Source: Ectocarpus siliculosus (taxonomy: Eukaryota; Sar; Phaeophyceae; Ectocarpales; Ectocarpaceae). From it: a stretch of DNA of 64,000 bases. The translations under genes were made by a program, and so were the position numbers. How positions within the stretch are numbered: position 1 is the stretch's first letter; each line of letters starts with the position of its first letter. The DNA lies in assembly GCA_000310025.1 (NCBI GenBank), contig FN649742.1, positions 5,387,247 through 5,451,246 on the forward strand. The letters run 5' to 3'. Under the pieces are notes generated by a model. That model ran no database searches, was not told where the DNA came from, and saw only the letters and a list, made by a program, of their open reading frames with translations. Below are positions 1 to 64,000 of this stretch, one piece after another.

Positions 1-423
1 CACTGTCTTAGTGGACCAAACAAAATCTGTGCTTGAGTGACCCCCGCAAACGTACCCCAAACAGATTCTTCACTAGTGTTGACATCAGAAATGTCTGTCA
101 GCTGTTGTGCCCCCCCCTTGTGAGGCCAGCGTTGAGCACAGGGAGTCTGGGTCACCGTGTGCAGCTGCTGCAGGGTGCTTGCTCGTGCCGAGCATGAGAT
201 AGAAAGAACATGTTCAGGCATGCTGGAGTGTTGGTGTTGAACCGTGCAATAATAGCCGTAAAAGTACAGGGGAGCGGTCCTTTCTCTCGTTAGACTTTTA
301 GCCCAGCCGTGGGGGCCGCATTGAACCGTTTTCTGAATGTTTTCTGTTCTACTAGAAGTAGTAAATACGAATGCGACGACACACCGCTCTTTCTCCCCTT
401 CCCTCCCCCTCCCTCTCTCCAAG

Positions 424-3400
424 GTTTCGAAATCGTTGGGGCGGCTCAAGTGCGACTTTTCTAGGATGGTGGTGCGGCAGAAGCCTGACGTCCTCTTCAC
501 TCCTCACGCCCATCACGACAGCGATAGCCTTCATGATGACGATTCCCGCATCAGAAGCGTCGGCGCAGACAGTCTGTCTTCCATCGGCGGTGCTGCTGGC
601 AGAGAGGGAGAGGGACAGGGCAACTGCTCGAGCTGTGATAATCCTGTTGGCGCTCACCTGTCTGTCTTGAAGTGAGAAGCTCGCAACGTGGTGACAGAGA
701 TGTTATGCATATGTTATGACAACGAATGATGGCAGGCAGATACATGTCTGAGAGGCACCTGCCTGTATTGGGGGTGGCCTGTTGTGGCTGCTTGGCGTTT
801 TGGTGTTTTGGTGTTGAGGTTTTTGTTGTGGACGTATTCGTTGGAACCAACCAGCGGACGAAGCTCTTGTGATGTTTTCTTTGTTCTGGTGTCCTGCATT
901 GACTATTATAGTAGACTTTTTCGAGCTTCCACCATTGACCACCCGAATGCTCGATATTTTTTCCCCGCAGGTCCCATCTCTCGCTGTTTGCATCACTTTG
1001 CTTCACCAGACAGTAGAAACGTGGATGAACAATGTTACCGTAGAGCTTGATGCGAACACGTGTGCTACACTAGTGGTTTGCCATACTCCGGATATTGCAG
1101 TCAGTCTCTTTGTGGCGATGCCTTCCTTCTTTCTTTCCTTTGTCGTCCGATGGTCGTGGGGCGGTGCACCCCTCAAGGGTACTACTGTACGCCTCGCCCT
1201 CGCCTCGTGTCCCCGCTGTACTAGTACTACTCCTGCTATACCACCGACTATGATGCGATGCCTGACTGCTGTTTCAACAACCCTTGCCCGGCCACCGCTA
1301 TACAATACAATACCTTCGCCACAACCTTCGTTCCGAAACAGGGCTCGCTGTCCGCCGCTGTACGAGCACGCGGCAACCGTTGTATCTCGATCTCGATCTC
1401 GACGGGCCACCGACGCAGACCAACCAGGGGAAAGAGAAACTGATTCAGACGGCCGAATGGCGGCGTGGCGTGTCTGCGCGCCCGCCGGGGTCCCTCTTGT
1501 GAGTATGAGTGTGAGGGAGGTTAGGTGACGTCAAGATTAATTTCTCGTCTTTCGGTAGTTGGTTGTCTGGGTGGTCTGGGAGCGATTCGGTATGAGGGTG
1601 GTGTACCGGTCGCGCCGATCGTTGACTAGATTTTTGCTCCGAGAGTCCGGCGGGTAGCGGACAACGTTGTATGTGCCGAACCGACCGCGGTGTAAAATTA
1701 CGGAGCAACAGCATCGCCTTTGTTACGTGGGGCGGGGTGCCCATCACCGCGCATGTTCGCTATTCGCGGATCCCTGACCCCTCCTCGGTTGCACGTTCGA
1801 CGTTCTCCACCCGCACGCTCCAGGACGCCCTGCAGCTCGTGATCTGCTACCTCTATCAAGACGCGGGAGTTTTCGACAAGCCGAAGCCAGAAACCGCCGA
1901 AACCGACCGCGACTACAAGTACGAAGACGCCTCCTTTTCGGGAAACACTGGGGACGCGGCGCAATCGGAGCCCAACCGAGCCCGGGACAGGCGTGACCGG
2001 CTCTTCTCGATAAGGTCTAAGGCGGGGGTGGCGGATGAGGATGACGAACAGCTCAAGCATGGCACTGCCGAGATGTCCATGAACCCGTGGGACGAGGGGG
2101 ACGAGGGGGAGCACGAGACTGCGGCGGGGTTCGGGAGCTTTGGGGGTGCCTACGGGGGCAACGGCAAGTACGACGGGGCGGGGCTTGATCGCTTGGTGAG
2201 GCTCATGGCTGCCGCCAGGACGCTCAAGCTCACCCGTCTACAGGTGGGCGCGACTATTTAGCTGGTTTTGCTGCTGTTGCGCGGCTTTGCTGTGGAGTCG
2301 AGGCGTGCTCGTGTGTGTTGGCATGTTGCCGGGCAGGAAGGAAAGTGCAAAAGTCGGTACCGTTGTGTGGTGTCTCCACAAGACCTCTTTGCTTTTGTGT
2401 GGAAACAAAAGACAGCCATGGACGCGTTGGGCACTGTGGTATTTATCTCATAGGCATTGGTACAGATGTTTCGACGTAGGCCAACCAGTCAGTGTGTTTT
2501 CTCCAGTTAGTTTCTTTGCCTACGAAGGTGCCCGTTGCGTGCTCCCTCATGGACGTTCGGACTTTTGGCGCTTTTGTCAAGATTGACAAGGATCTTTTGC
2601 CGCTCCGGCTCGCTTCACGTGCTGGGCGGTTAGACTAGACCACGGGCCTGGATCTGGAGTAAAAAAAAACACAAGCCCTTCCTATGTTTTCACGACACCG
2701 ATTGGAGCCATCATCGATTCTGACGTCATGTCATGTCTGCTGCAGGGATTGTGTGAGAAACGGGCAGAGGCGTTTATCGACTGCCGTACGGTCCACAAGG
2801 TCCTTCGTCGTGCCGCGGAGGGCGGCTTTCCCTACCTCAAGCGAAGGTGCCTTGAGTTCTGCCTCGTGCACCTGGGCGAGGTGAGTTCTGCCCAACACAA
2901 TGCGTATGGGTTGTGATACAATGCGCGTAAGTACATTGAGTATACCGCCGTTTGGGTGCGTGGTCCATCCTGGGTCCCTGGTATGCGTGTGTGTGTTTTC
3001 CCAAGTAGCGGGGTACGACCAGCACAGCCAGCCGTGTGCAAGCTAGAGACAGTTTTTGTGCTGTGCGCGAAGGGAGAAACGTTGATGCCTTTTCGTGTGC
3101 TGTAGCGGTGCTAGGCGCTGAAGTGTTTCCCGCTGTCGCTCGCTGTGTGTGATGATGTCGAGGTTGTCTCAGGTGTGTGCCCCTCCAAACTCGGCAGAGG
3201 TGGTGCGAGAGCTGTCCAGCCACCCCCAGGTGCTTGCGGACGTGCTGAGCTTGTCGGCGGCGTCGGAAGGAGCGAAGCATGCGGCGGCCAGCGAGGAGTC
3301 TTTCGAAGGGGACGGGGCTATCCCGTGCATCGAAGCCCTCAGGGGTGAAGCTGCTTGCGTCGTCCCAGCGGAAGACTACCAGGCGAGAAGATGGCATTAC

Positions 3401-5485
3401 TGTAGCTGTAGAATTAGCGGTAGCTTTTGTCTTTTGACCGAAACGACGAGATGCTTGCGGTACATTGCGGATTGCGGACGCTTACGAAGGTGTATGCTAG
3501 CGTTGTACATTTGTAGAAGGAACGCTTTGATTTTTGCGATTCGTGTCGATGAATCAAATGTGGGCGTGCTGTGTTATTGAGTGCGGTATCTCTATTAATA
3601 GATGGACCTCTCTTCTTTTAGTCAGGCACCCTCTCCCCCCTTTTGGTTATTATATAATACAGTCAAAAGAGAGAACCCTGACCCTATCACCCTCTCACTT
3701 AGAATATACTATGGTCTTGGTTTGATGCATGTTTTATTTCCATCCCGTTGCGCACTTTTCCGTCAACAGGGCGATTTCCTCGCGCTGTTCGAAGAGATCG
3801 CCGCCGAGTCGGTTGCCGCGGAGGGAAGGGAGGAGATATCGCCACCCCGCCCCACACAAGCCGGCCACGCCGCGAAAGCCCACTCGGATGAGAAGAAGAA
3901 GAGACAGCCCACACCCGGCCCCGTCACTTCCTTCGCCCAAGGCAACGACAAGGGCGAGCTCCCGAGGGCTTCCGGTGATGGAAAAGGAGAAGGAAGCGTC
4001 CTCGTGCCCGGGGAGAAACGAAGAGCTGCTGGCTACAAAGACGTTGGTAAACGCCCTGCAGAGGCGGAGGTGTGTAGGGTTTTATGCTGTGTCGTGCGGA
4101 ATGGATCGGAGATGCTCGATCCCCGATGACGAGTTTGCTCCGTGTCTGTGTGAACATAAACATTGGTGTTTTTTCACACCCACCCGATATTGTAGAGCCG
4201 TATAGTACTAGACCAACCGATTATTTAAGAGATCTTTCATCGGATGCATAACACGTAAGAGCTTAGCTGCAAAGCAACCGGGATAACTTGGGGTGGTAGA
4301 CTAGCAACGTTAAATCCCCTGCGCAAGCCAGGTGAGCGCATTGCTGCTGTTTTCCCTCGGAGCTCTATTTCTCGACAGTACTTTGTTTTTTTTTCGTGTG
4401 TACGACGTGGTTTTTATCGTTGCCCTCTGTTGTGTCGTGCACAACTCGTACGGTAGTTCTACATAGCTGAGAAGACAGCATGCGCTTACCTGACCACGGA
4501 TCGAGTGCTCTCCAACTCTCCAAGGCTCTTAAGGGCTTCCTTTCTGTGGAGGCTGTGTGACGCCATGCCGCCATCTTATTTTCTCTTCCCTTTCTCTCTG
4601 CTGTACGATGCGTGTGAATGAGCAGGGTGATTTTAAGATACGGGCGGGCGAAGGCATGCCGGCGGTAACGGTGCACAAGAGCATATTGGCGGCGCGCTCA
4701 GGGTTCTTCCGAGCACTGCTGGAGGGACGCATGGCCGATGCCGGCCAGGACGAGCTGACACTCAAGGTAACTGAATGCTGCTGTATCATCCATGTTTTAC
4801 ATCACGAAACAGAGCTCTCTTCGAACACTTGCACATCATCTGGGACAACTTCCCGTGTCTCTTGTACCTAACCAAGGTTTTTTGTTGCCCTGTAATCGTA
4901 TTCTGTGTACGCGGTTCTCGTTCCGCTGTCCTCCCATCGTCTTGCATCTGATACACCACCTTGCTGCTTTTCTGTTCTGCATTCTTCATTTCTGTCGTGT
5001 TGTGTTGTCTTCCTACCGTCTGGACCGGCGGCTTATTGGTTCAGTTCGAACCTGTTGTGACCATCTGCGCTCTTCTGGAGTTCATCCGTTTTCTGTACAC
5101 CGGCCGCTCGGGGAATGACATTGAGCCGTTGATAGCTCTCGAGGTTCTCTTTCTCACAAAGGGCGACGAGGGCTCCGGTGGTAAGACTAAGACTAACTAA
5201 CACTAAGACTATGCCTAGCACTAAGACTAAGACATCCCGTTTAACTGTTAACGTTACCGTGTCTGCTGTGTTACGCCACGACTTAATCATCGAAGGAGCA
5301 GTGCGTCTTGTCCAGATTAATGTTATCTTTTGGCAGCAACAGCATCGAATTGGCGCCAGCACAGGGAAAGGAAGGGTGGATCAGCCAGTACAATGAAATG
5401 GAGGCACCGTCTTAGTTTATGGTATTATAGTTTGTCTGTCCCTTGGTGTCCTGATCGATGTTGATGTCGAATTAGAAGTAAATAT

Positions 5486-5546
<61 letters not shown>

Positions 5547-7464
5547 ATGCCCGCAGTTTTCTGATTGGTCCGTTAACATTGAGGCGAGGCTTGCCAGAGC
5601 GGAGTCGATAGAGTCGTTTCGTGCACGGGCAATGGCAAGCGCCCCCCCCCTCTCTCTCTGCACTCGGACTCGAGACTTTGCTGAGCTAGCGCTGTAAGCA
5701 TCGTTCACGGTTGCTTCCCGTGCATTCCAAACAAAACAGAGTGGCGCGATCTCTGTCTCCCACGTCTCCTTCATACAGTATGTTGATGTTCTGATGCCAT
5801 GTATTCTTGCCGGCCCTAATATGGCCCAAATGCACAATGGATGTCGGTTGCTGTTGGATGTTGTCTGTTGAGAAGGATTCTTTCAGGTGGCCGGGACCGA
5901 CGAGCTGAGACGTTTCTGTACGTTGAGGATTTTCGACGGGATGGACAGCGACAACGCGCTCTCTATACTGGTGAGACTCGCACCGCGTCCCACGGCGTTG
6001 TTGGCGATCGTGCATTGCTACTGTCACCGGTGTTGCCATTTTATGAAGGCTAGACGTTGTCCGGTGAAGTGCTGTGTGCTTGGTTTTCGTGGGTACATAG
6101 ACCATTACGGCAGCAAGAGCTTTGATGGACGCACGCTTTGTAGTTGGGGGCGGTGTGCAGGGGTTGACGATTGGATTGGGGATGGCTTGTGAACACGGCA
6201 GTTGGCGAAACTCTCGATACAGCTCTCCGCGTGGTTAGCGGATTCAATCTTCGTCTTGTCTCGAGAGGCCCCGGTAAGTTTTGTTGGTTGATTACATCAT
6301 GTCGATCGACTGGGTACCCCAGAGCTGCCTCCGCCCCCTGCCGGGTTGTTTCTATTAATACTGCACGATGGTTGAACCGACTATTCAACAATGCCACTCT
6401 TGGTTTTGTGTGTGTGCCTTACCCTGGCCCATGGGCAATCAACCAATCAAGACGTGGAACAAAAGCAGGCAGTTCCGCTTCCTGGCGAGACAGAGGTTGT
6501 TGCGTTACGCCAGCGTGAGAACTTGACCTTGTTCTCGTGTCTGCACTGTTGCCAGGTTCGCGCTAAGGCCTTCGGCGACGAACGAGTGTTGGAAGCTGCG
6601 ATCGACTACATCCTGGGACACTTTGACAGCTGCATGTCGTCCCTCAAACCGCCGGACGGCTTTGGAGGTGAAGCTGAAGATGGGGGTGGTACGCTGGAGG
6701 AGGATCCGATGACAACGCTGATACCAGCCTGCTTGGAGGACGACGAATCTCCCGCCGTCGATCTTCTCCTTGCCTTGGCTAAGAGGTGTGGATGCATACC
6801 ACTAGTTTTGCGTCAACCATTGTATGTACCTTCAGTTGCACTTTGAACTATTTTTTCAGGCGTTTTTTTTATTTCATGTTGGATGCAAAGACCGGCACAC
6901 TTTCCTTTGCATTCCGTTCCATTTAGTGGTGCACACCCACGGCATGGAATACGAGGTCCCTTCCAAACGAGAAAGACAAAGAGAAAGAGGGAAGGCTGCC
7001 GTGGGGAGACCCTCAGATCCTTTTTTTTGCGGAATGATTTTGGGGTTTTCTCCGCCCCCCCCCCATCGGGATAATTGGGGATAGATGGTGGGCACAAGAG
7101 GCCCTAGAGGACGGGGATAAGATGTGCAAGAAATTTTTATGGAGTTTGTGGCAGAAACGTAAAGAGTTCCCAAATGTTGGTGGTGTTTTTAGTAGGTGTA
7201 GGAACGGTGGTTTCGAAAGGGAGGGGTGGTCAATGGTCAAATGATTACGGCAAGCAACAAATGAGTACGCCCCCCCCCCCACCTAAACACGTTCGTGTTG
7301 TCGTCGGTAAATGTATACATCCAGGTCCGGGTTCTCGCCTGTTGTACACCTTTCACGCCCAACACGCGTGCGCGTTATTTCACGGCCCCTATTGCTCTCT
7401 CCCCACCCCCGTCCCCATGGCAACATTTTCCAGGTGCACGGTTCAGATCAAGCCTGGGACGTAG
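424..7464 (+). CDS. Double BTB/POZ-domain protein (multi-exon, 5' part uncertain)
   Basis: Probable exons: 424-671, one or more unresolved exons, 1824 (or about 1696)-2243, 2746-2880, 3173-3382, 3770-4069, 4626-4766, 5045-about 5180, 5887-5970, 6556-6785, and 7434-7464 with stop TAG. BTB1 starts with PDVLF, an acidic insert and GAHLSVLK. It continues with LVICYLYQDAG, a second insert of about 100 acidic residues, and the helices LVRLMAAARTLKL and LCEKRAEAF. BTB2 reads GDFKIRAGEG, then VHKSILAARSGFFRALL, FIRFLYTG and a BACK-like LRRFCTLRIF. BTB domains dimerise and often serve as CUL3 adaptors. Two BTBs, the first interrupted by a long insert, recall metazoan IBTK, whose ankyrin/RCC1 part would lie upstream of this window; that comparison is inference. 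Phases agree at most junctions. Intron 3383-3769 would need a GC donor, and the phase of the 5180/5887 junction is unresolved. The gene ends convergently with the ZNG1 gene. Confidence 0.68.
5486..5542. repeat. (GA)n microsatellite
   Basis: An almost pure GA run of about 57 bases inside the intron between the BTB gene exons ending near 5180 and starting at 5887. Short ORFs across it encode only Ser-Leu or Arg-Glu repeats and are not genes. Confidence 0.95.
7226..7281 (+). repeat. Dispersed repeat, partial copy (TGAGTACNCCCCCC end)
   Basis: A GGTCAATGGTCAAATGATTACGG stretch (shown in part) leads into TGAGTACGCCCCCCCCCC. The same order of blocks recurs near 36.9, 39.2 (inverted) and 41.5 kb. 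This copy lies in the last intron of the BTB gene and is the shortest of the set. Confidence 0.6.
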
Positions 7465-8978
7465 CTCAGCCGCCCGGGTTTTTGACTTGAGTGTGCCCGG
7501 CGGGGAAGCGCAAGCGCGCTGTACAAGTATGCGATGCTTTTTTTTGTGTTTGATAAACGTGTGTAAGTACGGGGTGCTGATGTTGATGTTGGTGATGGTA
7601 TGTGCAAAGTGCCATGAAATGTGTATGCTGGCTGCTTAATTGCACCCATCTTGTGGTTGTACCGTATGATCATGTACTCTATATCTGCCTTGGTTTGTTG
7701 AAGGAAAGTGAGTGATGTGTGGGTCTGCCTCCTCTTCGTGCCTTCGGACACTCGCGAATCGAATCGCCGAAGTCTGTCATAGAGGTATTTTTCCTATTAA
7801 TCATATGAGCATGAGTCAGATTTGGGGTGCGCTGCTGCACTGCCTCTGTCTCGACTCGAGGAGCGTTGAGCTTTTCCTGGGTATACACTACACCTTGCTG
7901 GTGATGGTATTGGTGATGGTGATGGTGGTATGCATGGTAGTGGTGGTGGTGGTGGTGGGAGTGGTGGTCGCCCCGGTGGTGTGGTATGATAGTTGTTCAC
8001 CTCGTGAACATTCTGGTATGGTAGCAGGTTAGAGTTCGATTCTCTCTCTGGAGTGAAAGAATAATTTGCAAGTTTCGGTGGAAAGCGATAAGTTCGTGAT
8101 GCTTATAGCATTGCATTCACACTTCGACCTCAGGATCGAGACGAGGGTAAGGGGCAGCTGAATCAATCTCAATCTCTCTCGCGATATAGTCAAGGGCATG
8201 CAAGGCAGGAGGAAAGGCGGGGAGTTGACGTAAAATACATGGAACAAGGTGCCCGCAGTTTTGTGATTGGTTAAATCCCTGGTCGACTGGTGGTGACGTC
8301 ATCGAGGTGGTGTCACTTTGTTCTGAAGTAAAAACAGAAAATAACTCCTGTATGTCATTCCTCCTGTGTGACCCCGGCTGATGTGCGTATGTCAAGCATA
8401 GACCACCGACATGTGTGTAGAATGGCGTCAGAATAGATGGGATATACACACGTGAACACTAAAACATTTTTCAACGGCACTCCAATGCACCGTTACCACT
8501 AGATACCTCGTCTACGTTGTAGGAACATAACATGAATTCTTGGTGAGTCTCGTGGGTGCCAAAGTACACAGCAAGCAGGCATAGCAAGCAGGCAAGGCAA
8601 CACTAGTACTTGTATACTCGAGACTACCGTAGGGTACAGGTGTCGCTCAACCCGCCGTCAATCTTGATTCACCCTAAGCAGCCCTATCGCATGAAGACAC
8701 ACACGTGGACACCCACCACGAATGCCGAATGCATTTTCTCTTCCGCACCACACCAAGTACCATGGCTTGAGCGACGACTTAACGGGAGCAATACGACATG
8801 TTCTTGCTAGGTTCCGCGATGCAAAGCCCACACAGTATCACCAACCAAGCCTCGGCTTGTGCCAGGCAGGAGCTTCAACGCTTTAAGGAAAAACGAACAC
8901 GCACGTATCTGTCCCTCCGCGCTAAAAAATGGTGTGAAGGGCATACCATTCTCCGGCGAAGAAAAACAACACCGATCT
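7465..8978. other. Intergenic region between convergent genes
   Basis: No convincing coding sequence was seen. It holds a TGGTGA/GGTGGT simple repeat near 7900-7965. At about 8250 there is a 20-bp match (GCCCGCAGTTTT-TGATTGGT, one mismatch) to 5549, inside the BTB gene intron. Both 3' ends of the flanking genes (BTB gene + and ZNG1 gene -) must lie here. Confidence 0.6.
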
Positions 8979-11900
8979 CTAGTCCTGAACCATACACGAC
9001 CTTATACCTAGCTCGAGGTCCCTCGAGGACAGCAACCGCCCGATGAACACCACCTTGCACCGTCGTGCCTCTCCTTCTTGCCAAGCACTGCCGACCACCT
9101 CTGCCGGCGTCACCTCAAACAGGTCAGCCACACCCTGGACGACGAAGCGCTCGTCTCTACCCTCCACGCTCACCACGCCCTTGACACGATACACCTCCGT
9201 CCCTCCTGGGGGTGGGTCCCACAGCAAGCCCCCAAGCCACCGTTCCAGACGCGAGAGGTCCAACGAACCTGGCAAGTCTACTGCGCAGGTGGTCACGGAA
9301 GGGTCATGCACTGAACAAGCCGTGCCGCCGGGCCCTTCCGCCGCGGCGCACTCATCGCATGCCTCTCCGTCGGCATGGTGGTGAACGCTCTCCGTGTGCC
9401 CCCCGCTCGGCTCAACGTCGTGCGAATGAACGTGTGCATCCCCGGGACCAGACCCCGTTCGAGCGATTCCTCGATCCGCTGCACTGCTGCCTCTGCCGCC
9501 TTCGTTCTGTTGGGCTGTGCCTAGCAAAGCCCGAGGCGGTGCGAGAGAAGGGTCTAGCGCTGCCGCTAGCTCCGAGGAGAAGCATTCGGTGTCCAGAATC
9601 CACGCTAGGTCCACCGCGGAGCGCTTGGTGCAACGAACTTCGGCCAGAGCGTTGATTGTTCGCACTCGTCCAACCACATCATCGAGGGTTTCGGTAGACA
9701 CGAGGTCACTCTTCGACAACGGAGACGTCGCCCGAGCGAGAGAGACAACACGAGACGCAAAGCGGCAGCATGGGCGGGGAGGGTTGAGAGAGGACACAAA
9801 CGCAACAGCGAACTCCATGTATGCCGCTGCTGTCACTGCTGTAAATTTAATACAGTTGTTCTCTCGGGTTGAACGCTGCAACATTCACGCAGCTGGTTTG
9901 GGGTGCTTCGCTCGCGCCTGCACGCCAAACCCTCCTTTTGGTGCGCCGTCCTTTAAATACGACCAAGAGCTCAACACACCTTGTTGATGAGGACGCGGTC
10001 AGCGTAGGCCACTTGCATGGCAGCCTCATTCTTGGGGCGTTTCCCGGACTGCTCCTCTCCCTCCGCGCCGGCCTCGGCCCCCTCACCCGGAACGCGCTGC
10101 AGCTGTCGCACGAAATTCTTGGCGTCGACCAAGGTGACTATGCTGTCGAGCCGCAGAGCGCTTTCCAAGGCCTCGTCAAGCCAGAAAACACTCGCTACAG
10201 GACCCTGGAAAACGGGTAAGAGCGACGGGCAGCACAAAAAAATGGACGTCATTGTAAGCTTCCGGACATGTCACAAAAAAAACTGGTTCGACTACTGCAC
10301 CTGAATGGTCTTCGTTTGTGCTTTGAACGGCATCGACAGCCTACATGTACACACAAACGCACGGTGCGTGATTCTACTCAGCAAGTTGGTACGCGGTTGA
10401 AAACGAAAACGGATGTTCTTTTCGAGATTACCCTCTAGACAGTGCAGGGTGTGGTGAGGCTGGAGACTACTAGCTGCGCTTGCGTTACGGTGTACCCACA
10501 CACCTACTCGCGGAAGAGGCGAATCGCACACTCACCGGGTTGGCGAGGCCTGTAGTCTCGATGATCACGTAGTCGAACTTGTTCCTTCGTTGAAGCAACA
10601 TCTCCAGGGTGGTGACGAGGTCGTCCTTGACCGCGCAGCAAATGCAACCGTTCCTGAGCTCGAAAAGGTTGTCCGCCAAGACCGATCCGTCGGCGCCATC
10701 CTGTTATAGCAACGGCAACAGCACGCCATTCTGTGTTGTAGATAGTCATGGCTTACAACCAAATACACGTGAGAAGCGGATTTTTTACGGAAGTAACAGC
10801 AGTGAGGAGCAGACTGCGGCTCGTGTCAATACGACTGTGGAGATCCCCTCATAAAGGATACAAACAACCTTCGCGACGTCTGATCTGTCCAGGACGATTC
10901 CGTCTTTTCTCTTTTCACATTGGCGTCGACGATGACACAATGGCGACAGCGTGAGTGCAACAGGAGTGGCAAGTACAGCGGCACCGCCAACAACGGTGAC
11001 GGCGCGATGACACCGACACTGGCAATCTTGCACAGGTTGTCCAGCGCCACCAAGCGGATGCCTCCAGCTCACAGAGCACCACGTTGCTTCTAGATCGTTG
11101 CGATCCTCTGGAAGCGGGGGTAGATGCTCGGGTCCAGAAAGCTGCGGCAGGGGAGGATCCTCCGGCGTGGATCCTGAAGGCGATAGGCGATATTGTACGC
11201 CCCCGCCACGAGCTTTGCCACACTCATGATCCAGCCATTCGTACCATGCCCTTGATTGCCCCTCGTGGCCTGCCGCGGTCGCGCCACGCTCCCCAGCGGC
11301 CACATATGTGAGTCCATAGCGCATGAATTTACCATATCCTTACATCCTGACCTCCACACAACCGCCAAATGATGTTTCATGTTGAGAAAGTGCTCCCTGC
11401 ACGGATGATAGGGCCGTGTTCTGTCAAACGAATGCCTCAAAACCTAAAAAAAAAAAATGGAGTATGTAGGATGACCTACCGCAAGGTCACAGCAGTGCCT
11501 GACTACAGCAGTCCGTACAGAGGCCTATGGCGGTGCTGCTAAATATCTCAACGCCCATGTAAACGACTACTACTTAAACTTCTGTACATGGTGCCATCAC
11601 TGACAGTTGTTACTGCCATGTCGGACAACAGCCAGGGACTTGTGTTGTTTGTTTCTCCTCTCACCTTCGCGATAAGAGACTCGATGTCCATGCTGTCTCC
11701 AACCTCGTTCTCAATCACCGCGATGCGCCGACCATGGTCCTGGGTGAGTATATAATTGAGCAGGGTCGTCTTTCCTGCTCCCAGGAAGCCTGTGACGATG
11801 GTTACCGGCACAGCTCCTGGTGCTGTTGGTGGCCTCTCTACCTCTACCACAACCTCTGCAACGTCTGAGCTTGTGTCCTCTGGCAGCGTATCATTTGAGC

Positions 11901-12000
11901 TCAGCGCCAACAACCCCTGCGCGGGCACCAGGTCAGGAGGGCAGTCGTCGTCACTTTCCATTTGCTTTCTCTGTCTCTCTGTCTCTGCCTGCTGCTGCAA
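8979..12000 (-). CDS. ZNG1: CobW/COG0523 GTPase, ZNG1-type zinc metallochaperone
   Basis: Four exons read right to left: 11665-12000, 10536-10700, 9980-10204 and 8979-9710. All are joined in phase 0 with GT-AG borders, giving 485 residues from the Met at 12000 (or 472 from Met14). Visible motifs are Walker A GFLGAGKTT (71-79), ENEVG (98-101; the family usually has ENEFG), the metal-binding CICC (131-134), ETTGLANP and NKSD (241-244). A His/Cys-rich loop spans about 333-376 (HVHSH, VHHH). The CobW C-terminal domain contains VKGVVS, VVQGV and VFIGRLL. In animals and yeast ZNG1 delivers zinc to methionine aminopeptidase 1 using GTP. The N-terminal DCPPDLVP resembles the CPxLVP motif that docks on the METAP1 zinc finger, here with one extra proline. 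The full set of motifs makes the family call firm; the client protein is inferred. Confidence 0.93.
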
Positions 12001-12241
12001 ACACAGGTGTGTTAGTGTGTGGTGTTGCTGCTGCTGGCTGTTGCTGTTGCAAGCTGTTGCCGGGTTCGCAGATTGTAGAAGATGGGTATGGCCAAGAATT
12101 CACGGTGCACCGTCTGCCAAATAAAAAATTCGAGCAGCTGAACAGCAGCTGGCTAGCACACCCACTGCACGGCAACCTCACCCACCAAACACCCCCGACA
12201 CCCCCCACCAGTACAAGCTTCTGGCCCTTGACCTTATCACC
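12001..12241. promoter_or_regulatory. Shared divergent promoter region
   Basis: Only about 241 bp separate the ZNG1 start codon (12000, minus strand) from the ATG of the plastid-targeted gene (12242, plus strand). Both 5' UTRs and any promoter must fit in this space, or in undetected 5' exons. The stretch has CTG/TTGCTG runs, an AT-rich AATAAAAAATT at about 12120 and a C-rich run before 12242. No clear TATA box or named operator can be assigned. Confidence 0.55.
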
Positions 12242-14624
12242 ATGTTGTCCATGAACGCCCTCGTTGCGTCCGGCCTCTTGGCCGCATTTGTTGGGCAAAC
12301 AGCAAATGCATTCGTCAGTCCGAGCATGCTGCACGGAGGAGTTACACCGCGCCCGGCTTCTTCTTCTTCCCACCTGTAAGCCAAGCCAAGCTTGATGCGC
12401 TCGAAACACCAGCATTGTTTTTGTCCTTGTTCTCGACTTCATCGTCTGGAGTAGGCTTTGCGATGAAGCTGAAACGTGCGATTGGAGGTGGCGGTGCTCT
12501 AATATCTTGAAAAGCACATTATGATCGATCATAACGACATCCAGAAACATGACACAGCGGGCGTGACACAGACAAAGGGCGTGACACAGACAGGGAGATA
12601 CGTGCGAGACGGCTCCTTCTGCCACCCGACCCGCGCGACGTATTATAATTTGACATGCACTCTCTAATTGTTAATCGTCCATGGATATTTCGCAGAGACA
12701 CGTTGAATGCAAAGACCCACGGTATGTGCACGTAAAAATTGACTTTGATCTTTGATCCCTCTCAACACGGTTATGTCTTTTGGCTTCGGATCTTACGTAC
12801 AGCAATTATGCAACACACAAAATAGACGCTGCTGTAAAACCATCGCTCTCGACCACGGAAGATCAGCTGTGTTGCGATATAGTCTACACACGTTTGACAC
12901 GATGAGAGCAGCGACGAACGAAAGGCCTCAATAAGGCGAAATCCCCCCCCGTTCAATGCTGAAGCCGTGAACCAAGCGTCGGTAATCAGCCAAGAATTCC
13001 CGCACTCCCAAATTGCCTCAACTTCATTTCAGTAGCTCGTAGTGGCGTGTGTCTTGTCACGAAAATAGAGCGGGTGGCGCGTGGCGAATCGTGCAATAGA
13101 GCGGGTCGATCCCTGTTTGACCCGCTTGTGCTCGCAGGTTTGCTTTTTGCGTGTGGTCTGCACCTGTTATTTGCTTTTAAAGCATATGTTGAAGTCGAAT
13201 GAAAAAAGAAGATTATTATAGTGATACTGCTGCTGTTGTTGGAATTTGCCAACCTGAATATCGTGGTACTACTGCACGTACTCGCGGTATGTAATGTACG
13301 AACCGTTCTTTCTAAGAAATGCATGTTTTTTTACGGTGCCAGCAACCTGGGGCTCACGCAAAGTACTCACAAAATTATCCTTACTTGAAAAGACTTGCAT
13401 CGAACACATGCCTTGGAACGGATTGTGGTCTCGAGCGGGTAGTCTCTCTTTGGCTCTTTGGATGTTGCGTATTTTTTCTAAAGAGATGTAACACCTTGTT
13501 TATTGCGTACAGTACATGCATGGAAGTGGATGTATAGTCCTTGATCCTGGAGCACTCCTTGTTCCCGACTTGAAGACGTAGGCACTGCTCAGTTGAGATT
13601 GAACTCTGCAGTACCACTTGCATTTCGACATGTGGGTGTCGATCAGAGAATGAGCTACGTGGTCCGGGTGCTGCCACGCAGCAGTAGTCCGTTTGTCCCT
13701 AGTATTTTTCTTATCCACCTCAATGAACGGTCTGTTATCCAGAGGGGAATCGAGCCATTTCATTCGCTACTCAGGTAATAGAGAGACAGAGAGGCAAAGT
13801 ACATGGCAGCAGTCCAAGAATGTTGCAAATGAACGTACGCTAGTTCAACGGGCCGAGGGAGTAGTGATGGTATGAGAGCAAGCCAGACACAGGCTGACAA
13901 GAGAGGGGAAAGGAAAGGAAAGAGGTTAGACATAACGTCGAGAAATTTCTCAGTTGACATCGCGGGGCTATGTTAGTAGCCGATGCTTGGAATCTGGCCT
14001 TTTCCCCACCACACAATGAAGCTTGATGGGGTCGCCATCCATTGATGCCTCACCATAGTCTTCCTTCCACCATGGCTTTCGTTTGCTCGCAGGCACTCGG
14101 TGAGGGCGGTCGGTGTGGGTGCCCTCCGCATGGCTGATGGAGACGGGGACGCCATGAGTGCCGCCGAGGAAACGGCGAAGCGATTGAAAGAACAGGCCGC
14201 CGCTCTCCGTGAATGTGAGTTCTTCTTCTGCTTGATTCACGCCTGGAGTCTGTCGCGTTTCGTGCCGTAGCGTTTCGCGCTGTAATGTGCGTACTTTTGT
14301 ACTGCACATATATTGCACTGCAGCAAGTTTATTCACAACGCCTTGGGCAAATGTAGTCCCTGGTTTGCATCGTGGCTGAGCATGGAGGTTCTTTCTTCAG
14401 GTGATCGTGCACGGGGTAGAGATTTGCGCTGCAGAACCATGAAATCTTGTGCAGTAGGCATTCGTTCAACGTCACATCTACAGGTGACAACCCTGCGGAA
14501 CTGTCGCGTTAGTGCTCGCACCACCTCACATGCCCTGGCCCGTTGTCACCCTCCGCCTGCACATCCACACTACTCAACATTCGTCTCTTTAGCCTTCCGC
14601 CCTTTCCTCATCTCCTCTCCTCTC

Positions 14625-14672
<48 letters not shown>

Positions 14673-15275
14673 CTCCTCGTTTATCTCTGTTTTTCTTGTG
14701 TTGTGCAGCGGCAGCCGAAAGCGAGGCGGAGATCCGGCCAGCATCGGACAAGGCGGACGAGGTCACCGAAACGCCCGTCCCCGCAGTTCGGCCTGAGGAC
14801 ATGCCTCCCAAGCAGAAGATTTCTAACGACATGCAGAAGCGCCTGAGGCAAGAACTTATTTCTCAAGGCGCAGATCCCAACAGGAGCGCGGGAAATCCAA
14901 TCCTGGTCGTTGCGGGCATCATTGTGAGTTCGAAAGAGAATGGGTTTGAAATAGTGTAGGCTTCGTCGACATGTCCCTCCTACGCCCTCCTTTTTTTTGT
15001 TTTCCGTCGTCCTTCTCGTCATATGGCATTGTGAATCACAGCCGAAATTGTTATTTCATTTGTGGTTCGGTGGACCGGCTAATACAAAGACCTTTTTGTT
15101 TTGTGTAGATTACTCTATTGACTGTGTGCTGCTCCTGCTGGCTGTGCGGAGAAGGTGAGCAAAACCAAACGGTCGTTTCTGTTGCTGCTTTCCTCCGCGC
15201 CTTCCGGACGTTTTGTTTGCACGTTTTGCACAGGCTGTGCTGGTCATCGTCGGTGGGCAGGGAATCTTCTACTGA
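12242..15275 (+). CDS. Plastid-targeted small membrane protein of unknown function
   Basis: Four exons fit in phase: 12242-12375, 14093-14214, 14709-14923 and 15234-15275 (stop TGA), giving 170 residues. Residues 1-23 form a hydrophobic signal peptide (LVASGLLAAFVG) ending ANA|FVSP. This is the A|F motif of bipartite plastid targeting in stramenopiles. A Ser/Arg/Pro-rich transit stretch follows to about residue 60. The mature part is acidic and helical (AEETAKRLKEQAAALRE), then a basic segment (MQKRLRQELISQG). Residues 148-164 form one C-terminal membrane helix, split by the last intron, before a short QGIFY tail. A thylakoid or envelope anchor with the N-terminal region in stroma or lumen is likely. 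I do not recognise the family. The alternative exon at 15109 (ITLLTVCC...) is worse because it ends without a fitting helix or stop. Confidence 0.8.
14625..14669. repeat. (CT)n microsatellite in intron
   Basis: A CT run just upstream of the 3' splice site at 14708 of the plastid-protein gene. It may double as an extended polypyrimidine tract. Confidence 0.9.
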
Positions 15276-18200
15276 GCCAACGTCGTTGCACCACGCCGTG
15301 AGAAACATGAATCAATGAGAACTTGAGGCAATAAGAACCATGGCGGGCAGCAACCACGACCGACTCCAGGAACGGACGCAGCTGGTGCTGGTGCTGGTGC
15401 TGGCGGAGCTAGACTCCTTGCAGCAGCGATGGTTGGTTACGCTGTGTGCTCGGAAGTATGGCTGGGTCAGTGGCGACAGGCCTTAAGAATGTTGTTGATT
15501 GTCTTGCCTCCACGTTATGTTTGAATTGGTCGAATGATTTGCCAGTGATACGAGGGAGCGTTGGCGTTGAGCGTTCTGATATTGAAGGTCTGCAGTAGAG
15601 CTCGACCCTCTTTCCTGGTTCTTGGAAGGTGACTTGGAAGGTAGGTGTCTTTGAATGAAGGTGTCAAGCGGACGCTACCAGATCGCTGTACTATTGTAGC
15701 CCTGTTGCGGCTGAAACACGCACCTTGCATTTAGTATGACTTGATATCGCCACCGGAAGTTCCTCGAAACTGGATTGTGATCAACTAGACGTTTACGTAG
15801 AAGTCAGTTTTCTTTTTGTGTACATGGCAGTTTTCGAATTGTCTTGTGTTGTTGTTGCGGCACAAACCCAAGCCTGCACGTCCTGATAAAACCGTGGGTA
15901 CTTTTGCAGCCTTGAGGGCGTATCTCGCTATAGAGAAGACACTTAGAGATGCACAGTGTTTGGACGGGCTCGGCAGCAGAAGCATGACATTCTATTCGTG
16001 CTTGATTGTCCCCTGCGGGCTGTTGGGAAAGAGGAGCACGGTCGGTTATTGTTTAGAGAAGCAGGTGCGGCAAACTTCGCGCCGCGTTGTTCAGGGGGAG
16101 TTGGTAGCGATCAATCATGCTCTCAGCCCGACCAGGGATACGATATCGATTTTTTTATATTTTTGTGTCCTTGCTAGAATACTGGTGTAGGACCGCGTAG
16201 TAAGTTCCACCCGCGAGATTCGTCTATTGCTACGGTGTGGGAGTGGTTTGTTTCGCGCTGGCGCGATCGTGCCGGACATTAAACCCTTCAGAATGACGAG
16301 TCTTTTTTTATTTTGCGCGACATGCATCAACCGATGCTCTCCGCAATCAGTCCTCCTGCAGTTGTCAGAATTTAATCAAGAGCCACCGGAGTTGATTGCT
16401 CTTCCATGTTGGCAACCGAATGCGGTTGCCTTGTTTGCAATCGGGCTAAGAAAAAGCCTACCACAAGCTCAAAAAATAAAACGTGGGTTGCCCAAGGATC
16501 CGGAGGCATCGAAAGAGCGACATACTGATGCAAACATGTACACCAAAAGACACCCTTGGAGGAATGAATGGATCCTTCCTGACACACGGTCTGGTCAGTG
16601 ACGCTGCGTTCGTCCGTCGTTGTTACATGTGTGCTCGGCATTACAGATAATACTAGTATATATAGAAGTATATCGTCCTCGTCGCAACACCACCGCCACG
16701 AGCAACGACCGACTATTCTCATACACCGCCGTTACAAGTTCAGCCGATCACTGCCGAACGTGCGTTCACATCGATCACCACGCGCCCCCTTCCAAAAACG
16801 GCACCGTGATCGGCTTCTCCTATTATGGTATTGTAGTACGTCTGTCTCACCATACGCCCCTACACATTAAGAACGTATGCACATAATGTTTCAAGGGTAA
16901 TCTAACCAAAAACTATCATCAATCCTTGCTTTACTTTACCTATAGGGCAGATAGCGATCAGTCCCCATGAAACACTTCCACAAAGACTCGGCAGAGGCAG
17001 GAACGCGCTGCAACTGACCAACAAACAGTTCCGCCGTCATTCCTGCAGAAGTGGTGTGTTGGCCCGATACACCAGTAGGGGGGCAGCAGAACAAACAAAA
17101 CGAAACGTGGCATACATAATCCCACTGCGATTTGGCCTGGCGCCCACAAAAACGGAAGAAGACAGGGACTCAAGAAAAAATAGAAATAGAAAAAAACCGC
17201 CGCAGCATAATGCTACGCTCACGTTCATCCTCATCGCGTAGTGCGGCGAAACTCATGAGATAGATTTAGATCAGCATGCTGCCTGCTGCTGCACTACCGT
17301 ACAGAGTACATGATGGACACAACTACCGTGAGGTTAGATTAGCCGTGAGAGACCAGACGAATGACGGCAACTGAGCCAAGCCAAGCCAAGCCAAGCCAAA
17401 TCAACTCGACTTTCAATCCAACCTCCAACCTCAGTGAGCCACCGCCAACAATGTGCACCACTCGATCGATCAATCGACTTGCTTGAAAAATCTTACCATA
17501 GTACATGTTTATTTTTTTCTTTCCTTCAGAACACTGTTCGTGGCAATCCCTAATTCAGGGTTCTTCAAAAATTCCAGTCTCAGGAAATGTGACAAGAGGG
17601 GATCGTTCTCGACAGACAGGCACACAGGGGAGACGTGACCCTTTTACAGATCACCTCCAAAAATAGGGGAGAAAAATAAATTGTACACGAGACCCTGCCC
17701 CCCCAATCAAAAGGCAGCTCCGGGGAATGTTTTTTGTTCTGTCCTCAGCGAAAACGACATGGACATGACTGGGGCTTCCTACCACGTCCTGTAAACTCTT
17801 GCTCCTTCGCGAGAAGGACGGTAACATGTACACCAACAAACCAACGACAACAATAGAATACACGGCGAGATGGCCATTCGCCAGCTACATTGGCCTACAC
17901 TAGTTGCACCAACTGAGACACGACTGCGGAAAATACCACGGGAGCCCACAGGCCGGAAGCGCAGTGCTCTTCACGCGGTTCGATTCCGTAAAAAAAATCC
18001 GGTCACAGGGTAAGCTGGGTGGTCTGCTGGCTCTTGAGACGACCCAGGATTTTTTCTGCCGACTGATACCTGCTCGTTTCGAACAAAGAGCACGTGGAGA
18101 TGTGGCGTGTTTGGTGGACGAATAGAGACCGTCTGCGGAACTTTCCGTTTCTTCTACCTCTAAGTCCCACCACGACAGCGCCACGCCATGACTTACTGTC

Positions 18201-18465
18201 AGACGAAACAACGCCAGTCCATGCAATCTATCGATAGGCTTGGGTGACCACACCCGAAATTAGAACCCCATTTTGTGTTGGTGATAATACATAGTGTGAT
18301 TCAAGCACAGCGCACGTCAACATGACACGCCAACGTCCGCTGCTGCTATATGCCGGGGGAAATATCTCGACATACATCACCACGCCAGGGCAGGGCCAAG
18401 CAAGACACTCGTTGCCTGGCCTCATACAAGTATCTCATATCTGATATCTGATGCATGTATCTCAC
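15276..18465. other. Intergenic region, no gene recognised
   Basis: Only short, unconnected ORFs are present. It holds a short CTGGTG run (about 15379-15400, also coding in the BED-finger element near 47.5 kb) and a (GCCAA)n run near 17380-17398. A B-box-like GGTTCGATTCC at about 17977 lacks the stems of a tRNA. The 3' exon of the HIT gene and the 3' UTR of the plastid gene are expected somewhere here but were not found. Confidence 0.5.
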
Positions 18466-21400
18466 CAGAAGGACCCGACGAGGAAATGAAATCGTTGCCA
18501 GATGTTGAGACTTCTCAGGGGCGCGATAGCGTGCATGTGTAGGTGCGGCACCAGTGTCCATGGCGCCATGTGGAACCCTAGAGACGCCTGGGCAGTCTGC
18601 GGTTCAGTGATGGTCGATGCAGAAGGCATGGACACCCAGGCAACGTCAAACTTCACAAGCCGCAACCACTGAGCGACTTGGGACAGGCGTATGCATATAT
18701 TTTGCCCCGAGGAACGCCGGCAAACTGGTTCGATCGATGCACCTACAAGCGAATTTCTTCACCACGACGAGACAGGCAACCAGCCCACCTACATGTACAA
18801 CATGTGCTTACACCGCGATCTTCCATGGGTCGTGTAGTGTAAAGTGTGGTGTGAACGTACCCTGTACAATTACGACTGACGGCTGTTTGTCCCCCACCAA
18901 CCATTTCAAGAATCAATTCGACGGCAGCTCAAGGGTACATGCATGCCTACATGCCTTAGACCAGTACCGTAGGTCAGGTGAGGTGACACACAGCGCCGCG
19001 CCGCCTCCTACCGCGCTGCATCTCTTTCTATCTATCTATCTATCTATCGATCTATCTGTCTATCTGTTTGTGTTTACCCCGTCAGATTACTGCTTTAGAC
19101 AGCGAATCATACTTCGCTCATCACAGCAATAGCCCCAATTATTGGTGTGGTGGCGCGTGGCCCTCATCTCTGATAACGCTCTTCACGGCATTGTTTCTAT
19201 TGTTGGTGTGGCACACTAAAACTATACTAAGGTGCCCTGATTCTCCCACCCGGAGGACAGATGGCTGTTTTGATCATGCCAAGATGTGAGGGTGTTGTTG
19301 TTGTTGTTTGTTGTCTTCACATTAAAAACCGTTCTGTTCTCTCTACCCAGGATGGCGGAGTGAGAAAGAGAGTTGGTATTTACTACTGTACTGTACTGTA
19401 CTGTATGGTAGTGGACTGTACCGCACCGTGTGAGAAACGCTCACGAAAAGACAAAAAGACCGCCAACTCGTAAAGCGATTGTACTGTTAAATCGCATATC
19501 TACAATCTACTGAAGAACGCCGAGCGGCGCAAGTTACAGCAGGACGGGTAGAACACGAGTGTCGCAGCAGCCGCTGTGTCGGTGGTCCATCCTCAACACA
19601 TCATCATATCCAACGCATTATTTCATTCACCTGCTGGTTCGGCGTGAGCCCAGCTCTCTCTTTCAAGAGCTGCTTGCCGACCGCCACCCTGACCGAAAAA
19701 ATCACGCAACACGCAACATGCGACAGAGGAGCGGGACGGAGTCAGCTATGCATATAATAGCTTGTTTCGGTTCCCATACGATTGAAAGCGGCCAAAAAGC
19801 CGCAAGCGTTTTGTGCGTGTGTTCATTATTTCTGGAAAATCGGTACTTTTATCACATTTTTGGTATGTTTTCTGTACTCATCAGCCGGGGTGGGTCACAC
19901 GGGAGCCAGATATTTATCTAATAGCTCTTGCTTTGTTTTGTTTTGTCTGTCCGCCTTCCTTCCCCTAGTCTACCATGAAGTCGAATGTTTAGACATTGCA
20001 TTGTCTGGGGCACAACGTGATAAATGGCGACCACAAAGGAGCTGACGTACAGCAGTAGCAGTTGCGAATGAGAGACGAAAGACGAAAGGCGAAAGAAGAG
20101 CACGCGACTATGATTTCGATTTCACCCTTCACTTTCACTCACCACATACAATATTGTAGGTGGCGTGAGGGCGAAAATTGAGTTGCAAAGCACACAATGA
20201 CACGGGGATTTTGACATCGTCGGTAAACGTCGGTCGTGTTGGAGGTAGGTCGAACATCCCCCTTATCGCAGAATTGCGTACTCTCGATGTAGAGAGGGTT
20301 CGTCTTGCGGACGAAAAACCATGCGTTTACTGTTCGTCGCCTACGCGCTAATTCGTTCCGTCTGTGCAGTTGACTCCTGGTGTATCGTTGCGAAGGCGGC
20401 ATACCTGAAGGTACGCGTGATGACAGCAGCAGGTTTATGTTGTTGGTTTGTCTATCTGGATGAGGTAGTCGGTGGCATACCTAAAGGTGCTTTCATCACG
20501 CGTACCTTCAGGTATGACGCCTTCGCAACGATACACCAGGAGTCAAATGGACAGACGGAACGATTAAGCGCGTAGACGACGAACAGTAAAGGATGGTTTT
20601 TCGTCCGCAAGACGAACCCTCTCTACATCGAGAGTACACAATTCTGCGCTAAGGAGGATGTTCGCTGTATTGCACTGACTGCTGTTTGTTAACTGCATGC
20701 TCGCACCATCACCCAGACAGTTCTCCGACATGCACGCGCAATCAATCATGACTAGAGAGAGCGCGTGACAAACTCGGTGTCGACCGATCTGCATCCTTTC
20801 ACTGTCAACGATTTCTAGACCTTCCTTTGGCGTCACTTTTGTCTCGCCAACGCGAATCCAAAAGCAGGTTGTCTTTGCAGCAAAGGTCATTCTTTCGTCG
20901 GGGCTAGATGGCCTAGACTACTCTATTGACTAATCCATCAATGCTGCTACTATACCGTGGAAGGAAAGCAGGACTTCAATTCTTGACGTACCGGAATCGT
21001 ACGATTCATGGTACCACGAAACAGCCATGCGGTACTGCAAAAAAAATGTACAAGCTCACATGTGCTCCAAAAGGTCGACGTGTTGAACGTTCAGGTGGCT
21101 CGGGTCGCGGACGGCCCCGCTTTTTGGCACGATCAAGAGATGGCATGGGGCAACCGGGTGCGCGTCCTTGAAAGCCATAACCGTGTCATCCTCGTAGACG
21201 ATGTCCGCTGGCTCTTCTTTCCGGACGATCCGCGCAAAAACGTTCTGCTCGACCACGGCGATTGATGGCGTTTCATGACAGATGACATTTCGGCGGCAAA
21301 CGAACAGGAACAAGAACAAACCGAGCAGAAAGACGATGGAGGAGAGAAGGGTTGAGGAAGGGCCGTACTTCCCTGGTGATTTGAGCGGTGATTCCGAAGT

Positions 21401-21472
21401 CCAAAAGTACAAGCAAGGCTTACCCCGGGGGGAGTGGGCCCAAACCCTCATCAAGGATAGGAACCAGAACAC
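18466..21472 (-). CDS. HIT-family (histidine triad) protein, HINT3/aprataxin type, partial model
   Basis: Two exons are clear. The upstream one (21060 to about 21302, or out to the Met at 21472) encodes NVFARIVRKEEPADIVYEDD, then VMAFKDAHPVAPCHLLIVPK, the N-terminal half of a HIT fold. The downstream one (18466-18596) encodes LGFHMAPWTLVPHLHMHAIAP, whose HLHMHA (18531-18545) is the histidine triad. FH..PW..V.HLH.H is the HINT3/aprataxin variant rather than classical HINT1. HIT proteins hydrolyse nucleoside phosphoramidates or adenylylated substrates. Between the two exons at least one short exon is missing from my model, and the C-terminal exon after the donor at 18465 was not found. If the open frame upstream of 21302 is coding, it adds a hydrophobic helix (SIVFLLGLFLFLFV), which would make this a membrane-anchored HIT protein; it could equally be intron. 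The long intron carries a foldback repeat. Confidence 0.65.
19027..19070. repeat. (TATC)n microsatellite
   Basis: Imperfect TATC/TCTG tetranucleotide run inside the long HIT-gene intron. A (TACTG)n run follows near 19383-19405. Confidence 0.85.
20251..20664. repeat. Long foldback (inverted repeat, about 170-bp arms)
   Basis: The left arm (20251 to about 20422) and right arm (about 20494-20664) are reverse complements at roughly 93-95 percent by eye, separated by about 70 bp. The arms begin and end with CGAACATCC/GGATGTTCG. No target duplication is visible and no terminal motif is shared with the other elements here. It lies within the HIT-gene intron, so the pre-mRNA could form a long hairpin. 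Confidence 0.85.
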
Positions 21473-24400
21473 TATTTAATACAATGCATGTCATGCGTTT
21501 GTGCAAAGGACCTGGGAGATGACGCCAAAAATCGAGGAGCGCGTTTTGGTGCCTGCGAGCAGGACCCGCCGGCAGCAGAGACCGGCAGACTGGCAGACTA
21601 CAGACTACAGACGACCGACGACCGATAGGCCCGTGTGTCTACCAGTCACCCGGTGTTGTGTGATGTATTGCAGGTGTGGTACAGCACATCGGTGGCCTTC
21701 CCTCTGTTGCGAAATTCTGGTGCTTGCTAGACTGTATCTATTTTTTTCCAACGGCTATTCAACCTGAAAAAAGAAAGATGAAATGACTGAAAAAAAAGAC
21801 TGCAGTGCGTCAGACTCCACCGTTGGCTCCACTCTCAGCTCTGCATATAGTCATGCATACACGTCATTTTATTCTGAATAGTACAGCTAATACAGAACAA
21901 CGGCAACCACACTGCGGGGGAAGGGAAATATGGAAGTGTGGTCCCTGATGAGAACGCAGCAGCTGCTATGGCTTAGTCCATCCTGTTAGTTAAACATTCG
22001 TTGTACGTATATCGATTTTGGCATTCGGCTGTCTTCTTGGGGAGGGTTATTTCAATCTTTCAACCGTTCGGTGGTGGGATCTCTTTTGTCATGTCCTATA
22101 TATCATGGAATAGTTCTCTCTTGAAGTGATGAGAGAGAGTCTGACGTGACGTGCCTGGTTTTCTCGGTGTTCCTCCTTTTCGTGCATTCTTTCGTGTGCT
22201 GTCTTTTACTGCGCACGCAACATCGACACGACCGCCAATACTCTACAACAGAACTTGGTGTCCGCATCGTTTTACTAAAAAATAGTTCCTTCAATCCTAG
22301 AGTGTAGCGCACTTCATCACACAGGTGACGTAAGATACCACCCCCCCTACACACAACTACTTGCACTTGTAAAAACTAGAATCATGCTGCAGCATACATA
22401 TCACACGGGGGTGTGGTATCTAAATAATGTCACCTGGTGCCGTATGCCACGAGAGGATCAATAGAAACACTATGCATCCGTCGCGAACTTATCCTGGGCT
22501 TGCAGTAGTCTACAGCAATCCTACAGCAGCTTACCATCTTCCATCTTCCATCATATGCATACATAGGACAGCTGAATGTTGTTGTTGAGAGGAGGGTCAT
22601 AAAAACGTTGAACGGGCTTCTGCTTCGAGAGCCTTGTGCACAACAAACTCGAACTCTCCTCGATCAATATACAAATACATGTGTGGGCTACGAAAGGTCC
22701 TTGGATAACCCACAAACTCTGCTGCTCTACCCAGCCACTACCAGACGTCCGAAGAGCAAGAGCCAGCGAGGGGCATCCAAAGGTTTTGGCGGTACGCGTG
22801 TCTCCTAGAATGCGACAGCAGAGAACCTACGACTGCTGCTACATTGTAGTCTATGTAAAGCGAAAAGAAGGAAGTCAAGTTTTTGGACAAAAGGTCTCCC
22901 GCTACCGGAAGCTAAATACCACATATTAATGGTAGCACTCGATGGGACTCAAAAGGGGGATGACTCACATCTACTGGAGCCAAGGCAGGCCCTTGGCAGG
23001 CTTCGAACAGGGCCATACGAGGCAGCAGTGCTTGCTGTGAGGTCAGTGTGCAGTGTGAGAGAGGAGAGAGGAGAGATGAGAGAACGAGGGTTTCCAGGTC
23101 AACCCCGCGAGGCGTTTCAACCGTTTGAATTTTGAAATGACGTGCATACCAGTATAGAGGCAACACCTCCTCTTCCCTCTGTCTCTCCCACTCTCCACCT
23201 TCCGCCGCCTTCAGCCATCTCCCTGTCTCCTTGCCCTTATATTTTCCTCTCTAAGTAGCTGTCTCTCTCTCTGTCTCTCTTTGAGGCTGTAGATGGCATG
23301 ACAAGTGGTGATCGACATGGCAACAAGACTCCGGGCCAGGCCTGCTAGGAGACGTGGTTCGGCGAGATATCCATGGTCACTGCAGCCGGTATGTCTGCAC
23401 CTGTATACTAATACCTAGGCCCTCCAATACTACAGGCCATTACGCCGCAGCATATAGTGACGGTGTCGCTGTGAAAGTCTTTGCCTTCCGCTACACACAA
23501 CAACCGCAGTTGCACATTGCACAAAATTTTGCGGGGACTCCTTCTCGCTCACTTGAATAATAATATGGTAGCTGCTGTCCTTGCAGCAAGGATCATGCCG
23601 CAGGCCACCGGCCCAGAGCTGAGATACAGACCGCGGTCTTGTTATGTAATCTGCAGGATGCTTCTGATATGTCACATTCTACACTTGAAGATACATTACA
23701 CGCCCTGTCTTTGCTGCGAAACTTAGAAATGCCGAGACATTTCGAGGGAAAGTATTGCTGCTCAAGCCTCGTTTCGCAGCTCTCGAACCAAGTCCCAAGC
23801 GCCTGGTCCTGGTAGACATCGAGAGGGTGTACAAAATCACTCTGCCCGGTCCTTCGCCGCCGTGCAGCATAGGCATTGAGTGGGTACATGGAAGATGTGG
23901 CGCAATTTCCATTTTGGATCCCCAATACCATATACGACACAAGATAACACACCCCCTGGACCGATTTTCAAAGCTTGATTACTCCACGACGAAAAGGATG
24001 CAAAACGAAGCGATACGTTCTCGGAGAGCTCTCGACCAGACGACTTCAACGCCGGCGTTTTCGACGCTTCGACTCTCTCTGCTGTTAATAAATCGAGCAT
24101 TGAAAATCGGTCCAGGGGGTGTGTTATCTTGTGTCGTATACGGTACGGCGGTCGCTCATCATGCGATAATTAATCTGTGGATCTAGATACGGTAGATTCT
24201 GTAGATTAGCATGAACAGACTTGAAAGAAAACTCTTGACGAAAACGAATCTACCTCCTTCGTTGTTGAGGAAAAACAAATGATAAAGTTTTCAGTGCTGC
24301 GGTCGACATCGATAGGTTACCCTTATCAGGACCAATGGTTTCAACGCGTAGAGACCGCTTCTCAGAGATCCACCTATAGCCGGAGCTGTTGAGAATTGAC

Positions 24401-25100
24401 AGCTCATCCTTGTCGGGAAAGTGACCTTTCAGGCTTCGTGCCACCTCGAGTTTTCTGATGAATCAAAACGAAGCAACGTTGCGGCACAAACAGTTGCATG
24501 TAGCGCCTTCTTGACCTCGTTGCGGTCGAATTTTATCCGTGAAGGTGTCGCGAATCGCCCTCGGGCACCACCCACTGGAGTTTGTGAGGCGTAAAGCTTG
24601 GACGTCGGCTCCTGTGAGGTTCGGGAACGGAATATCAGCCGTCACAAGCCTCTGTCTCTGTGATGAAGCAAGTGCCGGAGGTGAGGATGAACGGTTGAAG
24701 ACCTACACGCCGCCGTTTCGGTAGTTCCGAGAATATTTGTTGACCAAAACAATTTTTTTATTGTTCGGCTGTATGCACATAGTAGACACAACATAAAAAC
24801 GGGGCTGTTGCTTATCGGAATGCCTCGTGTGCTCCTGTGGTGGTGGTATTGGCGGTGGTCGTTACAGCTTCACTAACCGTGCAGCATCCTGAGGTTTCCT
24901 CGCGTCAACATTTTTTACCAATGAACCGTCCTTCTAAGCATGCTCCCATCATCCTGCCAAGCTGTGGAACACAGCTCGGCCCTACAGATCTGAGTGCTCG
25001 TAGCAGTGAACTGACTCCAACGTGCTTAGACTAACCCCCGGTACACTAACTCTGCTTCTTCACAAACACCACCTCCCAGGACCTTCTCTTCTAATCTCAG
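21473..25100. other. Intergenic region with repeat relics
   Basis: No gene is supported. The upstream exons of the WD40 gene starting at 25101 are probably within the last kilobase, but I could not pick them. Open stretches at about 24250-24660 on both strands have no recognisable domain. It holds an inverted-repeat element at 23929-24147 and short CT/GAGA runs near 23060 and 23260. Confidence 0.5.
23927..24149. mobile_element. Small inverted-repeat element (MITE-like)
   Basis: The left end reads TATACGACACAAGATAACAC and continues for about 48 bp with CCCCCTGGACCGATTTTCAA. The same sequence appears inverted at the right end (about 24100-24149). The roughly 125-bp inside includes CTCTCGACCAGACGACTT. 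A related, diverged segment lies at 43165-43250. A TA target duplication is possible but cannot be told apart from the TATA start. Confidence 0.65.
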
Positions 25101-28100
25101 GAGACGAAGACGGCGGCGTATCTGTGCAGCGGGTGCAGACAGAAAGGGAAGGCGGTAGTGAAGGTTCGTCGCCATCGCCACCAGGATGGTTGGGAACTCC
25201 AGAGCGGACTAGGCTGCACAGCTCTTGTGTGAACACGTGAGAGCGATGTCGGCTACGGCGAAAGTTGTAGTTGAATTGCACGACCGGCCTCCTCCTACAT
25301 CCTATGAAGGTCTTGGCTCATATTGGTAGCGCCGTGTTGCTTGCATCAATAGCAATTTGGACGGAGTGCTATCCATGAAACGACCCCGCCAACAACGCGC
25401 ACACTGGAGGGACCAGTTTTACAGCACGTGCGTAAAGCACTCATGGCATGCTTGTATGCAACCATGTTACTTGGTATCAGTTGTATGCAACCATGTTACT
25501 TGGTATCAGTTGTCAACACCCTGAAAAGATCAGCAGAAAGTTTGATACCAATTAAAGTGATATCAGAAGCTGTTCCTTGCGTACCTTCGCAGAATCAAGA
25601 TACTTCCCGACCAGCGAGGCTACGTGTGCGCTGGAGACGATGGCGCCCTGAGCGCTGTGGCTACGTTCGAGACTTGTTCGGAAGAGGATCTCCGAAGGGC
25701 TACCTTCGCATTGACGGGGCACTCGAGCTTCGTCACGGATTGCGATACCGCTGAAAGTGGACACGCAATACTCTCAAGCAGGTGTGACACCTCGGAAGAT
25801 TTTGTCGTTCTTTGAATCGTTGCCGTGATTTGCATGAGGCCTGAGCCGGAAACAAGTAAAAGGCCAACGGTTGATTGTACAGTGCAGTACATGTGTGTGT
25901 GTTTGCTGTGTGTCTTTGGTAGATGCTTCGTTTTGTAATCGGCCGACGATTTGTCCACCTAGGACGCACACACTGCTGTTGTTCATGAGTCTACGCTCTT
26001 GCGTTCATAAGGACCCGGTTGTTTGCATGAAACCTCTATATAATGAAAATTATTGTTGGTAATGCTTGCTGAAGTGTCACGGCTTCGCTATTTTAGGCCA
26101 TGGACACTGCTTGGTCGGCGCCTCTCACTGTAGAAATGTGCGCCTGCAATCGTAGTCGTTGCCAACTCTCCATAAAGCGTGCAAGCACACACTAGCGATT
26201 GTAATCGTCTCAGCGTCTTCTGCGTCTCCCGCCGCCCACACCCTTACGAAAGTACTGATGGACGAATGCTACTGTGGGATCCCGTGGCCACGAACACTCC
26301 GGTGGCTAGCGTCTCGGTCGGCCGCCCGGTCAATAGCGCCTGCTTCTCTGCCGGAGATCCCTACGCGCTTCTTTGTGCTCCCGAGCTCGGCACGAATTGC
26401 ACAAGGGGACATGGAAACGACGACCTTGTTCAGATATGGGACCTAAGGTAAACAGAACAAGAAACCCACGCTCAGTGCAGTGTGCGCATCTCGTTGGGTA
26501 TGTTCGTAGAAGTCTCACCAAAATTGCCCCCAACACCTTCCTTTCCGTCTTCCGTTTCCTGCACGGCGGTGAGTGCCTCTCTCTCTTTTCATTCATTGTT
26601 CGTGTTCCGCCTGCTTTACTTGTGGCTGTGTAGGTCCTTGAGGTGTTTCAAAGACGCCATCCCCGCAGCTGTCGCAACGGCTTTCGGTGAAGATCCACCT
26701 GCGACGACACCGCACGACGCTTCCATGCAGCCCCCGCCCCCTCAGTCCCCGCAATTCTGGACCACTTCAACGACACGAAGCAGTACAGCACGCACACCTG
26801 CCCACATCCCTCCGTGGCTATCAACGGTTTTGGGTTCTTCAGTTCCCTCGCCAGCGACGCCCCTCTTGGTAAGCGTTTCTTGCCGAGGCATGGATTTACG
26901 TAAGATATGGGGGTACAACGGTGAATGGAAAGAACAACGGTGCAACTTGGAACTACAGCGATGAAATGCCGAAGTACTTTTGCGGCCGCGCTTCTCTATT
27001 CAGATCATTTTTTTGTTTTTTTGGTCCAGCGGTGTTTTTTGCCTTGCCCTTAGAAAGCTCTTTTATCCATACATGCAAGAATGTGCCGTGCACTTCGTTC
27101 CACTCTGTCTCATCCTCGTCCCCGCTGTCGTCGTCCGCACTGCATGCTCTACGATGACGTTGTGGGCTTTTTAGAGGAGGCCTGCATGGACAGGCGATAG
27201 CAATGACGCGGAGTCCGTGGCCTCATCCACTAGAGGCAGTCGCGAGCAGTGCAGCTATGAGACGCCTTCCGGGAAGGAGAACGACTTTCCCCTTCGCTCA
27301 AGCGGCGGCAGCACCACCAGTAGGATCAGCAGCGCAAGCAGCAGTTGCAGCAACAGCCCCTGGAGCGGGAGAAGAGGAGGCACTGAAGGTGCCTCGAACC
27401 CTGGTTTTAGTCCCTCTCCTTCGTCGAAGGACAGAGGGCAGCAGGGCCCCGCAGGGCCAACCCGCAAGGTGCTGTTGCCTGCGCGGGACGAGCCTCATGC
27501 ACGTCTTTCCGTGTCCTCTCTTCCAGCATCCGGTTGCCTGCACGAAGGGAACGGGAAGACATGGATCCCTGGCGGCTTAAAGACATGGCAGGCGAGCAGG
27601 CGGCGAGTTCGCACAGCGGGGGCACGGATATGCGCGGGAGAGGCCTGCGTTGCGTGCAGCACTAGTGCAGCTGCGAGCGCGTGTTCAGTCCAGGTTTCGT
27701 CCGATGGGAAAGGGATTCTAGTGGGATCACGAAATCGCACTGTCACTCTCTTCGACACCCAATCTCACGAGGTCGTATACCGCTTTGGCTACCCAAGGCT
27801 GTCTCGTGCCCGCCCAGTGCTTGTGGAAAGCTCTCCGAATGGTGGCGTTGGGGGGTGGGGTAGAGGCAGGGGCGGGACCGGGAGTGGGGATGTCTTCGCC
27901 GGAACCATGGAAGGGGAGCTTCGATCTTGGAGAGTAGGTTCGCAATTCCCCAACCGTGTCTTCAAAAAGGCGAGCCACCACCGGGGCTTCGAGATTTACT
28001 CTGTTGCCATAAGCAATAGCGGCTGTATGTTTGCCTCATCCGACTCCAGCGGAGCGGTTTACGTACAGTCAGCCACGTCCGGGAGAGACGCCCAGGACAG

Positions 28101-28137
28101 CAGTGGGGCGGATGCCAAACATTCAGGGGGAGACTAG
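25101..28137 (+). CDS. WD40-repeat protein (5' end not found)
   Basis: Exons with matching phases: 25101-25236, 25593-25781, 26253-26447, 26634-26868 and 27175-28137 (stop TAG). WD-like blades are SGDEDGGVSVQRV, YVCAGDDGALSAV, ALTGHSSFVTDCD with ILSSSTDGRMLLWDP (created across the 25781/26253 junction), DDLVQIWDLR, ILVGSRNRTVTLFD, VFAGTMEGELRSW and IYSVAISNSG with FASSDSSGAVYV. A Ser-rich low-complexity linker of about 110 residues precedes the last blades. The propeller probably acts as a scaffold; no specific family is recognised. Around 26687-26747 the coding character, judged by GC-rich third positions, moves to another frame (AILDHFNDTKQYSTHTCPHP). This implies a 62-nt intron or a frameshift, so the 26634-27175 part is uncertain. 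The gene is convergent with the WDR44-like gene. Confidence 0.7.
25450..25512. repeat. Direct duplication, 2 x ~34 bp
   Basis: The unit TTGTATGCAACCATGTTACT followed by TGGTATCAG occurs twice in a row within the WD40-gene intron 25237-25592. Confidence 0.9.
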
Positions 28138-28363
28138 CACCTTTGCTTCAAAGGGCAGCACCGTATGCTATGGAGTTCTTGAGGTAGCCTAGACTCGGGT
28201 GTAAAGTATGATGAGTAGTATTCAGAAACTGCCAACAACTGTTGCAATAACCTTGTTGCTTCGCACGCGGGAACACCGGCAACTACACACGATGGCACGG
28301 ACTGTCCAACCTGTTCCATGAGCGGGTGAAAGGGGGAGGCACGGCATCAAGACGGGTTCCCGT

Positions 28364-28863
28364 TAGAGATGGGTACCGGACGTGAAAAAACATCCGATAA
28401 CCGACTAGGAGGCGTTATTCTCAAAATTCAATAACCGGTATAACCGTTTTTTTTCAGCCCCGATTAACCGGTTACACCAGTTAACTGGATCATATAAGGA
28501 AACGCCTCCGCAATCTCTCAAAACTGGGTCTGTTTTGTGGCTATGGCATACACACCATCTTTCAATTCTACCGGTGTATGGCGCAATATTTCACGCACAC
28601 GTTGTATTGTCGTAGGGTCAAAGAAGAGATGGGCACCAGAATGGAACAACCAATGAGCGAAAAACGGCTAGGAGACGCTATTCTCAAGTAAAAAACCGCC
28701 GAATAACCAGGGTTTTCAGCGCCAGTTGACCGGATAACCGGTTATAACCGTTTGAAAAACGCCTCCTTTTCGAAATGCCTCCTCTATTCTTTTTTTGATA
28801 ACCGTCGCTCATATCCAGATAACCGAGTATTACCAGTTATTTTTCAAACGGGGCCCATCTCTA
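28364..28863. mobile_element. hAT-type MITE, 500 bp, with 8-bp target duplication
   Basis: The element starts TAGAGATGGG and ends CCCATCTCTA, a 10-bp perfect terminal inverted repeat. It is flanked directly by GTTCCCGT on both sides (28356-28363 and 28864-28871), a perfect 8-bp target-site duplication. TIRs of the TAGAGATGGG type and 8-bp duplications are characteristic of the hAT superfamily. The inside is AT-rich with repeated AACCGGTTA motifs and no ORF, so it is non-autonomous. A second AGAGATGGGCACC near 28624 shows an internal partial duplication or nested copy. Confidence 0.93.
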
Positions 28864-29435
28864 GTTCCCGTTCGGTAGAGCCTGCCCATTCGACACCTCC
28901 CGGCACGTTGACGAAGGACAACTTCTGAAGCAACATTTATAGAAAACCAAATGGCCACCGCTACCACGCCTGAAAGCACTGAGTTGGATTTTGAACTATG
29001 TTGTTTGTTGCCACAGGTCCAGCTCTTCTAGCACGGAGAATACGGGTAAAATCCACCAACACGAATACAAAACGTGCACGTGGGCATATCACGTTTAAAA
29101 AACAGAACAGAACATACACTTTAGGCGGCGGGTATTCAACAGGGAAAGACACCCGAAAACACGTTAACATATATAGAAAAGAGAGTTTCATGCGCGAAAC
29201 GAATACCCAAACCGAACCACACAATACGCACGGTGTATGCAGCGTTTTCATGTGCATCGGCCTCCGGCCGTTCTATGTCCTATGAAGTCGCTTACGCGCA
29301 CACAGCACCTCCGAACCATTGTAAACATTTCAAAACGTACAGACGTCGAATACCACGAATACACACCCGGAGCAAAAGCTGCGGATGATGCGCAGAAAAA
29401 GAGAGGTACGGGCACGCCCAAACCCAACCCGACCC

Positions 29436-31667
29436 TCACGGTTCTCCATCTGCACGCTGTTCGCAGAATATTTTGCAATTGCCCTCGTTGTCTCCGGTCA
29501 CGATCACACGGCTCGATGTCCCTCCGAGGTTCTTCGCCACGCTAGCGGGGGCAAAGAAGGCCACCGGGACACCTACCCTCTTATCGCACACCCGCGCCCG
29601 CTCGTGCCCCTCCCGCCCACTTGACCAAGTCACCGATTTGGTGCCTGGCGGGGTGGTCGGCGTTGGCCAGACGTGAACACTTCCATCTGTGGCACCGCTT
29701 ACGATCAAGTTTCCGTCGTCGCTGTATCGCGCCGCCGTGTGCCGCCCGAGTTCCCCCTCGGTGCTGTGCCCTTTGAGCTTGAACCCGACAGTCACACCCC
29801 TCTCCCCTGACACCAGTATGCGCGAGCGGTTGTCGTTTGTGCTCACAAGGAGGTCAGCCTCGAGACGCTCCACCCACAGATTGCCACTGCCGTTCGCATC
29901 CTTCTCGTCCGCCTGCGGTGCCACGACCTCACCTCCAGCGCGGGGACTCGGGGCTACCTCCTGCGAGTTTTCACCCATCTTCCCCCCAGTGCTGCGTGAG
30001 GCGCCGCTCAGTCGGTGCTCTTCCCCATCTGAATCACTGCAGTCCCCCGCCAGCTCAGCCGGCCCTTTCGTTGGTGGGCGGAAGCACAGTCCCGTAACTC
30101 GTTCCTCTACAGTGCCTGGAACTCGAGCTCCGGCTCTCGACCCCAATGTGTTTCGTCGTCTTCTGCCGCGTCCTCTACCGCTGCCACCGTTGGTATTGCC
30201 GTTATCGTTGATCTGGACGCGGTCGCCGCCGGCACCATTTGACCGCCCGTCGCCGGTGCCCACGGACAGTCGTCTAACGGGGCTCGTCGCGAGGCGTGTT
30301 CGCTGTGCAGCCGAATGCCGAAAGCCATGCCGGCGGCACTCGACCGTCAGCTCGAGCGACATGTTTTCCATGCGGTAGAACTCAACGTTGCCGGCTATGC
30401 CGCCCGCGGCAAAGCTTTGTCCCCCCGGACAAAAAGCGACGGCAGTCACAGCCCTCTCCGACAGAACCGACTGTTCCACCTCCGGAGAATCCAAGGAAAA
30501 CAGTCGGATTCTCGCGTCCATGCACCCCGTCAAAAATCTGCCCCCGTGCGCTTCACCTCCGGGCTCCCAGGCCACGGAAGTCACCCCCCCCCCGTGCTCG
30601 TAAACTTCCGAGCACTCGTTCCCCTCCAACGGGTGCCAACAGCGCACAGTCCCGTCGGATGACCCTGTCAAGAGCGCGTTGTCCCCCCCCGCCCAAGCCA
30701 AGGCCACGACAGAATCAACATGCCCCGTGAGAACCCGCAGAGGTTGGTCGTCTACCAGGCGCCCCTCCACGCAAACGGAGCTCGGCTGCCTCGACATTCC
30801 TCGGTCCACCGGAAGGCCAACGGCTACCGCTGCGGCGTTCGGAGAACCTTCTCCGAGAGCCAGTGTTTGGCGACGCTTTTGAACCCGAAAAACGCAGCAG
30901 CGTCGGTCCATTCCGCATGTCGCGAGGAATGCACCGGAAGGGCTGAACGACATCGCCCTCACACCTCCGGGGTGGAGCCTCGGCAACAACTGGGTTGTGC
31001 TCATGTTGCGGAGCTTGAAAGTGGGGGGTGCGTCGACGCTGAGGATAACACTGCTTGTCGTGCTGTCGCTGTTGCTTCGGCCATGGGAGTTGCTTCCACA
31101 GCGCGGACGCGAGAAGGACTGTCCTGACACCGGCGATCTCGCCCCAAACCGCAAGGGCGACGCCCTACCTGACAAGCTCGAAAACCCCAATTGGAGAGAA
31201 GGCGGGGTGAGCGGACCCGCAGGGGCCAGCGGGAAGTAAGCAACGTCGCCGTTGCTTGGAGGAAGCAAAGTTGGCCGCTGAAATGCGGGGGCTTTGTGTC
31301 GCTGCAGTCTTGGCCAGCCCCTGCTTCCGTGTGAGTGGGATCCCAGGCGTGGTGAGACCGTGGCCCATTGGGGGGCTGGACGACGAGCCAAAAGTGTGTC
31401 TGCGAACGCTGTGGCCTCGACCTCCTGGCCAGTTTCCTTGTTCTTCAACAGCCATTTCGATGGATCGCTCACAGCTTCATAAACTGCAAGGGTATCCTCG
31501 CCATGAGAAGGTTTATAGGAGAGGTAGCTCTCGAAGGTCGCACCATCACTCGTGTCCGGCTTGAGAGAAGAAACGGCTCTCGGAGACTCCGCCGGTGGCT
31601 GTTTGGCAAGGTTCGATGCAGCAGCATCGCTGGTCCCGGGGCTTTTCTTGGCGGGCAGAGGTGGCAT
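29436..31667 (-). CDS. WDR44-like WD40 protein
   Basis: One long exon, 743 residues from MPPLPAKK (31667). The open frame extends to a Met at 31772, but TTTTTTCTGTCAG ending near 31692 looks like a 3' splice site, so an upstream exon is possible. The first 230 residues are Ser/Pro-rich and disordered. Blades then follow: VRAMSFSPSG with LATCGMDRR, LTGHVDSVVALAW with LLTGSSDGTVRCWH, VTSVAWEPGG with FLTGCMDARIRLF, and VTAVAFCPGG with FAAGGIAGNVEFY. Next come a basic-acidic insert of about 160 residues, LLVSTNDNRSRILV, and AARYSDDGNLIVSGATDGSV. The order, including SSDGTVRCWH and the NDNRSRI element after the insert, matches WDR44/rabphilin-11 and plant homologues, which act in Rab11-linked membrane traffic. 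Orthology is inferred; the fold is clear. Confidence 0.85.
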   Translation of the reverse strand: MPPLPAKKSPGTSDAAASNLAKQPPAESPRAVSSLKPDTSDGATFESYLSYKPSHGEDTLAVYEAVSDPSKWLLKNKETGQEVEATAFADTLLARRPAPQWATVSPRLGSHSHGSRGWPRLQRHKAPAFQRPTLLPPSNGDVAYFPLAPAGPLTPPSLQLGFSSLSGRASPLRFGARSPVSGQSFSRPRCGSNSHGRSNSDSTTSSVILSVDAPPTFKLRNMSTTQLLPRLHPGGVRAMSFSPSGAFLATCGMDRRCCVFRVQKRRQTLALGEGSPNAAAVAVGLPVDRGMSRQPSSVCVEGRLVDDQPLRVLTGHVDSVVALAWAGGDNALLTGSSDGTVRCWHPLEGNECSEVYEHGGGVTSVAWEPGGEAHGGRFLTGCMDARIRLFSLDSPEVEQSVLSERAVTAVAFCPGGQSFAAGGIAGNVEFYRMENMSLELTVECRRHGFRHSAAQRTRLATSPVRRLSVGTGDGRSNGAGGDRVQINDNGNTNGGSGRGRGRRRRNTLGSRAGARVPGTVEERVTGLCFRPPTKGPAELAGDCSDSDGEEHRLSGASRSTGGKMGENSQEVAPSPRAGGEVVAPQADEKDANGSGNLWVERLEADLLVSTNDNRSRILVSGERGVTVGFKLKGHSTEGELGRHTAARYSDDGNLIVSGATDGSVHVWPTPTTPPGTKSVTWSSGREGHERARVCDKRVGVPVAFFAPASVAKNLGGTSSRVIVTGDNEGNCKIFCEQRADGEP

Positions 31668-32923
31668 AACCGATTCCTTCCCATTATCTGACAGAAAAAA
31701 CAAAGAGGCGTGCACGACAGCATCGCAATACAAGAAGAAGAAACAGCGGGTGTTATGTCTACCAAACTGCAATTGAGCGCTCAGATGGTGCCCATGTAAG
31801 CTGCATCTTGCAAATTACGCAACTTCATAATAATTACGCAGGAAAAATAAATGCAAACACGGAAAGATTACCCATGCGAGATATACCCAGAGTCGAACGG
31901 GATGTGTTGGAGTCTTTGCGGCAGTGAGTGGAGGGGAACCAGCTGGGGACTGGGAGTCTATTTATGCGTGTATACACTGAAATTTCATCAGTGATGCCAG
32001 CAGGTGCTAATCACACAAAACACTGTCTAGATACAAATACCACAAGATATCTCCCCCGTAGTTTCCTCTTTCTACTGGGTCAACGACAAAAATATCGGGG
32101 AGAAACCCTCCGTTATGTCGTGTCTACCATCGCTTGCTGTAAATGTAGTTGGGCGAGAATCGTTCTTTTGGCGTTTTGACGTACACGTTGGATCAGGTTG
32201 ACTTGCAGTCGAGTGACATTTTTCTCAGCTTATACTCCACACCTATCCCGCCGCGCGTGCGTTCTGCTTCCACTGCTGCTGGAGGGACAAACAAAGGCGG
32301 AGTTGTTGCACACAAGACTTGTGTGTGTGAAGGGGTGGACAGATTGCAAGAGATAATGGGGGTGATGCGCGATGATGCATGCACTATGATGTGAGCATGA
32401 TGACGACTAGCAACGCCGACGATATTCGTCGTCTTGATGTTAAAGCAATTAATTCGACAAACTTGAATCATGATCTATATAGAAAAAATACTATACATCA
32501 GTCAAGCGTTGAGCAGTCGGTCAAACTAAAAACTCGAGTTGACCAACACGAGCAACCCGTCATCATACCGCCATGTACATGCGCTCCACCCGCGGACGCT
32601 ACCCCCCCCCCCCCCCGCCCCCCCGTTCCTGTCGCCTCGGAGGGTGCTCAGTTATTCGGCAGAGCACCCATACATAGGGCAATTTTTTTGTAAGACACGG
32701 AAGAACTTCCAACAATTATCTATGTTTTAGAGGGGTAGAGCCGGGTAGGTGCCTGACTCCAACCAATCACCCGTCGAGTTTGTAAGACATTTTGTAATAC
32801 AGAGACAGATGATTGGGCGATGGGCACGACGCTCTCGGCAGAATCACTGATATCCTCTCGCACAGCAGCACCATACACACCACGTAGACAACGTACGATA
32901 CAACCAGCATAGCAGTATACGGA

Positions 32924-33545
32924 CTGCTGTAGGCCAAGGGCAGCCAAAGGCATACATCATGGGAGGCGTTGGGTTGGACTCTTGCGGCCCCTTGCCTGCT
33001 GTCGGCAGCACAAGCGAGTGACGACGCAAGTCAACCCGCGGTCCGTCTGCATCACCCTCAACCTACCGATCTTTGGAGCTTCCCGCACAGACGTATCCCC
33101 ACAACAGAGAAAACGAGGCCTGCACACTGCTGTAGGCCAAGGCCGGCCAAAGGCACACATCATGGCTGGCGTCGGAAGCTATTTTTAGACCCTGAGGCCT
33201 ACTGCTAGCAGCGTAAGCGAGGGAACATGCGAGTGCACACAAGTGAGATCTTTGTCTGCTGTCTCTTCGTCTGCCGGCCGATCTTTGCTTCCACAGCAGA
33301 TGCACCCCAGAAACAGAGACAAGTGAGACGTACACAGTGCTGTAAGCCATGGGCGGCCAAATACGCACGTCGTGGGAGGGGTCGGGCCCAATTTTTCGAG
33401 CCTGTTGCCCTCTGCTAGTAGCGAAAGCGAAGAAAGCAAGTGCGCACCCATGCACAGCAGCAGCGGCAGCGCCGGCAGCAACAGCAAGCAGCAGCAGCAG
33501 CAGCAGCACTGCTGCCGCTGAGCTGATGATGATGAGAGCTAAACA
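32924..33545. repeat. Tandem repeat, about 205-bp unit, 3 degenerate copies
   Basis: Copies begin with CTGCTGTAGGCC near 32924, 33127 and 33337. Each continues with GGCCAAAGGCA-ACATCATGG and later CAGCACAAGCGAG-like blocks. Identity between copies is perhaps 70-80 percent. On the minus strand each unit can be read as a peptide with a shared SHDV..WP..AYS pattern, but the frame is not kept across all copies. The last copy runs into a (CAG)n tract at about 33460-33512. Confidence 0.8.
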
Positions 33546-33680
33546 GCTCTCCCATTCATCCCCTGACTGACTGGTGGTATCGGGTGAGGTGTGAGCGTGC
33601 GCACTGGTGACCTACGTGGTGGCGTAGGCTCCATCCATATCTATCTACGCTTGCTTTGATGTCTCTCTCCGACCCTTCTT

Positions 33681-33745
33681 TTCGCGCTTCGCGCGAAATA
33701 TATATATATTTTTGTTGGACCCCTATGTATGGGAGGTGAGCCAGT
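33681..33745 (+). repeat. Repeat end shared with 53.4 kb (TTCGCGCTTCGCGCGA)
   Basis: TTCGCGCTTCGCGCGAA, an AT-rich stretch, CCCTATGTATGGG and GTGAGCCAG. The same order (TTCGCGCTTCGCGCGA, AT-rich, CCCTACCTATGGG, CTGAGCCAG) is found at 53443-53515. This is probably the conserved end of a transposon family. Confidence 0.55.
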
Positions 33746-33766
33746 TATTCGACCTCTTTCCAAAAT

Positions 33767-34088
33767 CGTCGTGGTCCCGAGCACCCTCCTTCGGCGCCAT
33801 CTATGCGACCTTCTTTTGATCCAGCCAGGCGAGACTTCACGGGTAAGCTTGTAAACACCGCGGCCGGAAACCCGGTCGACTTCTCCACAACAGTGACGAG
33901 GGGCCTTCGACATCGCTCGTGAAAGGCGTACGAGGGCACGTCGCTGCTAGCCATACTCGTTACCGTTATGGAGAAGTCGACCGGGTTTCCAGCCGCGGTG
34001 TTTACAACCTTATCCATGAAGTCTTGCCTGACTGGATCAAAAGAAGGCCGCATGGCGGGCGCCGAAGGAGGGTGCTCGGGACCACGTC
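33767..34088. repeat. Foldback with ~133-bp arms that each encode the same peptide
   Basis: The left arm (33767-33900) and right arm (about 33956-34088) are inverted copies separated by about 55 bp. Read inward, each arm translates to the same frame: EHPPSAP-MRPSFDP-R-DF, then K-VNTAAGNPVDFS-TVT. Most differences are C-to-T or G-to-A changes and many alter the amino acid, so the arms are no longer under coding selection. It probably derives from an inverted duplication of a gene fragment. Confidence 0.8.
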
Positions 34089-34970
34089 GAACTGAATACC
34101 CTCCGAGGGGACAGGGAGGGGGGGAGTAGCTCCCATGGGCAGAGCGCGTGCACATGGATGGCGGCATGATGACGGGGTTGTTCCTCGTGACCCGTCTCCA
34201 GTCAGTTTGACTGGACTACTCAATATTGCTTTTCGGATTCTGTGTGCTACTTCTTATTTGTCGATATTCATCACACACAAAAAATTGGCAACCTTGTTTC
34301 GTCGGTTGCATCTATATGTTTGGCTTTGGGATACCGTAGTGTTTCTGAATAACTGAACACTTGGTTTAAATGACACAATCATATTAATAGCTTCAACATG
34401 AAGAGACTAACGCCGGTTGCTTGTGTGACAACACATTCAAGGATGGGATAGTGGAAACACACGTAGGGCTATATTAATTCGTCGCTTCTGTTTCCCGTAC
34501 TTGTTCGGGTCGAGTACTGGCTTTCACAGAAAAAACAGTAACCCGTCATAAGTACATTGTAGCCTAGAACAACGAGCAGCGACTGCCGCTGCGGTAGCAG
34601 CGAGAGGAGCTGTGCCGAGACAACCGCAACACAGGATAAAGGCTAAAGCGGTATCCACACGAGTACATGTACTTCGCACTGCGTACAATGTTAAGCGTAT
34701 GCGTTGTCCGTTGCGCATCAGTTTGAGATTCCTTACCTTGCCGAGATTGGTTTTGCAACGAGGATGAACAAGCAAAACACAGAAAATGGACAAACCGACC
34801 CAGTGTCATACATGTTTTTTCCTTTCTTGGAGGAAGACACGGATGTCCGAAGCACGGAGAGTCGCAGCAAGCTGTGTGCTCAGAGAAAGCGATGTGTTCC
34901 GGTACTGTGTGGTAGAGGAAGAGGGCTGCTAGCTGCTAGCGCACGAAACTGTGAGGGTGCCCCCTCCTAG

Positions 34971-35386
34971 TTCCCTCGGGTGTGTGGTTGACCAAGCAGA
35001 GTCTTGCAAGGGAAGGTTCTTCAGCTTGTACCGCTACACGTGTCGAAGATGAACTTTCAGTGCAAGGACTCAGACTGACCCTATGGCAGCTAGGAGTCTC
35101 GGCATACCGTAATTGTGCGTGTTATGGCACCGGGGTGCGATCGTTTTTTAAATCATTCCTATCTTGGCTTTTATCGCGTTCCCTCGGGTGTGTGGTTGAC
35201 CAAGCAGAGTCTTGCAAGGGAAGGTTCTTCAGATTGTACCGCTACACGTGTCGAAGATGAACTTTCAGTGCAAGGACTCAGACTGACCCTATGGCAGCTA
35301 GGAGTCTCGGCATACCGTAATTGTGCGTGTTATGGCACCGGGGTGCGATCGTTTCTTAAATCATTCCTATCTTGGCTTTTATCGCA
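34971..35386. repeat. Near-perfect tandem duplication, 208-bp unit
   Basis: Unit 1 (34971-35178) and unit 2 (35179-35386) differ at only about two positions (CAGC/CAGATTGT and GTTTTTT/GTTTCTT), so the duplication is recent. Unit 2 runs straight into an inverted copy of its own CACCGGGGTGCGA motif. Confidence 0.93.
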
Positions 35387-36190
35387 CCCCGGTGCCATAA
35401 CATGATGGTGCAGAAATGCAACTAAGTAATTTCGTTCTGGATTTCCTGCGCACCCCGACGAGTGCGATACGGAAGAAATCACACTGTGGCCATTTTACGG
35501 TGCTGAGTGAACACACCCCGGCGCGATGACACCGATAGGTGCGATACTCCAGAAACGAACACAAGTGTTTCCTGGTACGAGTACAACACCGCAATTGTGC
35601 CTATTACGGTACTTCAAATGAAGCGGCTGATGATAGGAGTTTAGGGTAGCATGTTGCCAAAGACAGCAGACGCTGTGGTTCCCTGCTGGGAAAGATATAC
35701 GGTAGTTTGTTTTTCTTCCAATCTCTTTGTTGGTCACAAGCCCCTCATTTGATGGCTGGTGCTTCCATCTGTATTTGTCCTCAAGGGGCATGGCACCGGT
35801 ACAATTGTAGTACCGTTTACGAACTCAATCTACTCGGTTGGTTGGAGGTGCGGGGTGTGTTCTGCGTGCTTAGTTGAGTGAGTGAGTGCATTCGATATAC
35901 TGATTATTACCGTAGAAAAAGAACATGAATAATTTCTACCGCACCTTGACGGTACGATATACACACATGAACGGAATGGCGCCCCAGCCGTTCGTGACAT
36001 TCAAGCTTGACACGTGGCCCGGAGGGTTCCGGAACCTTGCGGAAGCACGCAAATTTACGGTCTAAGCAGGTTTTATATCGTTGATATCGCACCGGGTGCG
36101 TTAACACCGATACCGGTGCGAAAATGCAATTAAATCATGCCGTTTTCGATACTTTTGCGCTCCCCGGCGCCATAACACCGGTGGGTGCGA
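35328..36190. repeat. Cluster of GCACCCCGGTGCCATAACA-type palindromic boxes
   Basis: GTTATGGCACCGGGGTGCGA at about 35328 is followed 55 bp later by its exact reverse complement, forming a hairpin. Degenerate versions (CGCACCCCGACGAGTGCGATA, CACCCCGGCGCGATGACACC, GCACCGGGTGCGTTAACACC, CCGGCGCCATAACACCGG) follow to about 36190, spaced some tens to a few hundred bases apart. Confidence 0.65.
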
Positions 36191-36454
36191 AACCAACGAT
36201 GGGCGCCACAACACGCACAATTCCGGTATGTCACTTACACAGCTGTTTATCGGATCAATACATGCCGCATACGTGCATCTACAAACAATATCTGCATTCC
36301 GATGGTTGGGATCGCTGAGACTGTTGGGGAAAATTCGAAACTTGTCAAACATTTTTTGTTTTTTTTTTTCTGACGATCGCGTGCCGCTCTTGTCGCCAGA
36401 ACGTCTCTATCTGTATGCACCAAATGCATACATCGGATATGATGTTGCTGTGTC

Positions 36455-36936
36455 ATCGCGAACTTTACACGGAGTAGACCAGTACCCTGCCCACCAACAC
36501 CTAACATTCGAATAAAATAAATAAATAAAGCACCCCCTCCCCAATAAAGGATGTAGCGAAGCCTCCATGCGACTCGCCGATATCTTCACGGCGCTTCGCG
36601 CTTGGTGATGTGCTAAATAACCTGGTCCGGTGAACAAGCGGTGTGCTCCGTCCGGACTTTGTCGCGAACCATACACGGAGTACACCAGTACCCTGCCCAC
36701 CAAAAACTAAAATTTGAATAAAATACATAAATAAGCACCCCCTCCCCAATAACGGATACAGCGAACCAACCCTCCATGCGACTCGCCGATATCTTCGCGG
36801 CGCTTCGCGCTTGATGATGTGCTAAATAGCCTGGTCCGTTGAAAAACCGGCGTGCTCCATCCGGACTTTGTAGGGATGCGAGTTCAATGATCTAAGACTG
36901 TACGGCATGCACGGCTAAATATGAGTACACGCCCCA
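36455..36936 (+). repeat. Dispersed repeat family, tandem double copy
   Basis: Two units of about 207 bp (starting near 36455 and 36661) share CACGGAGTA-ACCAGTACCCTGCC, CATGCGACTCGCCGATATCT, GGCGCTTCGCGCTTG and CTGGTCCGTGA-like blocks. The second continues into GTAGGGATGCGAG, GTACGGCATGCACGG and TGAGTACACGCCCC. Related copies lie at 39201-39366 (inverted) and 41422-41585. Confidence 0.8.
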
Positions 36937-37919
36937 CACACAATGTTTAGAGAGACAGCAGTCCAAACAAGAGTTACTTCGAGCAAGACTGAGGATGAAC
37001 CTTCACCTTGGACCCTGGCACCACCAGCTGATGCTTACAAGTATACGTAGCTTCCACAAGAGAATTGATCCTGATGGATGTAGATCACCATGGGATGCAT
37101 TTACTCGTATGTAGCGGCTAAACAAACCAGTCGACCGAGATGCCGAGACGAAACGCACGCACATAACGCGGAGGGCGCAACCTTTGTAGGTTGTTTTACG
37201 TTGGTCGGCCAGGGTAGATTCCTATTGCACCGTCTCAGAAAAAATAGGAAGGATATTCATTGCAGTGCTTGTGTAATGGAGTAGAAGACATACTGGCGCT
37301 GTAAGCGGTACCCATAAAATGAATAAAATGCGTGGCGAACGGATTTTCGAAGGGGCAAAAGGGTCAAAGTGTCAACGTCAACAATTTTCGCGTATGTGAG
37401 AACGGCCCTGCGACTGCACGCGATGCAGATAGAGACCGAACGAAGTTTGGACATTGGGACGGATGCTGAAACGCAGCAGTAATGAAAACGGACCTCAACC
37501 AGAAAACAGTTTGCTGCTGGTGCCTCGGCCCAAGCCTTCCGCTCTACAGGAGGTATGCATAGCAGCACGTTGGCGACACCCACCTCTGATCGTGAGTATG
37601 TGAACTGGCCACAGAGATGTGATCGAGAGAGGCCGCATTGTTCGCAACACGTCGGTTCACTCACCTCTATCATGGTTTTCTGCCTGTACCTCCCCTCCCT
37701 CAACCATAGTCTCCTGCGCGTTTGTGCGCTTCTGCCCGTTCTTCAAGACGTCTAGTGCTCTCGTGTGTCGTCGTCCTGCCCACGTGGGTGGCGAGGTTGG
37801 GCGGTGTTCTGTTTTTATTTTTCTCACAGTCCCGTGGGCGGTCCTGGGCGTTAGTTTGTTCTTTTTGGCTCCCGTTCGTTGCGTTTTTTTCTTTTTTCCC
37901 GTCCTTCCTGTGGTGGCAG

Positions 37920-38003
37920 CAGGATGGCAGATACATTGCGCTAGCCCATGGCAGCGGCGGGCTCTATGCACGAGTTATCGAAATGTGCGAGGGTGGCTTG
38001 TGA
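37920..38003 (+). other. Isolated coding-like fragment
   Basis: After a CTTCCTGTGGTGGCAG acceptor-like site, an open frame reads QDGRYIALAHGSGGLYARVIE to a TGA at 38001-38003. The DGRYIALA wording is like a beta-propeller blade. No partner exon was found nearby, so this could be a relic exon or chance. Confidence 0.2.
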
Positions 38004-39200
38004 TGGTCGGCGGTGTGTTTGTTTACACTGCTGGGTACAATATGCATACGTACGGAAAATCGCAGCTACGCAGCTACTTTGGTACACCACACAAAACAAG
38101 AAGCAGCGAGACGTGCTGGCTCTATTCCGTTGAAATTTAAATATTTGAATGTTCAGCAGTCCACAACCTCCCAAGCAAGCCACATCCGCACCCACCAAGC
38201 GCCTAGAAGTGCTGGCGAAGACCCGGAAAACATCGCCGAGGCTACTTGTGGGAGTTTTCGCGGGCGCAGCCAGCTCTGTCTATGTCATTTAGATAAGTTA
38301 TGCTACAATACATTTTCTGTAAGCTCCGAGGTGCGGTGGGCAGCGAGTCTCCTTGATCTGCAGCAATCTACAGTAGTAGTCGTCGACAAGCTTGTAGATA
38401 GCAAATGCCATGGTCTAGGAGAGTCTCTAGACGTGTACAGCAGTAGACGTCTAGGATAGTCCAAGAGTTTACGCACAGTTGTCCGCTACCCCGTGCCTTG
38501 CTCGGCAAAAGCAGGAAAGGAGGAACCAGGGCAGTCTTTCTGTGATGATGCTGTAGTCTAGACGGCTGCATGATGTCGAGACATCCATAGACTATAGTAG
38601 TACCTGTAGGAACAGGTCACACTCACTACCTCCATCCCCCGTGCTCCATGCTTGTGCGTGTTGAATGTCTCTTTTCTAGCGCCGGCGGCAGGGGGGCATT
38701 GATCTTTTTCCACAAATGGACAGCACCAAAACAAAACGATGCGCACTGCTGTGGAAACCAGGATATAGGTATCTTCCCAGGAGTAGGGACGCACATACAA
38801 CCGTATAGATCCGTGACCCCAGGAACGACGTTCTCGAGGTCTGAAGATCTTTAAAACGAAAAGACCCTCCGTCTGCTGTGACCAGCCGGAGGGTAGGAGC
38901 GAGCCCTGAAGCTCACTCTCTCCTTTCACCCTAGCAAGGCTGACTAACGTCAGCCACGCTTGGCCATTCCTTGCCACATTGCAATAAGAGCGAAATTACC
39001 TCCCTCCGTTGTTGGTGAACGGTTATTCACCACTCACTTCAGGGACCTTTGCTCATAACGGAGCAAGGGTATTCTCAGCACACATAATTTTTTCTCATTA
39101 TATTGATTAGTCTACACGTGTATGTACTTACACTGCGCGTGCACTCATTGTAATTGAATACTGTATGTGCACTCATTGCCATGCATATGTTTACAGAACA

Positions 39201-39366
39201 GAGGGGGGTGTCATACTCATGACCGTGCATGCCGTAGTAGTTAGACCATTGGCCACGCATTCCTCCAAAGCCGGGACGGAGCACGCCGGGTTTTACCTGA
39301 CCACAACCTAGAACAACACCGAGCGCGAAGCGCCGTGAGGTCTTCGGCGAGTCGCATGGAGGGTGT
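39201..39366 (-). repeat. Dispersed repeat family, inverted copy
   Basis: The reverse complement of the 36.5-kb unit: CATGCGACTCGCC, GGCGCTTCGCGCTCGGTG, CCGGCGTGCTCCGTCCCGGC, TTTGGAGGAATGCG, then ATGAGTATGACACCCCCC. It has one extra GTTGTTCTAGG stretch compared with the other copies. Confidence 0.75.
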
Positions 39367-40542
39367 GAGCTGCGAGCTGTATCCTGCTACAATCGTAAAG
39401 GGTGTTCGGCACTTGTGCACTGCTGCAGCCTGTACACCACCGACCTGAAGAAAAAAAGGAAAAAATCGAAGGCATGTCCTGAAAGATGATGAGAGAGAGA
39501 GAGAAAGAACCGTTCCTTGGTCGTACAGTATAGGAACAAGCACCCAATGAACGTTTTTTTTTTATATCAACTGGAGATCACGATACAGACAGCTAGCCCA
39601 GTGGTCAGTTTTGACCACTGATCATCAACTTGAGCTTGTTGTACAACAGTACTGTAGCAACCACGATTGATTGAACCGGGTTCGGCTGTTTGCTCCAGAT
39701 AGATAAATGCAGTGTTGTGTGGTAGCTTCGTCGTTGATTTTTGTACGCGACTACTGCTGTTGCTGTACTTTGTACTGCTACAGAAGTCGGACGGTGTCAG
39801 CTGAACAAGTTTTCTGTCCGAGCAATTTTAAGAGAATGCTGGTTCAGTTCCCAATCCTTCAGTGCTGCAAAAAACCCCAACACGTCTTCAAGCAATCTTG
39901 ACTCCCCTACAACCCCTTCCCAAATTTCGCCTGCCTGCAGTTCGTTCGACAGAAGAGCCCAAATTCATTCAAGGTTTACGAATAGATACACCGAGATGCA
40001 CGTAGTCTGAATGAATACTCGTGACCAAAACAAGCGTTCTCTACAACATTCATTCGTAACCATCAACAAAGAAAATACTAACAAATACTCCCCGCTCCCG
40101 ATAGTGTGGGGCAGCGTTGCAGTCGATACGATGAGGATTACTCTGGCGCGCTAAACAAACGCCAAAATCTCCTCTCTGCACAAACACTCCTAATTCTTAC
40201 AACCCAAATCTTCCAACGCCGCCGCGAACGTCAGTACATAATACGACACCAACACTCCACGTGCAACACTCAGAACAACCCTACATTTAACCAGCACCTC
40301 CTATTGGAATCATGCTCCTTGCCCATGCACACGCGCCTGTTTGGCTACTATGGGTTCACCCACCACCTCCTCCGTACCCCCTTCTCCCCGCCCTGCACCA
40401 TTTCTCACTTTAAAAGACAACACGGGTGATTCCTATGTTGCCCTTCCTCCGGTATGACCCCGGCTCTTACGTCAAATACGTACCGACAGGTCAGGTGTAG
40501 ACTGAACGGGCAAGAATGCTCGATGCAAAAAACAACAAAACA

Positions 40543-40620
40543 ATCGACGAGAACAACACCACCACCAACAACAATAACAATAACAACATCAACAACAACA
40601 ATAACAACAATAATAACTGT
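40543..40620. repeat. (AAC/CAA)n simple repeat
   Basis: ACAACA/AATAAC-rich tract of about 80 bases. Confidence 0.85.
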
Positions 40621-41005
40621 GATAATTGTAAATAGTAAAACATCAGATCAGTAATAATAATAAAACATCAGAAAATACTAGATGAAAAACAATAATAAGA
40701 ACAGTTTTGAGAGAACATGGGGTGAAAACAACAACGCTGATCAGTACAATCACAATAACACTTTAAGAAAACATGAGATGAAAACGACAGAATAATCACA
40801 ATGAACCGCCTTCCGTACGGACTCCTACCGGTCCAATGTACGCACGCGCGATTCGCGAACACGCACAACACATGGTTTGGGCCAGCGCACGGCACACGCT
40901 ACACCCAGCAGGGGTCTATCAGGTCGGTCCATCTCGCTACTTACTTGCAGTTGGTTTCAAACTTGAGGAGGTCAGTGCCTTCAAATAGCTCGCCCCCCCC
41001 CCCGC

Positions 41006-41110
41006 GGGTTTTCGTCGCTTGGCAACGACGTTGTAAAACAAGCCCCCCACTCGGTGTTTGCCATCGGGATTGGGTTTTCGTCGCTTGGCAACGACCTTGT
41101 AAAACAAGCC
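41006..41110. repeat. Two direct copies of a 38-bp motif
   Basis: GGTTTTCGTCGCTTGGCAAC followed by GACNTTGTAAAACAAGCC occurs at about 41007 and again at about 41073. Each copy contains the imperfect palindrome GTCGCTTGGCAACGAC. Confidence 0.85.
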
Positions 41111-41125
41111 AATTCACTTCGTGAA

Positions 41126-41200
41126 CTCGACAACCAGGTTACCGTTTTTTTTTTTTTACCTCGTTTTTTTTTTTTGCGGTAACCATGAATGGTTGTCGAG
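41126..41200. repeat. Hairpin with poly-T loop
   Basis: CTCGACAACCAGGTTACCG, two poly-T runs, then CGGTAACCATGAATGGTTGTCGAG. The arms pair except for a small bulge. It could be the fused ends of a small transposon or a hairpin-forming site. Confidence 0.8.
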
Positions 41201-41421
41201 TAGATTATGTTGTGCGGGGTCGAGAACCCTCACTCCGCGCAACGGGGGATGATCGCACCACGTTGTGTTAAAATGGTCAAGCTTCCTCGAGGCAGTTACA
41301 CAGTGCTTACAACTGTCTCTGGAAGTGAAAGCACCAGAAAATAAATCAAGTCATACGTAGCTGTCATCCGTACGCAAGGAAGTAAGCACAAGATGCCGAA
41401 CACCCTTAGCAGGATGCAGCT

Positions 41422-41585
41422 CACCCTTCATGCGACTCGCCAAATACCTCACGGCGCTTCGCGCTTGGTGATGTGAGAGCCTGGTCCGGTGAGAACCCGG
41501 CGTGCTCCGTCCCGGCTTTGTAGGGATGCGAGGTCAATGGTCAAACGACTACGGCATGCACGACTATGAGTACACCCCCCCCCCC
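41422..41585 (+). repeat. Dispersed repeat family, copy
   Basis: Same block order as the 36.5-kb unit: CATGCGACTCGCC, GGCGCTTCGCGCTTGGTGATG, CTGGTCCGGTGAGAACCCGG, GTAGGGATGCGAGGTCAATGG, TACGGCATGCACG, TGAGTACACCCCCCCCCCCC. Confidence 0.8.
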
Positions 41586-42203
41586 GCAATCCCACCCCCG
41601 ACCCGAAGACACCACTCTCTGGCTCTGTAGTCGGCCGCAGCCAGGTTGGTATCGTCAAAGGTATTCGTTTGTAGCGTCGGTGGTCCTGATGGACTGGTCC
41701 TGATAGACTAGTCGCTGCCCTGATATCACCCGCCGACGCCTTGCACCTTCTTCCTGAAACTGTTCTGGATAGGAAACAAAGTGCTCTGTTGTTCGGCACA
41801 CCGCTCCACAGCACTGAGCACACGAACGCTTACTACAAGCTTCACCTCATCTGCAACGATGTTTGTTGTTCCACCGTATGCTTTTACCTTCCATTCAACA
41901 ACGCGCAAACTCAAAAAATACAGGTTTAGCGCGTGATTCCGCCAGCTTGCACTTCCTACCACGTCTTATTTGTACCGAAGCCGTTGTATAGACCGGAAAG
42001 TACTGAACAACAGCAGTCAGTCCCTTCTTCTCTTCTCTGACCGCCTCAAGACGAAGAAGAATTCATCAACGTATCCACTTTCTTCCTGACTCTCTTGGCC
42101 GAGCCACCAGTGCACCCCGGAGGCGTTATGCGCGGCAGAGCTACGTCCTCGTCAAACCTGATAAAGAAGCGTGTAAGCAACAGACAGTTTGGTGCGGGAG
42201 TCG

Positions 42204-42207
42204 GAGA

Positions 42208-42257
<50 letters not shown>
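42204..42257. repeat. (GA)n microsatellite
   Basis: GA run of about 50 bases with a single C interruption. Confidence 0.9.
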
Positions 42258-42259
<2 letters not shown>

Positions 42260-43164
42260 AGATTGACGTGCGGACCTGCAATTCCAACATGAGTGTTACC
42301 AAGCGAGAACGCTACCAAAGGTGCTGTCCATGCACACCTCTCTTACGATCCGTCTCGAACCGCAACACTGATTGCAAAGCAGGTAGACGGGTGGGCAGAG
42401 AGATACGTCTACACACAAGAGACGTGGAGAAAAGAGCATATACTTTCTTCTCTTCCAGCAAAGACTGGTTGGTCAGCCGGCTAGGGGACCAGATCTTAGC
42501 AAGAGAAACACATTTGCATATCCACGTCACAAAAACTTGAATTTATACTGCACGCCGTACAACTATAGTGCTGTGAGCGCTGATTTGAAGTGAAGACAAA
42601 AAAAAAAAAGCGTAACAATAACGATGCCGCTTCGGAAACTTGAACGGCGCACACCACTCTGTCTGTTCGAAACTACAGCACAGTTCGACCAAGACAAAGC
42701 GTTCCTTTGGGGACGCTGCTGCTGTGTGACTTGCTCGACATGTAAAACAAGCTGTAGACTATTGAGTTCCGCTCCACTCACCAAACAATCAATGCGGCCC
42801 GTTTCGTTACAATAAACACCTGACCTACATGCATGTACATACATGTACATATCACTCTGTAGTACCCGCAAAGAAAGAAGTCAACACAACATCCGAATCC
42901 CTGCGATTTTGGGGGATTGATTGTCTTGTCTCCCAAGGGTACGCCGTCTGCGATTGTACGCATGAAGCGTCTTGTTTTCGCATCTCGGTTACGAGGTGTA
43001 TGTCTGGTGTCTGGTGTATGGTGAACAAAGCAAGCACCACAGTAGTCTCGCCCGAGTTATTACGCCGCGTTTTTTCCGAATGTCCCATGTCCCGATGTCC
43101 CTACATAGTCTATACCTATACAGTAGTAGTGTGAATGCATGAATCATCGCACACGCCGTAGACC

Positions 43165-43250
43165 ACTTTCAAAGCTCGATTGCGCCACAATCCACACAGG
43201 GTTCCAAACAAAGCCGATCGATACGTACGAACGTGTGGGAGACCTCTCGA
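43165..43250. repeat. Diverged copy of the 24.0-kb repeat
   Basis: TTTCAAAGCTCGATT, CAAACAAAGCCGATCGATACG and GAGACCTCTCGACGAGA line up in order with 23961-24055 at roughly 65-70 percent identity. Confidence 0.5.
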
Positions 43251-43819
43251 CGAGATCTAGACTCTACACGTAGACTATGTGTAGTACTTCTTCTGTAGAC
43301 AGACTGTGTTTCTTTTGTGCGGCATCTATACATCAGTACACAGCAGTCTACCGTCTACAGGTATGTTGTCTGAACGTAGGTCAATAAGTGGGTGTACCTA
43401 TACGTTGTGAACTCGCCTGCTTGCTGAGACGCACGGAGCATCTACATCGAAGAAGCAACTATTATTGTCATCGTGTTTGTCTCTTTTCTATACCACAGCA
43501 GCAGTCTTATCTCTGTCTCTCTGGCGTCGGTGCGAAATAATATAATCTAATAGGCTACCAATCTTGTTGTCATCCCATCATGTACAGGTGGGTGCTTGTC
43601 ATCTCAACAATCCGTCATTATACACGCACATACATACACCCGTAGCCTACACACGAACCGCAGCAGCACGGGGCCGAAGTCGTTAGGTATCTTGAAGCCG
43701 TGCGCTGCTGGGAAGCCAAGCCTGCCCCCTACTGCTGCTGTATGTAGACTTCAAGAGAGAGATAGGCGAGGGTCTACTGCTGTACTGCTGTAGTCTATCT
43801 AGTGTACTGTAGTAGTGTG

Positions 43820-43921
43820 GTCTTCTGAGAGAAAGAGAAACGGAGAGACAGAGACAGAGACGGAGACAGAGAGACAGAGGCAGAAAGACAGAGAGACGGA
43901 GAGACAGAAAGACAGGGAGAA
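43820..43921. repeat. (GAGACA)n-like purine-rich simple repeat
   Basis: Irregular GAGACAGAGACGGAGACAGA tract of about 100 bases. The long minus-strand ORF over it encodes only Leu/Ser/Cys repeats. Confidence 0.85.
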
Positions 43922-46098
43922 AGCGCTGCAAACAAATCTCGCACACACACCACGAACGAACATCGGAAGAGATCGAAAACAAGATCAAACATCTTGCCGA
44001 CACTGCCGAGCTCCCACGAAACACATGCCCGAAGCTCACCTTTTCTTCAGGCGATCGCAGGGGATCTGCGCCTGCCTCTACTTCCGGTAGATGAAAGAAA
44101 AGAAGGCAAGATACGCTGCCCTGCTGAGAGCTGCCCTCACCCAAAGGAGGAAGGGACAGCGTGACCAACGATAGCTGGACAGATCCTGCACAACAGAGGG
44201 TGTACAGCAGCAGCAGTGAACAAGACGTGATCAGAGCAGGAAGAGCACGGTGGACAGAGACAAGGCAAAGCATCCGGCTTTTCGAGGATTGAATGAAGTA
44301 GTATCCGGATGAGGCTCAGGTAGACAGAAGCCGAAGAGCGAAACCATGAACAGGTGTGGATAGATAGGTGTGTGTATAAACAGAAGCAACGAAGAGAAGA
44401 TATTGTCAACATCCGGCCGGTGGCGGGAGGCGCGGACGCGCCCACCTGTGCACGCACGTACCATCGAGACCTCAACCCTTCCAGACAAACACCCTCTCAC
44501 CTTTTGCGCGAGAAGCTGGCAGGAGTAACTCTCGACGGAACTCCGCGCGTGTGGGATGCGTGATCCACACAGACCCTTTCCCGAGCAACAGCAGCAGCAG
44601 CACAGAGAGCAGAGCGAGGTGATCAAGAACACCCACCGAGAGGGCTAGATCCAGTCACGGGAGCGAGTGGGGCACCCTTCCGTGGGTATATCTCGCAACG
44701 ATAGTTGCTGCTGAAGGGAGTCACGAAGGAGGGGTGGGAGGCAAGGTGCCCTCTCGGAAGGGATGTGTGCGCGCGCTCGACGCGTGGCTTGGATTGGATT
44801 TATCCCTTCTATAGGTAGGGCCAGAAAAATGAAAAACGACGCAATCTCATTGGTCAATCAACACATCCCAACATGAAAAACGACCCCGAGACCATGAAAA
44901 ACGACGGCGGCTGATTGGGCCAAAGCACCCGAATTGGGCCGCTGCCGCCGAGACACATGATGACACCCAACACAGACCACAACGGAAAGCACAACAGCCC
45001 TCCCACTCAGCAACCGCGGAGCCAGCGCTCCCCATGGGGCGAAATCAAGGGTCAAAGCCCAAGGATGGCGCACAAAAAGCGGGTCGGAAAACGACTGCGG
45101 AGAGGGAAAGATAGCTGCGCAGCAGAGGAATCAGGCGGACGGGTTGGCAAGGATGCTTTCCCGGAACCCGCAAGCCCAGCCATCATCAAAGCGGCCACGG
45201 GTGAGTGAAGACCAGAGTGGGGAGGGAAGCAGTGCGGGTGCTAGAAGCGCGTCATCCGCCGGCGATGTCGACGTTATTGGGGATTCTGGTGGTTCATCAA
45301 GCACGGCGGCACCAACCATCGGCGAGTCCACTCCACCTCCCGCCGGTACACAACAGCAGCACTGCTCACGGAGTAGAACCGCTCCGCGGAGCGTTTTTTT
45401 TTTTTTTTAGTTCCACGGAGCGGTGCGGAGCGGTTTTTTATATTTGAAAATATCACGGAGCGGTGCGGAGCGGTTTATCCGAGGGCCATAGTCTCACGGA
45501 GCGGAGCGTTTTTTTTTCTCATGTCACGGAGCGGTGTGGAGCGGTTAATCCGTAGTGCGGTTATTTTCACGGAGCGGTTTTGTATACTCCGTAGCATAAA
45601 CCGAGCAAAACCGTGTCCTTGAGGACGGTTATCCGTCAGAAAAAAACGTCAAAACCGCACGGATATCCGTACAAAATCGACGGAGTACCTGCAATTTCTT
45701 CAAAAACGTCGGGTGTCGTACACCGGAAACCGACTTTTCCACACGGTGTGCTGTGTTTGGAGGCCGCCGGTGACACCGTATGCGTCCTCGTCGCTAGGAC
45801 AGCCCAAACAGACCAAAAAGCTGTCAACTAATCAATTATTCAGAAAGGAACCGTTCCCCACATCGATACCTCCTCGACTCCTACGTTCCTGCAACACGTA
45901 CAACAGCAGACAAATCCTCACTTACTTGCCTCTCGTTGAAACTTGCCAGTACTAATACCTCCCGACTCATACGTTCCTGCAACACGTACAACAGCAGCTA
46001 ATTCCTCATATGCCTCTCGTTGAAACTTGCCAGTACTAGCACATGGGTAACACCAGGCGTCTTGTGTATTCATCCAACAACATACGCCGCTATGTCGC

Positions 46099-46911
46099 TC
46101 AGTCAGATTCGACCTCGACAACCACCTGCTTTCCCGCACAAGCGGCTTGGACAGATGCAGCTTTAGCCTTCCCAACAGACTGCGCTGCAAGCAGCTTCCC
46201 CAACTCATTGTCCAACTTCATGATCTCGGGAATAAGATGGGGGTTAGACCGGAGGAACATCACCATCTCGACACGGTCGGGCATCATCGCCTGCCGAAGG
46301 TTGTTGTAAACGAATCCCAGGCCCGAAAAGTCCCTCCCTGATTGGCAACTAGTTAGTGCTGTCAATGCAAAGGTACACGCGAGCAAGCATGGACAAGATG
46401 GGGCACATTGGCCACGAGCAGCAGCAGCCGTAGCGTATGCTTTGCCTCTCTCCTGCTTCGCTTTTGTAGATTTGTTGCTCGCTTTCATCGCCAACTCGTA
46501 CTGTGGAACATGCTTCGTCCGCAGATGGTCTAGCTGCGGACGCGTGCCGTTCTTGGCCACGTGCTTGTACATCCGGCCGCATTCCTTGCCGTCTTCATCG
46601 GCAACGATGCATCGCGTGTTCTTCCCGTTGTCCAACGGCTTGTTGAGCTTCTGGAAAAACGTCCAAACTCCCGACAAATTCCCGTGTGGTACGGTCTCTG
46701 CAACGTTGATGACGGTGCGTTTGACGCTACGCACCATGCTCAGGCGGGATTCCCCAGGTTGCGCCGCTGCTGATGCAGCAACAGCACCAGCAGAACCTCC
46801 GGCACCAGCACTAGCACCAGCACCAGCACCAGCACCACCAGGAGAGCGGTCGCCAGAAGGGCGGTCGCCAGGGTTGGATGTCGACTCCATCAGAGATAGG
46901 CAGACGTGCAC
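46099..46911 (-). CDS. BED-type zinc-finger protein of the palindromic element (left arm)
   Basis: 270 residues, or 263 from the second Met. The N-terminus is a Gly/Ala/Ser repeat (GAGAGAGAS), followed by a BED-like finger with GVWTFFQKLN, C-x8-C (CIVADEDGKEC) and LDHLRTKH. The W-FF, the cysteine pair and the H-x4-H give the family. BED fingers bind DNA and are common at the N-terminus of hAT transposases. Here the RNase H-like catalytic domain is absent; only a helical tail (LRSNPHLIPEIMKLDNELGKLL) follows. A 78-nt in-frame segment, mirror of 47902-47979, has GT/AG ends and a CTAAC branch-like site, so it may be a small intron. It is the mirror twin of the right-arm gene. Confidence 0.75.
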   Translation of the reverse strand: MHVCLSLMESTSNPGDRPSGDRSPGGAGAGAGASAGAGGSAGAVAASAAAQPGESRLSMVRSVKRTVINVAETVPHGNLSGVWTFFQKLNKPLDNGKNTRCIVADEDGKECGRMYKHVAKNGTRPQLDHLRTKHVPQYELAMKASNKSTKAKQERGKAYATAAAARGQCAPSCPCLLACTFALTALTSCQSGRDFSGLGFVYNNLRQAMMPDRVEMVMFLRSNPHLIPEIMKLDNELGKLLAAQSVGKAKAASVQAACAGKQVVVEVESD

Positions 46912-47405
46912 ACGAACTGATGTGCACGGAGTGTGTGTGGTTCGTGTGCACGGAGTGTGTGTCTGTGTGGCTGCTGTGAAAGTAGAACAGAAAAAAATGG
47001 AAAAATATCGTGACTCCGTAGGAAAAAAAACGTTACTCCGTGGTAAAACCGCGGCTGTATTGCGGTTTTATCCGTGCTTGTGTGACGGAGTAGGGCAAAC
47101 CGCTCCGTGAAAAAACCGCTTGTACGGATTGTTGGGAAGCCCCACGGAGCGGAGCGGAGCGGTTTATCCGAGCGCAGATTTCTCACGGAGCGGAGCGGTT
47201 TTTTTGTTCATGTCACGGAGCGGAGCGGTTTTTTCTCAAGGGAAAACCTCACGGAGCGGTGCGGAGCGGTTTAAACCGCTCCACTCCGTGGAAAAAAACC
47301 GCTCCGTGAGTAACCCTGATTTTTTTCTGTTCTACTTTCACAGCAGCCACACAGACACACACTCCGTGCACACGAACCACACACACTCCGTGCACATCAG
47401 TTCGT

Positions 47406-48218
47406 GTGCACGTCTGCCTATCTCTGATGGAGTCGACATCCAACCCTGGCGACCGCCCTTCTGGCGACCGCTCTCCTGGTGGTGCTGGTGCTGGTGCTGG
47501 TGCTAGTGCTGGTGCCGGAGGTTCTGCTGGTGCTGTTGCTGCATCAGCAGCGGCGCAACCTGGGGAATCCCGCCTGAGCATGGTGCGTAGCGTCAAACGC
47601 ACCGTCATCAACGTTGCAGAGACCGTACCACACGGGAATTTGTCGGGAGTTTGGACGTTTTTCCAGAAGCTCAACAAGCCGTTGGACAACGGGAAGAACA
47701 CGCGATGCATCGTTGCCGATGAAGACGGCAAGGAATGCGGCCGGATGTACAAGCACGTGGCCAAGAACGGCACGCGTCCGCAGCTAGACCATCTGCGGAC
47801 GAAGCATGTTCCACAGTACGAGTTGGCGATGAAAGCGAGCAACAAATCTACAAAAGCGAAGCAGGAGAGAGGCAAAGCATACGCTACGGCTGCTGCTGCT
47901 CGTGGCCAATGTGCCCCATCTTGTCCATGCTTGCTCGCGTGTACCTTTGCATTGACAGCACTAACTAGTTGCCAATCAGGGAGGGACTTTTCGGGCCTGG
48001 GATTCGTTTACAACAACCTTCGGCAGGCGATGATGCCCGACCGTGTCGAGATGGTGATGTTCCTCCGGTCTAACCCCCATCTTATTCCCGAGATCATGAA
48101 GTTGGACAATGAGTTGGGGAAGCTGCTTGCAGCGCAGTCTGTTGGGAAGGCTAAAGCTGCATCTGTCCAAGCCGCTTGTGCGGGAAAGCAGGTGGTTGTC
48201 GAGGTCGAATCTGACTGA
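47406..48218 (+). CDS. BED-type zinc-finger protein of the palindromic element (right arm)
   Basis: Predicted protein identical to that of 46099-46911, on the opposite strand; the two genes are divergent from the 320-bp spacer. Motifs as in the twin: GVWTFFQKLN, the cysteine pair and LDHLRTKH, then the helical tail and an acidic VVVEVESD end. The possible small intron is 47902-47979 (GTGGCC...CTAACTAGTTGCCAATCAG), whose removal or retention keeps the frame. Complete identity over 270 residues shows the inverted duplication is very recent or kept by gene conversion. The upstream CACACGAACCACACACACTC repeat is the common 5' flank. Confidence 0.75.
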   Translation: MHVCLSLMESTSNPGDRPSGDRSPGGAGAGAGASAGAGGSAGAVAASAAAQPGESRLSMVRSVKRTVINVAETVPHGNLSGVWTFFQKLNKPLDNGKNTRCIVADEDGKECGRMYKHVAKNGTRPQLDHLRTKHVPQYELAMKASNKSTKAKQERGKAYATAAAARGQCAPSCPCLLACTFALTALTSCQSGRDFSGLGFVYNNLRQAMMPDRVEMVMFLRSNPHLIPEIMKLDNELGKLLAAQSVGKAKAASVQAACAGKQVVVEVESD

Positions 48219-51200
48219 GCGACATAGCGGCGTATGTTTTTGGATGAATACACAAGACGCCTGGTGTTACCCATGTGCTAGTACTGGCAAGTTTCAACGA
48301 GAGGCACATGAGGAATTAGCTGCTGTTGTACGTGTTGCAGGAACGTATGAGTCCGGAGGTATTAGTACTGGCAAGTTTCAACGAGAGGCAAGTAAGTGAG
48401 GATTTGTCTGCTGTTGTACGTGTTGCAGGAACGTAGGAGTCGAGGAGGTATCGTTGTGGGGAACGGTTCCTTTCTGAATAATTGATTAGTTGACAGCTTT
48501 TTGGTCTGTTTGGGCTGTCCTAGCGACGAGGACGCATACGGTGTCACCGGCGGCCTCCAAACACAGCACACCGTGTGGAAAAGTCGTTTCCGGTGTACGA
48601 AACCCGACGTTTTTGAAGAAATTGCAGGTACTCCGTCGATTTTGTACGGATATCCGTGCGGTTTTGACGTTTTTTTCTGACGGATAACCGTCCTCAAGGA
48701 CACGGTTTTGCTCGGTTTATGCTACGGAGTATACAAAACCGCTCCGTGAAAATAACCGCACTACGGATTAACCGCTCCACACCGCTCCGTGACATGAGAA
48801 AAAAAAACGCTCCGCTCCGTGAGACTATTGCCCTCGGATAAACCGCTCCGCACCGCTCCGTGATATTTTCAAATATAAAAAACCGCTCCACACCGCTCCG
48901 TGGAACTAAAAAAAAAAAAAAACGCTCCGCGGAGCGGTTCTACTCCGTGAGTAACCCTGAGCAGCAGTCGCCTCCTGGCTTGGACGATGAGGGTGACCAC
49001 TCTCGGGTAGATGGAGAGGAAGTTCGGGCACCACCATTCCCAACCGTAGGGGAAGGATTCACCACAGCACCAACAGAGCTCGTAACAGCAACATCAACAG
49101 CAGCAGCAGCAGAAGCGGCAGTGGCGGCAGTACCCGTCCCGCAACCTCCCAGCAAAGGCAAGGGTGAAGACCGTGCTCATGAAGCCTCCCAAGTACGCGG
49201 GGGGGCAGCTCCAGCAGTGCTATCCTCTCAAATAGGTGAGGGGTTATTACCAGCATCAACAGCACTGGCAATGTCAGCGGCACCAGAGGCCGCAACAGGG
49301 GCAGCAACATCGGCACAACTCGCAGCAGTAGCAGCCGGAGTAGCCGCCGCCGCGGGGGCGGCAGCGGCGAGACCAGCAGCAAGCGGACGTCAAGACCACG
49401 TAGCGCGCCAACAAGGATGAGGAGGGGGGCTGAGCGGCCGTGGAGGAGGTAGAGGAGGGGGGATGAGCGGCCGTGGGGGAGGTGGGGGAGGGGGGCGACG
49501 GGCAGCAGCGCCAGGTCGTGGAGCAGCAGGAGGTGGGGCTGAAGGAGCCGCCGGTGGAGGGGCCGGCGATGATGATACTTCAACATCCAGTGCGCAGGAA
49601 CGCTTCTTTCAAGAAGTGAAGGACAAGATCGACCGGAGTATCACCCACGAGGGAGGTGGTGTGAAAGGCCGGTTCCCGTTTGACAACCCGCTCGTCCGTC
49701 CGAAGTGTGCCACTTTTCAACCATCACCAGGTACACCAGAGGAGTTGTTTTTTTTTGGAGGGGGGGGGGGGATAGCTCTGCCTATCTATCGTTCTTTTCG
49801 GATTAAATCGTCCAGGAAAAAAACATCCCGTCCCCCGGTAGGCTAACTTTTTTTTTCTCGCGTGCCTGATGTTCTGACATATCTACCTCAAATTTACGCG
49901 CGCCCAGGCCTACCGAAACTCGACCGGTTTTATCAGAAGGCAGTATTGGTATGGATACCGGAGTTCTTGTTCCCAGAGCTCCAGGCAGTTCCTTGTCCAG
50001 GATGTGGGGGCAAGGGCGCACCTGATGGCTGGAACCCTAAGGGGCCACGCCGGGTGTTCATGGAGCACGACGTGGCGTACATCATGGGGTTTCGGTAAGT
50101 TCAGCATGCGATGAAGAGTTTTCGCTCGATAAACTTGATCAGTCATGTTTTCGTGGCATTCGACGAATTCTAGGTTTCTTCTGGATATGAGTTGGTGTTG
50201 TGGTTTTCCGACGACATTGCTCGTGGTGCATGTTTTCTCCCATGCATGTGCAGGTACAAGTGTGCGAAGTGCGCGGAGTTCAACAAAGGCAAGCAGGAGG
50301 CGGAAAAGCGCGCAAGACGAGCTTCAACGCGTGGGATGCTGGGTGCCTCCGGCGTCTCCCCGAGTACATCTCCAAGGAGTTCCCTTTCCTTCTCACCAAG
50401 CGATCGGGCATTGAGATTCGCATGGTGGACCGGCTTGCAGATGATTTAGTGCATGGGAAGGGCTTCTCCGCTGCTGCCAAGAACATTTGTCAGGTGAATG
50501 TGCATTTTCTCATCTGCAGCGTCTTAAGATAACGGGTTGGTCTGGTCTTGGCTTTCCTAGCCTGCTCAAAACGTTTTCGGATGGTACCGCAAACGTTGCT
50601 GCGGGAAATGTCGGATCTCATAAGCGCCGACCCGTGCTACAACGAAAACGTGTCGCCCTCGTGATGCTGTTGCAGGCGCATACGACCAAGTTCATGGTGG
50701 ACCAGCTGAAGTACACCTCTCTGGTCAACTCACGGCGGACCAGCTCGGGCATCTTCCGCTCGGCCAACCTCGCCAAAACTCCGGAGAGGTTCGGCAGCTT
50801 TGATGACTCGACAAAGTACGGCGGTGCGGTCCCGTCGGAGCACTATTTGCGGGACGTGTGGCGGTTGTATTTCTCGAAACTCCCCGTGCTGGAGGTGGAT
50901 GGCGTGAGTTGGACCCTGGAGGAGTATCAGCACCGCTTGATGCAGCGCTGGGACGGAGAGGTTCTGGGTGGGGATGCTTCGTTTAAGTTTGCGAAGATCA
51001 TCCGGCTCGGGGCAAGAGCGGGCGAGGAGCGCTCAAGACCAGTGTACGGCTTGTTCACAGTGTTCAATGAATATGAGCAGGTGAATTTTTCTCCCGTCTC
51101 TGTTTCGTTCAATCATCTCCAAACCCTTTGTCTTGGTGCCATGTTTTCTGGAGCAATCACCCAAACATTATTCTCGTAGTATGTTGCGCTCATTCTCATG

Positions 51201-53442
51201 ACCCGAAAAACATTTCGTTGTGACACACGTGTGTTTTTATTTGAAGGTGGTCTGGCAGCGTCCGATGAAGACGGGTGCCTTGAGCGAGCTGGTGGAGGAG
51301 TTGAAGCTTTTTTTCATGCGATTCGTTCGCAATGGCTTCAAGGTTCCTACTCTGTGGAACACAGGTAATTTGCGAAATGATTGTAGACTTGCTTAGCTTT
51401 TCGAGGTTGTAGACCGGTGTCAGGCCTGCTATTTTCGCAGTGATTTTGCAGTATTGTCTCCTCAATCCTTTCCGGCCCCGTGGCGTGACGCGTGACGCAT
51501 AACTTTGTCAGATGACTGCTGTGATGACCGTCAACTGCTACAACGGGTATTTCGCGAGTTTGAGGAGGCAACGTGGATCAGTCTTTATCTGGAAGACGAG
51601 GTGGACGCCGGAGTTCAGTTGGAGCTCCTGCCATAGCTGGATCTGGAGTTCACCCCTGCCATCGTGTACGACCCGGAGGCGGTAGCCGCTGCCTGCGGCT
51701 CCCTCCGTCAGAGCATCACCCAAAATCGAGTGGAGGGAAAGATGGTGTGCGGAGCGGACGCAGAGTGGCAGTTTTCACCTCGTGGGCGGGAACCTGTAGC
51801 GACCTTCCAGATTGCGGCTTTGAGGGGGCCGTCGTTCCTCTTCCACCTGCAGAGAGGGAGCTCTGGTTTTACGAAGGAAACATTTCCCGCTCCCCTGAAG
51901 GCTCTTCTCGAGGACCCCAGCATCATCAAGGTGAGACAACAGCAACAGCACATGCGCGTGAGGTTTGAATGCGATAGATGTTGTATTCCATGTAGGTGCT
52001 GCTCTTGAAAGGTTGGTACGGCATATTTTAGCATGCGTCTTGTGAGCGTCTTCCTCATGATACAATTTTAACGCCGACTCGGCGACTCGATGTATCCTCG
52101 GTGCAGGCTGGTGTTGCCATCAACACGGATGCCACGCATATGCTCAACGACAATGGCGTGAAAATGGCGAGCACGGTGGACCTGCGTGTCCTCGCCGTTT
52201 CCAAGTTGGTGGTGACATCGTCTCGAACACTCGCCGGCTTGACGGCGTGCCTCCTGGGGAGGCAGCTGCTGAAAGACACCGTTCGATGCTCCCGTTGGGG
52301 GAGCCCTCGACTCTCCGATGAACAGCGAGACTACGCCATCAGGGACGCCGTTGCCTCGGCACTCTTGTACGAGGCCATCCACAAGAACAAGGACCCGATC
52401 ACGTCCGTGCCTTCTTCACCGTTCGACCCGGCTATCGGCTTGAAGGTGAGCGCCTTCGCATTGTGCTATCGGCCGTACTTTGATGTTGACCGACCACAAA
52501 AGATCATGGCAGGTTCCAAATTTGTGCTCAAACCCAAGCAACAACGCTTGTCCTCGTTATTTTGCCCTCTGCGCGTACTACAGGTGCGCCTCTACAACGC
52601 GAGCCATTCCGCCTGCGTGGCGGTAGGTCACGTGGTGTCCGACGCCACCGCGGAGGCCGCCCTTCGTCACTGGCAAAGTTCTGTGTCTGTGTTCTGCGGC
52701 AGGGGCGGCGGGGGCGACGGGGGCGGCGGGGGCGGCGCGGGCGGCGTTGCCGCAGTTCAGGGCCTGCACCGAATGCGGACACCACAAGGGTGCATACCCT
52801 GCTGAACACCCTGGGAATCGCCGTGGACATAAGGCGAAAGGTTCAGCGCCCCAGCCCGACGTTGAACCGGCGAAAAAATGTTCAGTGGACCAGAGCTTGC
52901 GGCGCCCAGAGTCGGACAAAGTCTGGAACCCGAAGCAAAGAAAGAGGACGTTTTTGCCCTGCCCGTGCGATGTATGCAAGAGCTCATACGCACACGTGGA
53001 GGATGGTGATGGTTAGCCTGTACTGCCGGGTCGAGAAGAGCTGGACACATTACAAAAAATGTAAATATTTGCCTACCGGTTCGAAAGGCCGTTCGGTCAG
53101 TTAAAAGTGCACTGCTTGTGCGGCAGTCGCCCAGAATTTTGGATGGTGAAGGAAATTACAAACGGCCCACGATTGAGGCAGCAGATACAGCACCACGGCT
53201 GCCCAGGCGATGTGTGTGTGTGTGTGGTGTGTTTTTTTTTTTCCGGCACCATCTGCCGTCTTTCAACAACGATATTGAGTTGGACGGTATGCTAGACGTG
53301 CCTGAGAATGCAGTGCAAGAAACCGTTTCTAAATCGGCTCACAGTTCGAGGAGAAAAGCCTACAAACAGCAGTGGATCAGAGGTGTGTCCGGAAAAAAAA
53401 AAAAAAACAGCCAAACTCTGTGCAAACGCCTCCAAACATTTT

Positions 53443-53515
53443 TTCGCGCTTCGCGCGATTTTTTATTTATTACGTCCCCGGCTAGCCCTACCTATGGGCC
53501 CTGAGCCAGAATTGT
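53443..53515 (+). repeat. Repeat end shared with 33.7 kb
   Basis: TTCGCGCTTCGCGCGA, AT-rich tract, GCCCTACCTATGGGCC and CTGAGCCAG. Its 11-mer GCCCTACCTAT is inverted at 44811-44821, left of the exonuclease pseudogene. Confidence 0.55.
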
Positions 53516-53682
53516 GGGGTTCTGGATTCGTGCTCCCTGCTTGGTGCTGGTCGTGCGTGGTGTATCTGCGTGTCTGAGCCATGCGAGTCGTCGCACATGA
53601 AGGAATAAATCAGCACTCCACTTCTTGAACGTCTAGCGAAAACCCCGTAAATGCTATGTACCTCTAACAAACGTCACACCTA

Positions 53683-53914
53683 TATGTACTCCCCAAACCC
53701 AAAAACATTAATTAAATCAAACACCCCCATATACATGTATTATTTTTATGTACTCCCTAAACCCAAAAACAATTAATTAAATCAAACACCCCTTTATATA
53801 ATATTGGTATGTACTCCCCAAACCCAAAAACAATTAATTAAATCAAACACCCCTATATTTTATATGTACTCCCCAAACCCAAAAACAATTAATTAAATCA
53901 AACACCCCTATATT
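53683..53914. repeat. Minisatellite, 4 units of 55-64 bp
   Basis: Each unit starts TATGTACTCCCCAAACCC (CCCTAA in the second) and continues AAAAACAATTAATTAAATCA with AACACCCC. Unit starts are 53683, 53747, 53808 and 53863. The length differences lie in the TATA-rich end of each unit. Confidence 0.93.
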
Positions 53915-55825
53915 TATTTATGTATGTATTTATTCTTGTATTTACTAATATTATGCATCATTACATACATGTGGCCACCCGCCCCCCCATTTATATGCGT
54001 ATGGGGGGGGTTTCTTGCCGCTAGTAGATACAGGCATACGGCGGAGAAGAAACTTCCCTCCGAAAATACCAGCTCGCAACAGCTTCAACTTTCCATCCCC
54101 GAGAAGAGAGACTGCCGCTGCTGCTTTGTGATGATGATGCCTTCTATCGCGTCGATTGGTTTGATTGAGATACTTCCTTTCGCTTGCCGACGTACCCACT
54201 GTATGCACTACTCATAGTAAATCTACCGCTGTGTGTGGCGCTGCCCATGCGTCTCCTAATTTACCACCGCGCGTTGTGTCCTCACGGCATTTGGTGGTTT
54301 TGTCGTGATGTGACGCTCTTCTTGTGACCGACCGGTGGTTGGTCTGGTGTAGTCACAAACTCCCCACCACTCGGTCTAGACTGTTAAAAGCAAGTTAAAA
54401 GTTCACAGAGATAACGCCTATCATTTCGAGAATGAATTTGTGAAATCGATTACCACTTACTTACGTCAATTAGACTATCTTTTTTTTTCTTTTGGGGGGG
54501 CGTTCTCGAACTTGCGAAGAAAAGCAAAAACACGTGGTAGTACCCTACTACCTGGGAACCTGCCGACAGAGAGATGGGACGCCTACAGAGAATGAAGAGG
54601 ACGGGAAAACTGATGATACAAGTAAGTGGCGATCAGAAGTTGTGAGAGAGGGGGGTTGGCATGGTCTCCACAGCGCCGTTCATTGCCGGATTGTTGTATA
54701 TCGTTGCAGCACAAAAAAAAAAAACGGTTCGTTATCCTCGCGTCAGGCACGGCACATACATGCATGCATATGCGTCACATGTAGACGATCAGCCAGGTCA
54801 TTGCGTAACGAATTAGTATTACGTGAGCGTGACGCTGTTCGTTGTTGTGCCCTCGAGCAGACGAAGCGCGAGCGAGCCCAGATTGATTTCGCCAAAAAGC
54901 AGCTACTGTAGATACTGCGCGCGCACACATGCCGTATCAGTTTCTGATGCCTGTGTCCATGGCGGTAAGGTAACGCCACTCATCATATCGTGAAAGAAAG
55001 AAAACGATACCACTTAATTAATACAGTATGCATACCGTTCTTTGGTGCTGCGTGTTGGTCGTACACGTGCAAGTAAACATTATCGCATTAGAGAGAGGAC
55101 GTAAATAGCCAGTCAGTACAGAAACCAATCAACTGTCAAATGCGGCACAAGAGAGACGGCCCGGCCCGCTTTTACTTCGGGGACCGGCGGTGTCCTACAA
55201 CTCCTTTCACAACCCAGCGCTAACCGGAGAGTGACGAGACGGACAGTTTCACAATATAGAAACTTGAACTTTCGACAGCAACAACACCAGTACTGTAGTC
55301 TCATCACCCAAACCTCTCCTGCAACAGGACTATAATATGCTCCCACAACATGAAATAGCACATAATATCTAGGTTACAAGAGAATTTTCAGCCTTGTACC
55401 GACAGGTAGCCGAATTGTGCACCTTTTTGAAACAAACGCGGCGCGTTACGAAGTCAACAGACACCATAACCAACCATGATGACACCAACACCCACGCAAA
55501 TCGAACATCCAACACGAACCAATACACACACAAAACGAGGAAACAGTGAAGAGAGAGACAGAGAAGGAGACGAAAGCAGAGCGAAACATCAACCAAGCAG
55601 AGAAAAACTTACAAGAATCTTCCGACACCGCCCATGACTGGACGACTCCGCACCTATCGCCCAAGAGCACATGATCTAGGCAGAATATCTAAAACAAAGC
55701 GCAATCTAGCAGTACGGGATTCGGAACCTCGCTACACCAGACTAATCCTCGAGCGAGAGAGAGCATACAAACACGAGCGTTGCTTTCACGTTCGGGATGC
55801 AAGTGCCGTGAAACACTCACTCAAT

Positions 55826-55859
<34 letters not shown>

Positions 55860-57542
55860 TAGGCTCGAGCAAACAAAATCAACATCCTCAACCGCAAAAT
55901 ATTGCAGCTGAGGTAAACACAGATACGAACGCCAATCGATCTGTCAACTTGCCAAAACAAAAAATACCCAACTATGCCAGTTTTCTTTTCGGCAAAATTT
56001 CTTGTACAAACATACCAACCATCACATTCGACAGCATATTGTACTCTCCCTCGTCGAGAATCCCCCGTTGGCTCAGCACCAAATCATTCAACAGGCCACA
56101 GTACACCTTGATCCATCAGTCGAAACGAACCAAATAACTGCGGTAACAAGTAAACACCCCCTCGACTTGAGAACCAAGCCAAGCCAAAAACAAATTCCGC
56201 CGCAAAATTGAGAACTTTCTGTTCGTTCATCCTACATCCCCTCCCGTTGCATGAGATAACGATTAACAATCACGTCAAAACGAACCTACATGTAACGGCT
56301 TGTTTTTCGCGCATTGCGGCGTCGCCAAAGCGAACGGAGCTAGAGAGACCTTCCCGCTCCGACTCCAGGCACGCAACACAGACAACCAAACCACCCCTCA
56401 CACGATCCTGTCCCAATAGGCGCATCTTTACCCCGACGTTCAAGTCCGCCCTGATGATCTTATCCTGCAACTCATGTTCCCTGCCAATCCGAAGTACAGA
56501 ATCGAAGTTACGCCGCCACGTGCTAAGCTAAGCCAGCATACGGTCCAATTAAAGACATGAACGAAAAAGGAACTAAAAACTTGTCATGAAAAATCCAGCA
56601 AGACAAGGACAAAAATAACGAGAACCGTCCATCCCTACACCATATTGCTACAAAATTCTCAGAGGGGCATGGGTGGGCCAATCAGAACCAGACCAACTAC
56701 CAACCAATGAAAAGCAAGGAGAGGGAAACGGTTTCGCACGCGTCGACCGCACCACAGCGTATGCACATAGCATCGCAGAGAGCCGAGGATAGGAGCGTTG
56801 GTGTTGCTGCTGCTTGCAGCGTGCGCATGTTTCCTCCTACCCCCAAAGCAACACCTGCGAAACGTCCTTCCTTGAGATCTCGGATCCTCTTCCTGACCTC
56901 CTGTGCCCAGTGTCTAAATCGTGGACGAGAGAACAGCAGACCCTAACCTAACCCATATAATACCATGGCAGTACCGCCCCTTCTCTGGGTGCAAAGGGCA
57001 AGAAAGTGCGGTACTTCGGCCGCCATCCGTGCGCCCCAACGGTACTTCGGCAACTACCATCGCACGAGAGCATCAGTGTTCGTCAAAGCTTCATGATGCC
57101 CCGGCTTTCTTCCACTCCACCATCCATGGCGGGCGGGGGCGGCGGCAGCTGTATTACCTTTGTTACCGCGCCCTTCCTTACCCTCCCCCCTCTCCTTCAA
57201 CTACAAAACACCACAACACCAGCACAAGTACACGCCACAACCTAGAGCAATGGGCGGCGCAAGTACGCTACAGCAGTATTAAAAACGTCAGTCGACTCCA
57301 AAGAGAGAACCAAGAGAGAAAGACCCGGTCTCCCCGTACGCCGCTAACTATAATAACGCATTCCGAACTACCGTTCTCGAAAAAGCGTTCGCGACATGGA
57401 GGGGAGGCGTGGGCATTTCGTAGCTCACACGCTTCACCACCAGAGAGAAATAAGCGAGTGACGTGACGTGACCGGAGTGATAGCGACCGAAACACGAGAG
57501 CGACAACGAAGGCGTATATGTGTGTCTTAGGCCCGCCTCCCT

Positions 57543-60500
57543 TTACATCGGCTCGGCCTTAGTCTCGTCCGCAGCCCCACCGCTACCCTTAGCCGGTGCT
57601 GCTGCCCGCGCCCCGGCGACCGCGTTCCTCTTGCCGAACTTGCTCATCAACAACCCGCCGCACAGAAGGATAACGATCCCTACCCCGGCACCAGCGGCGG
57701 CCGCCACCCACCACGTGTCCTCGGGGTCCACCGAGCCGTCGCCTCCGCTGCCGCCGCCGACAGTGGCCCTCTCCTCGGCGGTGGTATCGTCGGTACCTTC
57801 GTCGGCACTCAGGTTGTAACCGTATCCGGCAACCCCCTCGATACTATTATATGGTTGTGTTTTGCGATCCAGAACAAGTGGGATGAAGAGGGTACGGAAC
57901 AGGATGGGCATCAAAGGGTTGTTGATAAGCACGTTGTGGTCATGGTCGGGAGCAAGCGGGGGGCATGTCCAGAGAGGGAAGGAAGACAGGCACACAGGTT
58001 AGGCAACATGCCATGCAAAAGGCGACAATGTATCTTCAAACACAGTATGTCGTACTCTATACACCAACACACGAAAACGTGAGGCAGCCTATCAGCTAGC
58101 AGTCCCAGGTTTTCTGGAGTTGCGCGAAAGGCGTTCGTTCGGTAAAGTGGCGAACGAAAATTTCCTTATTTTTATGGATGAGCATGTCGTCGTTGCAACA
58201 CATCGAGTGCTGAGTGGGCATAGCACAGAACAGCTGGCCCGTTCCAACACAGCCCGACAACGTGTAGGGCATGTAGCGCGGTGGTGCCCTCACAGTGTGA
58301 GTCTTGACTTTGATGCTTGCTCCGGGGCCAACACGCGGCATTGCTAATGAAGCAAAAACACAAAGGCAAAAATCCACTATTTATAATAAGAGTCTTCGTT
58401 GGAGGAACACACCAGGCCACGAAACGAAAACAATGTCAAGAAGTGCAATATGAGTCTTGATTGGATACTCCGAGGCTTACACGCGGGGCTACAAAGACGT
58501 AAAGTTTCGAGGACTCAAAAAAATTTCTCCGTCAGGACAAGGACAAGGACATGACCGGCGGATGGCCTCTTCTCACCCACAAGTTCCAGCGGCAAGCGCG
58601 ATCGGGTCTTCGTTGGGACCCTCGCCCCCGTCGATATCAGCGACGGCCATCACTCCAGTGTCGCTGTGGGAGTTGACGTGGCAGTGCATGGCCACGTGGC
58701 CACCGTAGCGCTCCGTGCGGAACCGGACGACCGCCAGAGTCGCTGAAAAAAAACAATAAAACAAGGGGTGCACGCCAGATTGATCAACCAAGCGCAAAAA
58801 ACAACAAGAAACGCAAACAAAACACGCGCGATGTTACGCGAACACCAGGAACAGTAAGTGTCTGGTGGCAGCGATGTACAGTACCGCATCAACCGCCGCG
58901 GTGCCATCGTGCGTGAACATGGGCTGCGTGCACTGCAGCAGCAGTACTACTACATGCACTCTACCCAGGGTTTGTGTTAACGAGGAGAGTGCTGTAGCGT
59001 GCCAGTGCCAGAGAGAGCAGCTCAGAGACCGGGAGCAAGAAGGACACAACACCTATAACCCAATTTCGTGTACTTGTAGACTGTTCGGGGCCACTACAAC
59101 AACGCTGGGTTAGTCATGCACAAGCCTTGTATGCCTGCTGCGCACACGTAGCGGTGGATTGCCAGCCTCAGGAGCTGCCAACAAGTCGACCTTCCCCTTA
59201 CTCTTCGTCCAGCAAACACACCACACCACACCACACCACACCACACCAACGCGCGGGCGACTCACTCGAAACGGTGTCCACCCAGTCACCGACGTGGTTC
59301 CAGCCCGGTACCAGCGCCGGTCCGTCCACAGTGGCGAACTGCATGTGGTTCACGTGCATGTGGAAGGGGTGTTGTTCCGACCCCTCCAACAGCCATTCCT
59401 GAATCTCGTCAACGGTCATGTTCACCACGAAGTTTTCGGGCCCGCTGTAGTACTCGTCTCCGATCGTCTCTCGAACCAAGAGGCCCAGTGTCTCGCCATC
59501 CAAGGTTGCGTTGACCAAGTCTTGGAGGTAGTAGGGCCTGGGGTGCGGCGCGGCGCGGCGTGCGACGTTACATCAGAGGCAGCCAGACACCACTCAAGAA
59601 AATAACGAAAAAAATAATCACCCGTGTTGCTCTATTTATTAGGCTGGTTTCTTGTTATGTGTTGATCTTTTCTCTTCTCTGTGGAGGTAAACTCAACGTC
59701 AATTACTTATGGTTCAGTGTTGGGTCCATAACTGACCAACTTGTCAAGCGTCAAGTGTTGATGTTTGTAGGCCTGGAGTTCTCGACTCCCAGGTACTTCA
59801 GTAGTACGCTCCATCTATACTTGTATGGGAAGTGACGTCGCACGACCATCAAGAACGGTAACCAAGAATTGTCGAAAAGACGTAGTGGCCGCAGCGGTGT
59901 CCGAAGAGGCATGCGGGTGGCAAGTGGCAAGGCGCCACCGCCCGTTTGAGGGGCGGGACTGCTGTGGAGAGTGTGGTGTCGAGTGTTCCACGCCCACGCA
60001 TATATCCATAGATAAATAGCCAGATAATCACGGTAATCCATAACACAACTGGTACATCACCGGCCACACGAACACAAAATGTGCGTCTGGTGTGTGTGTA
60101 TATGTGTCATACTCCAAGAGCAGCAACGTTAACGCAAAGACATGGCATCTTCGTTTCAGATACAGCAATCAGAATCGATCGATCCCCCGGTGCAGGTGTT
60201 CGCAAAAGCAAACCGACCAACTCCTACACGCTTACGCGCCAGCAGGAGCACGGCTAGACGACAACCTACAGGCTACAGACAGCCACCACCAGCAAACGCG
60301 TATCCTTCCGTCGTTGCCGCAGAAAACAGACACACCTGCATGGCGTCCAGGTGTCCAAGTCATCATCCGGAGAGGATGAACCTCCCTCCACATACAAGGC
60401 CGCTAGAGGCGTGGTCGAATTGATGCTGCGCGTCGACTCGATCCTAAACTCGAAGTCCCCGGCCACCGAGCACCGGACGGCAGTGTCAACCCTGTGCAAC

Positions 60501-63500
60501 AAAAAAATACGGTTGTTGCCGTAGCAAAGGCGTGTTAATTTTGAGGCCAAATCTGTCTAACAAAGGCACTTTGCGTTGGAGAAAAAGGGCGAGAAAATCG
60601 ACGTGCCTGCCACGTGATGCGTAATGCACGAAAATCACAAATCACAGACTGAGGCTACGACGCACGCGCTGTGTCATCAACACCATGAACATGATCAAGA
60701 GCGTGCATCCACGGCGAAGAAACGCAACAATAGCAGCTCGCTGTCGTTCACCCTAGCCCTTCCATCCGCGGCAGAAGCGACGGCAGCGCCTGAGCCTCGT
60801 AGAGCTCTCACTGACTCAACTTACCTAGAGGACGGCGTAAAGAACAGCTTGGGCTCCATCCGCGGCACCTCTCCCAGGTACACCCCGTCCTTAGCCAGGA
60901 CTGCCATCTCGCACGAGTCTTCCGGGGCTTCGATCGAGATGGCGTGGTTGTCGCCGTGTCCCGCGAAGGCCATTCGCAATCGCACCCACTCGCCCGTGGT
61001 CATCTGGATCGTCGGCATCACTTGTCCGTTGACGAGGAAGTGGCTGCAGCGAGAAAGGAAAAGGAGGAGCGGGAGCACACGGGGGCGCGATGGATCTATC
61101 AGTGGATCGAATAGGCTTAAACAGGCTCAAAACAAGTCCAGTGTCAAGCAGGTTCCCCCCCCCCCATCCCTCACTCGCTACTGCTGTAAATAATAAATAA
61201 TTCCAACGCATACAATACATGCCTTCGATTGGGCGGTTATATCGAACGGCAAATAGTGTACAATTAGGCTCTATGGAAGTGTGTGAATATTTATTTGCCA
61301 GTAACCGGGAGGCGGTTCACAAGCAGTAGAGCCGTCTTGTTTTCACTGTATACATGTATACATACATAGTCTGCACCACCAACCAACCCCAACCCAGCAG
61401 ACCAGCAGACAACACCAACATTTCCACGCACAAAACTGGCAAGGCAACGTGACTCTGTTCGTGGACGACACGAGATGCCATGTTTCCGCGGTGGTGGCAC
61501 TCTCTTTCACTACATGATGGTATGGGTTTAGTCACCATTCTTCTCTTTACCGTATTCTGGTTTGCTCCGTGACCACCAACATTACTTAACTTCACTTGCA
61601 AGGCTACAGGAAAGGAGGTACTACAGCTGTACATAGGCCACGACAGCTTCCACAACAAAAATGAAAAGGCGGCAGGCCCAGCACCAGCACAGCGGGAAAA
61701 AAAGGACGACCAGTACAACCGCGCTTTCCTTTGCCGTGCTTTCCCTTGCTTACGTTTGAGCAGCCGTGGTCGAGTAGAGCTCATCGCCGCTAGCATCGCT
61801 GTCCGCAGTGCTCAGCTCCGGGTTCATCTCCTGGATCACCACCACGAGCTCTGGCATGTTGGCGATCTGGTCGGGGATGCCGTGCACGTCAACCCTGTCC
61901 TCGACCACCAATGTCCCCATGGCGCCACCGCCCATCTGCAGAGAGGTTGAGCCGTGGTGGTGGGGGTGGTACCAGAAAGTCCCGCCAGCGTGGTCGCACG
62001 GGATGGTGTACACGACTGAGGGAAGAGCACAAGCACAAGCGGTACAGTATGGTACGGTACGGTACGGTACGGAGAAGGGAAGAGGAGGCACGGGCAAGAC
62101 GACAAAACGAGGGACGAGGAAAAGAGTGGTATTATATAGCAGGTCGCCGAGAGATGGTGGAGCGGGCAAGGCAGCACCTAGGTGACTCGACCGCGATGAG
62201 GGTGGAGGAGGGCGGCATCAAGTCATGGTCATGGGGCCATGGAGCGTTGACGAACTACGCATCCGTTGCTCCGCCCTCCCCCAAATATCTCGATTCGCCG
62301 CTCTAGCATCCTTGCTATAGATAGCTTAGCCTTGCTTGTCCGTCCTCACATGTGTGGCTCTCTCCCGGGGTGATCTCCACGTACAGGACGTCATCGGCGG
62401 GGCTTTCTCCGGAGATGTGCAGGCCGTGCGTGTGGAGGTTGGTAGTGTTGGGGTCTTTCATCGTGTTCCACTCGCCGCCGGGGTTGAGGGGCCCGAGGTT
62501 GTTGGTGTACGTAAGCTCGTATGTCTGGCAGGCCTCCATGCGAATCGTGGGGCCTGGGATCTGCGGTGGTTGACACATGCGGCGTGATTGCAACATAGAA
62601 ACGTTGGGCACGGCGGGACTAATTGGTGAGACATGCTTTAGTAGGGCCTGCGACGACGAAACTCTTTGCAGAATCAGCAGTACCCCCAGTCTCCGACCTG
62701 GGACACCTCAATACCTTCACCTTCACGAGACACCCAAAAACAACTTGCCGCGTTACAAGCACCGGGCAGCAGACTCCTTCACACCACACAACCCGACATC
62801 CCGAGCACCACCTACCCCCCCCCCCCCACCACCACCACCAGACCAAAAAACGTACCTGGCCGTTGAAGGCGCGCGTGGTCGTCACCCCCCAGAAGTTGTC
62901 CATCGTCACCGCCCCCATCTCGATCTCCCCCGTAAACACGCCCGTAGCGTCGTTCAACTCCCACTCCAGCTCCACCGGCGACTCGAGAGCGTCTCCGACG
63001 GGAGGGGCCACGGGTGCGGTGGTGATGGCGGCGGCTACCGTGGCGGCCGCCGATGGCGCTGGGGTAGGTGCCGGGGCCGCCACTTCGCCTGCCAGGACCT
63101 CAAAAGACTTCACGGCAGTCTCGTCCTGAGGAAAACAAACCACAGGAGGGAGGGGGGGGGGTAAGGGTATCATAGGTACGAGGGTTGTTGGCTTCAGCGC
63201 ACGTTTGAAGTAACGAAACCGTGGTACAGTACAAGTATCAATCTTTGTGTGCATGCTGGCACTGGCACTGCACGGCAGTGCGATCGAGTGTCAATCTTAC
63301 GGGCCGACAAGAAAGCATTCGTCCTTAGCTTCCGTCCACTTTGACAGTCTAAATCAGCCCACATATTCTTAGTGGCCTAGCGGTGGAACTGTAGGCGGGG
63401 GTCTGTGAGGGGTTCAAACACGCTTCCCGCCATAGCAATAATGCACCATGTATAACACAGACGCAGTGCGCTCTCGGCAGCGTGTAAATAGATGTCAGCT

Positions 63501-63946
63501 CGCTGACGGTCGTACCCGTTGATGCGGCGGGATAATCGACAGGCAGCATCGTTTCTTTTTCCAGGCGGCAAGGGCAAGGGCAACTTTCGTACATGTCCCT
63601 GTCTACCTAACAGCAAACTAGTTTCACATAGCCAGGACCCCTACCCTTCGTGCAACACGATGCCATGCAATACAATGCCGTTGACACGTGGGACCACGAC
63701 AGACCCATCCCAAGCCAAGGCAGCCAAGCCAACACCACGCCACGCACGCACCAAGCCATTAGTAGCTCGGACCGAAGGCTCGTAGGTGCCGTCGACCGTG
63801 TAGGTGCACGTGTGGTTTCTGGCGCTTGCCACGGTCCAGTCGCTCTCCGCCTCATACACCCCGTCGCCTTCGCAGTCCCACTCCAACAGAACAATCCCCT
63901 CCGCGTCCGAGGAGCCCGAGGCATCCATCGTCACATCAAGGGGCAC
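57543..63946 (-). CDS. Membrane-anchored multicopper oxidase with PKD-like domain (5' partial)
   Basis: Nine exons right to left: 63752-63946, 62856-63125, 62350-62560, 61754-62015, 60825-61043, 60336-60491, 59266-59537, 58577-58742 and 57543-57843. All phases match, giving 683 residues in the window; more lie upstream. Residues 1-80 are PKD-like (ASGSSDAEG, EWDCEGDG, GTYEPSVRATN). Cupredoxin 1 has NGQIPGPTIR, HTHGLH (198-203) and WYHPHHHG (240-247). The T1/T2/T3 copper ligands continue in HPFHMH (494-499) and HCHVNSH (548-554). Residues 629-650 form a single membrane helix before a short basic cytosolic tail. Such enzymes oxidise phenols, bilirubin or metals with reduction of O2 to water. 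The overall order resembles CotA/bilirubin-oxidase-type enzymes; the substrate is unknown. The type 1 axial position (Cys549+10) is Val559. Confidence 0.92.
59216..59250. repeat. (CACAC)n simple repeat in intron
   Basis: CACACCACACCACACC tract directly downstream, in the gene sense, of the oxidase exon 59266-59537. Confidence 0.9.
62041..62074. repeat. (GGTAC)n pentanucleotide repeat
   Basis: GGTACAGTATGGTACGGTAC run in the oxidase intron between 62015 and 62350. Confidence 0.9.
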
Positions 63947-63958
63947 CTGGGGCGGGGC

Positions 63959-63984
63959 GGGGGGGGGGGGGGGGGGGGGGGGGG
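63959..63984. repeat. Poly-G tract (26 bases)
   Basis: On the gene strand this is a C tract next to the 3' splice site at 63947, so it may act as the polypyrimidine tract. Its length could also reflect an assembly problem near the window edge. Confidence 0.8.
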
Positions 63985-64000
63985 CCCAAAACGCCGGTGG

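Follow-up and report, generated by a model that had tools for sequence, protein, structure and literature searches.

A near-palindrome in Ectocarpus siliculosus interpreted as a hAT transposon joined to an inverted, truncated second copy

Introduction

Short inverted termini starting with CAGGG are typical of the hAT superfamily of transposons, and the nested "double Ds" of maize has truncated forms. The double Ds is mentioned in PMC3260210, in the available part of which nested Ds elements are called rarer in maize B73 and no chromosome-breaking double Ds is said to have been detected there. For sister-chromatid transposition in maize, flanking inverted duplications and deletions have been reported (PMC3744419), and Ds footprints are described as following a complement-base and palindromic-nucleotide rule (PMC5873905, PMC1978519). 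For Ectocarpus a transposon survey (Genome Biol 2025; PMC12477816) contains the row "DNA/hAT 4, 128, 13, 0.05%", which we take to give families, copies, intact copies, and share of the genome; the term "palindrom" has 0 occurrences in its text. Among the papers listed by the literature search for nested or self-inserted hAT elements, none describes, by its title or the start of its abstract, a structure of the kind reported here.

The present analysis concerns a near-palindrome of 3.6 kb located inside an open frame of the window, that is, a stretch of 64,000 nucleotides of Ectocarpus siliculosus (assembly GCA_000310025.1, contig FN649742.1, positions 5,387,247 to 5,451,246 of the forward strand), in which all positions below are counted. 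The flanks of the near-palindrome are AGCAGCAC (45355-45362) and AGCAGCAG (48960-48967), exactly as given in a preliminary description of the locus made from the letters alone, which had interpreted it as a single palindromic transposon, inserted into an exon with the help of a hAT-type transposase.

Insertion Site and Interrupted Unit

The genome search found at least four other copies of the interrupted unit in the same genome (L024, L025, L026, and L027, the best-scoring candidates of the search). In three of the four (L024, L025, and L026) the empty site is directly visible, the flanks being joined via a single AGCAGCAG, and the frame ...GTQQQQSPPG... crosses it without a stop codon in each of them, while L027 diverges ahead of the insertion site and its match to the window ends at 45226. 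Because the three empty-site copies have AGCAGCAG only once, the target is 8 bp long, and insertion with an 8-bp target is therefore established without other strains.

These paralogues bear out much of what had been proposed for the target. The continuous joined frame expected after removal of the element together with one target copy is real, all 3 site-spanning copies agree both in this frame and in target length, and the view that the insertion is later than the coding sequence is supported. The codon boundaries, after 45362 and before 48968, were also placed correctly. The proposal that both frames end exactly at the target copies is true of the codon phase only, as the left frame stays open inside the element as far as 45410, and the right frame has its start within the element, at 48842; the phase match on both sides is by our arithmetic about a 1-in-9 coincidence. 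Likewise, of the two 8-bp target copies only the right one is unaltered, whereas the left copy has one changed base and adjoins a terminus without 8 nt. Compared with the remaining targets of the hAT family, AGCAGCAG has a lower A/T content.

A host-gene exon is not supported. Since the repeated unit is bounded by its own inverted ends and 8-bp duplications, with the same borders in three other copies, it is transposon-like, and this comparison indicates that the interrupted ORF belongs to another transposon-like unit. The duplications are TGCTTGCC in L025, GAATAAAA in L026, and an A-run in L024; in the other copies the left inverted end reads GGGACAGGGCCCATAGGTAGGGC, and the right end is its inverted match. 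The window copy has kept its right inverted end whole and is short of the outermost 12 bp at the left (GGGACAGGGCCC). It has also lost 1 nt at about 45106, a deletion seen in none of the 3 paralogues compared, and its frame is thereby shifted upstream of the insertion. The unit encodes a 3'-5' exonuclease domain (DNA_pol_A_exo1, PF01612, E 2.2e-6, window positions 52032-52802). The match to DUF6729, for which the literature search found no papers, reached only E 0.11, below the cut-off, and all Pfam matches other than PF05699 and PF01612 were below the cut-offs and were set aside. Elsewhere in the window, the minus-strand frame at 62315-62707 and its neighbouring minus-strand frames show by eye His-rich motifs resembling those of multicopper oxidases.

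Structure of the Palindrome

Five further full-length relatives of about 1.93–1.97 kb were found by the genome search, each equivalent to the left arm extended by the 320-bp middle, together with a full-length relative of 6,459 bp (L034, on C16), from which the short form differs by an internal deletion of about 4.5 kb. Because the full-length relatives match the left arm together with the 320-bp middle, the alignment indicates that the "palindrome" is a nearly complete, non-autonomous hAT element of about 1.95 kb (copy A) followed by an inverted and shorter second copy (B), in place of the single palindromic transposon supposed before. The features of this composite are collected in Table 1.

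Table 1. Positions of the composite and of the unit that it interrupts, in window coordinates.
Feature	Position	Strand	Basis
Repeated, transposon-like unit interrupted by the hAT composite	44811..53507	+	Borders agree with L024-L026, and at the left with L027 too
Left target copy AGCAGCA, 8th base (G) missing	45355..45361	+	Empty sites AGCAGCAG in L024-L026
Putative repair filler CTG	45362..45364	+	Complement of lost G plus 2 palindromic nucleotides (by-eye comparison)
Copy A, non-autonomous hAT element	45365..47318	+	Right terminus intact; aligned with 5 complete monomers
Open frame of A, 263 codons from ATG	46099..46890	-	Position of the ATG deduced by symmetry with the right arm
Right terminus CCGTGAGTAACCCTG of A, abutting B	47304..47318	+	
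Copy B, inverted, right end shortened by 320 bp	47319..48959	-	
ATTTTTTT, inferred 8-bp target in B for the right end of A	47319..47326	+	Native site sequence in other copies
Open frame of B, 263 codons, mirror of the frame of A	47427..48218	+	
Intact outer terminus of B, CCGTGAGTAACCCTG	48945..48959	+	
Right target copy AGCAGCAG, unaltered	48960..48967	+	Sequence and empty sites

The two arms (45365-46998 and 47319-48952) are 99.5% identical, with 7 substitutions and a single 1-nt indel between them. At its left terminus copy A has lost the initial 8 nt (CAGGGTTA), the left terminus of B is intact and right-facing, and the missing part of B begins where the right terminus of A meets it. The sequence ATTTTTTT at this junction fits the A/T-rich targets of the hAT family; its second copy, on the left side, is absent. 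It is single in all 5 short copies, and full-length L034 has ATTTTTTTATTTTTTT at the site corresponding to 46990-46998. The composite is thus visibly asymmetrical, with two right-facing termini in the window and no left-facing terminus there within two substitutions, where a symmetrical left end would read CAGGGTTACTCAC. Because a complete left terminus is lacking, the composite is probably immobile. L034 carries an 8-bp duplication exactly where A joined B, possibly as the footprint of an earlier insertion there or as a result of slippage.

The assignment to hAT is supported by the 8-bp target and by the 452-aa ORF of L034, which contains the hAT dimerisation domain (Pfam PF05699, E 1.2e-10), so that the hAT-type transposase of the preliminary description is upheld; the same domain occurs in 7 of 7 homologues among the matches listed. 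As regards the RNase H-like catalytic fold with DDE, the structure model of the transposase ORF is of low confidence (mean pLDDT 46.2), and the PDB sequence search with it gave two matches, neither of them relevant (E 0.19 and 0.99). The pattern C..C..H..H, as in a BED zinc finger, is visible by eye in the frame, and scanning of 2 frames with Pfam gave no BED match. The right-arm frame has no Pfam match; the frame of A appears by eye to be a remnant of the N- and C-terminal parts of the transposase across the internal deletion.

The exact terminus CAGGGTTACTCACGGAG has 16 matches in the genome, of which 12 are both ends of 6 complete elements, 2 lie in the window, and 2 are single; that it stands at both ends of 6/6 complete elements follows from the definition of completeness by the presence of both ends. 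The 8-bp target copies are identical in three of these elements (CAAAATAG, GAAATTTC, and AAATTTTC), agree at 7/8 positions in one, and in the remaining 2 of the 6 are identical only with a 2-nt shift inside an A-run. Allowing two mismatches brought the terminus search to background level (201 matches versus 199 for the reversed-pattern control), and no counts were drawn from it; 11 regions, some with two mismatches, were hand-picked from this search, and no count rests on them. As a side observation, a related element of 443–444 bp occurs at C2:8847705-8848148 (L060) and C6:3470695-3471137 (L061), with clean GAAACCAC duplications and a third, internal right-facing terminus at position 241; since flanking bases are seen to be common to both copies, they probably represent one insertion in a duplicated segment.

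The left junction reads AGCAGCA-CTG-CTCACGG, where the family terminus in the form CAGGGTTACTCACGG would be expected after AGCAGCAG. Thus 8 terminal nucleotides and the last target base have been lost, and CTG stands in their place. Because the target copy has one changed base and the terminus is without 8 nt, the left end is to be read as a repaired junction, matching the reported hairpin-repair footprint of Ac/Ds, and not as a transposon end (for Hermes and Kat1 see PMC4763223); an intact left end is not supported. On the hairpin reading the lost G would be represented by its complement C, followed by the palindromic TG(CT), a fit that is complete but short, and the CT at 45365-45366 fits the hairpin strand and the element alike. 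A single simple deletion was considered as the source of this junction and rejected, for it leaves CTG over.

Common Source of the Two Copies

Copies A and B visibly share 8 substitutions which are absent from all five other aligned monomers (1521 gap-free columns; gapped columns are outside the counts, and the 6.46-kb L034 on C16 was left out of the arm alignment owing to its length). In the gapped columns the two copies have one more substitution in common, CTCATG near 45519, as well as a 4-nt insertion, ACTT, at 45920. The differences between A and B are each private to one arm, with 3 substitutions in A and 4 substitutions and 1 deletion in B; the private sites lie at 45426, 45487, 45715, 45863, 45963, 46010, and 46078. 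Because the shared variants are absent from the five other aligned copies, it can be concluded from this alignment that A and B derive from one source copy.

All 7 substitutions and the 1-nt indel that separate the arms lie in their outer 715 bp, while the inner 918 bp (46081-46998 versus 47319-48236) are identical; the stem is perfect over its central 920 bp. In the outer part A differs from B by 0.98% and from the other copies by 1.73–2.67%; in the inner part the corresponding values are 0/918 and 1.32–2.52%. The confinement of 7/7 private substitutions to 715 of 1633 bp has by our arithmetic a probability of about 0.003, and the permutation for private and shared sites lying apart gave 0.0003, a value which overstates the effect, as two shared derived changes of the outer part were omitted from it. 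The inner part without A-B differences suggests later exchange between the arms, and arm-to-arm gene conversion has probably acted there. Most of the sequence that speaks for a common origin of A and B may therefore itself have been converted, but two of their shared derived changes do lie in the outer part.

The left flank of the window unit differs from the three paralogues at 9–11 of 550 bases, which exceeds the A-B difference in the outer arms and is consistent with the hAT composite being the younger event, if rates are equal. Since the inner part looks converted, any dating from arm identity is only rough.

Origin of the Composite

The best explanation, which we consider probable, is that a hAT element began to transpose into its own (sister) copy and the event was aborted, with a result comparable with the truncated "double Ds". 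An internally deleted derivative of the 6.46-kb hAT type would first have entered the ORF of another transposon, duplicating 8 bp of target (AGCAGCAG) there. At some later time, after replication, hAT transposase would have excised a copy of the same element, most simply on the sister chromatid, and the excised right end would have joined the other copy, in inverted orientation, at an A/T-rich site, while the left end would have failed to insert, lost 8 nt, and been sealed by end joining to the donor site, whose left flank was capped by a hairpin. Such a presumably single event would give nearly the whole of A and an inverted B, 320 bp short, with a scar at the left and a clean right end. Against it count the brevity of the diagnostic filler, only three bases, which would be expected by chance about 1 time in 64, the probable conversion between the arms, the poor structure model of the L034 transposase ORF with its lack of a relevant PDB match, and the A/T content of AGCAGCAG, lower than in the other family targets.

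A route in two steps, by which a full double element formed first and the left part of the outer copy was deleted afterwards, yields the same junction letters, and nested Ds elements are reported to gain chromosome-breaking properties (PMC3260210). After a transposase cut at the right end of the outer copy, the deletion would have had to extend over 320 bp of that copy and over the 8-bp target copy, and to reach 8 nt into A; this requires one more event, and A and B would be expected to differ as other copies do unless both came from the same copy, whereas private variants are in fact shared, and we regard this route as unlikely. It seems less likely still that the composite, with its two left-type ends, arose at another locus and was carried into the ORF as one unit, its left end being cut and badly repaired later. 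The related 443–444-bp element, flanked with its third internal terminus as a unit by clean GAAACCAC, offers a parallel for such movement, and Mu killer of maize likewise has two same-type ends (PMC3440606); however, among the 16 exact genome ends there is no other same-facing pair within a few kb, nor is there a second composite copy among the genome matches listed, the counts of which are lower bounds.

Long palindromes are hard to assemble, and the structure might be suspected to stem from a read folded back on itself or from two element copies wrongly put together in the assembly. This is very improbable, given that the two flanks differ yet fit one empty site, that the arms differ by 7 substitutions and 1 indel, and that the inner junction falls exactly at a transposon terminus. 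The least credible reading is a transposon family of the fold-back type, or one palindromic by nature, whose two long arms are identical; only the appearance in the window would speak for such a family, and it was rejected because 6/6 complete elements with exact ends are non-palindromic monomers. With the aborted transposition as the preferred account, the locus adds a further case to a type of accident already known and does not represent a novel sort of transposon.

Possible Silencing and Significance

By analogy the composite might act as a natural Mu killer-like locus, in which a hairpin RNA of about 1.6 kb would give small RNAs that, with a brown-algal Argonaute, silence the whole hAT family; we hold this for a long shot. 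The hairpin RNA could arise by read-through from the promoter of the interrupted transposon or from divergent promoters of the element itself, and exchange between the arms would keep its stem near-perfect. Domain matches to Argonaute (PF02171), RNase III (PF00636), and RdRP (PF05183) are present in the genome, and of the 1614 21-mers of the arm 923–1125 are found in each of six complete hAT copies. In Ectocarpus about 15% of RISC-associated small RNAs are reported to come from transposons, and, counting against silencing by the composite, few transposons are reported with altered expression in ago mutants (both PMC12867755). Also against it, the silencing-linked transcripts of Mu killer are described as short antisense RNAs and not as a read-through hairpin (PMC3440606). 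If silencing did occur, a transposition accident would have become a trap for its own hAT family, and the composite offers a concrete locus at which a Mu killer-type origin of transposon silencing might be sought in Ectocarpus.

On the preferred account of aborted transposition, the locus would preserve both halves of the aborted event base by base, that is, the completed end and the failed, hairpin-repaired end. Found in a lineage distant from plants and animals, it suggests that the same flank-hairpin chemistry works there.

Comparison with Known Systems

The closest counterpart of the composite is the nested "double Ds" of the Ac/Ds system, with which it shares an element inverted inside an identical copy and meeting that copy with an exact terminus, the presence of non-autonomous copies with internal deletions, targets of 8 bp, and a scar of the complement-base and P-nucleotide type. 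It differs in its occurrence in a brown alga, in the loss of one end of the outer copy and of one terminus, and in being known from sequence alone; with 320 bp of B and the left copy of ATTTTTTT missing, the full double-Ds arrangement is absent and only its truncated form is present. The termini of the window element differ from those of Ds. In Mu killer of maize, too, a transposon with an internal deletion is duplicated in inverted orientation and has two same-type ends, adjoining a gene able to read through it; in distinction from the present composite Mu killer belongs to Mutator and not to hAT, its silencing activity was shown, and its centre could not be sequenced (PMC3440606). In the same genus as the window element are the Ectocarpus hAT families of the recent survey (PMC12477816).
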